A DNA stretch of 64,000 nt from DASRDR01 sp963812945 [NCBI: uncultured Candidatus Rokubacteria bacterium] (GTDB lineage Bacteria; Methylomirabilota; Methylomirabilia; Rokubacteriales), in the NCBI GenBank assembly GCA_963812945.1, contig CAWEXD010000008.1, positions 2,542,001 to 2,606,000 on the forward strand, written 5' to 3'. The position numbers were made by a program, and so were the translations under genes. Below the pieces are notes generated by a model, which saw nothing but the letters and a program-made list of their open reading frames with translations, was not told the origin of the DNA and searched no databases. Each line of letters starts with the position of its first letter. Position 1 is the first letter of the stretch. This document shows, piece after piece, positions 1 through 64,000 of the stretch.

Positions 1-198
1 CCGGAGGGCGAAGAGCCAGCCACCGAGGCCGACCGGGCCTCCGGGCGCGTCAGCCTCACGCGACCTCAGGTGGCGGCGTTCGTGGAGCGGGCCCGGGCTC
101 TCGTCGAGGCCGGGCGACCCACGTGCCGGTTCTGCGGCCGACCGATGAACCCGGGCGGTCACCGCTGCGCTCGCACGAACGGGCACGCCGCCGACTAG
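1..198 (+). CDS. DUF3090 family protein, C-terminal part
   Basis: The frame is open from the window edge to a TAG at 196-198 and gives the last 65 residues of a protein whose start lies outside the window. The tail has a CxxC (CRFCG), then PMNPGGHRC and ARTNGH. This resembles the C-terminal zinc-binding-looking tail of DUF3090 proteins. The next gene starts 13 bp downstream and is a SCO1664-type protein. The DUF3090-SCO1664 pairing is a known conserved neighbourhood in Actinobacteria, and it supports the call. The molecular function of the family is unknown. The identification rests on the tail motif and the neighbour, not on a full-length match. Confidence 0.7.
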   Translation, partial: PEGEEPATEADRASGRVSLTRPQVAAFVERARALVEAGRPTCRFCGRPMNPGGHRCARTNGHAAD

Positions 199-211
199 GA
201 TTGGCATCGCG

Positions 212-922
212 ATGCCCCGAGCTGCCGTTGCCCAGCCGCTCGACCTCCTCGCCCGCGGTGAGATCGCCGTGAAGGGCCGTCTGCCCTGGGCCTCGAACGC
301 CACGTTCCTGGTGGAGGTGACGCGCGGGCGGGCTGCCACGCTCGGGGTGTACAAGCCCCAGCGCGGCGAGCGGCCGCTCTGGGACTTCCCCCGCGGGCTC
401 CACCGGCGGGAGGTGGCCGCGTACCAGCTGTCGGAGACCCTCGGCTGGGCCCTGGTCCCGCCGACGCTCGTGCGCGAGGGTCCCTACGGCCTGGGCTCCG
501 TCCAGCTCTTCGTCGACGCCGAGTTCGAGCAGCACTACTTCACGCTGCGCGAGCGGCCGGAGCACCGCCCGGGCCTTGCGCGTCTCTGCGCGTTCGACTT
601 GCTCGCGAACAACGCCGACCGCAAGAGCGGTCACTGCCTTCTCGGGAGGGATGGTCGCCTCTACGCGATCGACAACGGGCTCTGTTTCCACGCCGAGCCG
701 AAGCTCCGGACCGTGGTCTGGGACTTCGCGGGCGAGCCGCTCCCCGAGGACGTCCGGGCCGCCGCGCGGCGGCTCGCTCGCGAGGGGCTGCCCGGGCCGC
801 TCGCCGAGCTCATCGGCCCCGAGGAGCGCTCCGCGCTGCTCGCGCGAGCGCGAGCCCTGGGAGCCGCCGAGCGCTTCCCCGTGGATCCGACGGGCATGCA
901 GTACCCCTGGCCGCTGGTCTGA
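212..922 (+). CDS. SCO1664 family protein (PI3/4-kinase-like fold)
   Basis: This 236-residue protein is of the SCO1664 type, which is distantly related to phosphatidylinositol 3/4-kinase-like folds. Visible kinase-like elements are Lys48 in GVYKPQRGERPLWDFP, a catalytic-loop-like FDLLANNADRKSGH at about 128-141, and IDNG at 153-156 in place of DFG. These suggest ATP binding and phosphotransfer, but the substrate is unknown. It follows the DUF3090 gene by 13 bp and is probably cotranscribed with it. In Actinobacteria the pair often sits with a histidine-phosphatase-family gene, which would lie upstream of this window if present. I see no strong Shine-Dalgarno before the ATG. Confidence 0.8.
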   Translation: MPRAAVAQPLDLLARGEIAVKGRLPWASNATFLVEVTRGRAATLGVYKPQRGERPLWDFPRGLHRREVAAYQLSETLGWALVPPTLVREGPYGLGSVQLFVDAEFEQHYFTLRERPEHRPGLARLCAFDLLANNADRKSGHCLLGRDGRLYAIDNGLCFHAEPKLRTVVWDFAGEPLPEDVRAAARRLAREGLPGPLAELIGPEERSALLARARALGAAERFPVDPTGMQYPWPLV

Positions 923-963
923 CGCACGATGTCCGCCACCCTCAAACGCTGGAGACGATCGCG

Positions 964-3279
<2,316 letters not shown>

Positions 3280-3290
3280 CCGGTTGGCAC

Positions 3291-3698
3291 ATGGCGCGTT
3301 CTCAGTCGGCTGATCGACCCGATGGCTCGTCCACGCCGGCGCCCTACGTTCCGGCCTCCGAGCAGTTGGTCGTCGAGGTGTACGTGCGCGACCTCGACCG
3401 CGCGCTCGAGTTCTACCAACGCCTCGGGTTCGAGCGGCTGCGCTGCCACGATCGTTTCGCCGCCCTCGCGTGGGAGGGGCACCAATTCTTCCTCGACGAG
3501 CGGCCATCCTACGAGCCGCCCTCGGCGCCTCAGGCCAACGTCCGAGTGATGGTGCCGGACGTCGACGCCTGGTGGCGACGGGCTACCGGGATGGGGGCCC
3601 GGATCCTCGCTCCCATCGCGGACAGGGACTACGGCCTTCGGGACTTCACCATCGCGGATCCCGACGGGTTCGGTATCCGGTTCGCCACGCGGATATAG
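3291..3698 (+). CDS. VOC family protein (glyoxalase/bleomycin-resistance fold)
   Basis: This 135-residue protein has the vicinal-oxygen-chelate pattern: an N-terminal strand with VEVYVRDLDRALEFYQRLGF, a middle region ending in an acidic turn, and a C-terminal YGLRDFTIADPDGFGIRF that typically closes the metal site. Such proteins are lyases, dioxygenases or antibiotic-binding proteins. This sequence alone does not choose among them. It begins 12 bp after the CoxL-like gene and is likely in the same transcript. Its stop codon overlaps a TATAGT box that probably drives the next gene. Confidence 0.8.
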   Translation: MARSQSADRPDGSSTPAPYVPASEQLVVEVYVRDLDRALEFYQRLGFERLRCHDRFAALAWEGHQFFLDERPSYEPPSAPQANVRVMVPDVDAWWRRATGMGARILAPIADRDYGLRDFTIADPDGFGIRFATRI

Positions 3699-3699
3699 T
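3694..3699 (+). promoter_or_regulatory. -10-like box 6 nt before a TTG start (leaderless candidate)
   Basis: TATAGT ends exactly 6 nt before the TTG start of the macrodomain gene, and no Shine-Dalgarno lies between. This is the TAnnnT-N6-NTG geometry of leaderless promoters and recurs at five other genes here. No convincing -35 box is visible. Confidence 0.5.
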
Positions 3700-3705
3700 C
3701 CAAGG

Positions 3706-4227
3706 TTGCCGCGCATCGTCCTCGTCCAGGGCGACCTCACGGAGCAAGCGGTGGACGCCATCGTCAACGCCGCCAATTCGTCCCTTCTGGGCGGCGGCGG
3801 CGTCGACGGGGCGATCCACCGGCGGGGCGGCCCGGCGATCCTCGAGGCGTGCCGGCGCCTCCGCGCCGAGCGCTACCCGGACGGGTTGCCGACCGGCCAG
3901 GCGGCGGCGACGCCCGGAGGCGGGCTGGCGGCCCGGTGGGTCATCCACACCGTCGGGCCGATCTACTCCGCGCGCGAGGACTGCGCGGCGCTTCTGGCGA
4001 GCTGCCACGCCGAATCGCTCCGTGTGGCCGACGAGCTCGGCTGCGCGACCGTTGCCTTTCCGGCAATCTCGACCGGCGTCTACGGCTATCCCCTCGATCT
4101 GGCGGCCCCGGTCGCGGTGAAGGCCGTCCTGGACGCGGAGACCCGCGTCGGAGAGGTCCGCTTCGTCCTCTTCGGTCACGCGGCCTACGCCGCCTTCGAG
4201 CGGGCGCTCGCCGGGCGCGCTTCCTGA
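3706..4227 (+). CDS. Macrodomain protein, O-acetyl-ADP-ribose deacetylase type
   Basis: The 173-residue protein is a single macrodomain, which binds ADP-ribose and in this subgroup usually hydrolyses O-acetyl-ADP-ribose or removes mono-ADP-ribose. It shows GDLTEQAVDAIVNAANSS at the N-terminus, the glycine-rich LLGGGGVDGAIHRRGG loop, and GVYGYP near residue 126. These are the MacroD/YmdB landmarks. The start is TTG at 3706, the only start that puts residues before the first strand without overlapping the VOC gene. The gene is probably a separate transcription unit from the -10-like box just upstream. Confidence 0.88.
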   Translation: MPRIVLVQGDLTEQAVDAIVNAANSSLLGGGGVDGAIHRRGGPAILEACRRLRAERYPDGLPTGQAAATPGGGLAARWVIHTVGPIYSAREDCAALLASCHAESLRVADELGCATVAFPAISTGVYGYPLDLAAPVAVKAVLDAETRVGEVRFVLFGHAAYAAFERALAGRAS

Positions 4228-4281
4228 TCGATCCGACCGATGGGACTCGGCGGGAGGCACCGGCCGGGCCGCTCGCCGAAC

Positions 4282-4311
4282 TTGACACCCTCCAACCCGG
4301 CCTTCTATCGT
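4282..4311 (+). promoter_or_regulatory. Sigma-70-type promoter
   Basis: TTGACA at 4282-4287 and TATCGT at 4306-4311 are separated by 18 bp. They lie between the macrodomain gene stop (4227) and the ATG at 4373, giving a leader of roughly 55 nt. The -35 box is a perfect consensus match and the -10 matches four of six bases. Confidence 0.6.
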
Positions 4312-4372
4312 GGTTCTGGGTGCGCTTGGCTCCCGTGAGGGATGCGGACGCGCACCCCGGGGGTTCCCGCCA

Positions 4373-5887
4373 ATGATGCGCTGCATTCACTGCAACCGGG
4401 ACTACTTGGGTGGCCAGCGCTTCTGCCACCAGTGCGGAGAGCCGCTTCGGCCGCATGACACGGCGGCGGAGGGGCCCGCGGCTCGAGTCGTGTCGGACGC
4501 GATCACCCGACGCGCTCGAACGACGCCGCGACGCCGGGCCTCGCAGCCATCGTCTTCCCTGCTGTTCGCGATCCTCGTGCTGGTGGGCGCGGGAGCCGGC
4601 CTGGCGATCGTCTGGCACCAGCGATGGATGCCACCGGCGCTCCGCGCCAGCGCGCGGCTCTCGGGGGAGCCGGCTCAGCAGCCCGCGGACACGATCTCTG
4701 CGGAAGAGCCTCCGGCGCAGGCGTCCGCGCCGGCGCCCGAATCCGAAGGGCCAGCGGCGACGCGAGCCTCGACCCCGTCGGCGGAGCCCGCGCCTGCGCC
4801 CGTCGCAGCGCCGGCCCCCTCGCCCCCACCGAGGAAAGCTGCCGAGCCGGCGCCGGCGCCTTCCCTCGCTCCGAAGCCCGTGCCCGAATCGGCTCCGGCC
4901 AGAGTCGCGGCCATTCCCAACGGGCCGGCGCCGACGACGCCTCCGGCGCGCTCCGTCGCTCCCGCGAGCGAGCCTCCGACCGGGACGCGGATCCTCAGCG
5001 TTCGAGCCGATCCCGGATCTCCGGCGGCCCCGACCGGCGCGCGCGTGGTCCCGCTCGTTCCCGTCACCCCGGGGACCGGGGCGCGCGGGCAGCTCATGTG
5101 GGAATCCATGGGCGGAGGGGTGCTGATCGTCTCCGGCCTCCCGCAGCCCCCGATCGGCCGGACGTACCAGTTGTGGCTGGGTAGCATCAGCCTCGGGAAC
5201 CGGATCTCGGGGGGCTTGGTCCTCGTGGATTCGCAGGGCGCGGGCACGCTCCGGGTCGCCCCGCCCCGAGCCACCTGGGTCCCCGACATCTTCGGCGTCA
5301 CGATGGAGCGCCAGGGCGGCGCGCGGGAGCCCTCCGACGACCTCGTCCTCGTGGGAGAGCTGCCCAAGCAGTCGGGCGCGGCGGTCTCGCCGGCGGCACC
5401 CGTGTTCGGGGCCTCGGCACCCCCGGCATCAGCGGAAGCGAGGCCCGGAGGAGCGCCAGGGAGTGCCTCGGCGTCTGCTGCCGAGACTCTGTCGTCCACC
5501 CCGCCGCCGGCGACTGGTTCCGCGCGGGGGCCCGACGGCGAGCTGGTGCGGGTCGTGCCGGTGCCGGTCGAGCGGACCTTCACGGTCGCCCAGTCGGTCC
5601 TGAAGAGCCTCGGGTGGGACATCGACCAGGTGGATCAAATCGCCGGCGTCATCCGGACCGAGCCTCGCAACATGACCTTCAAGGACTACGGGGTCTACGC
5701 AGAGGGCAAGCGTCACCGCCTGGACGTCGTCGTCCGCGCGGTCCCGAACGGTCAGACGTCGATCTCCGTGAGGCGCGCGGTCTTCGAGGAGCGACGGATC
5801 TTCTGGTCGAAGGAGCGGAAGGTCCTGCCGACGCCGGAAACGGCGGTGGAAGAGACCCTGCTGGACGCGATCGAGCGGCTGCTCTGA
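4373..5887 (+). CDS. Zinc-ribbon membrane-anchored protein with anti-sigma-K-like domain
   Basis: The 504-residue protein starts with a C4 zinc ribbon (Cys4, Cys7, Cys18, Cys21). A basic stretch and one membrane segment at about 61-81 follow. Next comes a long Ala/Pro/Glu-rich linker to about residue 230. Residues 240-330 resemble the C-terminal domain of RskA anti-sigma factors (YQLWLG, GGLVLVDSQG, FGVTMERQGG, EPSDDLVL). The last 110 residues form a separate alpha/beta domain of unknown role, vaguely like outer-membrane assembly lipoproteins. The ribbon would be cytoplasmic and the rest extracytoplasmic. No sigma factor gene is adjacent, so a regulatory role is only inferred. I chose ATG 4373 because it places the ribbon at the N-terminus. 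Confidence 0.7.
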   Translation: MMRCIHCNRDYLGGQRFCHQCGEPLRPHDTAAEGPAARVVSDAITRRARTTPRRRASQPSSSLLFAILVLVGAGAGLAIVWHQRWMPPALRASARLSGEPAQQPADTISAEEPPAQASAPAPESEGPAATRASTPSAEPAPAPVAAPAPSPPPRKAAEPAPAPSLAPKPVPESAPARVAAIPNGPAPTTPPARSVAPASEPPTGTRILSVRADPGSPAAPTGARVVPLVPVTPGTGARGQLMWESMGGGVLIVSGLPQPPIGRTYQLWLGSISLGNRISGGLVLVDSQGAGTLRVAPPRATWVPDIFGVTMERQGGAREPSDDLVLVGELPKQSGAAVSPAAPVFGASAPPASAEARPGGAPGSASASAAETLSSTPPPATGSARGPDGELVRVVPVPVERTFTVAQSVLKSLGWDIDQVDQIAGVIRTEPRNMTFKDYGVYAEGKRHRLDVVVRAVPNGQTSISVRRAVFEERRIFWSKERKVLPTPETAVEETLLDAIERLL

Positions 5888-5965
5888 GCCCCCCGAGTCC
5901 CCGGCGATCGTCCTGACTGGCGCCGGCCGGCTCCGTCCCCGCGCGCGCCCCTGCGCTCACCCGAG

Positions 5966-6397
5966 TTGAGCCCCCTGCCCCGCGGTCCGCTCCCCACGGT
6001 GGACGTCATCGCCGAGCTGCCGGACGGCGCGATCGTCCTCGTGCGGCGGAAGCACCCGCCGCCCGGCTGGGCCCTGCCCGGCGGGTTCATCGAGGCGGGT
6101 GAGAGCGCCGCTGCCGCGGCGCGGCGTGAGTTCCGGGAGGAGACGGGGCTGGACGTCAAGCTGTCGGAGCTCTTCCACGTCTATGCGGATCCGGCCCGAG
6201 ACCCGCGAGGGCCGACGCTCGGCGTCGTCTACCTCGGCCGGGCGGCCGGCGCGCCGGTCGGCGCGGACGATGCCGCGGAGGCCCGGGCGTTCCCGCCCGA
6301 CGCGCTGCCCGCGCCGCTCGCCTTCGACCACGCGCTCATCCTGGCCGACTACCGGCGCTACCGGGCAGAAGGCCAGCGGCCCCCGCCGGACCGCTGA
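5966..6397 (+). CDS. NUDIX hydrolase
   Basis: The 143-residue protein carries an intact Nudix box at about 40-62, of the form G-x5-E-x7-REFREETGL, which coordinates Mg2+ for cleavage of nucleoside-diphosphate-linked compounds. The preceding PGWALPGGF motif is typical of ADP-ribose pyrophosphatase-like or MutT-like members. The substrate cannot be told. The predicted start is TTG at 5966; no in-frame ATG lies upstream of the conserved core. The presence of a macrodomain gene 2 kb upstream makes ADP-ribose-type substrates thinkable, but the two are not in one operon. Confidence 0.85.
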   Translation: MSPLPRGPLPTVDVIAELPDGAIVLVRRKHPPPGWALPGGFIEAGESAAAAARREFREETGLDVKLSELFHVYADPARDPRGPTLGVVYLGRAAGAPVGADDAAEARAFPPDALPAPLAFDHALILADYRRYRAEGQRPPPDR

Positions 6398-6463
6398 GAC
6401 CGCGCGCCGCGACCTGCGCCGGCCCGCCCGGTCAGCACCGCGTCGTCGAGACGCCGGCCGTCA

Positions 6464-7426
6464 TCAGGCATCCTTCCACGCGCTCGCCTTGTCAAGCGTC
6501 GCGGTCGTCTCGGCGTCGAGCCGGAGCTCGAGCGCGCCCAGCAGCTCGCGCAGCTGCTCCGCGCTGGTGGCGCTCACGATGGGCGCCGTGATTCCGGGCC
6601 GGTGAGCGATCCACGCGATCGCGACCTGGGACGGTGTCGCGCCCACCGCCTCGGCCACCTTCTCGACGGCGCTCAGCACCGCGAAGCCCCGCGCGTTCAT
6701 GTACTGCTTCTCCACGCCGGCGGCGCGCGGCGTCGCCGGCAAGCCCTGGCCCGCGCGGTACTTGCCGGACAGGAACCCGCTCCCCAGCGAGGAGTAGGTG
6801 ATGACGCCCACCTCCTGCTCGAGACACAAGGGCTCGAGCTCGCGCTCGTACTCGTCCCGCATCACGAGGTTGTACTTCGGCTGGATCGTCTCGTAGCGCG
6901 CGTAGCCGTGCCGGTCGCTCTCCCACAGTGCGCGGGCCAGGCGCCACGCGTGATAGTTCGAGGCGCCGAGGTACCGGACCTTCCCCTGCTTGACCAGATC
7001 GTCGAACGCGCGCAGGGTCTCGGCCAGCGGCGTCTCCCGATCGTCCCAGTGGGCCTGGTACAGATCGATGTAGTCCGTCCGCAGCCGGCGGAGCGACGCC
7101 TCGACGCCGTCCATGATGTGATGGCGCGAGAGCCCCGTGTCGTTCGGTCCTGACCCCATCGGCCCCATGACCTTGGTCGCGATGACGACCTGGTGCCGGT
7201 TGCCGCGCGCCCGCATCCAGACTCCGAGCGCCGTCTCGGACTCCCCGCCCGAGTTGCCGGGCGCCCATCGCGAGTACACGTCCGCCGTGTCGATGAAGTT
7301 GCCGCCGGCTGCACAGTACGCGTCGAGGACCTCCTCGGACGCCTGCTGATCCGTCGTCCACCCGAACGTGTTCCCACCGAGGCAGAGGGCTGCCACCTTC
7401 AGTCCGGTCCGGCCCAGCCTGCGCAT
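6464..7426 (-). CDS. Aldo/keto reductase
   Basis: The product of about 320 residues is an aldo/keto reductase of the YghZ/Tas-like group, reducing carbonyls with NADPH. The catalytic tetrad is visible: Asp and Tyr in DTADVYSRWAP, Lys in ATKVMGPM and His in YQAHWDD. GASNYHAWRLARAL and the C-terminal cofactor loop are also present. The ATG at 7426 gives MRRLGRTGLK. A GTG two codons upstream (7432) sits 7 nt after AAGGAG and may be the true start. The gene is divergent from the amidohydrolase at 7608, with about 180 bp between them for both promoters. Confidence 0.9.
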   Translation of the reverse strand: MRRLGRTGLKVAALCLGGNTFGWTTDQQASEEVLDAYCAAGGNFIDTADVYSRWAPGNSGGESETALGVWMRARGNRHQVVIATKVMGPMGSGPNDTGLSRHHIMDGVEASLRRLRTDYIDLYQAHWDDRETPLAETLRAFDDLVKQGKVRYLGASNYHAWRLARALWESDRHGYARYETIQPKYNLVMRDEYERELEPLCLEQEVGVITYSSLGSGFLSGKYRAGQGLPATPRAAGVEKQYMNARGFAVLSAVEKVAEAVGATPSQVAIAWIAHRPGITAPIVSATSAEQLRELLGALELRLDAETTATLDKASAWKDA

Positions 7427-7607
7427 CAGCACCGTTGGTCTCCTTATCTGTCCGTGGGTCAGTCCGTGGTTCGTTCGCCGATTGTAGCGCGATCGGCCCG
7501 GTCGGGGCCTCGCGACAAGCGCCGAGCGGTCCCGGGAACGGAGTGTCACGCGCGGCCCCGACGACGTACCATTCCTGGGGCGGCCGGAGGCCGCGGACGG
7601 AGGCGCC

Positions 7608-9203
7608 ATGCTCGACATCCTGATCAGGGGCGGGACCGTGATCGACGGGACCGGCCGGCCCGCGCGGCCGGCCGACGTGGCCATCGCGGGAGACCGCATC
7701 GAGGCCATCGAGCCTCTCCCCAACGCCAGCGCGGCCCGGGTGATCGACGCGACCGGTCACGCGGTGGCGCCCGGGTTCGTCGACATGCACTCGCACGCCG
7801 ACTTCGTTCTCCCCGGCTTGCCGACGGCCGACAGCAAGGTCCACCAGGGCTTCACGCTGGAGGTCGTGGGCAACTGCGGGGCGAGCCCGGCCCCCCTAAC
7901 GCCGGCCCGGCGCCAGGACGTGATCGACACGTCCGCCCTCACCCTGCCGCCGCTCGCCTGGGACTGGACGACCTTCCGGAGCTACCTCGACGGCCTGACC
8001 CGCCAGGGCCTCTCGATCAACGTCGCCCCGCTGGTGGGACACGGGACGGTCCGCCTCCTGGTTATGGGACCGGACGACGCGCGTCCGACCGCCGACCAGC
8101 TCCGGACCATGGCGACCGAGGTCCGGCGCGCGATGGACGAGGGAGCCGTCGGGCTCTCCACCGGCCTGATCTACGCCCCCGGCGTGTTCGCCGACACGGA
8201 CGAGCTCGTCGAGCTGGCCCGGGCGGCCGGCGAGGGCGGGGGCTTCTACGCGAGCCACATCCGGGGCGAGGGTGACACGCTCCTGCCGGCGATCGCCGAG
8301 GCGATCGAGGTCGGGCGGCGAGCATCCATCCCGGTGGAGATCAGCCATCTCAAGGCCGCGGGCCGGCCGAACTGGCCGAAGATGGCCCAGGCGATCGAGC
8401 TGATCGAGGCGGCGCGCGCGGAGGGCCTCGACGTGACCGCCGACATGTACCCGTACCCGGCGGGCAGCACGGGTCTGAGCTCCCTCTTGCCCCCGTGGGT
8501 CCACGCGGGCGGACGCGAGTCGCTCCTGGCGCGGCTGGCCGATCCGGCCGACCGCGCGCGCATCCGCGCGGCGCTGGACGGTCCCGGGATCGCGCGCGAC
8601 GCCGGCTGGGACGGCATCGCCATCGCGGGGTGCCCCGCCCGGCCCGAGTACGAGGGTCAGACCCTCGCCCGTATCGCCGGCGGACTGGGCGTGTCGCCCG
8701 CCGAGGCGACGATCGAGGTCCTCCGCCAGGCGAAGGGCGACGCCGACATGATCCTGTTCATGATGAGCGAGGAGAACGTCGCGCTCGGTCTCCAGCGGCC
8801 CTGGGTCATGATCGGCTCCGACGGCGAAGGCCGCGCGACCCAGGGCCCGTACGCGACGGGCAAGCCCCATCCGCGAAACTACGGCACCTGCCCGCGCCTC
8901 CTGGGTCACTACGTCCGGGACCGCGGCCTCCTGTCGCTCCCCGAGGCGATCCGCAAGATGACCAGCTTGCCGGCGGCGAAGCTGGGTCTCAGGGACCGGG
9001 GCCGTCTCGAGCCGGGCGCCGTCGCCGACGTCGTGGTCTTCGACCCCGCGACGATCGCCGACACGGCGACCTTCGCCGAGCCCCACAGGTATCCCCGCGG
9101 CATTCCCTGGGTGCTCGTCAACGGCGAGCCCGTGGTCGCCGGCGGCCAGCACACCGGCAGCCGGCCGGGCCGGGTGCTAGCCCTCTCACGGAGGCGACCT
9201 TGA
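7608..9203 (+). CDS. D-aminoacylase-type amidohydrolase (N-acyl-D-amino-acid deacylase family)
   Basis: The 531-residue enzyme belongs to the amidohydrolase superfamily. It shows the metal-binding HxH at His61/His63 (DMHSHADF), the NCGASPAP loop with Cys90 that is a zinc-ligand feature of D-aminoacylases, ASHIRGEGD, EISHLKAAG and a late GSDGEG. The family hydrolyses N-acyl-D-amino acids or related cyclic amides. A GGAGG precedes the ATG by about 6 nt. Its TGA overlaps the ATG of the following SDR by one base, indicating translational coupling and a joint role in catabolism. Confidence 0.87.
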   Translation: MLDILIRGGTVIDGTGRPARPADVAIAGDRIEAIEPLPNASAARVIDATGHAVAPGFVDMHSHADFVLPGLPTADSKVHQGFTLEVVGNCGASPAPLTPARRQDVIDTSALTLPPLAWDWTTFRSYLDGLTRQGLSINVAPLVGHGTVRLLVMGPDDARPTADQLRTMATEVRRAMDEGAVGLSTGLIYAPGVFADTDELVELARAAGEGGGFYASHIRGEGDTLLPAIAEAIEVGRRASIPVEISHLKAAGRPNWPKMAQAIELIEAARAEGLDVTADMYPYPAGSTGLSSLLPPWVHAGGRESLLARLADPADRARIRAALDGPGIARDAGWDGIAIAGCPARPEYEGQTLARIAGGLGVSPAEATIEVLRQAKGDADMILFMMSEENVALGLQRPWVMIGSDGEGRATQGPYATGKPHPRNYGTCPRLLGHYVRDRGLLSLPEAIRKMTSLPAAKLGLRDRGRLEPGAVADVVVFDPATIADTATFAEPHRYPRGIPWVLVNGEPVVAGGQHTGSRPGRVLALSRRRP

Positions 9204-9979
9204 TGGAACTCGACGGACAGATCGCGATCGTCACGGGCGGCGGCCGCGGCATCGGCCTCGCAACCGCGCTCGAGCTTGCGCGCATGGGCGCCGGGATCGT
9301 CGTCGCCGAGCTGGACGCCGCGAACGCGCGGCGCACCGCGGATCAGGTGGCGAAGCTCGGCCGGCCGTCGCTGGCCGTCGCCACCGACGTCACCAGTGCC
9401 GCCGACCTCGACGCGATGGTCCGCCAGACCGTCGACCGCTTCGGACGCATCGACGTCCTCGTGAACAACGCCGGCATCTACCGCGCGGCCGCCACGCTCG
9501 ACGTCACCGAAGAGCACTGGGACGCGATCATGACCATCAACGCGAGGGCGGTGTTCTTCACGACCAAGGCCGTGCTTCCCACGATGATCCGGCAACACCG
9601 CGGCAACGTCATCTCTCTCGCCTCGATGGCGGGAAAGATCGGCAGCCGGACCAACCTCCCCTACAACGCGAGCAAAGCCGCGGTCATCAGCATGACCAAG
9701 AGCCTCGCGCTCGCGCACGCGGCCGATGGCATCCGCGCCAACTGCGTCTGCCCGGGGTTCGTCGAGACCGACATGTGGGCGAAGGTGTCCGCCGACCAGG
9801 GCGCGCTGCTCGGCCTCAGCCCCGACGCCTTCACCAAGGCGCGCCTCAGCACGGTCCCGCTCGGACGGATGGAGACACCGGAGGACGTCGCGAACGTCGT
9901 CGGCTTCCTGGCTTCGTCGAAGTCCGGCTACATGACGGGCCAGGCGCTGAGCGTCGACGGCGGCCTCGTGATGCACTGA
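9203..9979 (+). CDS. SDR family oxidoreductase
   Basis: This classical short-chain dehydrogenase has 258 residues. TGGGRGIG at 11-18 binds NAD(P), NNAGIY follows the fourth strand, and the Ser-Tyr-Lys triad is present with YNASK. The end PLGRMETPEDVANVVGFLASSKSGYMTGQ is typical of FabG-like members. It overlaps the amidohydrolase stop (TGATG) and its own stop overlaps the next ATG in the same way. The three genes therefore form one tightly coupled unit. Substrate unknown. Confidence 0.92.
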   Translation: MELDGQIAIVTGGGRGIGLATALELARMGAGIVVAELDAANARRTADQVAKLGRPSLAVATDVTSAADLDAMVRQTVDRFGRIDVLVNNAGIYRAAATLDVTEEHWDAIMTINARAVFFTTKAVLPTMIRQHRGNVISLASMAGKIGSRTNLPYNASKAAVISMTKSLALAHAADGIRANCVCPGFVETDMWAKVSADQGALLGLSPDAFTKARLSTVPLGRMETPEDVANVVGFLASSKSGYMTGQALSVDGGLVMH

Positions 9980-11694
9980 TGAAGAAGGCCGCCCGGCGTC
10001 GGCGCCCGCGCCCGTCCAGAATGGTCGCCGATCTTGAAACGGCGCGCGCTCTATACGGCGAGGGCGCGGGCGATCGCAAGCTGGAGCTGCTGGCGGCGCT
10101 CGGGCGGACGCGTCTCGCGCGCGCCGCGGACGTCCTGCACCTCCACGAGATCCTCTGCTTCCTCCGCGCCTACCCGGATTCCCGCGAAGTGCTCGCCGCG
10201 GTGACCCGGATGCTCGAGAAGTTCGACCGGCGACCCGACCTCCGGCGGCACGCCCGCGCGCTCGAGAATCGCGGCATCGCCGGAACGGTGCTGCGCGATC
10301 GCTTCTTCGCCCCGCTGGTGCGCTGGCTCGCCGGGCGCTGGCCGGAGCGGCTTCGCATGGACTGGAAGAGGCTCGAGCACGCGGAACGGCTCGCGGCGCT
10401 GCTGCCGCTCCTCGCGGAGCACGCCGAGTCGCCGGCACTCGACGAGCTGGAGCACGACGCCCGGACCTGGGTCTCGAACCTCAAGCCCTCCGGCGAGACC
10501 GACGCGGCCTGGCTCGCCCGGGCGTTCTTCACGCGCCTCGTCGCCCACTGGGATCTCGTCGAGACGCTCTGGGACGATCTCGACCCGACACTGGTCCTCG
10601 AGCCCGGGCCCGACACCCCGTCGCGCACCCGGGCGTTTCTCGCCTCGGCGCCGCGCGGATTCTGGCAGCGGCGGCCGCTGCATCACGAGCGGCCCGACCT
10701 CGAGGCCGAGCTGCGGCGCCCGCCGGTCTCCGTGCGGACGCTGACGCCCGCCGCGGGGGACCGCGTCATCGACCTGGCGCGCGAGGCGATGGTCACGCGC
10801 CAGCGCGACCTCGACAATTTCTCCTACGGCGACCCGCACGACGTGCGGATGGTGGACTGCGGCGACGGCCTGGCGCTCGCGTGCATCGGGCTCCTGCCGG
10901 AGCGCCGCCTCATGCTCGAGGCGGTGTACGCCTTCCTGACGCTCAAGAACGGAGTGCCGATCGGCTACGTGCTGAACAGCGCGCTCTTCAACTCCGCCGA
11001 GATCGCCTACAACGTGTTCGAGACCTTTCGCGGCGCCGAGGCAGGTCTCGTGTACGGCCGCGTGCTCGCCACGGTGCGGCACCTGTTCGGCGCGGACACG
11101 TTCACGATCTATCCCTACCAGCTCGGCCAGGGAAACGAAGAGGCCATCGAGTCGGGCGCCTGGTGGTTCTACCAGAAGGTGGGGTTCCGGCCCCGACATC
11201 CAGCGGCGCTGAGGCTCATGGACCGCGAGGTCGCCGCCATGCGGCGCTATCCCCGTCACCGCAGCTCGCGCGCCACGCTCCGCGCGCTGGCCGGGCACAA
11301 TCTCTACTACCACGCCGGGCCCGGGCGTGACGACGTCATCGGCCTCCTGCCGCTTGCGAACGTCGGGCTCCACATGATGCGACTCTTCAACGAGCGCTTC
11401 GGCGGCGATCGCGCGCGCGGCACGCACGAGTGCGCCCGCGAGGCGAAGTCCCTCCTGGGGCTCGAGGAGCGCCGCACGTGGTCGCGCGGCCAGACCATGT
11501 GGTGGCACCGCTGGGCCCCGCTGGTCGTGGCGCTCCCCGGAATCGGGCGCTGGAGCGCGGAGGAGCGCCGGGCGCTCGCCGAGCTGATCCTCGCGAAGGG
11601 CGGCCGGCGAGAGTCCGATTTCGTGTGGCGGTTCGACGCCCACGCCCGGCTGCGCGCCGCGCTGCGCGCGCTGGCCGAGCGCCCGCCCGAGTGA
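9979..11694 (+). CDS. Uncharacterised protein with GNAT-like C-terminal half
   Basis: I do not recognise this 571-residue protein. It begins with a basic stretch (KKAARRRRPRPSR) and an alpha-helical region rich in Leu and Arg that could be a repeat scaffold. The region around residues 250-420 has acetyltransferase-like features: ALACIGLLPERR, a run resembling a GNAT core strand, and WWFYQKVGFRPRHP, much like the closing strand of GNAT enzymes. No signal peptide or membrane segment is visible. Its ATG overlaps the SDR stop (TGATGA), so it is coupled to the amidohydrolase-SDR unit although its role there is unclear. Confidence 0.6.
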   Translation: MKKAARRRRPRPSRMVADLETARALYGEGAGDRKLELLAALGRTRLARAADVLHLHEILCFLRAYPDSREVLAAVTRMLEKFDRRPDLRRHARALENRGIAGTVLRDRFFAPLVRWLAGRWPERLRMDWKRLEHAERLAALLPLLAEHAESPALDELEHDARTWVSNLKPSGETDAAWLARAFFTRLVAHWDLVETLWDDLDPTLVLEPGPDTPSRTRAFLASAPRGFWQRRPLHHERPDLEAELRRPPVSVRTLTPAAGDRVIDLAREAMVTRQRDLDNFSYGDPHDVRMVDCGDGLALACIGLLPERRLMLEAVYAFLTLKNGVPIGYVLNSALFNSAEIAYNVFETFRGAEAGLVYGRVLATVRHLFGADTFTIYPYQLGQGNEEAIESGAWWFYQKVGFRPRHPAALRLMDREVAAMRRYPRHRSSRATLRALAGHNLYYHAGPGRDDVIGLLPLANVGLHMMRLFNERFGGDRARGTHECAREAKSLLGLEERRTWSRGQTMWWHRWAPLVVALPGIGRWSAEERRALAELILAKGGRRESDFVWRFDAHARLRAALRALAERPPE

Positions 11695-11738
11695 CGGGCG
11701 GTGGCGCCTAGCATGCTGCCCCACGTCGCGGACGTCCA

Positions 11739-12260
11739 ATGACACGCGCGCGCGACATCGACCCGGCGCCCCACGTCGCGGCCGTGGTGGAAGCCCTCGC
11801 GCGGACCGGGCAGCCGCGCGCGCTCTTCGCGGCGCTGGACCGGGCGATGGGGGCCACGCTCGGGCACCGCCTGTTCACGGTCCTCCGCTACCATCCGGAG
11901 GCCCAGGAGTCCGAGCGGCTCTACACGAGCCAGGCCGGCGCGTACCCGGTGGGCGGGCGGAAGCCCGTCCGCGCGACGCCGGCCATGACGCGCCTCTTCG
12001 GCGAGCGCCGCCCGTACATCGGCCGCACGGCCGCGGACATCCGCGCCTCGTTCCCCGACGCCGAGCTGATCCTCTCCTTGGGCTGCGAGTCCGTCCTCAA
12101 CCTGCCGGTGCTGTTCGACGGACGCGTCCTCGGAACGATCAACCTCCTCCACTCGGCGGACTGGTACGACGAGGGCGACCTCCCGCTCGGGCTCACGTTC
12201 GCGGCGCTCGCGGTGCCGGGCTACCTGGCGGTAGCGGCGGGGCCGGCGGCCGCTGGGTGA
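11739..12260 (+). CDS. GAF-domain protein
   Basis: The 173-residue protein is a free-standing GAF-like sensor domain. It has RLYTSQAGAYPVGG, an ATPAMTRLFGERRPYIG stretch and the closing core LNLPVLFDGRVLGTINLLH, a typical GAF strand-turn-strand. No effector domain is attached. It could bind a small ligand and work with a separate partner, or form part of an aromatic/amine catabolic switch. It starts 44 bp after the unknown 571-residue protein, on the same strand. Confidence 0.75.
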   Translation: MTRARDIDPAPHVAAVVEALARTGQPRALFAALDRAMGATLGHRLFTVLRYHPEAQESERLYTSQAGAYPVGGRKPVRATPAMTRLFGERRPYIGRTAADIRASFPDAELILSLGCESVLNLPVLFDGRVLGTINLLHSADWYDEGDLPLGLTFAALAVPGYLAVAAGPAAAG

Positions 12261-12266
12261 GCCGGA

Positions 12267-13352
12267 CTAGGCGGGGTTGAGCTCCCGCCAGACCCGCCCG
12301 TCCCAGGCCTCCACGACGACGTAGTCGCCGTCGCGGCCGCGGAGGTACGGGTAGCCGAGCGGCACCTTGCCGTAGGGGGTGTCGAGGACGTACGTCGGGA
12401 TCGCGTAGCCGCTGGTGCGGCCCCTGAGCGCCCGGAAGATCTCGACCCCGCGCTCGACCGGCACGCGGAAGTGCTCCGTGCCCTCGAGGAGCTGCGCCTG
12501 GTAGCAGTAGTACGGGCGGACGCGCATCCGGACCAGGCCCTCGCACAGCGCCTTCATGGTCTCCGGGTCGTCGTTGATCCCGCGGAGGAGCACGCTCTGG
12601 TTGCCGACCGGGATCCCGGCGCGGAGGAGCCGGTCGCATGCCTCCGCCGCCTCGGGGGTGAGCTCCTTCGGGTGGTTGAAGTGCGTGTTCACCCAGATCG
12701 GATGGTAGCGCTCGAGCATCCGGCAGAGGGCGTCGGTGACGCGGAACGGGAGGGTCACGGGCAGCCGCGTCCCCAGCCGCACGATCTCGACGTGCGGGAT
12801 GCGCCGGAGCTCGGCGATCAGCCACTCGAGCTTCTCGTCGGAGAAGACGAGCGCGTCGCCGCCGGTCAGGAGCACGTCGCGGATCTCGGGGGTCCGGCGG
12901 AGCCAGTCGAGCCCGACCTCGAGCTCGCGCTTCTTCATGACCCACTCTTCGTCCCCGACCATTCGTTTCCGGAGGCAGAACCGGCAGTAGAGCGCGCACT
13001 CGTTGTTGACGCAGAAGGCGATCCGGTCGGGATACACCCGGATCACGTTCTTCACCGGCGAGTGCGCCACCTCGTCGAGCGGGTCGGCCACGCCGGCCGG
13101 ATCGTCCAGCTCGACCGTGCGCGGCACCACCTGCCGCCGGATGGGGCACTGCGGGTCGTCCGGGTCCATGAGCGACGCGTAGTACGGCGTGATGACGAAG
13201 CGGAAGCGCTCGGCGAGGGCGTCGATCGCCCGGCGCTCGTCGTCGGTCGGGTTGACGTAGCGTTCGAGCTCCTTCGCGCTCCGCACGCGCTCCTGCATCT
13301 GCCACACCCAGTCGCGCCACTGGGCGTCGGGGATCCCGTGAGGTCGCGGCAT
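12267..13352 (-). CDS. KamA family radical SAM aminomutase
   Basis: The 361-residue enzyme is of the lysine 2,3-aminomutase family, which uses a 4Fe-4S cluster, SAM and PLP to move an amino group. The cluster cysteines are Cys119-x3-Cys123-x2-Cys126 (CALYCRFC). TGGDAL matches the SAM-binding GGE/D motif, and the PLP lysine lies in LDTPYGKVPLGY. Clostridial KamA is about 415 residues, and this shorter form lacks part of its C-terminal extension. It could act on lysine, glutamate or another amino acid. The ATG has no Shine-Dalgarno and a promoter abuts it, so the transcript is probably leaderless. Confidence 0.85.
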   Translation of the reverse strand: MPRPHGIPDAQWRDWVWQMQERVRSAKELERYVNPTDDERRAIDALAERFRFVITPYYASLMDPDDPQCPIRRQVVPRTVELDDPAGVADPLDEVAHSPVKNVIRVYPDRIAFCVNNECALYCRFCLRKRMVGDEEWVMKKRELEVGLDWLRRTPEIRDVLLTGGDALVFSDEKLEWLIAELRRIPHVEIVRLGTRLPVTLPFRVTDALCRMLERYHPIWVNTHFNHPKELTPEAAEACDRLLRAGIPVGNQSVLLRGINDDPETMKALCEGLVRMRVRPYYCYQAQLLEGTEHFRVPVERGVEIFRALRGRTSGYAIPTYVLDTPYGKVPLGYPYLRGRDGDYVVVEAWDGRVWRELNPA

Positions 13353-13358
13353 GAACGG

Positions 13359-13387
13359 AGGCTAGCAACCGCGGCGAGGCGTGTCAA
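13359..13387 (-). promoter_or_regulatory. Promoter of the KamA-family gene (leaderless candidate)
   Basis: On the minus strand TTGACA (13387-13382) and TAGCCT (13364-13359) are 17 bp apart. The -10 box ends 6 nt before the ATG at 13352. There is no ribosome-binding site, so the transcription start should coincide with the start codon. Confidence 0.6.
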
Positions 13388-13449
13388 ACAGCGGGGCGAC
13401 CTCGCGACTGCTGTTTCCCGTCTCGGTGCCGAAATCGGAGGGGCGCCCG

Positions 13450-13455
13450 TATAAT
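13450..13455 (+). promoter_or_regulatory. -10 box 6 nt before the nucleotidyltransferase start
   Basis: A perfect TATAAT ends 6 nt before the ATG at 13462. No Shine-Dalgarno intervenes and the -35 region (TGCCGA, 17 bp upstream) is weak. This fits leaderless transcription. Confidence 0.55.
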
Positions 13456-13461
13456 CAGGGC

Positions 13462-13878
13462 ATGCTGGACCGGGCGACCATCGAGGAAGTCGTGCGATCG
13501 TTCTTCGACCGCCGTTCGGAGAGCGTCGCCGCCGTCTACATCTTCGGGAGCGTGGCTCGCGGGGACGCCAGCGATGCAAGTGACGTGGACCTCGCCGTGC
13601 TTTTCGGCAAGGACCCCCCGCGGACGCTCGACGGCCTTGGACTCGACCTGGCCGACGAGCTCCAGGCGGAGCTGGGCGCGCCCGTGCAGGTCGTCGTTCT
13701 GAACACGGCCCCGTGCGACCTGACCCACCGGGTGCTGCGCGACGGGCGGCTCCTGGTCGACCGCGATCCATCATCGCGTATCCGCTTCGAAATCCGAGCC
13801 CGGAACGAATACTTCGACCTCAAGCCCGTTCTGGACCGGTACCGACGAGGCCGACCGGAAGCGCCGGCACGCCGGTGA
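13462..13878 (+). CDS. Minimal nucleotidyltransferase (MNT-type)
   Basis: The 138-residue protein has the polymerase-beta-like nucleotidyltransferase core: FGSVARGDASDASDVDLAV at about 31-49 contains the GSxxRG motif and the DxD metal ligands. It resembles MNT antitoxins of the MntA/HepT type, which AMPylate their HEPN partner. The start at 13462 follows a perfect TATAAT by 6 nt. The stop overlaps a GTG that would start the HEPN partner (GTGA overlap), the usual arrangement of this pair. The partner is degenerate, so this gene may now be an orphan antitoxin. Confidence 0.85.
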   Translation: MLDRATIEEVVRSFFDRRSESVAAVYIFGSVARGDASDASDVDLAVLFGKDPPRTLDGLGLDLADELQAELGAPVQVVVLNTAPCDLTHRVLRDGRLLVDRDPSSRIRFEIRARNEYFDLKPVLDRYRRGRPEAPARR

Positions 13879-14171
13879 CTGACCCGGACCTCCTCGCGAA
13901 GAAGCTTGCCCTCATCGAAACTTCGGTCCGCGAGCTTCGAACGCTCGCCCGGCCGGAGAACGTCGCCCGGGACGAGCGCCTCGGCGAGCCGCGGACGAAT
14001 CGGGATCGGGCGAGCTGGCGGACCGGTTGGGTCGCATGGCCGGCTTCCGGAACGTCTTGGTCCACGGTTAACCAGGACGTGGATCTCGCCATCGTGCGGG
14101 ACATCCTGGTCAACCGGCTCGACGACCTGCTCGGCTTCGTGCGCGCGATTCGCATCCGGCTGGCGCCGTAG
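13875..14171 (+). pseudogene. Degenerate HepT/DUF86 (HEPN) partner
   Basis: The frame from GTG 13875 to TAG 14171 is open for 98 codons but is not a normal HEPN protein. Its start (TDPDLLAKKLALIETSVREL) and end (DVDLAIVRDILVNRLDDLL) match DUF86 proteins. The middle is wrong. The segment 14012-14068 reads ELADRLGRMAGFRNVLVHG in another frame, including the catalytic RNVLVH (R-x4-H), and then hits TAA at 14069-14071. Removing one A from GGTTAACC there would restore GYQDVD. About 30 residues normally found after LARPE, and about 15 before ELADRL, are also missing. The toxin is therefore very likely inactive. Confidence 0.75.
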
Positions 14172-14186
14172 CCGGCGCGCGCCTGC

Positions 14187-15074
14187 GTGACGTCCTCCGA
14201 CGCGCGACCTCAGCGTCCGCTCCTCTCGCTCGCCTACATGTGCGGCGCGGCCGGCACGTTCGCCCTCCTGAACGCGGCCGCGAAGGCGCTGACCGGGGAC
14301 TTCCCCGTCGTCCAGCTCCTGTGGGCGCGGACGGCGGGACACCTCGTCTTCGTGGTGGCGGCCTTCGGTCCCCGGTACGGGCGGCGACTGTTCGCGACTC
14401 GGCACCCGGTGTTCCAGCTCGCGCGCTCGTTGCTCCTCATGGGCTCCACGGCCTTCAACTTCCTGGCGCTTCGGTTCATCGGCCTCGCGACCGCGACGAC
14501 CATCAACTTCACCGCGCCGTTCATCGTGGCGCTCCTGGGAGTGCCCATGCTGGGCGAGCGGGTCGGCCTCCGCCGCTGGCTCACCATCGGCGTCGGGTTC
14601 CTCGGCGTCCTGGTGGTCATTCGGCCGGGGAGCAACGTCGCCCAGACGGCCTCCCTCCTGGCCATCGGCACCGCGGTCTGCTACGCGGGCTACCAGGTCC
14701 TGACGCGGCGGGTGGCGGCGACGGATCCTCCGGAGACGACCGTCGGCTACAGCGCGCTCCTCGGCACGGCGCTGACCACCCTGGTCCTGCCCTTCTTCTG
14801 GGTCACACCCACCTCGTGGACCCAGGTGGGCCTCTTGCTGAGCATGGGGATCACGGGCGGCCTCGGCCACTACCTCGTGGCGCGGGCCTACATGTGGGCG
14901 CCCGCCGCCGTCGTCTCCCCGTTCAACTACGTCCAGTTGCTCGGCGCCGCGATAACCGGCTACTTTTTCTTCGGCGAGGTGCCGGGCGCCACGCTCTGGC
15001 TGGGCGCGGCGCTCATCGTCGCCAGCGGCATCCTGATGGCGTGGAGCGAAGCGCGCCGGCCAGCCTCGGGGTGA
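14187..15074 (+). CDS. DMT/EamA family transporter
   Basis: The 295-residue integral membrane protein has about ten hydrophobic segments arranged as two EamA repeats, the first ending near residue 140 (VLVVIRPGSN) and the second at the C-terminus (IVASGILMAWSEA). Family members export amino acids, purines or other metabolites. The substrate is not indicated. It starts with GTG at 14187, 15 bp after the degenerate HEPN gene, and is likely independent of the toxin-antitoxin remnant. Confidence 0.88.
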   Translation: MTSSDARPQRPLLSLAYMCGAAGTFALLNAAAKALTGDFPVVQLLWARTAGHLVFVVAAFGPRYGRRLFATRHPVFQLARSLLLMGSTAFNFLALRFIGLATATTINFTAPFIVALLGVPMLGERVGLRRWLTIGVGFLGVLVVIRPGSNVAQTASLLAIGTAVCYAGYQVLTRRVAATDPPETTVGYSALLGTALTTLVLPFFWVTPTSWTQVGLLLSMGITGGLGHYLVARAYMWAPAAVVSPFNYVQLLGAAITGYFFFGEVPGATLWLGAALIVASGILMAWSEARRPASG

Positions 15075-15138
15075 GCATCATGCGGGCGCTGGTCTATTCT
15101 GGGACACGCGAAGGAACGCCAGCTCACGGAAAGGAGCG

Positions 15139-16158
15139 ATGGATGGGGACGATGCGCCGCCGGGGCCAGCCGTGAGTGCGCCACTCGCGTTCGGGCTGAC
15201 GCTCCCGAACCGGGGGGTCATGCTGGGCCTTACGACGCCGGCCCAGCTCCTCGACCTCGCCGATCGGGCCGAGGCCTCCGGCGTCTTCGACTCCGTCTGG
15301 GTCGGGGATTCGCTCTTCGCCAAGCCGCGCCTCGACGCGCTCACGCTGCTCGCCGCCATCGCGGGCCGGACGCGACGCGTGCGGCTCGGGCCGGCCTGCC
15401 TGGCCACGTTCCCCGTGCGAAACCCGCTCGTCTTCGCCTATGAGTGGGCGAGCCTCGACCGGATCGCCGAGGGCCGCACCGTCCTGATCGTCTGCGCCGG
15501 AGGCGGAAGCGCCGGAGACTGGGAGGCCGAGGCACGGGCGGTCGGCGTCCCCGTCGCCGAGCGCCAGCGCCGGCTCGAGGAGCACGTCACCATCCTCCGC
15601 CGGCTCTGGAGCGAGGAGCGGGTGACGCACCACGGTCAGTTCTTCCGGTTCGAGGACGTGACGCTCGAGCCGAAGCCGCTCCAGCAGCCCTGCCCCATCT
15701 GGCTCGCCAACAACCCCTGGACGATCCGTCCCGAGCCCGCGCGGATCGAGCGCGCGCTGAGGCGCGTGGCGCGCTTCGCCGATGGCTGGCAGACCCACAG
15801 CCTCCGCCCCGAGATCTTCGCCGAGTACTGGGACACGATCCGGCGATACACGCGTGAGGAAGGACGGGACCCCGACCGGCTGGGGAACTGCTACTACCAC
15901 AACATCAACGTGAACGAGGACCGCGAGGCGGCGCTCGCCGAGACCAAGCGTTTCCTCGACCGCTACTACTCCATCGATTACACCCGCGCCCGCATCGAGG
16001 CCTGGACCGCCCTGGGGAGCCCGCAGGAGTGCGTGGAGAGCCTGCGTCGGTTCCGTGGCACCGGCATGGAGCGGATCACGCTGCGCCTGACGAGCTGGGA
16101 CCAGGTCGGCCAGCTCGAGCGCGTGATCCGGGAAGTCCTGCCCCACGTGAACGGCTGA
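15139..16158 (+). CDS. LLM class flavin-dependent oxidoreductase
   Basis: The 339-residue protein is a bacterial-luciferase-like monooxygenase or F420/FMN oxidoreductase. It begins FGLTLPNRGVMLG, then SVWVGDSLFAKPRLDALTLL, AGRTRRVRLG, and the flavin-binding RLEEHVTILRRLW. Its closest relative in the window is the gene at 57817-58857, which shares PNRGV, GDNL/GDSL and KPR-DA motifs. A strong GGAAAGGAG lies before the ATG. The substrate is not identifiable. It stands alone between an exporter and a convergent small membrane protein. Confidence 0.9.
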   Translation: MDGDDAPPGPAVSAPLAFGLTLPNRGVMLGLTTPAQLLDLADRAEASGVFDSVWVGDSLFAKPRLDALTLLAAIAGRTRRVRLGPACLATFPVRNPLVFAYEWASLDRIAEGRTVLIVCAGGGSAGDWEAEARAVGVPVAERQRRLEEHVTILRRLWSEERVTHHGQFFRFEDVTLEPKPLQQPCPIWLANNPWTIRPEPARIERALRRVARFADGWQTHSLRPEIFAEYWDTIRRYTREEGRDPDRLGNCYYHNINVNEDREAALAETKRFLDRYYSIDYTRARIEAWTALGSPQECVESLRRFRGTGMERITLRLTSWDQVGQLERVIREVLPHVNG

Positions 16159-16219
16159 CGGACGGCGGGGCGCCGCTCGCGCCGGACGTCCCGAGCCCGG
16201 GCTCTGCCGCCGGGCTGCC

Positions 16220-16474
16220 TTACGCGGCCTGGCGCCCCTTCACGGCCCGGTAGATCGCCAGAAGGATGATCGTCCCCAGGATCGACGTGATCCAGCCGGC
16301 GGAGTAATCGGCGCCGCCCCAGAGCGCGCGGCCGACGAAGGTCCCCACCAGAGAGCCGACCAGCCCGAGCAGCATGGTCACGATCCACCCGCCCGGATCC
16401 TGGCCCGGCATGATCAGCTTGGCGAGTGCGCCGACGACGAGGCCAAAGAGCGCCTGACCCAAAAGGTGCAGCAT
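16220..16474 (-). CDS. GlsB/YeaQ/YmgE family membrane protein
   Basis: This 84-residue, three-segment membrane protein carries the transglycosylase-associated/YeaQ pattern: ALFGLVVGALAKLIMPGQDPGG, then GLVGSLVGTFVGRALWG, then a C-terminal helix ending in AIYRAVKGR. Members are small general-stress proteins of unknown mechanism. GGAGGGGG precedes the ATG. It is convergent with the LLM oxidoreductase, and the 60 bp between them contains a GC-rich palindrome (GAGCCCGGGCTC) that may help termination. Confidence 0.9.
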   Translation of the reverse strand: MLHLLGQALFGLVVGALAKLIMPGQDPGGWIVTMLLGLVGSLVGTFVGRALWGGADYSAGWITSILGTIILLAIYRAVKGRQAA

Positions 16475-16595
16475 GCCCCCTCCTCCGCGCGGCGCCTGCC
16501 GCGCACGCTCGATGACAAGATAGGCCGCTGGCTGGATTCTGTCGAGAGCCCTCCCGCCCGCGAGGGGCCGGACCCGGCTCCGGGCAAACGGTCGT

Positions 16596-17780
16596 CTACG
16601 CCGTTCCGAGCGCGGCCGTGGCCGCTGGCGCCAGGAAGCGGTCGAGCCGGTACCGGCTCCAGTCCGGCACGACCGTGGTGTCCCCGGTGGTGATCAGGTC
16701 CGCCACCATGGCACCCACCGCGGGCGAGATCTGGACTCCGACGCCCCCGCCACCCACGGCCTGAAAGAGCCCCCCAATGCCTGGCGTCGGGCCGAGGATC
16801 GGTCGCGTGTCAGGCGTGAGCGGATACAGACCCGCCCACCCGCCGGTCACCCGGAACTCACCGGCGCCGCGGTACCGGGCGGCCAGCGCCTCGGCGACCC
16901 GCGCCGAGTACTCCCAGTCAACGGCCTGGCGGAACCGGTCCGGATCCTCCGGGCGTTCCCAGTCGCCGTGCACTTCCCAGTGGAGGCCCGCAACGATCCG
17001 CGTCGGCGTGTCGTCGCGGAAGTAGAGCCCTTCCGCCTCGACGCCGGGCACGTAGTCGATGATAAAGGGCACCGGCGCGGCCAAAGGTCGGGGCGGCTCG
17101 AACTGAACCAGCTGGCGCCGGTAGCCGTCCACCGGCAGGTCGAGCCCGAGCGTGGCGCCGAGCCGCCGGGCCCAGGCGCCGCTCGCGTTGACCACCGTCT
17201 CGCAGTCGATGGTCTCGCCGTCGCAGAGGACGGCGGTGACCCGCTCGCCCGAGAGCCGGACTCCCGTCGCGCGCCGGCCCTGGAGCACGCGCCCGCCCGC
17301 CGCGCGGCCGAGCCCCGTCAGGACCTCGCAGTAGCGCACGGCGTCCACGTAGCCGTCCGATGGACCCCAGAGCGCGCCGGCCAGATCGTCCACGCGGAGG
17401 GACGGAACGACCCGCGTCACCTCGGCGGGCTCGAGCACCGTGGCGTCCGTGAGCCCGTGCTCCCGCTGCATGCGGACGCTCGCGTGGAACTGCGCGACGA
17501 CGTCGTCCGTGTGCCCGAGCCGCAGGTAGCCGTGATGGGTGAACGGCAAGCCGTGCTCCGCCTCGAGCCGGCGGAACAGCCGGATCGACCACGCGCAGAG
17601 GGCGACCTGATCCGCCGACAGGTACTGCGTCTCGACGACCGCCGCTGAGCGCCCCGTCGAGCCGGAGCCGAGGGTGGCCTGCTCGAGGAGCACGACGTCC
17701 CTGACACCGCGGGCCGACAGGTGGTAGAAGCAGCTCGCCCCGAACGCCCCGCCGCCGATCACCACAACCTGCGCCCGCAT
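16596..17780 (-). CDS. FAD-dependent oxidoreductase (DAO/sarcosine oxidase-like)
   Basis: The 394-residue flavoprotein opens with the FAD dinucleotide motif VVIGGGAFGASCFYHL and shows GSGSTGRSAA, matching D-amino-acid-oxidase and sarcosine/glycine-oxidase proteins. A late GGWAGLYPLTPDTRPILGPTP and GGGGVGVQISPAVG complete the fold. It probably oxidises a secondary or D-amino acid. A good GGAAAGGAAG lies before the ATG. The next gene upstream on the same strand (17840-18973) is a Gfo/Idh/MocA dehydrogenase, 59 bp away and transcribed first, so the two may be cotranscribed. Confidence 0.9.
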   Translation of the reverse strand: MRAQVVVIGGGAFGASCFYHLSARGVRDVVLLEQATLGSGSTGRSAAVVETQYLSADQVALCAWSIRLFRRLEAEHGLPFTHHGYLRLGHTDDVVAQFHASVRMQREHGLTDATVLEPAEVTRVVPSLRVDDLAGALWGPSDGYVDAVRYCEVLTGLGRAAGGRVLQGRRATGVRLSGERVTAVLCDGETIDCETVVNASGAWARRLGATLGLDLPVDGYRRQLVQFEPPRPLAAPVPFIIDYVPGVEAEGLYFRDDTPTRIVAGLHWEVHGDWERPEDPDRFRQAVDWEYSARVAEALAARYRGAGEFRVTGGWAGLYPLTPDTRPILGPTPGIGGLFQAVGGGGVGVQISPAVGAMVADLITTGDTTVVPDWSRYRLDRFLAPAATAALGTA

Positions 17781-17839
17781 CGGTCTTCCTTTCCGTCAGC
17801 CTGCGCGAGTTGCGGGGCCGATCGCGTCCAGGGCGAGCC

Positions 17840-18973
17840 TCAGCTGCGGGCGACCTCGACCCACCGCCGCTCCCGGGCCGACAGGTCGACCGCGTCGACC
17901 ACGCCCTGCACCGCGGCGCCATCCCGGAAGGTCGGGTAGTCGGTCGTCTCGCCGTGGATCGCGCGGACGAAGGCGACGCCCTGGTCGTACTTGTAAGCGA
18001 CGAGCGGGTCGTCGGCGCGAGGGTTGCGCGGCGAGCCGGGGTAGACGGCGAAGTCGGGCGGCACCTCCACGGTCGCCCAGTGCTGGCGCCGGGCCATCGC
18101 CGGGCCCAGGCTCAGCTGCAGCTGAAACGGGTGGATGAGCTCGTAGAGCGCGGCGCCACCGGTCCCGTGGATCTCGACGCCCTGGTACTGGGGGCGCCCG
18201 GTTCCCCCCCGCCCGACCACCGCGCGGCTGACGTCGAAGGTCCCCACGACTCCGCTGGCGAACTCGGCGACCCACGCGCACGCCTCGGGAACCTCCACCC
18301 GGCCGCGCCCGCCGCCCGGGATGGGGCGCTCGGGGACGTAGGTGCGGGTCACTGCGCTCACCGCGGCGATGTCGCCCAGGAGGTAGCGTGCGGCGTCGAT
18401 CATGTGGGAGCCCATGTCGGCGATCACGCCGGCGCCCCCGCGCGCCCGCTGGTGGCGCCAGGTGAAGGGCGTCGCGGGATCGACCTGGCCGTCGGTGAAG
18501 TAGGACATCCGCCAGTGCCGGATCTCGCCAAAGTGGCCCTCTTCGACCAGGCGCTTGAGGTAGCGGAGCGCGGCGGCGAACCGGAAGGTGAACGCGACCA
18601 TGTGAACGCGGGCTCCCGCACGGTCGGCGGCGGCCGCCAGCGAGCGCGCCTCGGGATGCGTCAGCGCAAGCGGCTTCTCGCAGAGCACGTGCTTGCCGGC
18701 GGCCACCGCCGCCGAGGCCACCGCGAAGTTCAGATCGCTCGGGGGGCAGATCACGACCGCGTCCAGCTCCGGGTCGGCCACGAGAGCTTCCCAGGTGGTG
18801 TGGACCCGCGGAATCCCCCAGCGCTCGGCGAAGGCCTTGGCCCGGGCGGGGTCGCGCGACGCCACCGCGGTCACCTCGGCGAGGTCCGGGCACAGCCGGA
18901 GGCTCGGGAGGTGCACGAAGTCGGCGATCCGGCCGGTCCCGATCACACCCACGCGACTCCGACCCCCGCTCAT
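17840..18973 (-). CDS. Gfo/Idh/MocA family oxidoreductase
   Basis: The 377-residue NAD(P)-dependent dehydrogenase starts VGVIGTGRIADFVHL (Rossmann GxGxxA-like) and carries CEKPLALT, the EKP motif of the family. A C-terminal beta-sheet domain follows, with ADMGSHMIDAARYLLG. These enzymes oxidise sugars, inositols or related polyols. The chosen ATG at 18973 has GGAGGT 7 nt upstream; another in-frame ATG at 18997 is less well placed. The gene is followed by the FAD oxidoreductase. The aminotransferase on the other strand starts 210 bp away. Confidence 0.9.
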   Translation of the reverse strand: MSGGRSRVGVIGTGRIADFVHLPSLRLCPDLAEVTAVASRDPARAKAFAERWGIPRVHTTWEALVADPELDAVVICPPSDLNFAVASAAVAAGKHVLCEKPLALTHPEARSLAAAADRAGARVHMVAFTFRFAAALRYLKRLVEEGHFGEIRHWRMSYFTDGQVDPATPFTWRHQRARGGAGVIADMGSHMIDAARYLLGDIAAVSAVTRTYVPERPIPGGGRGRVEVPEACAWVAEFASGVVGTFDVSRAVVGRGGTGRPQYQGVEIHGTGGAALYELIHPFQLQLSLGPAMARRQHWATVEVPPDFAVYPGSPRNPRADDPLVAYKYDQGVAFVRAIHGETTDYPTFRDGAAVQGVVDAVDLSARERRWVEVARS

Positions 18974-19183
18974 CCGCCGACCTCCGCCCTCACGCATGAA
19001 CGACCGGCGCGTCCGGGCGCCGACCTGCGCGCCCCGACGCGCGAGGCCGAGGCTAGCATGCTTCCGCGACCGCCAGAAGGCGGGTAGAATCGGCCCGGCC
19101 CAAGTCGTCCGGCCCACGGACGGGCGGCGACGGGCACCAACGTGCGGTCCGAGGTCCGGCCCAAGGTCCGGTAAGGAGGCACC

Positions 19184-20116
19184 ATGGCCGACTACGTGGC
19201 GTACTTCAACGGGGAGTTCGTGCCGTTCAGCCAGGTGCGGATCGATCCCCTGGACCGGGGCTTCCTGGTGGGCGACTGCGTCTTCGACGTCGCCCGCACG
19301 TTCAACGGCAAGAGCTTCCGGATGAGGGAGCACGTCGATCGCCTCTACCGCTCGCTCAAGTACGTGCGGATCGACCCCGGGCTGACACCCGATCAGCTCG
19401 AGCGCATCAGCGAGGAGGTGATCTCGCGCAACGAGCACCTCCGGGCAGACGTGGGCGACTACCAGCTCTGGCAGTTCGTCACCCGCGGACGCGGCCGCTG
19501 GGCGCACAAGGCCGGGCCCCCCGCGGTGGGCATCTGCACCCGGCAGATGGGCTTCGTCCGCTTCGCCGATCTCTACGACACGGGCGCCCACGGGGTCGTC
19601 GTCCGCACGCGCAGCTTCAACCCCGACGCGCTCGATCCGAAGGTGAAGAACTTCAGCCGCATGAACTTCAACCTGGCCGAGCTCGAGGCCTCGGACGTCG
19701 ACCCCGAGGGGTGGCCCATCCTGCTCGACAGCCGGGGCAACCTGACCGAGGGCGTCGGGTACAACCTGTTCCTGGTGTCGGGCGGCGTGATCCGGACGGC
19801 GGGAGACCGCAGCGTCCTCCAGGGGATCTCACGCGAGACGGTCTTCGACCTCGCCAGGGAGCTGGGGATCCCGGTCTCCGAGGAGGATCTCCAGCCCTAC
19901 GACCTCTACACGGCCGACGAGGCATTCTTCACGAGCACGAGCCCGTGCGTCCTCCCGGTGACCCGCGTCGACCGCCGGCCGATCGGCGACGGCAAGCCAG
20001 GCCGGACCGTCCAGCGCCTGCTCCAGGCCTGGAGCGAGACGGTGGGCGTCGACATCGTCGCCCAGGCGAAGTACTACGCGCGGAAGGAGACGCTCGAATC
20101 ACAGAAGGGCTCCTGA
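19184..20116 (+). CDS. Class IV aminotransferase (branched-chain/D-amino-acid type)
   Basis: The 310-residue PLP enzyme has the class IV layout: NGEFVPFSQVRIDPLDRGFLVGDCVFD at the N-terminus, RTRSFNPDALDPKVKNF with Lys153/Lys155 at the expected cofactor position, ELEASDVDPEGWPILLD, LTEGVGYNLFLV and a late EAFFTSTS. It could transaminate branched-chain amino acids, D-alanine or an (R)-amine. The usual Lys context in IlvE is altered (KNFSRMNFNLAE), so the specificity is uncertain and an amine transaminase is possible. AAGGAGG lies ideally before the ATG. Confidence 0.88.
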   Translation: MADYVAYFNGEFVPFSQVRIDPLDRGFLVGDCVFDVARTFNGKSFRMREHVDRLYRSLKYVRIDPGLTPDQLERISEEVISRNEHLRADVGDYQLWQFVTRGRGRWAHKAGPPAVGICTRQMGFVRFADLYDTGAHGVVVRTRSFNPDALDPKVKNFSRMNFNLAELEASDVDPEGWPILLDSRGNLTEGVGYNLFLVSGGVIRTAGDRSVLQGISRETVFDLARELGIPVSEEDLQPYDLYTADEAFFTSTSPCVLPVTRVDRRPIGDGKPGRTVQRLLQAWSETVGVDIVAQAKYYARKETLESQKGS

Positions 20117-20299
20117 TCGATCGACATCATCTCGAGGCAGTCGGGCCATTCCCCCAAGAGCTATCGGAATGACTGCGCGCGTTCATCTTCGGAGCCACCG
20201 GAGCCCGCTGGTGACGTCCTCCAACCTGACGTATTCTGGCCAAAAGTGTCGAGGAGCACGATCCCCGATGACACCCATGGCGGTCGAAAGGAGCGCGGC

Positions 20300-21367
20300 A
20301 TGAGTCTTCCCAAGACGATGAAGGCCACCGTCCTCGTGGCGCCCCACCGGTTCGAGCTCGAGGAGCGGCCGGTGCCGGAGCCGGGGCCCGAGGATGCGCT
20401 GGTCCGCGTGCGCGCCTGCGGCGTCTGAGGCACCGATCTGAAAATCATCCACCAGGGCATGCCGAAGATGCCGCCCTACGGCGAGTTCATCTTCGGCCAC
20501 GAGTACGCCGGCGACGTCGTCGCGGTCGGTGAGTCGGTGGATGAGTTTCAGCTGGGCGACCGGGTGGTCGTCGAGGCGCACATGGGCTGTCGCCGCTGCG
20601 AGAACTGCATCCGCGGCTTCTATACCGCCTGCCTCAACTACGGCAACCGCCGGCGCGGACACCGCGCCAACGGGTTCACCACCAACGGGGGGCTGGCCGA
20701 GTACGCGGTCAACCACGTCAACACCCTCTACAGGATCCCGGACCACGTGAGCTACGACGAGGCCGTCGTCGTCATGACGGCCGGGAGCCCGCTCTACGGG
20801 CTTCAGATCTCCGGCGGCTACTTCGCTGGCGAGACCGTGGCCGTGCTGGGTCCGGGACCGATCGGCCTGATGGCCCTCCAACTCGTCAAGGCGCTCGGCG
20901 CCGTGCGCGTCATCCTGACCGGCACCCGTGCGAGCCGCCTCGCCCTGGGCAAGGAGCTAGGGGCCGACTTCACGGTGAACGCCCGAGAGCAGGACCCTGT
21001 CGCCGCCGTGCGCCAGGCCACGGACGGCAAGGGCGCCGACACCGTCATCGACTGCGCGGGGGGCGACGAGACATTCGACCAGGCGATCAAGATGACGAAG
21101 CCCGGCGGCCGGATCATCCTGGTCGCCTTCTACCACGGCCCCGTGACCGCCGACCTCGCCGACGCCGTGCGCCGGAACCTCACCATCTACACCGAGCGCG
21201 GCGAGGGCGGCACGAGCGTCGGACAGGCGCTCCGCCTGCTCGCCGCCGGACGGATCCAGGCGAAGCCCCTGGTGAGCCACACGTTCCCGCTCTCCCGGGT
21301 GCATGAGGGCTTCGACGTGCTCGAGAAGCGCACAGGCGATCCGATGAAGGTCATCTTTCACCCCTAG
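20300..21367 (+). CDS. Zinc alcohol dehydrogenase with in-frame TGA at the catalytic Cys (candidate selenoprotein)
   Basis: The frame from ATG 20300 to TAG 21367 would encode 355 residues of a medium-chain zinc dehydrogenase, interrupted only by TGA at 20426-20428, codon 43. Homologous families read ACGVCGTDL here, so the TGA stands exactly where the catalytic zinc-ligand Cys belongs. Everything else is intact: GHE at 66-68, four structural-zinc cysteines (97, 100, 103, 111), VLGPGPIGLMAL for NAD binding, and a full C-terminus. AAGGAG precedes the ATG. A hairpin at 20455-20474 could serve as SECIS. Read-through as selenocysteine would give a Sec-zinc enzyme; a plain nonsense mutation or sequencing error is the alternative. 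TGA is a normal stop elsewhere in the window. It is 11 bp upstream of the TctC-like gene. Confidence 0.75.
20455..20474 (+). promoter_or_regulatory. Candidate bacterial SECIS hairpin
   Basis: GGCAT (20456-20460) pairs perfectly with ATGCC (20468-20472), with loop GCCGAAG; G20455 can pair with C20474 across a bulged G. The loop begins with G and lies 33 nt after the TGA. This fits the loose bacterial SECIS rules (short stem, G early in the loop, roughly 16-37 nt from the UGA). The stem is short and lies in coding sequence, so chance occurrence is quite possible. Confidence 0.35.
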
Positions 21368-21378
21368 CGAGGGCTGCC

Positions 21379-22332
21379 ATGCTGCCAGCAAGACTGTTGC
21401 TGTTCGCCTTCCTCGCGGCGGGGCCCGCCTCGGCATGGGCTCAGGCGCCGTTTCCCTCCAAGCCGATCGAGCTGACCGTCCTGTTCGGCGCGGGTAGCGG
21501 CGCCGACCTCCTGGCTCGGAAGCTCGCCGAGGCGGCCGCGAAGGACCTTGCGCAGCCGGTGGCCGTGGTCAACCGGACGGGCGCGGGCGGCGCCATCGGC
21601 TACACCCACGTCCGGGGCCAGCCCGCCGACGGCCATGCCCTGGTGTGGAACTCCAACAGCATCAGCACCGCCTATCACGCGGGCAACATGAAGCTCGACT
21701 ACACCGCCTTTGCCGGCGTCGCCCAGCTGACGACCGAGCCCGTTTCCCTGGCCGTCAAGGCCGACGCCCCGTGGAAGGACATCCGCGAGCTCATCGCCCA
21801 CGCGAAGGCTCAGCCTGGCCAGGTGCGGGTCGGCAACTCGGGGCGCGGCAGCTTCACCCACCTGGTGGCCGTCGCCCTCGAGAACCAGACGGGGGCGAAG
21901 CTCACCCACGTCCCGTTCGGTCAGCAGCTCGCCATCACCACGGTGCTCGGCGACAAGATCGAGGCGAGCGTGCAGCTGCCCGCGGAGATCATGGCCCAGG
22001 TGACGGGCAAGCAGGTCCGCATCCTGGCCGTCACCGGCGAGAAGCGGCTCGGCGCCCTGCCCGACGTGCCGACGTTCCGGGAAAGCGGCATCGACCTCGC
22101 ACTGTCGCTCTGGCGGGGGATCGCCGTCCCGAAGGGGACGCCGGACGCGGTGATCGCGCGGCTGGAGAGCGCGTTCATGGCAGCGGCGCAGAGCGCCGAA
22201 TTCCGGGAGTTTGCCGCGAAGATGGGGGCAGCCGTCGAGATCCGCCGCGCGCGCGAGTTCGACACGTTCATCGCCCAGGAGGATCGTGACCTGGCGGCGC
22301 TCATGGAGCAGGTCGGGCTCAAGAAGCAGTAG
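21379..22332 (+). CDS. Tripartite tricarboxylate transporter substrate-binding protein (Bug/TctC)
   Basis: The 317-residue periplasmic binding protein has a signal peptide (LLLFAFLAAGPASAWAQ) and the Bug-family pattern: FPSKPIELTVLFGAGSGADLLARKLA, VVNRTGAGGAIG, THVPFGQQLAITTVLGDKIEA and a C-terminal GIAVPKGTPD. Bug proteins bind carboxylates and aromatic acids. It is followed within 24 bp by TctB and then TctA. It starts 11 bp after the alcohol dehydrogenase, which suggests that the imported compound feeds that enzyme. GAGGG precedes the ATG. Confidence 0.92.
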   Translation: MLPARLLLFAFLAAGPASAWAQAPFPSKPIELTVLFGAGSGADLLARKLAEAAAKDLAQPVAVVNRTGAGGAIGYTHVRGQPADGHALVWNSNSISTAYHAGNMKLDYTAFAGVAQLTTEPVSLAVKADAPWKDIRELIAHAKAQPGQVRVGNSGRGSFTHLVAVALENQTGAKLTHVPFGQQLAITTVLGDKIEASVQLPAEIMAQVTGKQVRILAVTGEKRLGALPDVPTFRESGIDLALSLWRGIAVPKGTPDAVIARLESAFMAAAQSAEFREFAAKMGAAVEIRRAREFDTFIAQEDRDLAALMEQVGLKKQ

Positions 22333-22355
22333 GCCGCTCGCGGCCGCATCGTCGC

Positions 22356-22817
22356 ATGCCACGCAATCCCGAGGCTCGGCGGGACCTCCTGAGCGCGGGG
22401 GGTCTCGCCGTCCTCGCGATCGCGTACCTCGCCGCCAATCGCGCGTACCCCCTCGACAGCCTGGCGACGCCGGGACCGGGCGTCTTCCCGCTCGCGGCCG
22501 GGACGCTGATGCTCGGGGCCGCCCTTGGCCAGGCCGTCGCCGCCGCCAGGGCCCGCCCCGCCGCCACACCGGACACCGCCGAGGATGCCGTGCGGTGGCG
22601 GGTCCTCGCGTTGATGGCGGTCCTGGTCGGCTATCCGATCGCGGCGGCGATCGGGTTCCTGACCGCCTCGTTCGTGGTCGTCCTCGCCTCGAGCCGTCTC
22701 CTGGGCGCGCGCGATTGGCTCCGGCCGGCGGCCCTGGCGCTTGGCGTCAGCGTCGCCGCCTACGCGATCTTCGTCGCCTGGCTCGGCGTGCCGCTCCCCT
22801 CGGGTCCGCTCCCCTGA
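22356..22817 (+). CDS. TctB-type small membrane subunit
   Basis: The 153-residue protein has four hydrophobic segments, with the loop TPGPGVFPLAAGTLML between the first two, typical of TctB. It joins TctA as the small membrane subunit of a secondary, cation-driven tricarboxylate-type transporter. It lies between the binding protein and TctA, 12 bp before the latter. The sequence diverges freely in this family, so gene order supports the call as much as sequence does. Confidence 0.85.
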   Translation: MPRNPEARRDLLSAGGLAVLAIAYLAANRAYPLDSLATPGPGVFPLAAGTLMLGAALGQAVAAARARPAATPDTAEDAVRWRVLALMAVLVGYPIAAAIGFLTASFVVVLASSRLLGARDWLRPAALALGVSVAAYAIFVAWLGVPLPSGPLP

Positions 22818-22829
22818 GCGCCAGGCTCC

Positions 22830-24341
22830 ATGACGGACCCCGGCTTCGCGGCAGCGCTGCTCGCGGGCCTTCAACCCGAGAACGTCCTCGCGTGCCTGGC
22901 CGGGACCGTGATCGGCACCCTGGTCGGCGTGCTCCCGGGCCTGGGGCCGGCGGCCGCCATGGCGCTCCTCTTGCCGCTCACCCTCAAGCTCGGCCCGGCG
23001 GCCGGGCTCATCATGCTGGCTGGAATCTACTACGGCGCGATGTACGGCGGCTCGACGACGTCGATCCTCTTGAACGTCCCCGGCGAGGCCGCCAGCGTGG
23101 TCACGGCGATCGACGGCTACCGGCTGGCCCGGCGCGGGCGGGCGGGCGCGGCCCTGGCGATCGCGGCCATCGCGTCCTTCGTCGCGGGAACGTTCAGCGT
23201 CGTCGCTCTCCAGCTCCTTGCCCCGTCGGTCGCCCGGGCGGCCCTGGCCTTCGGTCCCGCCGAATACTTCGCGTTCACGCTCCTCGGGCTCGCGGTGCTC
23301 GCGAACCTGACCGGCGGCCCGCGCGCGAAGGCGCTGGCAATGGTCGCGCTGGGACTCGTGCTTTCGACGGTCGGGATGGACCCGCTGGGCGGCACCGTGC
23401 GCTTCACGTGGGACGTCGGGGGCGCCCAGGCAGGTCTGAGCTTCGTCGCGGTCGCGACCGGGCTTTTCGGCATCGCCGAGGTCTTGGCCGCCGCCGGGCG
23501 GCCGACCGCCACCCCGGTCGCAAGCGTCCGGCTGCGCGAGCTCTATCCCGATCGCGACGAGCTGCGCCGGGCGGTGCCCCCGATGATCCGAGGAAGCGTG
23601 CTCGGATTCCTCGTGGGCCTCATCCCGGGCCCGGCGGCGACCATCGCCTCGTTCGTGTCCTACGGCGTGGAGCGTCGCCTCTCGAAGCACCGGCACGAGC
23701 TGGGACGTGGCGCCATCGAAGGCGTCGCGGGCCCCGAGGCCGCCAACAACGCCGCGGTGGGCGGCGGGATGGTGCCACTCCTGTCGCTGGGACTGCCCTT
23801 CACACCGTCGACGGCGGTGCTCATGAGCGGCATGCTGCTCCAGGGCGTGACTCCGGGGCCGTTCCTCCTGCGGGACCACCCGCACGTCTTCTGGAGCATC
23901 ATCGGAAGCCTCTACATTGGCAACGTGATGCTGCTCGTGCTGAACCTGCCGCTGGTCGGCCTGTTCGCCCGGGTGGCCGCCGTCCCGGCGCGCTACCTGA
24001 TGCCGGCCGTACTCGTCCTGTGCGCGGTGGGCGCCTTCGCGGACAACAACAACCTCTTCGACGTGTGGGTCATGGTGGGAGCGGGGCTTCTCGGCTACGT
24101 GATGCGAGGGCTGGGCTACGATCCAGCCCCGCTCGTCCTAGGGCTCGTGCTCGGGCCGGTCATGGAGCGCTCCCTGCTGCAGGCGCTCACCATCGCCCGT
24201 GGCGACCCGGGCGGGCTCTGGGACTCGCCACTGTCGGCAGGGCTGCTGGTCGCGGCCGTGACCGTCCTGATCGCGCCCGCGCTGGCGCGGCTCGTGGGCC
24301 GCCGGCACGCCGCAGCCACGGCCGATCGGCAGGCGGATTGA
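22830..24341 (+). CDS. TctA-type large membrane subunit
   Basis: The 503-residue protein has about a dozen membrane segments and the TctA hallmarks: GVLPGLGPAAAMALLLPLT near residue 38, YYGAMYGGSTTSILLNVPGE near 70, and PEAANNAAVGGGMVPLLSLGLP near 304. It is the transport subunit of the tripartite tricarboxylate system. The gene ends the dehydrogenase-TctCBA unit. The next gene is convergent, with a GC-rich hairpin in between. Confidence 0.93.
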   Translation: MTDPGFAAALLAGLQPENVLACLAGTVIGTLVGVLPGLGPAAAMALLLPLTLKLGPAAGLIMLAGIYYGAMYGGSTTSILLNVPGEAASVVTAIDGYRLARRGRAGAALAIAAIASFVAGTFSVVALQLLAPSVARAALAFGPAEYFAFTLLGLAVLANLTGGPRAKALAMVALGLVLSTVGMDPLGGTVRFTWDVGGAQAGLSFVAVATGLFGIAEVLAAAGRPTATPVASVRLRELYPDRDELRRAVPPMIRGSVLGFLVGLIPGPAATIASFVSYGVERRLSKHRHELGRGAIEGVAGPEAANNAAVGGGMVPLLSLGLPFTPSTAVLMSGMLLQGVTPGPFLLRDHPHVFWSIIGSLYIGNVMLLVLNLPLVGLFARVAAVPARYLMPAVLVLCAVGAFADNNNLFDVWVMVGAGLLGYVMRGLGYDPAPLVLGLVLGPVMERSLLQALTIARGDPGGLWDSPLSAGLLVAAVTVLIAPALARLVGRRHAAATADRQAD

Positions 24342-24346
24342 CGCGC

Positions 24347-24368
24347 CGCACCCGACGGGGCCGGTGCG
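24347..24368. terminator. GC-rich hairpin between convergent genes
   Basis: CGCACC (24347-24352) pairs with GGTGCG (24363-24368) around a 10-nt loop, immediately after the TctA stop and just before the stop of the convergent dioxygenase. No T-run follows on either strand, so it is only a possible terminator. Confidence 0.35.
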
Positions 24369-24377
24369 CCCCGCGTG

Positions 24378-25313
24378 CTAGGCGACGTCGACCTGCGACC
24401 GGGCCCAGGCCACGTCCGCCGCACGCGCCGGCGCCACGATCGCCTCGCCCTCCGGTGTGGTCGGGCCGTCGCCCGCCACGGTCGTGCGGTGCATCACCCG
24501 CCGGTAGCGCTCCTCGTCCCAGGGGCGACCGCGGTGCAGCATGCACCGGTTGTCCCACATGACGAGGTCGCCGGCCTGCCACCGGTGGGTGTAGACGATC
24601 TCCGGTCGGGTGGCCTCCGCCACCAGCCGCCGGACCAGCGCCCGCGCCGCGTCGGTGGGCATCCCGACGATCTCGCAGGCATGGGAGCCCACGTAAAAGG
24701 CCTTCCGCCCGTTGGTCGGGTTGGCGCGAACCAGCGCCTGGCGCACCGGCGGCACCTGCGCCGCATGCTCGGGCTCGAACAGGCCCTCGCCGATCAGGCC
24801 ACGCGAGTAGATGAAACTGTGGACGGCCACCTTGCCGTCCAGGAAGCGCCGCTCCTCCTCGGTCAGCCGCTCGTAGGCCACGCGCATGCTGGCGTACTGC
24901 GTCTCGCCGCCCTCCGGCGGCACCTCGCGCGCCGACAGGAGCGAGGCCAGGGCCGGAATCCGTTTGAAGGAGCTGTCGCTGTGCCACATCCGGTTGCCGG
25001 CGTGGTACAGGCTCCGTTTGTCGCCGCGCGGGATGAGTCGCTCCTCCGCGTCCACGTTCGAGAGGTTGGAGATCTCGGGCCGCGCTCGTGCCTGGCTGGT
25101 GATGCTCCGGATGGTCGTCTCCAGCGGCCCGAAGCGCTCGCTGAAGGCGATCTGCTCCCGGTCGTCGAGGCGCTGCCCGCGGAAGAGCAGGACGGAATGC
25201 TCGTCGAAGGCCTCCGCGATCTCCCTGAAGGTCGCGTCGTCCGCGCGCGCGATGTCCACGTCGAGCACCTCGACGCCGAACCGGGGGTGTAGCGGCCGCA
25301 GCCTCAGCGCCAT
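24378..25313 (-). CDS. TauD/TfdA family 2-oxoglutarate-dependent dioxygenase
   Basis: The 311-residue enzyme has the Fe(II) facial triad His111-x-Asp113 (WHSDSSF) and distal His260 (CMLHRGRP), with Arg271 well placed to bind 2-oxoglutarate. An N-terminal VLLFRGQRLDDREQIAFSERFG completes the TauD/TfdA pattern. It would hydroxylate taurine, an alkyl sulfonate/sulfate, a phenoxy acid or a similar compound; the substrate is open. AAGGAG precedes the ATG. The SDR directly upstream on the same strand (25348-26106) is 34 bp away and probably shares the transcript. Confidence 0.93.
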   Translation of the reverse strand: MALRLRPLHPRFGVEVLDVDIARADDATFREIAEAFDEHSVLLFRGQRLDDREQIAFSERFGPLETTIRSITSQARARPEISNLSNVDAEERLIPRGDKRSLYHAGNRMWHSDSSFKRIPALASLLSAREVPPEGGETQYASMRVAYERLTEEERRFLDGKVAVHSFIYSRGLIGEGLFEPEHAAQVPPVRQALVRANPTNGRKAFYVGSHACEIVGMPTDAARALVRRLVAEATRPEIVYTHRWQAGDLVMWDNRCMLHRGRPWDEERYRRVMHRTTVAGDGPTTPEGEAIVAPARAADVAWARSQVDVA

Positions 25314-25347
25314 CGCGGGCTCTCCTTTCGCGGCCGGGAGCGTGTCC

Positions 25348-26106
25348 CTACAGGATCGTGCGGCCGCCGTCGACGGGCAGCGCGACGCCGGTGATGAAGG
25401 CCGCGTCGTCCGAGGCCAGGAAGAGCATCGCCCGGGCGACGTCCTCGGGCGTCCCCGGGCGCCCGAGCGGGCAGATCTCGGTCCACGCCGCGATCGCCGC
25501 GTCGACGTCGTAGCCCCCGCGCGTCATGGGGGTGTCGATGAACCCTGGGCACACGCAGTTCACCCGGATGCCGTGGCGGGCGCCCTCCACGGCGGCCATC
25601 TGGGTCAACTGGAGGACGCCGGCCTTCGACGCCGAGTAGGCGCCGTGCGCTTCCTTGGCCCGGATGGCTGCCCGCGAGGCGATGTGGACGATCGCCCCGC
25701 CGCCCCCCTCCCGCAGCGCGCGGAGCGCGGCCCGTGTCAGGAGGAACGCGCCGGTGAGGTTCACGGCGAGGACCTCCTCCCACTCCTTCTCCGTCGTCTC
25801 CTCGAGCGGCGCCACGCGCAGGATGCCGGCGCAGTTCACCACGACGTCGAGACGGCCGAACGTCCGGGCCGTCAGCGCGACGGCCGCGTTCACGTCCTCG
25901 GCGCGCGTCACGTCGCACCCGCACGCCTCAGCTCGTCCGCCCGCGGCGCGGACGAGCGCGACCGTCTCCTCGGCGGCGGGACCGTTGACGTCCGCCGCGA
26001 CGACGGCTCCGCCCCGCTCGGCGAAGAGCCGCGCCGTCGCCCGCCCGATGCCCGATCCCGCCCCGGTGATCAGCCCGACCTTCCCAGCAAACGTCGTCGA
26101 CGCCAT
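25348..26106 (-). CDS. SDR family oxidoreductase
   Basis: This 252-residue classical SDR has LITGAGSGIGRATARLF, a VNCAGILRV segment after the fourth strand, the Tyr-Lys pair in YSASKAG, and PGFIDTPMT. The coenzyme and substrate are not defined, although the family often acts on alcohols or 3-oxoacyl compounds. The start was set at 26106, where GGAAGGGGA precedes the ATG; the frame runs 20 codons further without support. It is the first gene of a two-gene unit with the TauD-type dioxygenase. Confidence 0.92.
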   Translation of the reverse strand: MASTTFAGKVGLITGAGSGIGRATARLFAERGGAVVAADVNGPAAEETVALVRAAGGRAEACGCDVTRAEDVNAAVALTARTFGRLDVVVNCAGILRVAPLEETTEKEWEEVLAVNLTGAFLLTRAALRALREGGGGAIVHIASRAAIRAKEAHGAYSASKAGVLQLTQMAAVEGARHGIRVNCVCPGFIDTPMTRGGYDVDAAIAAWTEICPLGRPGTPEDVARAMLFLASDDAAFITGVALPVDGGRTIL

Positions 26107-26234
26107 GGACTCCCCTTCCGTTCCAACTGCCGCGCAGCGGATGGCGCGCGGTCCCCCGGAAGGCATCGTGGCGGCACTCGCCGGGTCGTGTCAAGGCGCG
26201 CGCTCGTCCGGTCGCGCCGGCAACGCGGGCCGCC

Positions 26235-26262
26235 TTGACAGGCAGGGACCCCCCGCTATACT
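26235..26262 (+). promoter_or_regulatory. Strong sigma-70-type promoter of the ABC operon
   Basis: TTGACA (26235-26240) and TATACT (26257-26262) are separated by 16 bp and stand 22 bp before the ATG of the first permease gene. This is the best consensus promoter I can find in the window. The predicted leader is only about 15 nt and lacks a clear Shine-Dalgarno. Confidence 0.72.
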
Positions 26263-26283
26263 GGCCGCGCCGTCGGGCGCCCG

Positions 26284-27237
26284 ATGCAGCGTTACCTTCT
26301 CGAGCGGTCCATCCAGCTGGTCCTCGTCCTCTTCTTCTTGTCGATCGTCGTCTTCACGATCGTGCGTCTGATCCCGGGAGATCCCGCCGCCGTCATGCTC
26401 GGCACCGAGGCAACCCCTCAGGCCATGGCCGAGATCCGGCGCGAGATGGGGCTGGATCAGCCAATCGTCGTCCAGTACGTGCGCTGGCTCCAAGCCGTGG
26501 CCGCCGGGAACTTCGGGACCTCGTGGGTCTCCAAGCAGCCGGCGCTCTCGCTGATCCTCGGCGCGCTGCCGGTGACGCTCCAGCTCGTCGCCAGCGCGTT
26601 CGTGGTGGCCCTTGCGATCGCCTTTCCGGCAGGCATCGTCGCCGCGCTGCGCCCGCGCTCGTGGATCGATCACGGGTCCACGACCTTCGCCCTCGTCGGC
26701 ATCTCGCTCCCGAGCTTCTGGCTGGGGATCATGCTCGTCCTGCTGTTCTCGCTCGAGCTCCGGTGGCTGCCGCCCTCGGGCTATCTTCCGTTCCGGACCG
26801 ACCCCGCGGGCGCACTCCGGGCGACCATCCTGCCCGCGGTCACCCTCGGGGTCGCGCTCGCCGCGCCGCTGACGCGCTTCCTCCGCTCGGGCATGCTCGA
26901 CGTGCTGGCGCTCGACTACGTCCGGACCGCTCGCGCGAAGGGCGTGCCCGAGCGCACCGTGGTCACCCGGCACGCACTGAAGAACGCCTTTCTGTCCGTG
27001 GTGACCGTGCTGGGGCTCCAGCTGGGCGCCCTCCTCGGCGGCAGCATCGTGATCGAGCAGGTGTTCGGCTGGCCCGGGCTCGGACGCCTGTCACTGGCCG
27101 CCATCCAACAGCGCGACTACGGCGTGGTTCAGGGCGTGGTGCTGTTCGTCGCCACCGCCTTCGTGCTGGTCAACTTCGCGGTCGATCTCCTGTACCTGTA
27201 TCTCGACCCGCGAATCCGCTATGGCTCGCCGAGCTGA
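26284..27237 (+). CDS. ABC transporter permease (DppB/peptide-nickel type)
   Basis: The 317-residue inner-membrane permease has six predicted segments, the N-terminal GDPAAVMLG of DppB-like proteins, FGTSWVSKQPALSLIL, and the ATPase-contact loop DYVRTARAKGVPERTVVTRH. It imports oligopeptides, nickel or related solutes together with the next permease and the binding protein. It is the first gene after a strong promoter. No ATPase gene follows. Confidence 0.92.
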   Translation: MQRYLLERSIQLVLVLFFLSIVVFTIVRLIPGDPAAVMLGTEATPQAMAEIRREMGLDQPIVVQYVRWLQAVAAGNFGTSWVSKQPALSLILGALPVTLQLVASAFVVALAIAFPAGIVAALRPRSWIDHGSTTFALVGISLPSFWLGIMLVLLFSLELRWLPPSGYLPFRTDPAGALRATILPAVTLGVALAAPLTRFLRSGMLDVLALDYVRTARAKGVPERTVVTRHALKNAFLSVVTVLGLQLGALLGGSIVIEQVFGWPGLGRLSLAAIQQRDYGVVQGVVLFVATAFVLVNFAVDLLYLYLDPRIRYGSPS

Positions 27238-27248
27238 CGGTCGATCGG

Positions 27249-28091
27249 ATGACCGTCCTCCGGGGACTGCTCCGCAACCGCACGGCGGCGTTCGGGTTCG
27301 GGCTCACCGCGTTCCTGGCGATTCTCGCCGTGTTCGCGCCGTGGGTCGCGCCGTATCGCCCGGACGAGATCCACCCCATCGACAGCCTCCTGCCGCCGTC
27401 CGCCCGCTACTGGCTGGGAACCGACGACCTCGGGCGCGACATCCTGAGCCGGATCGTGTTCGGGGCGCGCGCCTCCCTCATGGTCGGCTCGATCGCGGTC
27501 GGAATCGCGGCGACGGTGGGCATCCCCCTGGGCCTGCTGGCGGGGTACGTCGGTGGTCGGCTGGACGGCCTGGTCATGCGGCTGATGGACGCACTGCTGG
27601 CGTTCCCGGCAATCCTGCTGGCCATCGCGCTGATGGCGGTGCTCGGGCCATCGCTCCAGAACGCGATGGTGGCGATCGGCATCGTGTTCATCCCGGCCTT
27701 CGCCCGGATCACGCGCGCGAACACCCTGTCGCTCCGCGAGAAGGAGTTTGTGGAGGCCGCGCGGGCGCTGGGAGCCGGCAGCGTCTACATCGCCGCCGGT
27801 GTCATCCTGCCGAACTGCCTGTCGCCGCTGATCGTCCAGGGCTCGCTCGCCGTGGCCAACGCGATCCTCGTCGAGGCCGCGCTGTCGTTCCTCGGGCTCG
27901 GGGTCCAGCCGCCGGATCCCTCCTGGGGCTCGATGCTCGCCTTCGGCCGGAATCTGCTCAGCCAGGCGCCCTGGTACGCGACCTTCGCCGGACTCTCGAT
28001 CTTCGTCACCGTGCTCGGGCTCAACTTTCTGGGCGACGGGCTTCGTGAGGCGCTCGATCCCCGCCTTCGCACGGCGGAGCGCGGCGCATGA
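27249..28091 (+). CDS. ABC transporter permease (DppC/peptide-nickel type)
   Basis: The 280-residue permease has the DppC pattern: an N-terminal membrane helix, YWLGTDDLGRDILSRIVFGAR (just after residue 50), the EAA-type loop EFVEAARALGAGSVYI and a late FLGLGVQPPDPSWGSML. It pairs with DppB-like permease. The ATG at 27249 lies 11 bp after the upstream stop; the open frame extends further upstream but overlaps the DppB gene. Confidence 0.92.
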   Translation: MTVLRGLLRNRTAAFGFGLTAFLAILAVFAPWVAPYRPDEIHPIDSLLPPSARYWLGTDDLGRDILSRIVFGARASLMVGSIAVGIAATVGIPLGLLAGYVGGRLDGLVMRLMDALLAFPAILLAIALMAVLGPSLQNAMVAIGIVFIPAFARITRANTLSLREKEFVEAARALGAGSVYIAAGVILPNCLSPLIVQGSLAVANAILVEAALSFLGLGVQPPDPSWGSMLAFGRNLLSQAPWYATFAGLSIFVTVLGLNFLGDGLREALDPRLRTAERGA

Positions 28092-28152
28092 GCCACCGCC
28101 CCGTCCCACGTCAGGCGCTCCCGTCACACCGCCCACAACAGGAGGACCCATC

Positions 28153-29733
28153 ATGACCGACACGCGACGCATCCTCGACCTTCTCGAGTCCAGCGGCATG
28201 CCGCTCGGTCGGCGGGATCTGCTCCGCCTCGCCGGCGAGGGCGGCATCGCCCTGGCCGGCCTCGCCCTTCTCGCCGGCGCCGAGCCGGAGCCGGCGGCCG
28301 CTCAGGCCGGCGGCACGATGCGCATCCACATGGCGACGGACATCCAGCAGCTCGATCCCCACCTGGTCACGGCCTGGAACGACTACTGCCCCTTGGAGTC
28401 CATGTTCTCGAGCCTGACCGCGCTGGATCGCGACTTCCAGCCGGTGCCCGACCTCGCTCAGTCCTGGACCCAGCCCGACCCGAAGACATACGTGTTCCAG
28501 CTGCGGAAAGGCGTCCTCTTCCACAGCGGGCGGGAGATGAAGGCCGCCGACGTGAAGTTCTCCCTCGAGCGGATCCAGAGTCTCGGCGGGCGGAGCAAGT
28601 GGTACACGCTCATCCTCGATCTCGAGCGTGCCGAGGTCATCGACGACTACCGGGTGCGGCTCCTCCTCAAGCAGCCGTCCGCGCCATTCCTGGCCAACCT
28701 GGCCTTCGCGACGATCGTGGCCCAGGAGAACGTCGAGAAGATCGGCCTCGAACCGGTCGGGACGGGACCGTTCCGCTTCGTCGAGCGAGTGCCAAACTCG
28801 CACTTCCTCGTCCGCCGCTGGGACAAGTTCTACGTGCCCGGCCAGCCGAAGGTGGACGAGATCCGCTGGGTGCCGGCGGTCGAGGAGGCGACGCGCGTCG
28901 CCAACCTCCGGGCCGGAACCGCCGACATCATCAGCCAGGTGCCGCACTCGACACTGGCCGAGCTGCGCGGGACCCCGGGCATCGTGCTCCAGGAGCCGAA
29001 GGCGTCCTCGGCCTATGCCGTCATCCAGCTGAAGCACGCGCCGCCGCTCGACAACAAGAAGGTCCGCCAGGCGCTGGCCATGCTGGTCGACCGGGAGGCG
29101 CTCAACCGCTCGGTCTTCTTCGGCGTCGGCACGACCGCGCAGGGCTGCAATCCCTTCCCGGTCGGCCACTGGGCGCACGCGGACGTCAGCTGCCCCAAGT
29201 ACGACCCCGAGGGCGCCAAAAAGCTCCTGGCCGAGGCGGGATTCCCACAAGGGCTCGAGCTCGAGTGGAAGGTCCAGAACTTTCCACAGACCATCAAGAT
29301 CGCCGAGATCTGCAAGGAAACGTTCAGGCGCGGCGGCGTCAACGTCAAGCTCACCCAGCTCGAGTTCGCGACGTGGATCCAGCAGGTCTACCGGGACAAG
29401 CAGTTCCAGCTGGGCCAGACGACGTTCCTCCGGGAGGCCGATCCCGACGGTCTGGTAGTCAGCGCGCTCTTCACCGGCGGCCAGAACAACCCCGGCGGCT
29501 ACTCCACCAAGGACATGGACACGCTCCTCACGCAGGGCCGCGCGGAGCTCAACGTCGAGAAGCGGAAGGCCATCTACAAGAGGATCGCGGAGATCGTCGC
29601 CGACGACGTCCCCTGGATCCGCGTCCAGCCGAACCCCTTCATCTGGGCGTCGACCAGCAAGGTCGGCGGGTTCTACATCAACAACCAGTCGCGGCCGTTC
29701 GTCGCGCTTCGCGAGATGACGGTCCAGAAGTGA
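28153..29733 (+). CDS. ABC transporter substrate-binding protein (peptide/nickel family 5)
   Basis: The 526-residue periplasmic protein has a twin-arginine-like leader (GRRDLLRLAG followed by a hydrophobic run and AAAQA). The family 5 core follows: QLDPHLVTAWNDY, YVFQLRKGVLFHSGREMKAADVKFSLE, and GTGPFRFVE. It would bind a peptide, opine or glycoside. GGAGGA lies before the ATG. The TGA overlaps the GTG of the next gene (GTGA), so the binding protein is translationally coupled to the ceramidase-like gene. Confidence 0.92.
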   Translation: MTDTRRILDLLESSGMPLGRRDLLRLAGEGGIALAGLALLAGAEPEPAAAQAGGTMRIHMATDIQQLDPHLVTAWNDYCPLESMFSSLTALDRDFQPVPDLAQSWTQPDPKTYVFQLRKGVLFHSGREMKAADVKFSLERIQSLGGRSKWYTLILDLERAEVIDDYRVRLLLKQPSAPFLANLAFATIVAQENVEKIGLEPVGTGPFRFVERVPNSHFLVRRWDKFYVPGQPKVDEIRWVPAVEEATRVANLRAGTADIISQVPHSTLAELRGTPGIVLQEPKASSAYAVIQLKHAPPLDNKKVRQALAMLVDREALNRSVFFGVGTTAQGCNPFPVGHWAHADVSCPKYDPEGAKKLLAEAGFPQGLELEWKVQNFPQTIKIAEICKETFRRGGVNVKLTQLEFATWIQQVYRDKQFQLGQTTFLREADPDGLVVSALFTGGQNNPGGYSTKDMDTLLTQGRAELNVEKRKAIYKRIAEIVADDVPWIRVQPNPFIWASTSKVGGFYINNQSRPFVALREMTVQK

Positions 29734-31121
29734 CCACCCCGACGCTCCGGGCCGGCGTGGGTCGCGCGGTCATCACGCCGCCGATCGGCATCGCCCACGC
29801 CGGCTGGGGCGTCCAGACGCATCAGCGGGCCGAGGGGGTCGACATGGACCTCCTGGCCACCGTGCTGGTGCTCGCGAATGGCCCGACCGAGGTCGCGCTC
29901 GTCGACGTCGACTTCTGCGTCGTCGGGCGCGACCTCGCCGGGTCCATCCGGCAGGCGGTCGCCGAGCTCTGCGGCATCCCCGTCCCGCACGTCCGCCTCT
30001 CCTACACCCACACGCACTCGGGCCCGATGCTGGGGCCGAGCTGGATGACGGAGGGCGAGGAGCTGATCGCACCCTACGTCGCGAGCCTTCCGGGCCGCGT
30101 CGCGGGCGCCGCCTGGGAGGCCAAGCGCCGCCTCCGGCCCGCCCGCGTGGCGGCGGGCTCTGGCTCGTCCGGCATCGCCGTGAACCGGCGGCTCAAGCTC
30201 CCGAGCGGCCGCGTGGTCGCCGGCCGCAACTGGGGCGGCTTCACCGATCCCGAGGTCAAGGTCGTGCGGATCGACGACGTCGACGAGCGGCCGCTGGCCG
30301 TGATCGTCCACTACGGCTGTCACCCGACCATCATGGGGCCGCCGAACCGTCTGATCACGCCGGACTACCCCGGGGCCGTCCGCCAGGTCGTCGAGGGCGC
30401 GACTGGTGCGACGTGTCTCTTCCTGCAGGGGGCCGCGGGGAACGTCCACGCACTCGTCAACTTCGTCGGGGAGCCGGCCGTCTACCGGCGTCTCGGCGCC
30501 ACGCTGGGCCACGAGGCCGCGCGGGTCGCGCTCGGGCTCCAGAGCGTGCCCCGCCGGGAGCGGCTCCTCCGGGTGATGGAGTCGGGCGCCCCGCTCGCGA
30601 TCTATGCCGACGACCCTGCGGGCGAGCCGGACGGCACCCTGCGCGTGGCCACGCAGGCGGTGCGGCTACCCGTGCGGGAGTACCCGCCGGTCGACGAGGT
30701 CGTCCGGGATGCGCGACGGCAGGCCGAGCACCTCGCCGCGATCCGCGGTCAGGTCGACGAGGAGGAGCTCTGTGTAGCAGTCGGGCTCGCGCGCCGCGCC
30801 GGGATGCTGGCCGACAAGGCCCGGCAGTACGGCGGGTTGACCGAGGTCGAGACGGAGCTCCACGGCATCCGGCTCGGCGAGGTGGCCCTGGTCGGCTTCG
30901 CGGGGGAGCCCTTCAGCGAGCTGGGCGCGCAGGTGAAGGCGCGCTCCCCGTTCCCCCACACCCTCTTCTCCGGCTACACGAACGACTACCTCGGCTACCT
31001 GCCGACGGCCGACGCGTATCCCGACCGCGGGTACGAGGTCGACACCTCGCCGTTTCGCCCGGGCGCCGGCGAGCGCGTGGTCGAGGCCAGCCTGGCGCTC
31101 CTCGCCGCCCTTCGCGCCTAG
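29730..31121 (+). CDS. Neutral/alkaline ceramidase-like hydrolase
   Basis: The 463-residue protein resembles the N-terminal catalytic part of neutral/alkaline non-lysosomal ceramidase family proteins. It starts RAGVGRAVITPPIGIAHAGWG and has YTHTHSGPM, where the histidines could bind zinc, VHYGCHPTIMGP, and FLQGAAGNVH. Many short bacterial relatives in ABC operons are not proven ceramidases, so amide hydrolysis is a family-level inference. No signal peptide is visible. It starts with GTG overlapping the binding-protein stop, which points to use of the imported substrate. Confidence 0.75.
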   Translation: MTTPTLRAGVGRAVITPPIGIAHAGWGVQTHQRAEGVDMDLLATVLVLANGPTEVALVDVDFCVVGRDLAGSIRQAVAELCGIPVPHVRLSYTHTHSGPMLGPSWMTEGEELIAPYVASLPGRVAGAAWEAKRRLRPARVAAGSGSSGIAVNRRLKLPSGRVVAGRNWGGFTDPEVKVVRIDDVDERPLAVIVHYGCHPTIMGPPNRLITPDYPGAVRQVVEGATGATCLFLQGAAGNVHALVNFVGEPAVYRRLGATLGHEAARVALGLQSVPRRERLLRVMESGAPLAIYADDPAGEPDGTLRVATQAVRLPVREYPPVDEVVRDARRQAEHLAAIRGQVDEEELCVAVGLARRAGMLADKARQYGGLTEVETELHGIRLGEVALVGFAGEPFSELGAQVKARSPFPHTLFSGYTNDYLGYLPTADAYPDRGYEVDTSPFRPGAGERVVEASLALLAALRA

Positions 31122-31154
31122 GATCGCCCGGCCGACCCGCCGGCGCCGCCTCGG

Positions 31155-32369
31155 TCAACCGTCGCCAAGCCTCGCCAGCTCGCGCGCGATCCGGGCGCGG
31201 GCCGGCCGGACGTGGCTCGCCCCATAGCGTTCGAGGAGGCCCTGACAGAGGAGCGGCACCGCGATCGTGAGGTCGGCGAACACCATCACGTTGTCGCCGT
31301 CGGCCGCCTCCTTCCCCCACGAGATGGCCTCGGTGTTGACCCCGGCGCCCCCGAGGCCGCCGAAGACCGGGTTGTCGGTCGTGATCTGGATCGCCGCGAC
31401 GTGCGGGCACGCTTCCGCGCCGCGGAGCGTGGAGACGCTCGTCGCCGTGATCTGGATGAAGTCCTTGGGCACGCCCCCGCCGAAGAAGATCGCGGCGGTC
31501 CCGGGCCCCGGCGCCATGAAGCGGTTCATCACCGCGAGCGCGACCTCGTAGTCCCGGAAGAAGTCGACGACCGGCCCCTTCCCGCGTGCCGCGCGATAGC
31601 CCTCGGCCAGGGGCCCGTCCGGCGCCGCGGGCACGAACAGAGGCACGCCGTGCCGCGCGCACGTTGCGGCCAGCGAGCGCCCGAGCCCCTGCGCGTCCAG
31701 CCAGCGCCCGAGCTCCTGCATGAACCGCACGCCGCTGATGGCGGGCGCCCGCCAGGTCTTGTCCAGGTGCTCGAAGAACCCGCGCGTGAAGTCCTCCATG
31801 GCGTCGTAGTCGGCGGTCCGCACGACGTGGTCGTAGAAGCGGTAGAAGCCCTGGCGCCGGAGCGCCTCGTCGTCCACGTGGTCGGCGTCGATCCGGTACA
31901 CGGGCGCGCCGCGGAGCTCGAGGAGGTCCTCCGTGGCGTTGGCCGACGTGGACGCGATCACGTCGACGTACCCGCGCTCGACGAGCCAGGTCACGAGCGG
32001 GCCGAGGCCCGCGCTCGCCATGGAGCCGGCGAGCCCGAGGGCGATCAGGCAGTCGCCGTCGATCAGCCGCTGCCAGGTCGCGAAGGCCTCCCCCAGCCGC
32101 CGGCCCTGGAAGGCGGACTCGCGCATGCGCCCGAGGAGCTGCCCCACCGTCCCGCCGGCGCCACCGTCCGTCACCAGCTCGAGCGGCCTCCGGAGGGGCC
32201 CGGGAGGCGACCCGGGTGTGAAGGCCCGAGGCGCTCCGCCATCGCGCCGGGCATCCACGGTCGCCGGACCGGGCCGGCGCGCGCCATCCGCCGCCGGCTT
32301 TCCGCGCGGCGCGCCGCCCGTCCGGGTGGCTCGCCGTCCGTCCTCGGCATTCCTGCTCCGCTCGCGCAT
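31155..32369 (-). CDS. Deoxyhypusine synthase family protein
   Basis: The 404-residue protein matches deoxyhypusine synthase-like NAD-dependent enzymes: FATWQRLIDGDCLIALGLAGSMASAG, IASTSANATEDLLE, and IFFGGGVPKDFIQI, where Lys302 occupies the position of the aminobutyl-accepting lysine. In eukaryotes and archaea this enzyme modifies eIF5A. Bacteria lack eIF5A, and several bacterial homologues make homospermidine or act on unknown substrates. About 90 low-complexity Arg/Gly/Pro-rich residues precede the domain; the ATG at 32369 has a purine-rich GAGGGGGA, but a later start is possible. Confidence 0.78.
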   Translation of the reverse strand: MRERSRNAEDGRRATRTGGAPRGKPAADGARRPGPATVDARRDGGAPRAFTPGSPPGPLRRPLELVTDGGAGGTVGQLLGRMRESAFQGRRLGEAFATWQRLIDGDCLIALGLAGSMASAGLGPLVTWLVERGYVDVIASTSANATEDLLELRGAPVYRIDADHVDDEALRRQGFYRFYDHVVRTADYDAMEDFTRGFFEHLDKTWRAPAISGVRFMQELGRWLDAQGLGRSLAATCARHGVPLFVPAAPDGPLAEGYRAARGKGPVVDFFRDYEVALAVMNRFMAPGPGTAAIFFGGGVPKDFIQITATSVSTLRGAEACPHVAAIQITTDNPVFGGLGGAGVNTEAISWGKEAADGDNVMVFADLTIAVPLLCQGLLERYGASHVRPARARIARELARLGDG

Positions 32370-32404
32370 GGGCTCCCCCTCGTGCCGAGCCGGCCTCGTT
32401 TGGC

Positions 32405-32410
32405 TACACT
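32405..32410 (+). promoter_or_regulatory. -10-like box 6 nt before a GTG start
   Basis: TACACT ends 6 nt before the GTG of the methyltransferase gene at 32417. There is no Shine-Dalgarno. It follows the same TAnnnT-N6 geometry as other leaderless candidates here. Confidence 0.5.
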
Positions 32411-32416
32411 CGCCCC

Positions 32417-33256
32417 GTGACGACCGGGGTGGGGCCGATCTTCGACGCGATGGCCGCATCCTACGACGATCTCGAGCCCTGGTACGAGCACCTCTACGGC
32501 GTGCTGCACGGCCTCCTGCGCGCCGAGCTCGAGGCACCGGCCACATCGCGGTCCCGGCAGGCGCTCGACGCCGGCTGTGGCACCGGCTTCCAGACGGCGA
32601 TCCTGCTGGACCACGGCTACGAGACGATCGGCGTGGACGCGTCGGCGGGGCTTCTCGGCGTCGCGCGGCGCCGGTTCGCCGGCGCCCGCTTCCTGCAGGG
32701 GGATCTCCAGGCGCTACCCTGCCGGGACGCCGCGTTCGACGTCGTCGTCTCGTGCGGCAGCACGTTCTCGTTCCTAGCCGACCCGGCGAAGGCGTTCCAG
32801 GACGTCGCGCGCGTGCTGCGCCCGGGGGGCCGCCTCTTCCTCGAGGTCGAGCACCGATGGAGCCTGGACCTCCTGTGGCGACTCGCGTCCAGCCTCACCG
32901 GCGACCCGCTCGGATACGAGGTGGCACCCGTGGAGGCGCGTCGAGCGTTCCGCCGTCCCCTGGCGGGCGGGATCTGGATCGACTATCCCGGCTACCCACC
33001 CCTCCGGCTCTTCACCCGGTCCGAGCTCGGCAGGATCATCGTTACCGCTGGCCTGGTCCCCGTCCGCTGGTGGGGCATCCACTCGGTGACCAACCTCGTC
33101 CCGTCGACCGTTTTCCATCGACCCCGGCTCGGCCGGACCCTCTCCCGCGTCTACCGAATGCTGACCCGGATCGACCGGTGCCTCGTGGCCACGCCCCTCG
33201 GCCGCGGCACCGCAAACAGCCTGGTCGTTCTCGCCCGCAAACCAGGCGGCAGGTAG
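32417..33256 (+). CDS. Class I SAM-dependent methyltransferase
   Basis: The 279-residue protein has motif I as LDAGCGTGFQT (residues 50-60), an acidic end of strand 2 in IGVDAS, and motifs LQGDLQALP and DVARVLRPGGRLFLEVEH. It resembles the UbiE/Methyltransf_11 group. No substrate-specific feature stands out, so it could methylate a metabolite or a small molecule. The gene starts with GTG and is divergent from the deoxyhypusine-synthase-like gene, 47 bp away. Confidence 0.88.
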   Translation: MTTGVGPIFDAMAASYDDLEPWYEHLYGVLHGLLRAELEAPATSRSRQALDAGCGTGFQTAILLDHGYETIGVDASAGLLGVARRRFAGARFLQGDLQALPCRDAAFDVVVSCGSTFSFLADPAKAFQDVARVLRPGGRLFLEVEHRWSLDLLWRLASSLTGDPLGYEVAPVEARRAFRRPLAGGIWIDYPGYPPLRLFTRSELGRIIVTAGLVPVRWWGIHSVTNLVPSTVFHRPRLGRTLSRVYRMLTRIDRCLVATPLGRGTANSLVVLARKPGGR

Positions 33257-33263
33257 CAACGAA

Positions 33264-33584
33264 ATGCTGTCAACAGGTCAGGAACGAATGGCCGAGGGAT
33301 CCATGAGAGCAAGACAAATTCCAGGGCCTGGCAATGTTCTTGCTCCATCAGGGGTCATGGACGATCTGCGGGCCCGCATCCAGGAATACATCCGCGACGG
33401 CTTGCTCCCGAGCGACGAATGTCTCATCGCCTGGTACGGCCCGGGACGGGGCCAGACCTTCGAGGCCTGCACGGGCCGCATCCTGGGGAGTGAGATGGCG
33501 GTCGAGTGTGAGCTCAGGGGCGGCACGACGATCTGGTTCCATTCGTCGTGCTATGGCCTCTGGCACGGGATGCTCGGCCGCTGA
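33264..33584 (+). CDS. Small conserved hypothetical protein
   Basis: The 106-residue soluble protein contains WYGPGRGQTFEACTGRI, an acidic stretch and WFHSSCYGLWHGML. This resembles a family of small bacterial proteins with the pattern GxGQxCxxC and an FHxxCxxLWH tail, presumed to bind a metal. Here one cysteine of the first pair appears to be Phe or missing, so the metal site may be incomplete. ATG 33264 is taken; 33288 is another in-frame start. It follows the methyltransferase by 7 bp. Confidence 0.62.
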   Translation: MLSTGQERMAEGSMRARQIPGPGNVLAPSGVMDDLRARIQEYIRDGLLPSDECLIAWYGPGRGQTFEACTGRILGSEMAVECELRGGTTIWFHSSCYGLWHGMLGR

Positions 33585-33638
33585 CCGGGAGCCCGCGCGC
33601 GAATCTCTGATCGCGCTATTTCGGCGAGGAGCGCGCGA

Positions 33639-34058
33639 CTAGGCTCCGGTCTGTTCCGTACGAGCGGCCCGGTCGGACAATCGTCGAGCGAGCGATTGCA
33701 GCATATCCATGGTGACGGGCTTCACCAGGTGCGCGTCGAAGCCGGCCTCCCAGGTGCGGATAAAGTCGGCCTGAGCCTGCCATCCCGTCAGGGCGAACAG
33801 GAGCACCTGGCGATACCGAGGATCCCGCCGGACTCGGCGTGCGAACTCGAGCCCGTCCATGACCGGCATGCTGACGTCGCACAGCACGGCGTCGGGCGGG
33901 GTGCTTGCGAGCCGGCTCAGACCGTCGCGCCCATTCTCGGCGACGACGACACGCGCGCCGAGCGACTCCAGCAGCCGTCGGACGACGTCGCTGACCTCGA
34001 CATCGTCGTCGATGACGAGGATCGTCGAGCCACGCAGCAGCGGTTCTCCGCGGTTCAC
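33639..34058 (-). CDS. Single-domain response regulator
   Basis: The 139-residue receiver domain has acidic Asp17/Asp18, phosphoacceptor Asp61 (CDVSMP), Thr91 (ALTGW) and Lys113 (LVKPV), the complete set of CheY-like residues. No output domain follows, so it may work as a CheY-type or phosphorelay component. There is no adjacent histidine kinase. The GTG at 34058 is preceded by GAGGGG. It is convergent with the small hypothetical protein. Confidence 0.88.
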   Translation of the reverse strand: MNRGEPLLRGSTILVIDDDVEVSDVVRRLLESLGARVVVAENGRDGLSRLASTPPDAVLCDVSMPVMDGLEFARRVRRDPRYRQVLLFALTGWQAQADFIRTWEAGFDAHLVKPVTMDMLQSLARRLSDRAARTEQTGA

Positions 34059-34328
34059 GGCCCCTCACGGTCGACTGTGCGGTCGCCAGATCGAACGAGG
34101 GTGCTCCCTCTATCCAATCATCTAGGAGCCTGGGGCTCTCTTACAACACTATCTCGCGCCTCGCGGGTGACGCGGTGTCGTTGACCACGGCAATGTGACG
34201 CAATCGCGCCACCATGTCGCGAGAGGCCGCCCTGCCGACTCGACGGCGCGGCCCTGAGGCCCCCGCCCGTTGCGCTTCCGGGGCGGCGCCGCTACCCTGA
34301 CGCGGAATCCGGACAGGAGGAGGCCTGC

Positions 34329-35111
34329 ATGGATCTCGGGCTCAGGGGCAAGGCGGCGCTCGTCACCGGGGCGAGCCGGGGCATCGGTCGCGGGATCGCG
34401 CTGGAGCTCGCGCGCGAGGGCTGCCGCGTGGCGCTGTGTGCGCGCGGGAAGGACGCATTGGACGCGGCGGCGACCGAGGTCCGGGCGCTCGGCGTCGAGG
34501 CCGTCGCGGTTCCCGTCGACGTCACGACGGCCGACGGGATTCGGGGAGCCGTCGAGGCCGCGCTCGCCGCATTCGGCGGCGTCGACGTCCTGGTGAACAA
34601 CGTCGGCGGCTCGACCGGGAGCTCGTTCCTCGAGACCAGCATCGAGGATTGGCAGCGCGCAATCGACCTGAATCTCCTGCCGGCCGTCCGCGCGAGCCGC
34701 CTGGTCATTCCCTCGATGCGTGCCCGGGGCGGCGGCGCCATCGTGAACATCGTGTCGATCTACGGCCGCGAGTGGGGCGGAAGCTACGTGCAGCGCCCGA
34801 CCTACATCGCCGCCAAGGCGGCCGAGATCGGGATGTCCAAGGCGCTCGCCATGGAGCTGGCGCCGCTGGGTATCCGCGTGAACGCCGTCGCCCCCGGCTC
34901 CATCGTCTTCCCGGGCGGCGGCTGGGAGCGCCGGACGCAGGAGGACCCGGACGGGATCGCCAGGTTCCTCAAGGCGGACCTGCCGCTCGGACGCTTCGGG
35001 CGCCCGGAGGAGATCGGGCGTGTCGTGGCGTTCCTGGCGTCCGACGCGGCCAGCCTCGTCCTCGGCGCCTGCCTCAACGCGGACGGCGGCCAGTCCCGCG
35101 CCCTCTTCTGA
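34329..35111 (+). CDS. SDR family oxidoreductase
   Basis: This 260-residue SDR has LVTGASRGIGRGIAL, NNVGGSTG, a catalytic Tyr-x3-Lys in YIAAKAAE and NAVAPGSIVFPGGG. AGGAGGAGG before the ATG is strong. The gene stands alone. It faces the IMP-dehydrogenase-family gene across a short REP-like element. The 270 bp upstream of it, between this gene and the response regulator, contain no convincing ORF and are less GC-rich than the surroundings, consistent with regulatory DNA. Confidence 0.92.
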   Translation: MDLGLRGKAALVTGASRGIGRGIALELAREGCRVALCARGKDALDAAATEVRALGVEAVAVPVDVTTADGIRGAVEAALAAFGGVDVLVNNVGGSTGSSFLETSIEDWQRAIDLNLLPAVRASRLVIPSMRARGGGAIVNIVSIYGREWGGSYVQRPTYIAAKAAEIGMSKALAMELAPLGIRVNAVAPGSIVFPGGGWERRTQEDPDGIARFLKADLPLGRFGRPEEIGRVVAFLASDAASLVLGACLNADGGQSRALF

Positions 35112-35144
35112 GCGGGGAAATCAAAGTCAGGGTCTGACCCCGCT
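35111..35144. repeat. REP-like hairpin between convergent genes
   Basis: AGCGGGG (35111-35117) and CCCCGCT (35138-35144) are inverted, with an inner TCAG/CTGA pair around GGT. The core GTCTGACCCC is shared with the arms of the REPIN-like element at 40159-40254. It sits between the stops of the SDR and the IMP-dehydrogenase-family gene and could end both transcripts. Confidence 0.55.
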
Positions 35145-35162
35145 TTGGCGTTCGCTGACCTC

Positions 35163-36629
35163 CTACCGCTCGTAGGATTCGGCGCGGGAGGCGGCCGAGA
35201 GCGGGATCAGATAGCGGAGCGGGTCGGGCAGCACCTTGTCGCGGAGCTGAGCGAGAGACTCCGCGCCGCCGTAGCTGACGGCCGAGCGGAGGTGCCCACG
35301 GATCCTCCGCAGGATCGCCACGACCGAGCCGCGGTACGGCACCTGCATCTCCTGGCCTTCCGCCGGCACCTCGAGGGCCGCCTCCAGCGCGTCCGGCTCC
35401 TCGTCGTCGTAGAGCGCGCGGAAGACCGCCTGCGGCGACGTCATCCCGCGGTAGATCTTTCGCTTCTCACCGGTGCCCGGGTCCTCGATCAGCTGGCCGG
35501 GCGCCTCGTCGGTGCCCGACAGGAGGCTTCCCAGCATCACGACGGACGCGCCGGCGACCAGGGCCAGGAACAGGTCCTTGTCCTCTCGCACGCCCCCATC
35601 GGCGATGACCGGGACCGCGTCCTCCACGGCGCACCAGGCCTCGCGGATCGCCTGGAGCTGCGGCACCCCGGCGCCGGTCTCGAGCCGCGTGCGGCATCCT
35701 CGGCCCGGGCCCACGCCCACCTTGATCGCGTCGGCCCCCAGGTCCCGGAGGAACTCCGCGCCCTCGACCGTGGCCACGTTGCCGCACACCACCTCGACGC
35801 TGCCAAACCGGCCGCGAATCGCCTCCATCGCCCGCCGCATCACCTGCGAGTGCCCGTGCGCGATGTCGATTAGGAGCACGTCCGCGCCGGCGCCCAGGAG
35901 CTCGGCCGCGCGCTCCAGGAAGTCCCCGCGGGCGCCGATCGCCGCGCCGACGAGGAGCCGCCCCCGCGCGTCCTTGCTCGAGTACGGTCGCTGGCGCGCG
36001 GCGAGGATGTCCTTCTTCGTGATCAGGCCCCGGATGCGCCGGTCGCCGTCGACCAGCGGGAGCTTCTCGATCCGGTGGGCGATCATGCGGCCTTCGGCCT
36101 CGCCGATCGAGATGTCGGGCGGGCCGGTCACGAGCCGGGCGGCCGGCGTCATGAACTCCTCGACCGAACGATCGTCGTCCGCCTCGCTCCACGGCATGTC
36201 CCGGTTCGACAGAAGCCCGGCGAGGATCCCGCTGCCCGTGGCCTCCTCGACCAGGAGGCCGGTGACGTTGTGGCGGCGCGCGAGGTCGCGCGCCTCGCGG
36301 ACGGTCGCGCCGCGGGCGAGCACGAACGGCCGGTCGACGACGTGACCCTGCGTCCGCTTGACCCTCGCGACCTCGGCCGCCTGGGCCGCGATCGACAGGC
36401 CCCGGTGCACGAACCCGATCCCGCCCTCCAGAGCCATCGCCACGGCCATCGACGCGTCGGTGACGCTGTCCATGTTGGCGGACACGATGGGCAGCTCGAG
36501 GGCCACTCGCCGGGTCAGCGGCATCCGGAGCGAGACCCCACGCCGCGAGGCAAGCGGGCTCGCCTGTGGCCGGAACAGGAAGTCGTCGTACGTCCGGCCG
36601 ACGAACTCGGGCTCGAGCATCCGGCCCAT
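35163..36629 (-). CDS. IMP dehydrogenase/GMP reductase family protein with CBS domains
   Basis: The 488-residue protein has the TIM-barrel IMPDH layout: YDDFLFRPQASPL, a CBS pair inserted at about 100-215 (VREARDLARRHNVTGLLVEE, RMIAHRIEKLPLVDGDRRIRG), LIDIAHGHS, and the active-site loop KVGVGPGRGCRTRLE with the thioimidate Cys312. Most IMPDHs read GSICTTR or similar here; this one has GRGCRTR. A VIADGGVREDKD stretch and a flap region follow. It could be IMP dehydrogenase or a GMP reductase-like paralogue; sequence alone is not decisive. It is divergent from the cupin. Confidence 0.82.
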   Translation of the reverse strand: MGRMLEPEFVGRTYDDFLFRPQASPLASRRGVSLRMPLTRRVALELPIVSANMDSVTDASMAVAMALEGGIGFVHRGLSIAAQAAEVARVKRTQGHVVDRPFVLARGATVREARDLARRHNVTGLLVEEATGSGILAGLLSNRDMPWSEADDDRSVEEFMTPAARLVTGPPDISIGEAEGRMIAHRIEKLPLVDGDRRIRGLITKKDILAARQRPYSSKDARGRLLVGAAIGARGDFLERAAELLGAGADVLLIDIAHGHSQVMRRAMEAIRGRFGSVEVVCGNVATVEGAEFLRDLGADAIKVGVGPGRGCRTRLETGAGVPQLQAIREAWCAVEDAVPVIADGGVREDKDLFLALVAGASVVMLGSLLSGTDEAPGQLIEDPGTGEKRKIYRGMTSPQAVFRALYDDEEPDALEAALEVPAEGQEMQVPYRGSVVAILRRIRGHLRSAVSYGGAESLAQLRDKVLPDPLRYLIPLSAASRAESYER

Positions 36630-36829
36630 GGCCGCCTCCGTCCTCGGAATGCCGGTACCGGGGAGTCGCAGGCCGCGACCGCCCCTTCCCCGGGAGAGGC
36701 CCCTAGGCTACCACGCGCCGCGCGGGGGTCCGCCGTTCACCGTGCCGGCGGCGCGCCCGAGGCCGTCATATCATGTCGGGACCGCCCCGAGGCGAAGCCG
36801 GCCGGCTCACCCCGGATCGAGGAGGCTCC

Positions 36830-37225
36830 ATGACGACCCGCGTGCCACTGCTCGAGACCGGCAAGCTCCAGGCGAGGCTGCAGGAGATCCGGGCGCGGAA
36901 GGGCTCGCCGCCGTGGTCAGACGCCGTGGTGCTGACGGACGACATCCAGGCCTTCGTCATCTGCCAGCCTCCTGGCCACCCGAACGACACGCACTACCAC
37001 CTTCACGACGAGTGGTGGGTGGTGCTCCAGGGCGAGATCGACTGGCACATCGAGGACGAGCGGGCGCCGATCCGCGCCCGGGCCGGAGACTTCGTGTTCG
37101 GCCCCAAGAACCGCTGGCATCACCTCGAGCCGGTGGGGACGGAGCCGACCATCCGGGTCGCGATCAACGCGCGGGGAGAGTTCCATCGCTACGATCGGCC
37201 GGGCTGCGCGCCGCTGCCCCCCTGA
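36830..37225 (+). CDS. Cupin-domain protein
   Basis: The 131-residue protein has one cupin barrel, with DTHYHLHDEWWVVLQGEIDW as the first metal motif and GDFVFGPKNRWHHLEPVG as the second, both with His ligands. It is similar in tone to 3-hydroxyanthranilate dioxygenase-like cupins, but no catalytic identity can be given. GGAGG lies before the ATG; a TATCAT box at 36769-36774 may be the -10. Two strong hairpins directly follow the gene. Confidence 0.85.
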   Translation: MTTRVPLLETGKLQARLQEIRARKGSPPWSDAVVLTDDIQAFVICQPPGHPNDTHYHLHDEWWVVLQGEIDWHIEDERAPIRARAGDFVFGPKNRWHHLEPVGTEPTIRVAINARGEFHRYDRPGCAPLPP

Positions 37226-37256
37226 TCGAGGGGCAGCGCCCGCGGTCCGACCGCGG
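37212..37256 (+). terminator. Double hairpin terminator candidate
   Basis: CGCTGCCCC (37212-37220) pairs with GGGGCAGCG (37230-37238), a perfect 9-bp stem whose loop contains the cupin stop codon. Immediately after, CCGCGG (37240-37245) pairs with CCGCGG (37251-37256). No T-run is present, as often in such GC-rich genomes. The convergent RTX-like gene ends about 90 bp downstream. Confidence 0.55.
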
Positions 37257-37341
37257 CGCGTGACCGCGCTGGGCGTCCGGGCGGCAGGATGCCGCGGGCC
37301 GCGGCCGGCCGGTCCGCTACGGCAGATTCAGACGCGCGCCG

Positions 37342-38649
37342 TCAAGGCTCGCAGTTCTGCTCCCGCACGAGCGCGTTCCCCACCACCTTGCACTCGTCGA
37401 TCGCGGGGCCGCCGTCGAGGAGGGCGGCACCGACGGTGTAGTTGCCGGGCAGATTGTCGCCGAAGTTCTGGAAGGAGAGCTGCAAGTCGTCGCGGCCGAG
37501 GCCGCCTCGCAGCAGGAAGTCGTACTGACCGGTGCTGGGCGCGGTGCTCACGTGCTCGACCCGAAGCGTGTCGTCGCCAGCGCCGCCGTCCAGGTGGACC
37601 CGGACCGTGCCGTCAACGAAACAGTGAGTGTCGTCCGGGCTCATGTCGACGGTGAGGGCATCGTTTCCGTCGTCACCGTGCACGAAGATCTCGGTCAATC
37701 CGCCGAGAGTACAGGTGAATCCCAAAGAGGCGGTCGCCAACGCCAGGACGTCCTGCCCTTCGCCACCGACGACGTTGATGTATATCCTCCCGGCGTCGCC
37801 GACCATGTGCGGAGGATTCATCCTCAGGGTGTCGTTTCCGGTCCCCAGGTCGACGTTCAGGAACAGGCGCGCGTCGACCAGTCCGGCGGCGAAGCCGGTC
37901 ACCGTGTCCGCCCCCGCCTCGCCGAGGATGTTGACCCGGTACACGGACCCGTCGAAGAGGTCCGCCGTCGGAGAATAGTGCACCGTGTCGTTGCCGGCGC
38001 CGACGTTCAGGTGGACATCCACGACGGAGCCCAGCTCGTACCGGGCGATGTCGGGCGTGGTGAGGCTCACCTGATCGGCCCCCCCTCCGAGGTCGGCGCG
38101 AAGGACGATCAGGGAAGCCCGAGCGCCGTTGAACCGGAAGCCCACGTCATCCGCGCCCGCGCCGCCCAGGACATCGAGGGTCATCCGCGAGTTGACGAAC
38201 GTCGGCGGCGGGTGGATTCCGCCGGGGTGGTCGAACCGGAAGACGTTGGTCCCCGCACCCAGCTGGACGACGACGTTCCGGTTCTTGCCGTTGTAGGCCG
38301 ATTTCTCCGGGACGTCGATGCGAATGTCGTCGTTGCCGTTGGCGAGCCTCAGGTCGAACAGCTCGAACTCGCCGTAGACGGCGCCATTCACTTCACCGAT
38401 CGCCGCGTCCGTGAAGTCCAGATCCCCGTTGCAATCCAGGAACACCGTCGTGGTGCTCGCCGACGGGTCGTCGATGATGCGCAGGGTCTGGTCGCCGGCG
38501 TCGCCGAGGATGCGAAGGTCTTGCGAGCCGTTCGCGTCGAAGTCCCCGGTCGCCACGGAGCACAGGGCCGCGGCGACCGCGGCCGTCCCGAGGACGGCGC
38601 CCAGCGCCAGCACGAGCACGCGGAGGACGAAATCCGAGAATCTTCGCAT
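37342..38649 (-). CDS. Secreted RTX-like beta-roll protein
   Basis: The 435-residue exported protein has a signal peptide (VLRVLVLALGAVLGTAAVAAALC). After it come many degenerate hemolysin-type calcium-binding repeats of the form GGxGxDxL, including GGAGADDV, GAGNDTV, GEAGADTV, GTGNDTL, GDDGNDAL and GGAGDDTL. They suggest an extracellular beta-roll that binds Ca2+. No protease or adhesin domain is recognisable. Four or more cysteines near the ends could form disulfides. GGGGAGG lies before the ATG. Confidence 0.8.
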   Translation of the reverse strand: MRRFSDFVLRVLVLALGAVLGTAAVAAALCSVATGDFDANGSQDLRILGDAGDQTLRIIDDPSASTTTVFLDCNGDLDFTDAAIGEVNGAVYGEFELFDLRLANGNDDIRIDVPEKSAYNGKNRNVVVQLGAGTNVFRFDHPGGIHPPPTFVNSRMTLDVLGGAGADDVGFRFNGARASLIVLRADLGGGADQVSLTTPDIARYELGSVVDVHLNVGAGNDTVHYSPTADLFDGSVYRVNILGEAGADTVTGFAAGLVDARLFLNVDLGTGNDTLRMNPPHMVGDAGRIYINVVGGEGQDVLALATASLGFTCTLGGLTEIFVHGDDGNDALTVDMSPDDTHCFVDGTVRVHLDGGAGDDTLRVEHVSTAPSTGQYDFLLRGGLGRDDLQLSFQNFGDNLPGNYTVGAALLDGGPAIDECKVVGNALVREQNCEP

Positions 38650-38908
38650 TGCGCGGCCTCCCCTTCACGGAGTCCAATTGCTGGGTGATGGGGCCAAGGC
38701 GCCGCCCTCCCTTGCGGGCGGGAGCGCATGAGCCATGGAAGCCTCCACTCCCTTCAGGAATGCTGCCCCGGGGCGGGCTGGCGCATAGAGGGAGCTCCGA
38801 GTCGACGTCGCGCCGATGGTGCTGGACCGGCGCGGGGCGTGTCAAGGGCGAGATCAGGAGGGCATGAGCTGGGACGGCGCCGGTGGTGGACTCGCGCGGC
38901 CCCTAGGC

Positions 38909-38914
38909 TATCAT
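38909..38914 (+). promoter_or_regulatory. -10-like box 6 nt before a GTG start
   Basis: TATCAT ends 6 nt before the GTG at 38921. No Shine-Dalgarno is visible. The longer reading frame that begins at 38816 would put this box inside the gene, so the box helps choose the start. Confidence 0.5.
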
Positions 38915-38920
38915 GCCGAC

Positions 38921-39313
38921 GTGCACCCGCCCGAGGCCGACCGCGTGGTCACGAGCCTTCCCGACCTCGTCAACGCCGATGCCGGGCTCGTCCGGCGCGG
39001 CCAGCGGCTGACCACCACGTTCCTCCTCGCCGTCGGCGACACCGAGTATCTCCTCCATGTCGCAGCCGGGCGACTCGGCGCCGTCGAGCGCGGGCCGTTC
39101 CTCATGCGCTCGTGGAGCTTCGGCGTCCGCGCATCGGCCGACGCGTGGGAGCGCTTCTGGCAACCCCTCCCCGAGCCGGGCTACCACGACCTCTTCGCGA
39201 TGAAGAAGCTGGGCGTGGCCCGAGTCGAGGGCGACCTCTGGCCCCTGATGGCGCACCTCCGCTACGTGAAGGACGTCCTCGCCGCGCCTCGCCGCGCGCG
39301 GGCAACCGGCTGA
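38921..39313 (+). CDS. Small conserved hypothetical protein (SCP2-like?)
   Basis: The product is about 130 residues, starting VHPPEADRVVTSLPDLVNADAG. It contains TTFLLAVGDTEYLLHVAAGRLG and ends with PLMAHLRYVKDVLAAPR. The beta-rich middle is reminiscent of SCP2 sterol-carrier domains, but this is a weak resemblance. It stops 5 bp before the alpha/beta hydrolase, so the two are likely cotranscribed and functionally linked. The GTG start was preferred because of the -10-like box 6 nt upstream. Confidence 0.6.
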   Translation: MHPPEADRVVTSLPDLVNADAGLVRRGQRLTTTFLLAVGDTEYLLHVAAGRLGAVERGPFLMRSWSFGVRASADAWERFWQPLPEPGYHDLFAMKKLGVARVEGDLWPLMAHLRYVKDVLAAPRRARATG

Positions 39314-39318
39314 CCTCC

Positions 39319-40173
39319 GTGGCCGATCTCGAGCCGATCGTCGGCCGTTACCTTCGCGTCGCGCTCGGCGGCCGGTCCCTGCGCGTGTACTTCGAGGAGG
39401 CCGGCCAGGGCTGGCCGCTCCTGTGCCTCCACACGGCCGGGGCGGACGGGCGCCAGTTCCGGCACCTCATGACCGATCCGGCCGTCACGCGCGACTGGCG
39501 GGTGCTCGCGTTCGACATGCCGCGGCACGGAAAGTCCCTGCCGCCCCCCGGGTGGCAGGACGACGAGTACCGCCTCACGACGGCGGCCTACGTGGAGATG
39601 ATCCTCGCGGTCTCGGACGCGCTCGAGCTCGACCGGCCGGCCGTCCTCGGCTGCTCGATCGGAGGGAAGATCGTGCTCGAGCTGGCCCTTCGAGCGCCGG
39701 AGCGCTTCCGCGCCCTGATCGGGCTCGAGGCCGCGGCCCACCAGGCGCCCTGGTACGACGACACCTCGTGGCTCCACCGCCCCGACGTGCACGGCGGTGA
39801 GCTTTCGAGCGCGCTCATGTCGGGGCTCATCGCGCCCCAGGCCCCGGAGGAGACCCGGTGGGAGACGCTCTGGATGTACGCGCAGAGCGGCCCCGGGGTC
39901 TTCCGCGGCGATCTCCACTTCTATCGGGTCGAGGGCGACCTTCGGGACCGCGTCGACCGGATCGACACGACGCGCTGTCCCCTCTATCTCCTGACGGGCG
40001 AGTACGACTTCTCCTGCACGCCCGAGGACACCCGGGCCACCGCGGCGCGGATCCCGGGCGCGCGTCTCACGATCATGACGGAGCTCGGTCACTTTCCGAT
40101 GAGCGAGCACCCCGAGCGCTTTCGCACGTACCTCCTCCCGGTCCTCGACGAGATCCGTGGGGTCAGACTTTGA
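39319..40173 (+). CDS. Alpha/beta hydrolase
   Basis: The 284-residue enzyme has the alpha/beta-hydrolase pattern: the oxyanion strand PLLCLHTAGADGRQF, FDMPRHGKS, the nucleophile elbow GCSIGG (Ser in the centre), an acidic residue in LTGEYDFSCTP and His in ELGHFPMSEHPE. It might be an esterase, C-C hydrolase or haloalkane-type hydrolase. The start is GTG 39319, just after the upstream stop. The last codons (GVRL and stop) are formed by the left arm of a REPIN-like repeat, which suggests that the original C-terminus was altered. Confidence 0.87.
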   Translation: MADLEPIVGRYLRVALGGRSLRVYFEEAGQGWPLLCLHTAGADGRQFRHLMTDPAVTRDWRVLAFDMPRHGKSLPPPGWQDDEYRLTTAAYVEMILAVSDALELDRPAVLGCSIGGKIVLELALRAPERFRALIGLEAAAHQAPWYDDTSWLHRPDVHGGELSSALMSGLIAPQAPEETRWETLWMYAQSGPGVFRGDLHFYRVEGDLRDRVDRIDTTRCPLYLLTGEYDFSCTPEDTRATAARIPGARLTIMTELGHFPMSEHPERFRTYLLPVLDEIRGVRL

Positions 40174-40254
40174 CTTCCGGACATTTCAGGCATGATCGCG
40201 ACTCGGCACCGCCACGAGGTCCGGTGAAATGTCCCGAAGGCAAAGTCTGACCCC
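40159..40254. repeat. REPIN-like inverted repeat
   Basis: A 29-bp left arm (40159-40187) beginning GGGGTCAGACTTTG and a right arm (40226-40254) ending AAAGTCTGACCCC are inverted copies identical at 27 of 29 positions, with 38 bp between. The structure is that of paired REP units (REPIN) mobilised by REP-associated tyrosine transposases in many bacteria. The left arm contains the stop of the hydrolase; the right arm contains the start codon of the next gene. The GTCTGACCCC core also appears at 35132. Confidence 0.75.
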
Positions 40255-40648
40255 GCTGCTGCTCCTCGCGGTCGGGCCGGCGATCGTCCACGCCCAGGTC
40301 GAGATCCTTCCGCCCGAGATGAGGGCAAAGCTCGGCCCCGCGACGGAGCGCCCGCTGGCGCTCGGGCCCGATGGCGAGGCCCTCAGGTTTCGCTCGGGCG
40401 CGGAGCGGTGGGAGGAGGGCATGCCCCCGGCCATCATCGACATGGACCGGGACGGGACGAAGGACTACATCGTCATGATCCTGGAGGACGGCGAGTCGGG
40501 GCGCCGGGCGCTCCTGGTCCGCGAGTGGGGCGAGACCGCGGATGCGTTCGGCCGCACGGTCTTCTACGTCATCATCGAGGACACCGAGGCCGTGGCGGAG
40601 TGGGCGGGGCGCCCGACTCTGGACCTGCCGGCCCGCCCGAAGCCGTGA
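40229..40648 (+). CDS. Small exported protein of unknown function
   Basis: The 139-residue protein begins MSRRQSLTPLLLLAVGPAIVHAQ, a likely Sec signal peptide. It then has an Asp-rich turn, DMDRDGTKDYIVMI, like a short FG-GAP or EF-hand-type loop. The first nine codons lie inside the right arm of the REPIN-like repeat, which therefore supplies the n-region of the signal peptide. Its TGA overlaps the GTG of the phosphatase gene (GTGA). I do not recognise a family. Mature protein probably periplasmic. Confidence 0.62.
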   Translation: MSRRQSLTPLLLLAVGPAIVHAQVEILPPEMRAKLGPATERPLALGPDGEALRFRSGAERWEEGMPPAIIDMDRDGTKDYIVMILEDGESGRRALLVREWGETADAFGRTVFYVIIEDTEAVAEWAGRPTLDLPARPKP

Positions 40649-41391
40649 CGGCTCTTCCCCCGGGGATCGGCGTGGCTGCCGACGTCGGTCTCCGGGATCA
40701 CATGGAAGATCGCTGGGCGGTCCAGATGACGCCTCACGGGCTCTACGTGGCCGTCTACGACGGTCACGGCGGCTCGCGTGTCGCGGACCACGCTGCCGCG
40801 GAGCTTCATGTCGCGGTGGCCCGAGCCCGGCAGGCCGGGCTCGATCCGGCCGGCGCCCTCCGCCGGGCGTTCGCCGAGCTGGACGCGGTGACGCGGGACG
40901 CCGACTGCGGCTCGACGGTCGCGGCGCTCCTCCTGACCGGCGCGGCGCTGACGACGGCTCACGTGGGGGACAGTCGCGTCATCCGGGTCCGCCGGACCGG
41001 ATCCGAGAGCCTGACCCGCGACCACCGGATCGAGGCCCCCGACGAGCGAGCGCGGGTCCTCCGGCTGGGCGCCGAGCTCGACCCGCCCTACGTCGTCCGG
41101 GGAGCTCGCGGCCTCATGATGACGCGGAGTCTCGGCGACCGGTGGTTCCGGCCGGTCGGCGTGGTCGCGGATCCCGAGATCGGCAGCCACGCGGTCGGCG
41201 CGGACGACGTCGCGCTGGTCGCCGCGACCGACGGTGTGTGGGACGTCCTCTCCCTCGAGGACGCGGCGCGCGTCGTGCGCCGGGCCGCGACCGCCGAGGC
41301 CGCGGCCGACGCCCTGATCGCCGAAGCGCTCGCCGCGGACACCCGCGACAACATCACGGCGGTGGTGGTCCGCCTCGCCGACCTCGAATAG
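40645..41391 (+). CDS. PP2C family protein phosphatase
   Basis: The 248-residue protein is a Mg/Mn-dependent serine/threonine phosphatase. It has GLRDHMEDRWAV (RxxxED metal site), VYDGHGG, GSTVAALLLTG, AHVGDSRVI, GLMMTRSLGDR, ATDGVWDVL and a closing DNITAVVV. These are the standard PP2C motifs with all metal Asp residues. The usual partner, a Hanks-type kinase, is not adjacent. The start is GTG overlapping the upstream stop, so the two are coupled. Confidence 0.92.
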   Translation: MTALPPGIGVAADVGLRDHMEDRWAVQMTPHGLYVAVYDGHGGSRVADHAAAELHVAVARARQAGLDPAGALRRAFAELDAVTRDADCGSTVAALLLTGAALTTAHVGDSRVIRVRRTGSESLTRDHRIEAPDERARVLRLGAELDPPYVVRGARGLMMTRSLGDRWFRPVGVVADPEIGSHAVGADDVALVAATDGVWDVLSLEDAARVVRRAATAEAAADALIAEALAADTRDNITAVVVRLADLE

Positions 41392-41412
41392 CCGGACCGC
41401 GCGCCACACGCG

Positions 41413-42132
41413 TCACGCCTCGCCGCGGCGCTTGTACTCCTCGTAGAGCTTCCAGGTCTCGTCGTTGAACGGGTAGTAGCGGCCCGGGGACCCGGGGTTG
41501 CGCTCGAGCTCCTTCTTGATCACGTGCTCGACGGCTTCCCGCTCGGAGGCGACCTTGATGACCTCGTCCACCATCGGCGCCGGGACGACCACCACACCGT
41601 CGTCGTCCCCCACGACCACGTCGCCCGGGCGCACGGCGACCCCGCCGCACGCGATGACCTCGTTCACACCCCACGGCCAGTGCACGGCGGGCCCCTGCTT
41701 GGCCGTCGTCGAGTGGCAGTAGACGGGAAAGCCGTAGCCCCGGAGGGCTTCGCTGTCTCGCACGGAGCCGTCGGTCACCAGTCCGGCGATCCGGCGCTGG
41801 AAGAGCCGGAAGAACTTGATGTCCCCGCCGATCGACTCCCAGGGCCCGACCGCCGACGCCACGAGGACCTCGCGCGGGCCGCACAGCTCGAACGCGACGT
41901 ACTCGGGGGACGCGTCGCCCTTGGGCTTGTCGGCGGCGATGTCCGGCCGGTGGGGCACGAAGCGCAACGTGACCGCCCGGCCGACCATCCGCCGGCCCGG
42001 GAAGAGCGGCCGGGCGCCGTGAATCATCGCCTGGGGCCACTGCTTGACCCACAGCGCGTCGATCAGCGTCTGGGTCGGGATCTGGCTGATCCGGTCGAGC
42101 GTCTCGGCGGGAACCACGGGAGTCTCCGTCAT
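41413..42132 (-). CDS. RraA-like protein (HMG/CHA aldolase family)
   Basis: The 239-residue protein has the RraA/HMG-aldolase fold: a GRAVTLRFVP strand, GPREVLVASAVGPW, and the metal-binding GGDIKFFRLFQRRIAG ending in DGSVRDSE. The Gly-Asp and Arg-Asp elements used by 4-hydroxy-4-methyl-2-oxoglutarate aldolases are visible. It could be such an aldolase or a dimethylmenaquinone methyltransferase-annotated homologue; an RNase E regulator role is unlikely. The chosen ATG has GGAGGT upstream. The gene is divergent from the sugar-type ABC operon. Confidence 0.85.
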   Translation of the reverse strand: MTETPVVPAETLDRISQIPTQTLIDALWVKQWPQAMIHGARPLFPGRRMVGRAVTLRFVPHRPDIAADKPKGDASPEYVAFELCGPREVLVASAVGPWESIGGDIKFFRLFQRRIAGLVTDGSVRDSEALRGYGFPVYCHSTTAKQGPAVHWPWGVNEVIACGGVAVRPGDVVVGDDDGVVVVPAPMVDEVIKVASEREAVEHVIKKELERNPGSPGRYYPFNDETWKLYEEYKRRGEA

Positions 42133-42389
42133 CGAATGACCTCCAGCCATCGGCAGGCGTCGGCAAGACATCGGCACGTGCGCCGCAAGCTCTCCAGACG
42201 GCCGCAAGGGCGCCCGCCCATGATACAGGGAGGCTGCCCCCGAGTCTGGCGGCGTCCGCCGCCGGCGCCATTGCGGCCCGGCCCGATCCTCGACTATCAT
42301 CAGCCCGCGGTCAGCACGGCGTTCAGCAAACCGCAGGCTGCCCGAGCGCGATCCTGATCACGCCCTCAACACGGAGAGGGAGGCCCACC

Positions 42390-43757
42390 ATGGCGGGACT
42401 CTTGTCGCGGCGCGGATTCCTGGCGGGGCTCGGCGGCGGCTCAGCCCTCACGGCCCTCGGCACGGGCGGGGTCGTTGCCCCGGCGAGCGCGCAGGCGTTC
42501 AACTGGAAGAAGCACGCCGGCGCCAAGCTCCGCGTCGTCACGCTGAAGTTCCCGCTGTCGGAGATCCAGCAGGCACGCCTCGCGGACTTCGAGCAGCTGA
42601 CGGGCATCAAGGTCCAGTGGGAGATGCTGCCGGAGGACCTGTGGCGCCAGAAGGTCAAGGTCGAGCACCTGGGCGGCGCCACCGACATGGACGTCTTCCT
42701 CAGCTACTACTTGCAGGAGGGCAAGCAGTTCCTCACCTCGGGCTGGTACACGGACATGCGGCCGATGATGCGGAACCCTGAGCTGACTAGCCCGGACTTC
42801 GCCTGGGACGACTTCATCCCCAACATGCGGGACGCGGCCACGATCGAGGGGCAGGTCCCCATCATCCCGGATCGCGCCGTGACGATCCCGATCCTCTACT
42901 ACCGCCGGGACCTCTTCCAGCAGTTCAAGCTCGAGCGCCCGAAGACGTGGCAGGACGTGCGGAACGCCGCGAAGACAATCTACGAGGGGACCAACAAGCA
43001 GGTGTTCGGGATCGTCCTCCGGGGCAAGGGGGCGGCCGCCACGTCGATGTTCGCCCCGGTCCTCTACGACCTCGGCGGACAGTGGTTCGACCGGAAGACC
43101 GGCGACGTCGCCTTCAACACTCCGGAGGCGCTGGCCGCGTTCGAGTGGTGGGGGTCCATCTTGCGGGAGTACGGGCCGCCGGGCTCGGTGAACAACCACT
43201 GGGCGGAGGTCACGAGCATCTTCAGCCAGGGACGCGCGGCCATGCTGTTCGACGACATCACCTTCATCACGATCTTCGCCGACCCGTCGAAGTCGACGGT
43301 TGCCGGCAAGGTCGGGTACGCCCCGGCGCCCACGGGCCCGAAGTCCGCCGACTGGCGGGGCCTGCCGGCCTACCAGCCGAACGTCAACGGCCTGGCGATC
43401 TCCGGGCTCGGCAAGCAGAAGGAAGCCGCCTGGACCCTCGTCCAGTACCTGAGCGACAAGAACACGTCGAAGCAGTACATGCTGAAGGGCAGTCTGGCGC
43501 CGCGGCAGTCGGCGTGGCGCGACCCGGAGGTGGTGAAGGCGCTCGATCCCGAGTTCCTGGAGACCGGCCGCGCCTCGGCGCAGATCAACTACCCCGGCGT
43601 GGCGCCGCTCTCCATCACCAACGTCTCCAAGGCTCGCGACTTCATCGGTCAGGTCATCGTGACCGCCATCCAGGGGGGCAACGTCAAGGCGGCGCTCGGC
43701 ACGGCGTTCACCCAGTGCGTCGACCTCCTCAAGGAGGAGCGCGCGAAGAAGTCGTGA
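42390..43757 (+). CDS. ABC transporter substrate-binding protein (family 1, sugar type)
   Basis: The 455-residue protein has a Tat signal (SRRGFLAGLGGGSALTAL, then a cleavage-like AQA) and the family 1 binding fold: LRVVTLKFPL, IKVQWEMLPEDLWRQKVKVE, and VTSIFSQGRAAMLFDDITF. It would deliver a sugar or polyol to the two following permeases. GGGAGG precedes the ATG. It is the first gene of a five-gene unit that continues with two dehydrogenases, so the imported compound is probably a sugar, inositol or glycoside. Confidence 0.92.
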   Translation: MAGLLSRRGFLAGLGGGSALTALGTGGVVAPASAQAFNWKKHAGAKLRVVTLKFPLSEIQQARLADFEQLTGIKVQWEMLPEDLWRQKVKVEHLGGATDMDVFLSYYLQEGKQFLTSGWYTDMRPMMRNPELTSPDFAWDDFIPNMRDAATIEGQVPIIPDRAVTIPILYYRRDLFQQFKLERPKTWQDVRNAAKTIYEGTNKQVFGIVLRGKGAAATSMFAPVLYDLGGQWFDRKTGDVAFNTPEALAAFEWWGSILREYGPPGSVNNHWAEVTSIFSQGRAAMLFDDITFITIFADPSKSTVAGKVGYAPAPTGPKSADWRGLPAYQPNVNGLAISGLGKQKEAAWTLVQYLSDKNTSKQYMLKGSLAPRQSAWRDPEVVKALDPEFLETGRASAQINYPGVAPLSITNVSKARDFIGQVIVTAIQGGNVKAALGTAFTQCVDLLKEERAKKS

Positions 43758-43840
43758 CGCGTCGCGCGCCGGTATTCTCCCCGACCCGGGTCCGCCCCCG
43801 GTGACCGACGCCGCGGCCCGAGGCTAGGGCCAGCCGGGGC

Positions 43841-44803
43841 GTGCAATCGGGATCGCCGGCCAAGAGCGGGGCGCCTGCCCTGCCCCGCGACGCGCGCCCG
43901 GGCGTCCGCCGGCGCGGGCCCCTGGGCGCCCGCGTGATCGGCGTCGTCGACCGGCACCTGCACATCATCTTTCCCCTGCCCGCGCTGTGCCTGGTCGTCG
44001 GGCTCATGGTCTATCCCCTCGTCTACACCCTCCTCCTCAGCACGCGGAACTACGACCTCGGCCTCCGGAGCTATCGCTTCATCGGATTGACCCACTACCT
44101 GGCGACGCTCACGAACGAGCGGTTCTGGGACGCCTTCGGACGCACCTTCTACTTCACGGCGCTGTCGGTGACCGGGTCGATCGTGCTGGGGATGGTCATG
44201 GCCCTGATCCTGAACCGTGACTTCCGGGGGGCCCGGTGGGCGCGCACGGCGTTTCTCCTGCCCATGGTGGCGACGCCCGTGGCCACCTCGCTGGTGTGGA
44301 TGATGATGTTCAATCCCACGCTCGGCGTGCTGAACTACCTCCTCCAGCTCGTCGGTCTGCCCCCGAGTCTCTGGGTGGCCGACCCGCGCCTCGCGATCCC
44401 CAGCATCGTGCTGGTCGACGTCTGGCACTTCGCGCCCTTCGCGATGCTGATCCTGCTCGCCGGCCTCCGGTCGCTCCCGCCCGAGCCGTTCGAGTCGGCC
44501 ATGATCGACGGGGCCTCGCGCTGGCAGATCTTCTGGCGCATCACCGTGCCGCTGCTCCGGCCGGTCCTGGTGGTCGTGCTCATGTTCCGGACCATCGACG
44601 CGCTCAAGGTCTTCGACCTCATCTGGGTGATCACCGCGGGCGGGCCGGGGTTCGGCTCGGAGACGCTCTACGTCTACGCCTACAACCAGGCCTTCAAGTA
44701 CCTGGACATCGGGTACGGCTCCGCGGTCATCGTGGTCTTCACCCTGATCGTCGCCGGCGCCAGCGTCGTGTGGATCCGGGCGCGCGAGCGCGCGTGGGCC
44801 TGA
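43841..44803 (+). CDS. ABC transporter permease (sugar, MalF/UgpA type)
   Basis: The 320-residue permease has six segments after an Arg/Pro-rich cytoplasmic start. The periplasmic and core motifs include VYPLVYTLLLSTRNYDL, TFYFTALSVTGSIVLGMVMA, PMVATPVATSLVWMMMFNP and the EAA-type loop ESAMIDGASRWQIFWRITVP that docks an ATPase. The start is GTG 43841. The upstream binding protein ends 83 bp before, the downstream permease starts 4 bp after. Confidence 0.92.
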   Translation: MQSGSPAKSGAPALPRDARPGVRRRGPLGARVIGVVDRHLHIIFPLPALCLVVGLMVYPLVYTLLLSTRNYDLGLRSYRFIGLTHYLATLTNERFWDAFGRTFYFTALSVTGSIVLGMVMALILNRDFRGARWARTAFLLPMVATPVATSLVWMMMFNPTLGVLNYLLQLVGLPPSLWVADPRLAIPSIVLVDVWHFAPFAMLILLAGLRSLPPEPFESAMIDGASRWQIFWRITVPLLRPVLVVVLMFRTIDALKVFDLIWVITAGGPGFGSETLYVYAYNQAFKYLDIGYGSAVIVVFTLIVAGASVVWIRARERAWA

Positions 44804-44807
44804 CGCC

Positions 44808-45668
44808 ATGACCCGTCCCGACAGGCCCTCACGGCGGCGGCCCGGGCAGCGGAGGGTCGCGCGCGCCGCCGAGGCCGTGCTCTTCTACGGCACGCTCGCC
44901 GGGCTCCTGGCCTTCTTCCTCTTCACGCTGGTCTGGATGATCCTGTCGTCCCTCAAGACCAACGTGCAGGCCACGGCCTATCCGCCCCTCTGGCTCTTCC
45001 GGCCGACCCTCCAGAACTACGTCGACGTCTTCACCAAGAACCCGTTCTTCTCCTACATGGTGAACAGCACGATCATCGCCGCCGCGGCCGTCGGCATCGG
45101 GCTCGTCTGCGGGCTGCCGGCCGCGTACAGCATGGCCCGCCACCGCCAGGCGGCACTGGGGTTCCTCGTGCTCATGGTCCGGATCCTGCCCGGGATCGCG
45201 TTCCTGGTGCCGCTGTTCGTGATCTACCGCCGGCTCGGGCTGATCAACACGCTCGGCGGCATCGTGCTCACCCACGTCATCGTCGTCCTGCCGCTGGTCA
45301 TCTGGATCATGGCCGGGTTCTTCGAGGACATCCCGCGCGAGCTCGAGGAGGCGGCCCTGATCGACGGGTGCTCGCGTGTCGGCACCTTCGTGCGGATCGT
45401 CCTGCCGCTCAGCAAGCCCGGGATCGTGGCGGCGACCATCCTCAGCTTCATCGCGTCGTGGAACAACTTCATCTTCGTGCTGATCCTCGGCGGCAAGGAC
45501 ACGATCACCTTGCCCATGGCGGTGTACAGCTTCGTTTCCTTCGAGGACGTGAACTGGGGCGGCCTGACCGCGGCCGCGACCATCATCACCGTCCCGATCC
45601 TGGTGCTCTCGCTGATCGTCCAGCGCTATCTGGCGGGAGGCCTGACGATGGGCGCGGTCAAGGGCTAG
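44808..45668 (+). CDS. ABC transporter permease (sugar, MalG/UgpE type)
   Basis: The 286-residue protein is the second permease of the sugar-type importer, with six segments, SYMVNSTIIAAAAVGIGLV, GLPAAYSMARHR and the EAA loop EEAALIDGCSRVGTFVRIVLP. It partners with the preceding MalF-like subunit. No MalK-type ATPase is in the cluster, so a shared one must energise it. The next gene starts 26 bp later, after GAGGAGG. Confidence 0.92.
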   Translation: MTRPDRPSRRRPGQRRVARAAEAVLFYGTLAGLLAFFLFTLVWMILSSLKTNVQATAYPPLWLFRPTLQNYVDVFTKNPFFSYMVNSTIIAAAAVGIGLVCGLPAAYSMARHRQAALGFLVLMVRILPGIAFLVPLFVIYRRLGLINTLGGIVLTHVIVVLPLVIWIMAGFFEDIPRELEEAALIDGCSRVGTFVRIVLPLSKPGIVAATILSFIASWNNFIFVLILGGKDTITLPMAVYSFVSFEDVNWGGLTAAATIITVPILVLSLIVQRYLAGGLTMGAVKG

Positions 45669-45694
45669 CGCCCGGAGCGGGAGGAGGCACGCGA

Positions 45695-46834
45695 GTGGCC
45701 GGCAACCTTCGGGTCGGCATCATCGGCTGCGGGAACATGGCCCGGCACCACGTCGACGGGTACCTCACCAGCAAGCGCTACGACGTCGCGGCCTTCGCCG
45801 ACCTCGACGAGGGCGCGATGCGCGACATGGACGCCCGCTTCGGGATCCAGACCGCGCACCACCGGGACGCGCGGGCCATGCTGGACGGCGAGCGCCTGGA
45901 CGTGGTGTCGATCTGCACGTGGCACACGGGGCATGCGCCCTGGACGGTGACCGCCGCCGCCCGGCGTCCGAAGGCCATCCTATGCGAGAAGCCCATGGCC
46001 GAGACGCTCGGCCGCGCCGACGAGATGCTGATCGCCTGCCACCGGAACGGCGTGAAGCTGGTCATCGGGCACCAGCGGCGCTTTCTCCCCGCCTACACGC
46101 TGGCCCGCGACCTCATCGCGCGGGGAGCGATCGGCCAGGTGTCGCTCATGGTGAGCTTCGGCGGCCAGGGCCTGCCCAACTACTCCAGCCACCAGGCGGA
46201 CATGTTCCGCTACCTGCTCGGCGACGAGGAGTGCCGGTGGGTCATGGGCAACGTCGAGCGGAAGACGGACCGGTTCGAACGGACGACCCGGATCGAGGAC
46301 AGCGCGGTGGCGGTGTTCGAGTTCGAGCGCGGCGCGCGGGCGCTCATCCTGGCCGACGTCGCCCCGACGTTCTTCCAGGGCGCCCACATCTACGGCACGG
46401 ACGGTCTGATCAACCTCACCACGGAGGAGCTCCAGATCCTGAACGCCGAGACGGGCGGGGTGTGGCGATCGCATCGGCCCGACGGGCAATTCTTCACGCT
46501 GGCCGCCGAAGGCCCCAATTTCGAGTGGCGGGAAGGCGCGGCGGGACAGGCTGCCGAGCTGGCCGACTGGGTCACGGGCGCGGCGGACACGCACCGCGGG
46601 CGCGCCGAGAACGGCTACAAGGCGCTGGAGATGATCCACGCCGTCTACGAGTCGGCCCGCTGCCACGAGCGCGTGATGCTGCCGCTCCAGACCCGGGTGA
46701 ATCCGCTGGACCTGATGGTGGAATCGGGCCACCTGGCGCCCCAGCGCCCGGGCCCCTACGACATCCGCGCGTTCCTCCTCCGCGGCGAGCGCCTGTGGGG
46801 AGACGATCCGGAGCGTGGGCGGCCGTCCGAGTGA
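45695..46834 (+). CDS. Gfo/Idh/MocA family oxidoreductase
   Basis: The 379-residue dehydrogenase starts GTG 45695 with GAGGAGG upstream. VGIIGCGNMARHH binds NAD(P), ILCEKPMAETL carries the EKP motif, and a catalytic His-Asp lies near SHQADMFRYLLG. It would oxidise the imported sugar or inositol. It lies between the ABC permease and a second, distinct Gfo/Idh/MocA gene, which suggests consecutive oxidation and epimerisation of one substrate. Confidence 0.9.
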   Translation: MAGNLRVGIIGCGNMARHHVDGYLTSKRYDVAAFADLDEGAMRDMDARFGIQTAHHRDARAMLDGERLDVVSICTWHTGHAPWTVTAAARRPKAILCEKPMAETLGRADEMLIACHRNGVKLVIGHQRRFLPAYTLARDLIARGAIGQVSLMVSFGGQGLPNYSSHQADMFRYLLGDEECRWVMGNVERKTDRFERTTRIEDSAVAVFEFERGARALILADVAPTFFQGAHIYGTDGLINLTTEELQILNAETGGVWRSHRPDGQFFTLAAEGPNFEWREGAAGQAAELADWVTGAADTHRGRAENGYKALEMIHAVYESARCHERVMLPLQTRVNPLDLMVESGHLAPQRPGPYDIRAFLLRGERLWGDDPERGRPSE

Positions 46835-46847
46835 GCCGGGCAATCCG

Positions 46848-47846
46848 GTGACGCCGGTCCGGATGGCGCAGTACGGCACGCGGCACGGCCACGCCGACGG
46901 GAAGGTGGCAGCACTCCGAGCCTCGGCCGACGTCGATCTCGCGGGGGTGCTCGAGCCGGACCCGGCGCGCCGGGCGGCGCTCGACCGCGCCGGCAGCGCC
47001 TACCACGGCGTGCGATGGCTCGCCCACCCGGCGGAGATCCTCGACGACCCGACGATCGTCGCGGTCGCCTCGGAGGGCCGAAACGACGAGAGCCTCGAGC
47101 AGACGGCCGCGCTCGTCCGGGCAGGCAAGCACGTCTGGTACGACAAGCCCGCGGGCGACGACTGGACCGGGTGGCAAGAGGTCGTGGCCGAGGCGCACGC
47201 GCGAGGCGTACGGATCCAGGTCGGGTACATGTTCCGCTACCACGAGGGCTTCCGGCAGATCACCGAGTGGGTGCGCTCCGGTGGCCTGGGCGACGTCTTC
47301 GCCATCCGCACGCACATGTCGACGTCGATCCCGCTGGCCGCCCGGCGGGTCATCGCCCGGCATCCCGGGGGCATCTTCTACGACCTGGCCGGCCACATGC
47401 TCGACCAGATCGTGTGGGTGCTCGGCCGCCCCACGGAGGTGACGGCCTTCCTCCGGCGGGACGGGGCGGACGTCCCCGGCTTCGACGACAACACGCTCGG
47501 CGTCCTCGCCTATCCGCGCGCGCTCGGGCTCGTCGACATCGCGGCGATGGAGCCGCCGCCCATGGCGCGCCGGTTCGAGGTGTACGGGAGCCGGGGCAGC
47601 GCCATCATGGAGCCGTTCGAGCCGGCCGGCCCGATCCGGCTCTGCCTGGCCGAGGCCGCCGCCGAGCGCCCGGCCGGCGAGCAGTGGGTCCCGGTGCGGC
47701 CGCAGACCCGCCAGGAGCTCTACGCGCTCGAGCTCGAAGCCTTCGTGGCCGTGCTCAGAGGCCTGAGATCCCCCGACCGGCCGCTGGACCACGAGCTCCT
47801 GGTCCAGGAAACGCTCTTGCGGGCCACCGGTCGGATTCCCGCGTGA
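46848..47846 (+). CDS. Gfo/Idh/MocA family oxidoreductase (divergent)
   Basis: The 332-residue protein belongs to the same superfamily but is divergent. The N-terminal Rossmann loop is MAQYGTRHGHADGKVAAL rather than GxGxxA, so NAD(P) binding may be altered. HVWYDKPAGDDW replaces the normal EKP with DKP, and AGHMLDQIVWVLGRPTEV is typical of the C-terminal domain. The GTG at 46848 is 13 bp after the previous stop; an ATG at 46863 is an alternative. It closes the five-gene operon. Confidence 0.82.
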   Translation: MTPVRMAQYGTRHGHADGKVAALRASADVDLAGVLEPDPARRAALDRAGSAYHGVRWLAHPAEILDDPTIVAVASEGRNDESLEQTAALVRAGKHVWYDKPAGDDWTGWQEVVAEAHARGVRIQVGYMFRYHEGFRQITEWVRSGGLGDVFAIRTHMSTSIPLAARRVIARHPGGIFYDLAGHMLDQIVWVLGRPTEVTAFLRRDGADVPGFDDNTLGVLAYPRALGLVDIAAMEPPPMARRFEVYGSRGSAIMEPFEPAGPIRLCLAEAAAERPAGEQWVPVRPQTRQELYALELEAFVAVLRGLRSPDRPLDHELLVQETLLRATGRIPA

Positions 47847-47981
47847 TCGGGGCTCGGTTGGCTCGGCTCATGAACGGGTCGACGGCCTTGACGGCGGCTA
47901 CGTCGCGGACGTATGATCCGCCGAATCGATCGAGGCTGTCGGGGCGGTCGACGCCGGTCATCGAACCACCAGGGGGCTCGC

Positions 47982-48581
47982 GTGGAACGTAAGACCGCGG
48001 AGCCGTTGCCGATCAGAGCACCTCGCCGGCCTGGCCTTGCCTTCTGCTTCGCCGTCGCCGGGGTCCTCACCCTCCTCATCCCAGGGCTTGCTGGCGCCTG
48101 CACGGAGCCGGTCGAAATCCAGGACTGCATCCAGGGTGGGGGCCGCGTGGGGTACAGCGCGGCCGTACGGGGCCCCGCCTGCCAGGGAGGGACCGCCGAC
48201 GCCTGCCCGGTGAGGATGGGGCCCGGTGGACCGGCCCCGGCTGGCGGGTCGAGCGGGGGATCGACCAGTAGCCCGTTCGGGATCCCTCCGACCACTCGCG
48301 ACGCCCGGCCGAGCGGCGCGCCGAGCGGCTACGACAGCCTCGAGCCCTGGCTCAAGCGCGGCGATGCCGCGGCGCCGGCGCCGGCCACCGAGTCCACCGG
48401 CGGGTCGGGCGCCGAGCCGCTCGGAACCCCGCCCACCACCAAGGACGCGCGGCCAAAAGGCGCGCCCACCGGCTACGAGGACGCGGAGCCCTGGGTCAAG
48501 GGCAAGGGCGAGGCCGCGACGCCGCCGCCGGCCAGCGGGGCCGGTGCCGATCCGCCGTCCGGAGAAGCAAAGAAGCCATGA
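47982..48581 (+). CDS. Exported protein with tandem PPTT-DARP repeats
   Basis: This 199-residue protein is not recognised. It starts GTG 47982 with AGGGGG upstream and has a signal-like region (PGLAFCFAVAGVLTLLIPGLAGA) then a Cys-rich piece. The C-terminal half holds two copies of about 30 residues with the shared pattern PPTT-(K/R)DARP-x-GAP-x-GY and EPW-(V/L)-K, embedded in Pro/Ala/Gly-rich spacers. This could be a surface-anchored or wall-interacting tail. Four cysteines near the start of the mature part may form disulfides. Confidence 0.65.
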   Translation: MERKTAEPLPIRAPRRPGLAFCFAVAGVLTLLIPGLAGACTEPVEIQDCIQGGGRVGYSAAVRGPACQGGTADACPVRMGPGGPAPAGGSSGGSTSSPFGIPPTTRDARPSGAPSGYDSLEPWLKRGDAAAPAPATESTGGSGAEPLGTPPTTKDARPKGAPTGYEDAEPWVKGKGEAATPPPASGAGADPPSGEAKKP

Positions 48582-48803
48582 CGCTCGGGCCTCTGTCGGG
48601 GTGGCGCGCATCGCCGTCGACGGGGGGGCCCGCGCGAGATCTCTAGGCATCGCGGACCGGCCGCAGCCCAGGCGAGTCGTCCCGAACGGCTCGCTCAGGC
48701 TCTACGCAGAGGCCGAGCCGAGATCGAGCAGCGCGTCCGAGATGCCCCGGCGACGCCGCGGGAGCCGACCGCCACCGCCTCGACCCTTCATGGAGGAGGT
48801 GCC

Positions 48804-49400
48804 ATGGAAGCCAGCACACGCCGCCGGAGCGCCGCTGTTTCCATCGCTGTCGGTCCGAATGCACGGTGGATCGCCGTGGGGATGCTCGTGACGAGCGTCC
48901 TCGTGGCGGGAGACGGGATCGGCCGCTGGTCGGAGGTCCACGCGTCCCACAACACGTGCCAGCTCCTCAACCAGTTCGGTGGCGAGGCGTCGGTGGAAGC
49001 GCGGGCGAAGGCAACCCTCGACAGCCGACTGCCTCAGACCTACTCGGGCAAGGTGACGGTGGGCAAGGTGCCGATCACGAACGACCCGATCAGGGTCGAC
49101 GTCGATGCCACGATCAAGAAGCCCGCGAAGAACATCAATATCACCTGCGCGTCGTCCAGCTTCTCGTCCAAGGTCGACATCCGGGCCAGGGTGTCCGGCC
49201 AGGCCGGCAGTAGCACTCACGACGGGGATGGGAGGATCACGGGCCACTACGTCGTGTACCTGGCCACCCCGCCCAGGCTGTGCGTGAAGAACCTCAAGAT
49301 GGCCAGCCTCAATCTTCAGGGCGTGCAGAACGACGTCGACAACTGGATTCGCAAGAAGATCAACGACAGCCTGATCGTGCACGATATCTGCTCGTCGTAG
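48804..49400 (+). CDS. Exported protein of unknown function
   Basis: The 198-residue protein has an N-terminal hydrophobic segment (WIAVGMLVTSVLVAGDGIG) and a beta-rich mature part with four cysteines. The pattern of amphipathic strands (VDVDATIKK, SKVDIRARVSG, GHYVVYLATPP) followed by LNLQGVQNDVDNWIRKKIND is reminiscent of lipid-binding tubular folds, but this is only an impression. GGAGGAGG precedes the ATG. It lies 19 bp before another small exported protein, and both probably form one operon. Confidence 0.65.
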   Translation: MEASTRRRSAAVSIAVGPNARWIAVGMLVTSVLVAGDGIGRWSEVHASHNTCQLLNQFGGEASVEARAKATLDSRLPQTYSGKVTVGKVPITNDPIRVDVDATIKKPAKNINITCASSSFSSKVDIRARVSGQAGSSTHDGDGRITGHYVVYLATPPRLCVKNLKMASLNLQGVQNDVDNWIRKKINDSLIVHDICSS

Positions 49401-49419
49401 CGAAGAGAGGAGAACGGCC

Positions 49420-49929
49420 ATGCCCACTTTCGGGACGCTCACCCTCGGACTGGCCTTGGGCGGTCTCTTGCTGGCGATTCCGCACCCGGGGTTCGCCGTC
49501 GATTTCTACGTGAACGCCTGCTGCCTCAAGACGACGCCGATCAGCGGCGGCGGGGAGATGAGGACCGTATCGTCGCATGTCGGCTCCAGCGGGCCCCACA
49601 CCGCCACCGTCCGCATGACGTTCAAGGTCACGCGCACCGACGGCCCGGGCTGCCAGCAAACGGTGACGAAGAACGATTCGTTCGTGAACGCGGTCACGAT
49701 GCCGGTTCACTTGCGGGTTACGTACCCGCCGGCGAGACCCAAGTCTCTCCAGAAGGACGTCTCGAGCGGGGCAGTCTACACGGTCCAGGCGGTCATCAAC
49801 GACATCACCCCTACGCCGGCGTCAGGCCCGCCGCCGGCCGACGTGACCGGCAACAACGCCATCACGACCAAATACACCCTTCCGAAGGGCGGCGTGGCGG
49901 AGTGCGTTCTCTCGCCCGGGCCAAACTGA
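49420..49929 (+). CDS. Small exported protein of unknown function
   Basis: The 169-residue product has a signal peptide (LTLGLALGGLLLAIPHPGFAVD) and a Thr/Val-rich beta protein beginning FYVNACCLKTTP. A late Cys (AECVLSP) may pair with one of the early ones. No family is recognised. GAGAGGAG lies before the ATG. Together with the two preceding genes it makes a run of three exported, unannotated proteins in the same orientation. Confidence 0.65.
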   Translation: MPTFGTLTLGLALGGLLLAIPHPGFAVDFYVNACCLKTTPISGGGEMRTVSSHVGSSGPHTATVRMTFKVTRTDGPGCQQTVTKNDSFVNAVTMPVHLRVTYPPARPKSLQKDVSSGAVYTVQAVINDITPTPASGPPPADVTGNNAITTKYTLPKGGVAECVLSPGPN

Positions 49930-49992
49930 GGACGCGCCTCACGAGACGGCTCGGCCTGGCCTCCGCGCGGAGACGCGCGCGCCGGCGTTGAC

Positions 49993-51204
49993 TCAGCGGA
50001 GCGCGAGCACGGCCAGGAGCCGGCGCCAGGCCTGGGCGCTCCCGATCAGGGCCCGGTAGGTGCGACGGCCGGCCACGACCTCGGTCAGCGCCTCCCCGGC
50101 GAGCTGACCGAGTCGCGGCACGAGGCGGCGCACGAGCCCCGGCCGGCGATAGAGCACCCACGCGAGGCCCCGGGCGATCCGGAGCTCTGCGAGGATGTCC
50201 CTTCGGAGCGCCGCGCGGTAGGCACGAGTCGCGGCCCGGGGGTCGAGCCGCCCGTCGAGCAACGACTCGGCCGCCAGGCGCCCGCTCCGGATCGCGAGAG
50301 AGATCCCCTCGCCCGTGAGGGGATCCGCGAGGCCGGCGGCGTCGCCGGTGAGGAGGACACGGCCGCGCGCGGCGTCCGGCCGCGGGCGCACGGGGATGGG
50401 CGCCCCGCGGACGCGCAGAACCCGGCCCTCCCGAAGGCCGACAGCGTCGATGTACCGCGCGAGCTCGTCACGGAGCCGCCGCCGCGCCCCGCCCCGCGTG
50501 AAGACGCCAACGCCCACCGAGAGATGGTCGGCCTTGGGGAAGACCCAGCCGTAGCCGCCCGCCGGGACGCCGAGGTCGAACCGGGCGCGGTCGGTGAGCG
50601 CGGCGAGGAGGCGGGGCCGGACGGCGATCTCGGCCTCCAGCGCGGGCACGGAGGCGAGCGGCTCGGTCCAGCCGGCCATCCGGGCGGTCGAACCCGTGGC
50701 GCCGTCGGCCGCGACCAGGAACCGGGCGCGCAGCGGACCGCGGCTCGTCTCGAGCTCCGCGTGATCCGGTGTGAGCCTCACGCGGTCCAGCGCGCACGGC
50801 GCCCGGAGGGTGGCGCCCGCGGCGCGGGCCGCCTCGGCGAGCGCAAGATCGAGGGGCGCGCGCCGCGTCATGTGGACGAGGGGCGTCTCTCGCTCGATGG
50901 TTACCGACACGCCCGCGTCCACGAAGCGGGACTCGACCCGACCGAGGCGCCGCTCGACGGGAAGCTCGACGCCGGGCGGGAGCGACTCGAGGGCGCGCGC
51001 GACCACTCCACCGCCGCACGTCTTGTCCCTCGGCAACGGCGCCCGGTCCAGGAGGGCGACGTCGAGCCCGGCGCGCGCGAGGACGAGCGCCGCCGTGGCG
51101 CCCGCCGGCCCCGCCCCCACGACCGCGACGTCGACGATCGCCCCGCCGCGAGCGGGCCGGTGGGCCGCAGGGGGCGGTGTGTCGGAGCTCAGCGGCCCTT
51201 CCAC
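49993..51204 (-). CDS. Geranylgeranyl reductase family flavoprotein
   Basis: The product of about 400 residues is an FAD-dependent reductase of the GGR/FixC type. It begins DVAVVGAGPAGATAALVLA, has DKTCGGGVVARA (the conserved CGGG of the family), a VAADGATGSTAR segment and the FAD-closing GDAAGLADPLTGEGISLAI. Family members reduce isoprenoid chains of archaeal-type lipids, chlorophyll or quinones; in bacteria many are uncharacterised. The start is uncertain: GTG 51204 overlaps the hydratase stop by about 16 bp. Confidence 0.85.
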   Translation of the reverse strand: MEGPLSSDTPPPAAHRPARGGAIVDVAVVGAGPAGATAALVLARAGLDVALLDRAPLPRDKTCGGGVVARALESLPPGVELPVERRLGRVESRFVDAGVSVTIERETPLVHMTRRAPLDLALAEAARAAGATLRAPCALDRVRLTPDHAELETSRGPLRARFLVAADGATGSTARMAGWTEPLASVPALEAEIAVRPRLLAALTDRARFDLGVPAGGYGWVFPKADHLSVGVGVFTRGGARRRLRDELARYIDAVGLREGRVLRVRGAPIPVRPRPDAARGRVLLTGDAAGLADPLTGEGISLAIRSGRLAAESLLDGRLDPRAATRAYRAALRRDILAELRIARGLAWVLYRRPGLVRRLVPRLGQLAGEALTEVVAGRRTYRALIGSAQAWRRLLAVLALR

Positions 51205-51995
51205 TCCGCGCGTCGTTTCTCGAGGAACGCCCGGACGCCTTCCTGGAAGTCCTCGCTCAGGTAGCAGGAGAGGAGGAGGTCCTCCGCGTCCTTCACGGTG
51301 AACGCCGCGAGGATGCGGCGCGTCGCCTCCTTCGCCGCCGCCAGCGTGAGGGGCGCGAACGTCGCCATCTGCGCCGCCAGCTCGCGCGCCCGGCGCTCGA
51401 GCGCGTCCGGCGGGTGCACCTCGTCCACGAGCCCGAGCGTCTTCGCCTCCGCCGCGTCGACGAGGCGGGCCGTCAGCATGAGCTCCCGCGCCCGGATGGG
51501 GCCCACGGTGGCGGCGAGGAGGGTCACGCTCGCCGGCGCCGGGCAGTTCCCGAGCGTTCGCGCAACGGGGGCGCCGAAGCGCGCGTGGGTCGCCGCGAGC
51601 CGAAGGTCGCACGCGAGGGACATGAAGAGACCCCCGCCCACCGCGTCGCCCTGGACCATCGCGATCGTGGGCTTCGTCATCGCGTGGATCCGCCGGAGGA
51701 CGCGACCGATGCGCGCCTCGTAGGCGAGAGCGTGCTCCTTCGTCTTGAACTCGAGAAACTGGCGGATGTCCGTGCCGCTGACGAAGGCCTTGTCCCCTGC
51801 CCCGCGGAGCACCACCGCCCGCACGTCCGCGTCGGCGTCGAGCCGCTCCATGTGGTCGTGGAGCGCCTCGTACATCTCGAACGTCATCGAATTCCGCGCC
51901 TCGGGCCGGTTGATCGTGAGGACCGCGACGCGGCCTTCGCGCTCCAGCAGGAGCTCGTTCGTCACGCCGCCAAGGCTACTGCTGCTCGTGGTCAT
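51189..51995 (-). CDS. Enoyl-CoA hydratase/isomerase family protein
   Basis: The 268-residue crotonase-fold protein has the oxyanion-hole motifs GAGDKAFVSGTDIRQF and AMVQGDAVGGGLFMSLACDLRLA. The catalytic Glu pair of true hydratases is not obvious, since the second is replaced in a GNCPAPASVTL context. It could be a hydratase, an isomerase or another crotonase. ATG 51995 is taken; a GTG at 51965 (VTNELLLERE) is an alternative. It overlaps the GGR-family gene, so both are probably in one unit. Confidence 0.87.
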   Translation of the reverse strand: MTTSSSSLGGVTNELLLEREGRVAVLTINRPEARNSMTFEMYEALHDHMERLDADADVRAVVLRGAGDKAFVSGTDIRQFLEFKTKEHALAYEARIGRVLRRIHAMTKPTIAMVQGDAVGGGLFMSLACDLRLAATHARFGAPVARTLGNCPAPASVTLLAATVGPIRARELMLTARLVDAAEAKTLGLVDEVHPPDALERRARELAAQMATFAPLTLAAAKEATRRILAAFTVKDAEDLLLSCYLSEDFQEGVRAFLEKRRAEWKGR

Positions 51996-52087
51996 CCTGC
52001 GCGCGTCCCTCTCTCCTGCCGCTCTCCGGCCCGCCCTCGGACAAGCCGGGCGGCGATCCCGACCGGCGCTGCTGGCGCGAGGCGCGG

Positions 52088-52840
52088 CTACGGCCTGGCG
52101 ATCTCCCCCGGCCCGCGCGCGCGCGGGCGATGCGCCTCCGGGATGCTCTCCGGCCGGTTCGTCCACGAGATCGTGCCCTCGTCATCGGTCCACCGATAGA
52201 TCTGGCTTCGGTTCGCCGTGGCCGATCCGGCCGGGGGCTCTCCGGAGGTCGGGGTCGGCGCGACGGGAGGGCCAGGAGGTGGGTTGGGAATCCATACCCA
52301 CACGTAGGGTGTCGTCACCCCGTCCCCGCGAAGCTCGTAGCGGCCCGTCGGGTACTCGACGACAGCCGGCAGTGGCGGCAGCGGCTCGGCGGCAGGCGCC
52401 GCGGCGCTGGGAGTCGGCGTCGCAACGACGACGGTCGGAGAGACGTAGACGATCGGCGACGCGTGGACGACCGTAGAGACGTCGACGACCGGAGCTGGCG
52501 GGTCAGCCGGAAGCCCGTACAGGGCGGCGGGTGTGTACAGGAAGACCGTGTGAGGGAACCGTCCCGCGTGCGCGTGGCGTCGCGCGTGGTGACCGGACGG
52601 CACCACGTCGGTCCGGCGAGGGTAATGTTCCCGATCCCTGAAAGGGAACCCCCCAGGCGAGCCGAACGCGCTCTTCGGCCGGACGTCCGGAGCCGCCCTG
52701 GCGCCGCCGGGGACGGCCCGGGCCGCGTGAGCGCCGAATCCGCGGCGGGGCGGGAAGCGGCCTCCGGCCGCCGCGGGCCCCGCCAGCATGGGAGCGACAA
52801 GGGTCGCGCACACCGCGAGGGCGACTACCCGTCTCCGCAT
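52088..52840 (-). CDS. Exported Pro-rich protein with DUF4124-like tail
   Basis: The 250-residue protein has a signal peptide (VVALAVCATLVAPMLAGPAAA) and a Pro/Ala/Val-rich body with no clear fold. The C-terminus, IYRWTDDEGTISWTNRPESIP, matches the short DUF4124 pattern (Y-x-W-D-x-x-G-x-x-x-(F/W)-T/S-(D/N)), often found on periplasmic proteins. Function unknown. GAGGTGA lies before the ATG. It is transcribed away from the thermonuclease at 52958 in the same direction. Confidence 0.7.
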   Translation of the reverse strand: MRRRVVALAVCATLVAPMLAGPAAAGGRFPPRRGFGAHAARAVPGGARAAPDVRPKSAFGSPGGFPFRDREHYPRRTDVVPSGHHARRHAHAGRFPHTVFLYTPAALYGLPADPPAPVVDVSTVVHASPIVYVSPTVVVATPTPSAAAPAAEPLPPLPAVVEYPTGRYELRGDGVTTPYVWVWIPNPPPGPPVAPTPTSGEPPAGSATANRSQIYRWTDDEGTISWTNRPESIPEAHRPRARGPGEIARP

Positions 52841-52957
52841 CCGTCGTTCACCTCTACGACACGCAGTCTACCCGCCACGGGGTACGACTGAACAGACGGC
52901 ACGGTCGCGTCATCCATTCTCCGGCCCCGGGCCCGCGATGGGGCCACGGGGTGCTCC

Positions 52958-53479
52958 TCAGGAGCCCTGGCGGGCGTGGCTCCGCCGCCCCCGAAATTCC
53001 CACGGCGCCTCGGGCGCCTGGTCCGCCCAGAGCCCGCGACGACCCGCCCGGGCCTCGCCCTCGAGCCGGGCGAGCCGCCCGTCGCGCGAGTACTTCCGGA
53101 ACCACCACGCGTAGCCGGCCCGCACCAGCTCCTGGTTGAGGCTCCGGCCATCCGGGAGGACGACCTCGCCGAGGAGTCGGCCGTTCCGGTCGCGCCCGGC
53201 CGTCCGCACCGTGACCGTCCGGTCGAACGCCAGATCGGCCGTGAACCGCTTGGCGTGCTCCCCATACGCCTGGCGCTTCTCCGGAGCGTCCACGCCCTGG
53301 AGCCGCACACGCTCCGCGTGCCGGGCCCGGAGCACCGTCAAGGTGTCCCCGTCGGTCACCCCGACCACACGGCCGACGAACTCCTCCGCGCCGGCGGCAC
53401 CCACCAGGAGGCACCAGGCGGCGACCCAGGCCACCGCCCGGCCAAGGAGACGCCCGTCCGCGCGGGATCGTGCCCACAT
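52958..53479 (-). CDS. Secreted thermonuclease (SNase-like)
   Basis: The 173-residue protein has a signal peptide (AVAWVAAWCLLVGAAGA) and an SNase domain: GVTDGDTLTVL, RVRLQGVDAPEKRQAYGEHAK and LNQELVRAGYAWWFRKYS. Catalytic Asp, Arg and Glu residues of the staphylococcal nuclease family are present. It would cut DNA or RNA in the periplasm or medium. The ATG is 6 nt after a TACACT box and has no Shine-Dalgarno, consistent with a leaderless transcript. Confidence 0.9.
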   Translation of the reverse strand: MWARSRADGRLLGRAVAWVAAWCLLVGAAGAEEFVGRVVGVTDGDTLTVLRARHAERVRLQGVDAPEKRQAYGEHAKRFTADLAFDRTVTVRTAGRDRNGRLLGEVVLPDGRSLNQELVRAGYAWWFRKYSRDGRLARLEGEARAGRRGLWADQAPEAPWEFRGRRSHARQGS

Positions 53480-53485
53480 GGCCGC

Positions 53486-53514
53486 AGTGTATTCGTTCGC
53501 ATACGTGGCGTCAC
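53486..53514 (-). promoter_or_regulatory. Promoter of the thermonuclease gene (leaderless candidate)
   Basis: On the minus strand GTGACG (53514-53509) and TACACT (53491-53486) are 17 bp apart; the -10 ends 6 nt before the ATG at 53479. It is the clearest of the leaderless arrangements with a -35 box. Confidence 0.58.
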
Positions 53515-54030
53515 CATTCGTTCACGGACCGGGGGCGTAACAGGTCACGCAGGACGGGCTGAGTGCGGAGGCGCCCGCTACCCGATCGGTCGGCGCCTCG
53601 ACGAGGTCGCCGCCGCGGCGGGGCGGGGTATCGGCCGCGAAGCGCTCGGGGGGTGGACGGCCGCCGCCCCCACGCGAGGCAGGCGTCCCGCAGCGCGGAC
53701 TGGGTGCGCAGGCGGCGCGAGACGGCGGCCGGCGACATGTCGACCTTCGTGGCCAGGCGGCGGCTGGCGGTGAGGTCGCTCCGGGCGCTCGACTCACGCA
53801 AGCGCTGGGTGACAGCTTCCGGAGACGTCTCCCGGGGTGTCAGTCCCGGCCGGGACACCACCCAGACGTCCCCGCGCTCCGTGGACACCCGCTCCCGCCC
53901 GGCCCAGACAGGCTCGAGGTTCTCGTTGACCAGAAGCGTTGACCAGAAGAAGGTCGAGCGTCAGCATCTCCATCGCCTCGACCTTGCTGCTGCGCCGCAC
54001 CTCCAGGCCGTCGCTGAACCGCCTGGTCAC
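53511..54030 (-). pseudogene. Broken gene remnant with 13-bp tandem duplication
   Basis: The 547 bp between the thermonuclease and the LLM oxidoreductase hold a decayed gene on the minus strand. It opens at GTG 54030, overlapping the upstream stop, with VTRRFSDGLEVRRSSKVEAMEMLTLDLL split by context into recognisable pieces such as SSKVEAMEMLTLDLLLVN. A 13-bp tandem duplication (53924-53949) shifts the frame. With one copy removed it continues NENLEPVWAGRERV, then VWVVSRPGL and later VDMSPAAVSRRLRTQSALRD. This resembles small nucleotidyltransferase-associated proteins, but the family is not certain. After the VSRRLRT region it runs into Arg/Pro-rich noise. Confidence 0.65.
53924..53949. repeat. 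13-bp perfect tandem duplication
   Basis: CGTTGACCAGAAG occurs twice in immediate succession. Because 13 is not a multiple of three, the duplication disrupts the minus-strand reading frame that spans it. One copy restores a protein-like sequence on both sides. Confidence 0.85.
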
Positions 54031-54968
54031 GGAGGCGGTCGCTGGAGCCCCGGCAGGATGTCGGCCGCGAAGCGCTCCATCGCGGGCAGCTGCTCCGTGC
54101 GGGGCGCGTCGATGACGAAGTGGCCGATCCCGGCCTCGCGGTACGTCTCGACGAAGTCGAGGCAGGCCTGGGGCGACACCCAGGGGTCTGCCGGCAAGCG
54201 GCGCTCCCCTTTGGCCAGGCCGGCCGCCCAGCCGCCGGCCCGCTCGTCCGCCCAGGACTCCTGCGGCGTCTGGGTCGCCCAGCCGTAGAGCGAGCGCGTC
54301 AGCGTGGCCGGGTCGCGGCCGATGGTTCGGCAATGCTCGTCGAGGACGCGGTTCCGCTCGCGGATCTCCGCCGGCGTGCCGAACGAGTTCCACATGTCGC
54401 CCAGCTCCGCGATGATCCGGAGCATCCGGGGGCCGTGGCCGGCGAGCATGAGGGGCGGACGCGGCTCCTGCACCGGGCGCGGAAGGCAAATCGCATCGCG
54501 GAGCCGGTAGTGGCGCCCCTCGTAGGTGGTCCGCTCCTGGCGGAGGAGCCGGTCCACCACCTCGACCGCCTCGCGGAAGCGCGCGACCCGCTCTCCGGGC
54601 GGGGGAAAGTCGATCCCGAAGGCATCGTGCTCCGGCACGAACCACCCCGCGCCGAGCCCCACGTCGAGGCGGCCGCCGCTCATGTGGTCGACGGTGGCGG
54701 CCTGCTTCGCGAGGACCGACGGGTGGCGGAAGGTGTTGCAGCTCACCAGGACGCCGATCCGGACGCGACGCGTGTGGACGGCGAGCCCCGCGAGAACGGT
54801 CCAGGCCTCGAGATACGGCCCATCGGGCCGGCTCGGCTGGTTGAGGTGGTCGAAGTCCCAGATGCTGTCGAAGCCGAGCGCCTCGATGAGGCGCCAGCGC
54901 TCGACGAGGGTCGTCCACGGCAGGTTCTGGTCGACGCCGATCCCGATGTGGAGCCGCGGCACGCGCAC
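54027..54968 (-). CDS. LLM class flavin-dependent oxidoreductase (F420-type)
   Basis: The 313-residue protein is of the LLM class, with LHIGIGVDQNLPWTTLVERW, ALGFDSIWDFDHLNQP, RRVRIGVLVSCNTFRHP and SGGRLDVGLGAGWFVPEH. The last pattern is common in F420-dependent members, which reduce or oxygenate diverse substrates. GTG 54968 has GGAGG 6 nt upstream, better than the GTG at 54962. It is divergent from the 640-residue transglycosylase-like gene. The broken remnant follows it with a GTGA overlap. Confidence 0.9.
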   Translation of the reverse strand: MRVPRLHIGIGVDQNLPWTTLVERWRLIEALGFDSIWDFDHLNQPSRPDGPYLEAWTVLAGLAVHTRRVRIGVLVSCNTFRHPSVLAKQAATVDHMSGGRLDVGLGAGWFVPEHDAFGIDFPPPGERVARFREAVEVVDRLLRQERTTYEGRHYRLRDAICLPRPVQEPRPPLMLAGHGPRMLRIIAELGDMWNSFGTPAEIRERNRVLDEHCRTIGRDPATLTRSLYGWATQTPQESWADERAGGWAAGLAKGERRLPADPWVSPQACLDFVETYREAGIGHFVIDAPRTEQLPAMERFAADILPGLQRPPP

Positions 54969-55141
54969 GATGGTCCTCCGTTCGCTTGCATCCCGATCCG
55001 TTGGTACTTCCTGGAAGAGAGCCGGGCCTCGCCGTGGCTCGTCCCGGCTCGCCTGGACGCATCGTAGCCCACCCGCCGCCCCGTCGAAACCCGGCTGCCG
55101 TGCCAGGCGGGACCGTCGAGTATGCTGAAGACGAGGCTCCT

Positions 55142-57064
55142 GTGCGCCGACCGAGGACCGACAGCCGTGCATCGACTCCGGCGCGAGGGGCGCAGGCGCC
55201 CGGGGTCCCGCGCCTCGGGGCCCTATTGGCCGGGCTCGTCCTCTGCCTTGGCGGCCTCGCCCCGGCCACCCGGGCAACCGCGGTCGAGGTCACCTTCCCG
55301 CTGACCATCGACTACGACCTGCTGCGCGCCGCACTCAGAAAGCACCTCGGTGAAGAGACGGGCGGCACGCTCGAGCTCTGGCGGACGCCCGACGGCTGCG
55401 GGACGTTCGTCGTGCGCGACCCCGTCCTCGCGCCGGCCGGCGGACGGCTCCGGATCACGGGGCCCGCCGCGGCGACCGCCGGCCTCCCGGTCCTCGGCTG
55501 GTGCCTGGCGTCCATCAGCTGGACCGGCCACGCGGAGATCGTGGCGCGGCCCGAGCTCGGTCACGACTGGCAGCTCCGCTTCCGGGACGTCGATTTCAAG
55601 CTCTACGACGCGGCGCACCGGCCCGCGTCGGTGGCGACGCGGCTCTGGACCGTGGTCCGGGACTGGAGCGCCGCCGAGCTGGAGTCGTTCAGCTTCGACC
55701 TCGGCCCACCGGTGGAGGAGGTCCGCGTCCTGCTCCGGTCGCTCAGCGCGCCCACGAGCGGGCTGGCGGCGGCGCTCCAGGCCCTCCGGCCCCGCGAGCT
55801 CGCGGTCGAGCCGGACGCCGTCCGCCTTCGCGTCGCCCTCGACGTGCCACCCACCCCGCCGGCCCCCGCCGCTCCGGAGCGAGCGCTGACCCGGGCGGAG
55901 CTCGCCCAGTGGGAGGCGATCCTCGACTACTGGGACGGCTTCCTCGCGTTCCTGGTGAAGGATCTCGCTGCCGGCGCCAGCCCCGACATGCGGACCGAGC
56001 TGCTGGACCTCCTGCTCACGGCCCGGCGCGAGGTGATGGCGGTGCTCGCGCGCGGGCCGGAACCCGGCGTCGATCCCGTGCGCCCGCTGTTCCTTCGCCT
56101 CTGGGAGCGCCTGCGCGACATCATGCGGCGGGCCGGGGGCAAGGGCGGCGGCGACGACACACGCGCCCTCCGGTACGTCGTGTTCCTGGCGGCCGGGGAC
56201 GCGCTCACCGCGATCGAAGCGGCCGCCCCGGCGGCAGGCCTCGACTTCTCGGCCGACGGCCTGCGCCGGCTGGCCCGCACGCTCGCCCCGAGCTACGCCG
56301 GCGACCCGCTGGAGTACTCGACCGCGCCTGACCCCCGGCTCCAGGAGCTGTTCAAGATCCGAGACCCCGACGCCCCCCCGCGCCGGATCCGCCGGAAGCC
56401 GCCGGCCGCGCCCCGCTCGTGGCTCGGGCCGTGGCTCGCTCCCCGGGCGGCCGAGGCCGACGAGGCCGACGAGTGGCGGGAGCTCACCGAGCGGCTCGAT
56501 CGGTGGGTCCCGATCCCCGACGAGCTCGCCACGTATCGCGAGATCGTCGAGCGTCTCCTCACGCTCGCCGCCGAGCGGTCCTTCGACGGGGAAGCCGTGG
56601 GCGAGCGCTTCGAGCCGCTCTTCCGCGACCTCGTGCAGGCCGTCGCCTGGCAGGAGAGCTGCTGGCGCCAGTTCGTCCGGACCCGGGCCGGGATCGTGCC
56701 CATCCAATCCCACACCGGGGACGTCGGCATGATGCAGATCAACGTGCGCGTGTGGCGGGGGTTCTTCAACCCCGTGAAGCTCCGCTGGAACGCCGGGTAC
56801 AACGCCGGGGCCGGGAGCGAGATCCTGTGGCAGATCCTCGGCCGCTACGGCGTCCGCGAGGCGCGTGAGCGGCTCTCCGACGCGGCCCGCTCCTCGTACT
56901 CCGCCTACCACGGCGGCCCCCGGCGCTATCGCCGGTACCGGTCACCCGACACGTCGCCGGAGATGCGGCTCGTCGACCAGGCCTTCTGGGACAAGTACCA
57001 GGCGGTGAGCACCGGGCAAGCCGGGGACCGGGTCCTCTGCATGCCCGTCCGACGCTCGTCCTGA
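55142..57064 (+). CDS. Large exported protein with lytic transglycosylase-like C-terminus
   Basis: The 640-residue protein begins at GTG 55142 with a signal-like region (LGALLAGLVLCLGGLAPATRATA). Residues 40-250 are a beta-rich domain I do not recognise, 250-430 are mostly helical, and an Arg/Pro linker follows. The last 150 residues are an SLT domain: AVAWQESCWRQFVR contains the catalytic-type Glu, GDVGMMQINVRVW the core motif, and NAGYNAGAGSEIL the third. It should cleave peptidoglycan in the periplasm. SLT proteins are usually shorter, so this multi-domain layout is unusual. Confidence 0.78.
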   Translation: MRRPRTDSRASTPARGAQAPGVPRLGALLAGLVLCLGGLAPATRATAVEVTFPLTIDYDLLRAALRKHLGEETGGTLELWRTPDGCGTFVVRDPVLAPAGGRLRITGPAAATAGLPVLGWCLASISWTGHAEIVARPELGHDWQLRFRDVDFKLYDAAHRPASVATRLWTVVRDWSAAELESFSFDLGPPVEEVRVLLRSLSAPTSGLAAALQALRPRELAVEPDAVRLRVALDVPPTPPAPAAPERALTRAELAQWEAILDYWDGFLAFLVKDLAAGASPDMRTELLDLLLTARREVMAVLARGPEPGVDPVRPLFLRLWERLRDIMRRAGGKGGGDDTRALRYVVFLAAGDALTAIEAAAPAAGLDFSADGLRRLARTLAPSYAGDPLEYSTAPDPRLQELFKIRDPDAPPRRIRRKPPAAPRSWLGPWLAPRAAEADEADEWRELTERLDRWVPIPDELATYREIVERLLTLAAERSFDGEAVGERFEPLFRDLVQAVAWQESCWRQFVRTRAGIVPIQSHTGDVGMMQINVRVWRGFFNPVKLRWNAGYNAGAGSEILWQILGRYGVREARERLSDAARSSYSAYHGGPRRYRRYRSPDTSPEMRLVDQAFWDKYQAVSTGQAGDRVLCMPVRRSS

Positions 57065-57137
57065 CGAGCGCCCGGGCTCGCGCGGCTTGTCCACCGCGGC
57101 CCGAGCGTCTCCGTCTGCACCCTCTACACGCCTCTCG

Positions 57138-57152
57138 GTGTAACGCTTACAC
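57138..57152. promoter_or_regulatory. Palindromic operator candidate
   Basis: GTGTAA and TTACAC form a perfect 6-bp inverted repeat around CGC. The surrounding 250 bp upstream of the DksA-type gene are notably AT-richer than the genome. The site could bind a dimeric regulator. No candidate regulator is adjacent. Confidence 0.4.
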
Positions 57153-57304
57153 GATTGACCGAAGACGACATCGGCAAGTCAAGCCATAAGGTCTCGCCAC
57201 AACTAGCCTTTTCCGCTAGATCTGGTCTGGGCACGGCGGTTGCTCTGCTTCGACCCTCGACCGCGGGGCGTCCCGGGACGCCGCCGCTTTTCGAGGAGAC
57301 GGCG

Positions 57305-57736
57305 ATGAACACGACGACCAAGGGTTCCGAGCGCCTCGACCACCGGACGGCTCAGGAGATCGAGCGGTTCCTCCGGGCGCGCCGGGAGGCCCTGGCTCGC
57401 CTGATCCGCCGGGGGTTCGACGAGCGGCAGGAGCATGCCGGCGCGGACGACAGCGACCAGGTGGCCTCCGCCAGCCGCACCCTCGACAACGAGGTGCAGG
57501 CCACGCTGGTGGACCGCGCGAGCCAGGAGCTCGCCCAGGTCGATGCCGCGATCGACCTCCTGCGCGAGCGGCGCTACGGGCTGTGCCGGGAGTGCGGGAC
57601 GTTCATCGGGCTGCCGCGACTCCGCAGCCTGCCGTTCGCCCAACGGTGCCGTCCTTGTCAGGAGCGAGCCGAGCGGTTGCAGAGAGTCGAGTCGCGGCGT
57701 TCGATGGCCGTGCTGGCCGCCGCCGACTCCGACTGA
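57305..57736 (+). CDS. DksA/TraR family zinc-finger protein
   Basis: The 143-residue protein has a helical hairpin (DHRTAQEIERFLRARREAL) with acidic residues at its middle (GADDSDQVASASRT), as in DksA coiled coils, and a C-terminal zinc finger with Cys94, Cys97, Cys115 and Cys118 (LCRECG and CRPCQE). DksA-like proteins bind the RNA polymerase secondary channel and modulate rRNA and stress transcription. The ATG at 57305 has GAGGAG before it. Upstream lie about 240 bp of regulatory-looking DNA with the palindrome at 57138. Confidence 0.9.
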   Translation: MNTTTKGSERLDHRTAQEIERFLRARREALARLIRRGFDERQEHAGADDSDQVASASRTLDNEVQATLVDRASQELAQVDAAIDLLRERRYGLCRECGTFIGLPRLRSLPFAQRCRPCQERAERLQRVESRRSMAVLAAADSD

Positions 57737-57753
57737 TCCCCGTCACGCTTCGG

Positions 57754-57790
57754 CCCCCGGCGGGACGTCGCGCAACGACGACGCCGGGGG
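57754..57790. terminator. Extended hairpin between convergent genes
   Basis: CCCCCGGCG (57754-57762) pairs with CGCCGGGGG (57782-57790); inside, CGTCG (57766-57770) pairs with CGACG (57776-57780) around loop CGCAA. The two stems form one long hairpin between the stops of the DksA-type gene and the LLM oxidoreductase. No T-run is visible. Confidence 0.6.
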
Positions 57791-57816
57791 TCGTCACCCG
57801 CCTCCGGCGTCACGCG

Positions 57817-58857
57817 TCACACGAGCGGCGCTTGGACCCGCGCCGCGTGACCCCGCAGCGCCGGCAGCACGGTCGCCATCGCCCGGCGCATCTGGCCCAT
57901 CGGGTCCCAGCTGGCGAACCGGAGGATGGGCAGGGTGCACCCGGCGTCGAGGAACCCGGCGAGCCGTTCCGTCACCTCCGTCGGCGTCCCGGTGACGAGT
58001 CGCCAGCGCAGGTAGTCCTCGGGGAACCTCCCCAGGTGGTAGGCCTCGTAGAACCGGCGCGCCTCGTCGAAGGCAGTCTGGCTCCGGTCTTGGACGTTCA
58101 CGTAGAAGTGAATCATCGAGGCGTCCGGTACGGGGTCACGCCCGGCGGCGCGCGCGTACGCGCGGATTCGGCTCCACCGCTCGCCGAACTCCTCGGGCGT
58201 GCTCATCTCGACCTGCCAGCCGTCGCCGATCTCCCCGACGCGACGGAGGGCACGCTCGATCGTGGCCTCGTCCGCGTGCGGGGGCCGCGGGTTTGATGCG
58301 ATCGCGATCGGGCACGGCTGCTGCACCGGCGTGACGTGGAGCCGGACGTCCTCGAACCGATAGAAGCGGCCGTGGTGCGTCACGGCCTCGCCGGTCCAGA
58401 GCGCGCGCAGGATCCCCATGCCTTCGACCATGCGGCCGACGCGCTCGGCGACGGGCATTCCCATCGCCGCGAACTCCGTTTCCCACTTGGCCCCGCTCGG
58501 CGAGGGCGGTCCCCTCCGCGTGTCGGGCCCGCCGCCGATGCACGCGACCAGGAGGGTCCGGCCGTCGCTCAGGAGGTCGAGGGCGGCCCACTGGTTGGCC
58601 AGCACGATGGGGTGCCGGAAGACGAAGCTCGCCATGCACGCGGTCCCGAGGGTCACGCGGCGCGTCCGGCCCGCGACCAGGGAGAGGAAGACGATCGCGT
58701 CGACCCGGGGCTTCGAGATGAGGTTGTCGCCGGTGAAGACGGCGTCGAAGAGCTCCGACGCGTCGGCGGCCTCGCACATCGCGACCAGGTCCTTCGGGTT
58801 GCCGGCGCCGATGACGACGCCCCGGTTGGGGACGCTGAGGCCGAAGCGGACCGTCAT
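57817..58857 (-). CDS. LLM class flavin-dependent oxidoreductase
   Basis: The 346-residue protein is a paralogue of the one at 15139, with FGLSVPNRGVVIG, FDAVFTGDNLISKPRVDAI, AGRTRRVTLG and RMVEGMGILRALW. The family catalyses FMN or F420-dependent redox reactions; the substrate is unknown. It lies 42 bp downstream of the PPDK gene, in the same direction, and probably shares its transcript, although a metabolic link between the two is not evident. Confidence 0.9.
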   Translation of the reverse strand: MTVRFGLSVPNRGVVIGAGNPKDLVAMCEAADASELFDAVFTGDNLISKPRVDAIVFLSLVAGRTRRVTLGTACMASFVFRHPIVLANQWAALDLLSDGRTLLVACIGGGPDTRRGPPSPSGAKWETEFAAMGMPVAERVGRMVEGMGILRALWTGEAVTHHGRFYRFEDVRLHVTPVQQPCPIAIASNPRPPHADEATIERALRRVGEIGDGWQVEMSTPEEFGERWSRIRAYARAAGRDPVPDASMIHFYVNVQDRSQTAFDEARRFYEAYHLGRFPEDYLRWRLVTGTPTEVTERLAGFLDAGCTLPILRFASWDPMGQMRRAMATVLPALRGHAARVQAPLV

Positions 58858-58899
58858 CGCCGGGCGCGCGAGCTACGCCGTGCCGCCAGCGCGAGTCGG

Positions 58900-61605
58900 C
58901 TACCGATGCTCGCCACCGCCCGCCAGGCGCTCCTTGATCCGGGCCTGGGCGGCGGCCAGGCGCGCGCCCGGGATGAGGTACGGCGAGCACGACACGTAGT
59001 TCATCCCGACCTTGTGGCAGAACTCCACCGACGAGGCCTCGCCCCCGTGCTCGCCGCAGATCCCGACCTTCAGGTCGGGGCGGCGGCGGCGGCCGCGGTC
59101 GATGCCGAGCGCGATCAGCTCGCCCACGCCCTCCTGATCCAGGACCGAGAAGGGATCCGCGGGCACGAGCCCCATGTCGAGGTACTTGGGCAGGAACTTC
59201 GCGACGTCGTCGCGGCTGTACCCGAAGGTGAGCTGGGTGAGGTCGTTGGTCCCGAACGAGAAGAACTCGGCGTACTCGGCCATCTTCTGGGCGATCAGCG
59301 CCGCCCGGGGGACCTCGATCATGGTGCCGACGAGGTAGGGCACCGAGACGCCCATCTCGGCGGCGACGCCATCGGCCACCCGCCGCGTCTGCTCGAACGT
59401 CTCCTTCATCTCGCCGACGGTGCCGGTGAGCGGAATCATGATCTCGGGCTCCACGCGTACGCCCTGCTCGGCCGCCGTGCAGGCCGCTTCCATGATCGCC
59501 CGCGCCTGCATCCCGTAGATCTCCGGGTGAGTGATCCCCAGCCGGCACCCGCGATGCCCGAGCATCGGGTTCGACTCGCGGAGCTTCTCGACCGCCACGA
59601 TCATCGACTCGAGCCGCCGCTGCTCCTCGGGATCCTTCCCGAGGGCCTCGAGCCGGCTCTTCTGCTCGACCATCTCCTTGTATTCCTTCCAGTTCGGAAG
59701 GAACTCGTGGAGCGGCGGATCGAGCAGCCGGATCGTCACCGGCAAGCCGTCCATGGCCCGGAAGATGCCGAGGAAGTCCTCGCGCTGTAGCGGCCGGAGC
59801 CGATCGAGGGCGGCGCGGCGGGTCGCCTGGTCGGGCGCCATGATCATCTCGCGGACGATCACGATGCGGTCGGCCGCGAAGAACATGTGCTCGGTGCGCA
59901 CGAGACCGATGCCCTCCGCCCCGAAGCCCCGCGCCCGCTCCGCATCGGCCGGGGTGTCGGCATTGGCGCGGACGCCGAGACCGCCCTTCCGGTAGAAGTC
60001 CGCCCATCCGAGCAGCGTCTTCATCTCCTCGCCCAGCTGGCCGGCAACCATCGTGATGGCGTCCAGGATGACCTCGCCGGTCCCTCCGTCGACGGAGATG
60101 ACGTCGCCCTCCTGTACCGTGCGCCCACCAACCTCGAAGCGCCGCCGCGTCTCGTCGACCGCGAGGTCCGCGGCCCCCACGACGCAGGCCTTGCCCATGC
60201 CCACCGCCACCACCGCCGCGTGCGAGGTGCGGCCACCCCGGGATGTGACGATGCCCTCGGCGGCGTACATGCCCGCCACGTCCTCGGGCGAGGTCTCCGG
60301 GCGCACCAGGATCACCTGCTGGCCGTCCTTGGCCCACTCCACCGCCCGGTCGGCATCGAAGACGACGCGCCCCACCGCGGCGCCGGGAGCCGCCGCCAGC
60401 CCGCGGCCGAGGAGCCGGCCCCCGGCGATGGCCGCCGCCTTCTCCCGGTCGTCGAACACGGGCCGGATCGCCTCGTTCACCTCCGTCGGGTTGACCCGGA
60501 GGATCGCGGTGTGCTGGTCGATGACGTGCTCCCGCTCGAGGTCCACCGCCACCCGCACCGCCGCGCGGGCCGATCGCTTGCCGCCGCGCGTCTGGAGGAG
60601 GTAGAGCTTCCCCTCCTGGATCGTGAACTCGATGTCTTGCATGTCCTTGTAGTGGCGTTCGAGCCGGGTGGCGATGGCGCGGAGCTCGTCGTAGATCACC
60701 GGCATCCGCTCGCGCAGGGCCTCGATCGGGAGCGGGGTGCGGGTCCCCGCCACGACGTCCTCGCCCTGGGCGTTCGGCAGGAACTCCGCGTAGAAGCGGG
60801 ACTCGCCGGAGCGCGGGTCGCGCGTGAAGCCTACACCCGTGCCGGAGTCCTCGCCGAGGTTGCCGAACACCATCGACATGACCGTGACCGCGGTGCCCCA
60901 TTCCTCGGGGATCCCGTGGATGCGCCGGTATTCCGTCGCCTTCTTGGCAAACCAGGAACCGAACACCGCATCGATGGCGCGGCCCAGCTGGTCGCGCACG
61001 TCCTGCGGGAACGGGGCGCCCGTGCGGGTTGTGATCTCGTCCTGGTAGGTCTTCACCAGCTTCCGCAGCTCGTCGGCCGGGACATCGGCGTCGGCGGCCG
61101 CGCCGAGCCGGGCTTTCACGACGTCGAGGGATGCGTCGAAGACCGCGCGCTTGATGTCCAGCACCACGACCGAGAACATCGTGATGAACCGGCGATAGCA
61201 GTCCCACGCGAAGCGCTCGTCGCCCGACCGGGCCGCCAGCCCCTCGACGGTGTCGTCGTTCAGTCCCAGGTTCAGGATCGTCTCCATCATCCCGGGCATC
61301 GACACGCGGGCACCGGAGCGCACCGACACGAGGAGCGGCCGCTCCCGGTCGCCGAAACGCGCGTCGGCCACCTGCTCCAGCCGATCCAGGTGCTCCAGGA
61401 TCTGCTCCCAGAGGCCATCCGGCCACTTGCGGCCGGCGCGCTGGGCGTGAACCCAAGCCTGGGTCGTGATGGTGAATCCCGGCGGGACCGGGATGCCGAG
61501 GTTGGTCATCTCGGCCAGCTCGCAGCCCTTGCCGCCGAGGAGGTTGCGCATCACGGACGAGCCCTCGGCCCGCCCGGCGCCGAAGAAATAGACGTACTTG
61601 GTCAT
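58900..61605 (-). CDS. ppdK: Pyruvate, phosphate dikinase
   Basis: The 901-residue enzyme interconverts pyruvate, ATP and Pi with PEP, AMP and PPi. It shows the N-terminal nucleotide-binding YFFGAGRAEGSS and LGGKGCELAEM, the catalytic-His segment GGRTSHAAVV with His462, and the C-terminal PEP/pyruvate barrel with PMLGHRGCRLG, SFGTNDLTQ and NYVSCSPYLIPGARL. Around the catalytic His the usual GGMTSHAAVVARGMG reads GGRTSHAAVV-AVGMG, so an Arg is replaced by Val. The length is normal. It starts 5 bp after the SDR stop and is probably in one operon with it. Confidence 0.95.
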   Translation of the reverse strand: MTKYVYFFGAGRAEGSSVMRNLLGGKGCELAEMTNLGIPVPPGFTITTQAWVHAQRAGRKWPDGLWEQILEHLDRLEQVADARFGDRERPLLVSVRSGARVSMPGMMETILNLGLNDDTVEGLAARSGDERFAWDCYRRFITMFSVVVLDIKRAVFDASLDVVKARLGAAADADVPADELRKLVKTYQDEITTRTGAPFPQDVRDQLGRAIDAVFGSWFAKKATEYRRIHGIPEEWGTAVTVMSMVFGNLGEDSGTGVGFTRDPRSGESRFYAEFLPNAQGEDVVAGTRTPLPIEALRERMPVIYDELRAIATRLERHYKDMQDIEFTIQEGKLYLLQTRGGKRSARAAVRVAVDLEREHVIDQHTAILRVNPTEVNEAIRPVFDDREKAAAIAGGRLLGRGLAAAPGAAVGRVVFDADRAVEWAKDGQQVILVRPETSPEDVAGMYAAEGIVTSRGGRTSHAAVVAVGMGKACVVGAADLAVDETRRRFEVGGRTVQEGDVISVDGGTGEVILDAITMVAGQLGEEMKTLLGWADFYRKGGLGVRANADTPADAERARGFGAEGIGLVRTEHMFFAADRIVIVREMIMAPDQATRRAALDRLRPLQREDFLGIFRAMDGLPVTIRLLDPPLHEFLPNWKEYKEMVEQKSRLEALGKDPEEQRRLESMIVAVEKLRESNPMLGHRGCRLGITHPEIYGMQARAIMEAACTAAEQGVRVEPEIMIPLTGTVGEMKETFEQTRRVADGVAAEMGVSVPYLVGTMIEVPRAALIAQKMAEYAEFFSFGTNDLTQLTFGYSRDDVAKFLPKYLDMGLVPADPFSVLDQEGVGELIALGIDRGRRRRPDLKVGICGEHGGEASSVEFCHKVGMNYVSCSPYLIPGARLAAAQARIKERLAGGGEHR

Positions 61606-61610
61606 GGCGC

Positions 61611-62396
61611 CTACACGACCGGGGAGTAGCCGCCGTCGAAGTTGACCGCCACTCCGGTGATGAAGGCGGCCGGCGCCGAAGCCAGGAACGCGACGAGGGC
61701 GCCGAGCTCGTCCGCCTCGCCGACCCGGCCCACGGGAACGCCGCGCTCGCGGGCCAGCCGCTCGTAGAAAGCCTCGAGCGTCCCCGGCCGTCCCTCGTGC
61801 GCCCAGCGCCGCTCCCACTGGCCGCTCTTCACGAGGCCGATCAGGACCGCGTTGACGAGGATGCCGTCCGGCGCCAGCTCCTTGGAGAGGGCCTTCGTCA
61901 GCGCGAGCCCGGCCGCCCGGCTCACCGATGTCGGGACCGACCGCGCGGCCGGGGCCTTGGCGCCGGTGTTGAGGATGTTGACGATCCGTCCCCCGCCGGC
62001 CCGCCGCATCGGGGGCACGCAGAGCCGCACGGCGCGGATCGCCGCGAAGAGCTTCAGCTCGAGATCGGCCTGCCAGGCCGCGTCGTCGACGGTCTCGAAG
62101 CCGCGCGCGTCCGAGGTGCCGGCATTGTTGACGAGGATGTCGATCCGCCCGAGCCGCTCCTGCGTCGTCGACACCAGCCGCTCGAGATCGCTCGGCTGCG
62201 TGACGTCGGCCGGCACGGCCAGGACCTCCGCGCCGCCTGCCTGGAGCTTCTCGGCAGCCTCGTGCAGGCGGGTCTTGTCGCGGCCGCAGATCGCGACGGC
62301 CGCCCCCTCCGCGGCGAGCCGCCGCGCCGTCGCGAGCCCGAGCCCGTCGCTGCCGCCGGTGATGATCGCCACCTTGCCCTGGAGCCCGAGGTCCAT
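61611..62396 (-). CDS. SDR family oxidoreductase
   Basis: The 261-residue SDR has IITGGSDGLGLATARRL and NNAGTSDARGF. The usual Tyr-x3-Lys is changed: the sequence at the expected position reads VPTSVSRAAGLALTKAL, with no Tyr and the Lys shifted. The enzyme may be catalytically atypical. GGGGAGGG precedes the ATG at 62396. On the minus strand TTGACG, some 18 bp before TCTATT, could be its promoter. It precedes ppdK by 5 bp. Confidence 0.9.
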   Translation of the reverse strand: MDLGLQGKVAIITGGSDGLGLATARRLAAEGAAVAICGRDKTRLHEAAEKLQAGGAEVLAVPADVTQPSDLERLVSTTQERLGRIDILVNNAGTSDARGFETVDDAAWQADLELKLFAAIRAVRLCVPPMRRAGGGRIVNILNTGAKAPAARSVPTSVSRAAGLALTKALSKELAPDGILVNAVLIGLVKSGQWERRWAHEGRPGTLEAFYERLARERGVPVGRVGEADELGALVAFLASAPAAFITGVAVNFDGGYSPVV

Positions 62397-62547
62397 CCCG
62401 CCCTCCCCGCCGCGCCTCGCTCCGAAGCGAGCGCAGGAGGAATAGACCATCCTCCCGTGTGGCCCGTCAAGGCGCGCCGCCGCGCGGTCTCGGCCGGAAG
62501 CTCGACTCGGCGGCGAGGACGGCGCGTGCGCGTGGCCTCGTGGCGCG

Positions 62548-62928
62548 TCACGGGTCGCTCGCTCCCGGCCACGCCCGCTCGTAGGCCGCGCGAAAGTCGA
62601 CGGGTGGCGATGTCACCGAGATGTACTCGAAGTCGGATTCGCCCGTGTTTTCGAAACCGTGGAGGTCGCCGTCCTCGAAGCGCGCGACGTCGCCCTCGGT
62701 GAACGGCAGCGCGCGACCATCCAGGAGGAGCTGCCCGGTCCCGCGCAGGGCAATCCACACCTGCTCGGACGTCGCGTGCCGATGCGGAGGATTCCTTGCG
62801 CCCGGCCGTACCGTGACCCGGGTGATGGTCAGCTGCACCGAGGACGAATTCTCGGGAAACAGCAGCTGGCCCGACGTCACGCCCGAGTTGGAGAAGCTCT
62901 GCGTGTCTGCGGCGCGGATCAGCTCCAT
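62548..62928 (-). CDS. Cupin-domain protein
   Basis: The 126-residue single cupin has PPHRHATSEQVWIALRGTGQ as motif 1 with paired His and Glu, and GDVARFEDGDLHGFENTGES as motif 2. It is a typical small metal-binding cupin without assigned substrate. It lies 35 bp downstream of the creatininase-family gene and is probably cotranscribed with it. Confidence 0.87.
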   Translation of the reverse strand: MELIRAADTQSFSNSGVTSGQLLFPENSSSVQLTITRVTVRPGARNPPHRHATSEQVWIALRGTGQLLLDGRALPFTEGDVARFEDGDLHGFENTGESDFEYISVTSPPVDFRAAYERAWPGASDP

Positions 62929-62963
62929 CGGCGTCTCCTCGGTGGTCCGGACGAGCCCCGCGG

Positions 62964-63722
62964 TCAGCGGAGGTCCGGATGCAGAGCGAGCAGGCCCTCC
63001 ACCAGCTCGCGCGTGATCTCGGCAAGGGCGGCCTCGCCGGTCTCTCGGGTCGCGAGCGAGGGATCGCCACGCGCCCCGATCCGGCTCCAGTCGGGGCCGG
63101 ATGCCGGGTCCCCGTCGAAGACGACCGGCTGGTAGAACACGCTCTTGGGGGCGTCGGCCGCGTGGCCGTAGTCCGGCTCCGCCCGCTCCATCCGGACCGC
63201 ATCGGGGTCGATGGCGAGGACGAGCGACGTCTCGAGCTCGTCGGCGTGCCCGCCGAGCTTCTGGCGGAGACGAGGCTTGACGGCCCGTCCGAGCGAGGCC
63301 AGGTCGGCCACCGCGACCCGCAGGCCATGCTCCGCGTAGAAGTCTCGCACGACGACCCGGAGCGGCGCCTCGGTGGACACGCCGGTGTTGATGATCGCCA
63401 GTCGCCGCGCGCCCTGGCGGGCGAATCCGGTCAGCACGTCGGTGACCAGCGCCATGAACGTCTCGGCGCGGAGGTGCTGGCTCCCGGGGTACCGGACGAA
63501 CGCCGGATAGTAGCCGAACGAGATGACCGGGGCGACGAGCACCGGAAGCGCCTCGGCCACGCGCCGCCCGAGCTCGCGAGCGACCAGGTAGTCGGTCCGG
63601 AGCGGGAGGTGCGGCCCGTGCTCCTTCGCGGCGGCGCCGACCGGCAGCACGACGACGGCGTCGGCCGCGATGCGAGCGCCGGCCTCCGGCCAGGTCAAAT
63701 CCTCGAGAAACGCGCCCCGCAT
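62964..63722 (-). CDS. Creatininase family protein
   Basis: The 252-residue protein has the metal-ligand segment KEHGPHLPLRTDYLVA (Glu, His, Asp) near the N-terminus and IINTGVSTEAPLRV in place of the usual GNGGN region, so one ligand site is modified. Family members hydrolyse creatinine or cyclic amides, or act in mycofactocin and pterin pathways. The ATG is 4 bp after the hydrolase stop, so the three genes 62548-64000 are likely a unit. Confidence 0.85.
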   Translation of the reverse strand: MRGAFLEDLTWPEAGARIAADAVVVLPVGAAAKEHGPHLPLRTDYLVARELGRRVAEALPVLVAPVISFGYYPAFVRYPGSQHLRAETFMALVTDVLTGFARQGARRLAIINTGVSTEAPLRVVVRDFYAEHGLRVAVADLASLGRAVKPRLRQKLGGHADELETSLVLAIDPDAVRMERAEPDYGHAADAPKSVFYQPVVFDGDPASGPDWSRIGARGDPSLATRETGEAALAEITRELVEGLLALHPDLR

Positions 63723-63726
63723 CGGG

Positions 63727-64000
63727 TCACCTCCCCTGCATCCATCGGTCCAGGAATGCCCGCACGAACGGCCCCCAGATCGGCGCCCCGTTCTGGAAGA
63801 AGAGATGCCCCTCGTCCGCCGTGAGGCCGAACGCCGGGAACACGCGCGCCGCGTGAACCTTGCCGTGCCGCTCGAGCTCGGCGGCGAGCGCCCGCGTCGG
63901 CGCGGTGCTGTAGTCGTTCTCGGCCTGGACGAGACAGAGCGGCACCGTGAGCTCCCGGGCAGCCTCGAGCAGCGTCGCGCGAAGCGCCGGCGTCCGCTCC
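63727..64000 (-). CDS. Dienelactone-hydrolase-like alpha/beta hydrolase, C-terminal part
   Basis: The frame is open to the right edge of the window, so only about 90 C-terminal residues are visible. They include VPLCLVQAENDYSTAP, with a probable acidic triad residue, and AFGLTADEGHLFFQNGAPIWG with the catalytic-type His. This is the C-terminal pattern of dienelactone hydrolase-like enzymes. It is transcribed before the creatininase-family gene. Confidence 0.7.
   Translation of the reverse strand, partial: ERTPALRATLLEAARELTVPLCLVQAENDYSTAPTRALAAELERHGKVHAARVFPAFGLTADEGHLFFQNGAPIWGPFVRAFLDRWMQGR

What the first reader, a model, noticed from the sequence alone, without database searches (positions are those of the whole stretch)
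20300..21367. Zinc alcohol dehydrogenase with TGA at the catalytic zinc-ligand codon: candidate selenoenzyme
A full-length medium-chain dehydrogenase frame is broken by one TGA, exactly where the family has the catalytic Cys of ACGVCGTDL. All other functional residues and the rest of the frame are intact, and TGA is the stop codon of many genes here, so the code is not reassigned. A hairpin with a G-first loop starts 33 nt after the TGA. Cys-to-Sec replacement at a redox or metal-ligand position is the usual pattern for selenoproteins. I know of no characterised Sec-containing zinc alcohol dehydrogenase. A recent nonsense mutation or a base error is the main alternative.
Basis: partly seen in the sequence, partly recalled or inferred. 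Interest (0 to 1): 0.85.

Follow-up and report, generated by a model that had tools for sequence, protein, structure and literature searches.

The report
Selenocysteine at zinc-dehydrogenase active site
An uncultured bacterium appears to build a zinc-dependent alcohol dehydrogenase with the rare amino acid selenocysteine in place of the cysteine that normally holds the catalytic zinc; nearly all close relatives found carry the same stop-like codon at the same spot, so a broken gene or a reading error is very unlikely.

Summary
Window 20300-21367 encodes a 355-residue zinc medium-chain dehydrogenase with one in-frame TGA (20426-20428) at residue 43, the catalytic-zinc Cys position. In its close Rokubacterial clade (79-86% identical), 11 of 12 genes that include residue 43, the window's counted, have TGA there; the twelfth has TGC. 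No more distant homologue examined has a TGA. Both sides of the TGA are under purifying selection. In relatives' genomes tRNA-Sec passes the cut-off in 9 of 10, SelB in 10 of 10 and SelD in 11 of 11, SelD itself with an in-frame TGA. The nearest relative has tRNA-Sec(UCA), SelA and SelD. The tree needs two changes, read as one gain of Sec and one reversion to Cys. No zinc dehydrogenase is in a 2026 table of 119 prokaryotic selenoprotein families. Weak points: the window's own genome is not held, the SECIS hairpin fits the model but has no statistical support, and nothing shows selenium by experiment. I read it as a genuine new selenoprotein family.

The parts
20300..21367 (+). Zinc medium-chain dehydrogenase gene, 355 residues with TGA read as Sec, TAG stop
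20288..20293 (+). Shine-Dalgarno-like AAGGAG before the ATG at 20300
   Evidence: read from the sequence
20426..20428 (+). In-frame TGA, residue 43, proposed Sec codon at the catalytic-zinc Cys position
   Evidence: residue 43 lines up with the Cys of ICGTD of P. horikoshii threonine dehydrogenase
20456..20472 (+). Candidate bacterial SECIS hairpin, stem GGCAU/AUGCC, loop 20461-20467 beginning with G
   Evidence: fits the published model, not statistically supported
20498..20503 (+). His67-Glu68 codons (GHE), other expected catalytic zinc ligands (role recalled)
   Evidence: Glu68 invariant, His67 in at least 90% of rows
20588..20632 (+). Cys97, Cys100, Cys103, Cys111, expected structural zinc set (role recalled)
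   Evidence: invariant in 34 of 34 rows
21379..22332 (+). TctC (tripartite tricarboxylate transporter receptor), next gene
   Evidence: Pfam PF03401; follows the dehydrogenase in relatives
22356..22817 (+). TctB transporter subunit
   Evidence: Pfam PF07331
22830..24341 (+). TctA transporter subunit
   Evidence: Pfam PF01970; relatives

Best explanation
[quoted passage not shown] SelB with Sec-tRNA(UCA) decodes the UGA, probably guided by a short hairpin just downstream. The selenolate, with His67 and Glu68, would hold the catalytic zinc. The enzyme would oxidise an unknown hydroxylated substrate, probably imported by the transporter encoded just downstream. Shown: the TGA conserved in relatives, selection on both sides of it, Sec machinery in relatives. 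Inferred: that the window is Rokubacterial, Sec decoding in this cell, Sec bound to zinc, and the substrate.
For: 11 of 12 clade genes with residue 43 (window counted) have TGA there, 1 has TGC. In a 34-row alignment residue 43 is Cys in 24 rows and TGA in the other 10. Mean dN and dS over 45 pairs of 10 TGA genes: 0.127 and 0.647 before the TGA, 0.091 and 0.568 after it, 0.077 and 0.450 between it and the first internal ATG. tRNA-Sec over cut-off in 9 of 10 relatives and 79 of 95 genomes of the phylum. SelB over cut-off in 10 of 10, in G003 only by adding two pieces of one frame. SelD in 11 of 11, each with one in-frame TGA. Nearest relative G050: tRNA-Sec(TCA), SelA, SelD; its SelB was not tested. 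Of 160 ADH_N matches in 6 genomes (list cut), the only rows with TGA are the 6 orthologue rows. Two changes on the tree, read as one gain and one reversion.
Against: The window's genome is not held; its machinery is inferred from relatives. The hairpin is no stronger than synonymous-codon shuffles: 111, 199, 77 and 147 of 300 as good for window, L005, L007 and L055. It fails the model in L002, and a similar one persists in the Cys gene L001. Covariation is at chance (158 of 500 shuffles). One TGA genome (G003) has no tRNA-Sec over the cut-off, and its gene has Asp for His67. The Sec form was found in no other phylum sampled. No protein or selenium data.
Confidence: 0.92

Rival explanations
1. 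Pseudogene, recent nonsense mutation or sequencing error.
For: A single TGA breaks the frame. G003's gene also carries His67Asp.
Against: The same codon is TGA in 11 of 12 clade genes from separate assemblies. Selection holds on both sides. No clade frame has a second stop.
Confidence: 0.02
2. TGA is a true stop: a 42-codon leader ends there and the 302-residue frame from the internal ATG at 20459 is made separately.
For: The frame 20459-21367 is open from an ATG; codon 57 is a further ATG in all 11 sequences compared.
Against: The ten codons between TGA and the first internal ATG are conserved (dN 0.077, dS 0.450). The ADH_N match and the alignment to threonine dehydrogenase run through residue 43 without a break. 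The TGA falls on the family's invariant Cys. In L002 codon 54 is CTG, not ATG.
Confidence: 0.02
3. Programmed read-through that puts Cys, Trp or another ordinary amino acid at the TGA, without selenium.
For: The SECIS is weak; G003 lacks a tRNA-Sec over the cut-off.
Against: Sec machinery and a TGA-bearing SelD in the same genomes. Cys/TGA exchange at one position is the pair used to find selenoproteins (passage). TGA is otherwise a common stop.
Confidence: 0.03

Closest known systems
L-threonine 3-dehydrogenase (P. horikoshii, PDB 2dfv, 2d8a) and the wider zinc medium-chain dehydrogenases
   Same: Fold (Z 39.5, 2.4 A over 331 residues for 2dfv_A); CGTD and GHE motifs and the four-Cys set.
   Different: TGA at the catalytic Cys. 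The Glu of LQEP (recalled as a further zinc ligand; no call) aligns with Met159, which varies in the subfamily. Below the NCBIfam threonine dehydrogenase cut-off (213.1 versus 458.35 bits).
Scyllo-inosose 3-dehydrogenase IolM (NF041097)
   Same: Second-best NCBIfam model.
   Different: 212.3 bits against a cut-off of 450, so not a member by that test.
Metal-ligand selenoenzymes: Sec formate dehydrogenase and [NiFeSe] hydrogenase
   Same: Sec is a ligand of the catalytic metal (review PMC13188914, section 7 part 2 read).
   Different: Mo/W or Ni there; expected to be zinc in an NAD(P)-linked dehydrogenase here.
Cys-bearing homologues of the same subfamily (Thermodesulfobacteriota, Spirochaetota, Myxococcota, other genomes of the Rokubacterial phylum)
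   Same: 48-59% identical over nearly the full length.
   Different: Cys at residue 43 in the 23 such rows aligned outside the clade; no TGA in any found.

Membership tests
Bacterial selenoprotein | In-frame TGA aligned with a conserved Cys of homologues | tested here: met
Bacterial selenoprotein | TGA conserved in related organisms | tested here: met
   11 of 12 clade genes with residue 43, window counted
Bacterial selenoprotein | selA, selB, selC, selD in the genome | tested here: inconclusive
   Own genome not held. Relatives over cut-off: selC 9 of 10, selB 10 of 10, selD 11 of 11, selA in G050
Bacterial selenoprotein | SECIS hairpin downstream of UGA | tested here: inconclusive
   Fits the model in 10 of 11 TGA genes, but no better than synonymous shuffles and no covariation beyond chance
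Bacterial selenoprotein | Selenium present at the residue | not testable with these tools
   needs 75Se label or mass spectrometry
Zinc medium-chain dehydrogenase | ADH_N and ADH_zinc_N domains | tested here: met
   98.9 and 107.6 bits against cut-offs 23.5 and 31.8
Zinc medium-chain dehydrogenase | Catalytic zinc ligands Cys, His, acidic residue | tested here: met
   His67 and Glu68 present in the window's protein; the Cys position is the TGA codon. G003's gene has Asp for His67
Zinc medium-chain dehydrogenase | Structural zinc four-Cys set and Rossmann glycines | tested here: met
   Cys97/100/103/111 and Gly184/186/189 invariant in 34 rows
Zinc medium-chain dehydrogenase | Zinc content and dehydrogenase activity | not testable with these tools
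   needs purified protein
L-threonine 3-dehydrogenase (TIGR00692) | Score over the curated cut-off | tested here: not met
   213.1 versus 458.35 bits
Scyllo-inosose 3-dehydrogenase (NF041097) | Score over the curated cut-off | tested here: not met
   212.3 versus 450 bits

The most novel reading that the evidence does not exclude
Selenocysteine serves as a catalytic zinc ligand in an NAD(P)-linked alcohol dehydrogenase. Selenolate ligation retunes the zinc, or turns the site into a redox or metal switch, and was fixed in one Rokubacterial lineage of a subfamily that lacks the further Glu ligand of threonine dehydrogenase.
Probability: 0.6. Interest if true: 0.8.

Novelty: new variant of a known kind. 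Interest (0 to 1): 0.72.

Why it matters
The 2026 review says that most characterised selenoproteins have a thioredoxin-like fold with a redox motif. A zinc dehydrogenase with Sec as a metal ligand would add the medium-chain dehydrogenase superfamily to the selenoproteome and give a natural experiment on what selenium does at a metal that is not itself redox-active: Sec in 11 genes found here, one reversion to Cys, and Cys outgroups. Ordinary gene calling would end such genes at residue 42 or start them at an internal ATG (inference; the ORF list does the latter), so they would go unseen as selenoenzymes.

Tried and rejected
A second Sec lineage was sought. In 395 genomes of L010's phylum none of 13 homologues at the threshold had a stop; in 392 of L012's phylum none of 10; in 400 of L023's phylum one of 9 had a TAA and none a TGA. 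In these three calls at most five first-look candidates per genome were scored and larger phyla were sampled, so absence is not proven. One strict-pattern hit in 400 genomes was a chance match in a frame full of stops.

SECIS support was sought by model-constrained folding and synonymous shuffles, pair counts for two hairpins and synonymous variation (codons 44-65: 0.18 against a gene mean of 0.32, rank 18 of 333 windows). Only the last is suggestive, and it can also reflect codon bias. SelD of the same genomes has a far clearer hairpin after its TGA (by eye).

All ten paper searches, read as listings: 43 papers, 20 listed; 0 papers; only the review; 0; 106 papers, 20 listed. No title or abstract start in them reports a selenocysteine zinc dehydrogenase; capped lists and unread bodies limit this. 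Deng et al. 2026, cited by the review for a Methylomirabilota MAG with 63 selenoproteins, and two Haft papers are not held, so an earlier mention cannot be excluded.

Full report
What is there. Window 20300-21367 encodes a 355-residue protein interrupted once, by TGA at 20426-20428. Both Pfam dehydrogenase domains score far above cut-off. The TGA is at residue 43 of ACGV-U-GTDL, which lines up with the Cys of ICGTD of Pyrococcus horikoshii threonine dehydrogenase. That this Cys binds the catalytic zinc is recalled knowledge of the family. An AlphaFold model from 34 sequences (mean pLDDT 88.2) matches zinc medium-chain dehydrogenases; the 50 rows shown have Z 37.4-41.3.

Relatives. One scan of genome contigs gave 42 loci, 11 with Rokuibacteriota titles. 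Of these 11, nine have TGA at residue 43, L001 has TGC, and L026 is cut off before it. A search of 95 genomes of the phylum gave 25 rows: nine with one TGA (the new one is G050, the closest at 85%) and 16 without a stop, namely G001's Cys gene, the truncated G009 piece and 14 homologues at 48-54%. A strict motif pattern found 10 places in 9 of the 95 genomes, all of them these genes; it also found the G010 gene, which is cut by its contig end. With the window this makes 11 TGA genes in 10 genomes, and one Cys gene. The record titles name NC_groundwater, a 50 m DeepCast and samples given by depth in cm (probably soil), so a shared error is untenable; several of the last come from one project. 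Of 38 aligned stretches over residue 43 in loci outside the clade, 36 have Cys, one Ser (L039) and one Asn (L041); none has a stop. That the window is Rokubacterial is inferred from this and from TctA at 78-82%.

Selection and phylogeny. Among 10 full-length TGA genes (45 pairs), mean dN and dS are 0.127 and 0.647 before the TGA, 0.091 and 0.568 after it, and 0.077 and 0.450 in the ten codons between the TGA and the first internal ATG. This is what a frame read through as one protein should show. On the protein tree the 11 full-length clade members group at 100/100 and the Cys gene L001 lies inside, beside L004 at 88/82; the Sec label needs two changes, which well-supported branches also force (5 of 500 shuffles as low). 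With Cys outgroups the plain reading is one gain of Sec, then one reversion to Cys.

Machinery. tRNA-Sec is over the cut-off in 9 of 10 relative genomes (G003 is the miss) and in 79 of 95 genomes of the phylum. SelB is over the cut-off in 10 of 10 (G003 only by adding two pieces of one frame; G050 not included). SelD is over it in 11 of 11, each with one in-frame TGA, so these genomes hold a second gene of a well-known Sec family. In G050, ARAGORN calls tRNA-Sec(TCA), and SelA starts about 1.3 kb further on. SelA also passes in the 8 genomes of Cys homologues searched with it, so those lineages seem able to make Sec but keep Cys here; their tRNA-Sec was not tested. The window's own genome is not held and the window itself has no tRNA or Rfam hit. 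Of 160 ADH_N matches in six genomes (the list was cut), the 6 rows with TGA are all this orthologue; one other row has TAG.

SECIS. A hairpin GGCAU-(GCCGAAG)-AUGCC with a G-first loop 32 nt after the TGA meets the published bacterial model in 10 of 11 TGA genes; L002 has a mismatch. It is not special statistically: 111 of 300 synonymous shuffles fold as well for the window (199, 77 and 147 for L005, L007 and L055), the Cys gene L001 has a similar one, four of its six pairs never vary, and covariation is at chance. The longer hairpin that minimum-energy folding prefers has a broken pair in 9 of 12 sequences. Reduced synonymous variation after the TGA is suggestive only.

Function. Downstream lie TctC, TctB and TctA genes. 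Homologues of TctC and TctA follow the dehydrogenase at 77-82% identity in L001, L003, L005 and L008, TctC alone in L004 (contig end), and both at 41-45% in G050. In L002, L006, L007, L009 and L026 a different gene follows, 26-31% identical to the window's protein 28045-29733; in L007 it is SBP_bac_5, then an amine-oxidase-type protein. The substrate is probably an imported organic compound; this is inference. The Glu of threonine dehydrogenase recalled as a further zinc ligand aligns with Met159 and varies in the subfamily, so residue 43 may carry more of the zinc binding.

Novelty. Of the 2026 review PMC13188914 I read sections 5 and 10, parts 1 and 2 of section 7 and part of the references. 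Its table of 119 prokaryotic selenoprotein families lists no alcohol or zinc dehydrogenase, and zinc-binding, ADH and MDR do not occur in its text. Passages of deep-Sep (PMC12013277) and of a 2016 survey (PMC5029168) show none either. Ten paper searches found no report (listings; see Tried and rejected). A 2026 paper on a Methylomirabilota MAG with 63 selenoproteins, known to me only through the review, could not be read, so an earlier mention is possible. I file it as a new variant of a known kind: a selenoprotein in a superfamily, and at a zinc site, for which I found no precedent.

Noticed in passing
L143-L153 (SelD loci), TGA at locus position 1531 in most: SelD of all 11 searched Rokubacterial genomes carries an in-frame TGA in CAG-U-ASK, in most followed by a hairpin CUCCUGGA/UCCAGGAG with a G-first loop (by eye): a possible SECIS yardstick for this lineage.
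   Followed up: partly
L004 2168-2170 (G003): The TGA-bearing G003 gene has Asp in place of His67, and G003 is the one genome of ten without tRNA-Sec over the cut-off; possible decay or an incomplete bin.
   Followed up: partly
L001 5971-5973: The Cys form nests inside the Sec clade, in a genome that keeps tRNA-Sec, SelB and a TGA-bearing SelD.
   Followed up: yes
G001:C96:36804-37193: Another dehydrogenase N-terminal domain with an in-frame TAG.
   Followed up: no
L160 (G657): A homologue in L023's phylum with one in-frame TAA.
   Followed up: no
G012, G044, G045: Two tRNA-Sec matches each over the cut-off.
   Followed up: no
L015, L016, L017, L018: Two Cys homologues of this dehydrogenase on opposite strands of one locus, 46-56% identical to the query.
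   Followed up: no
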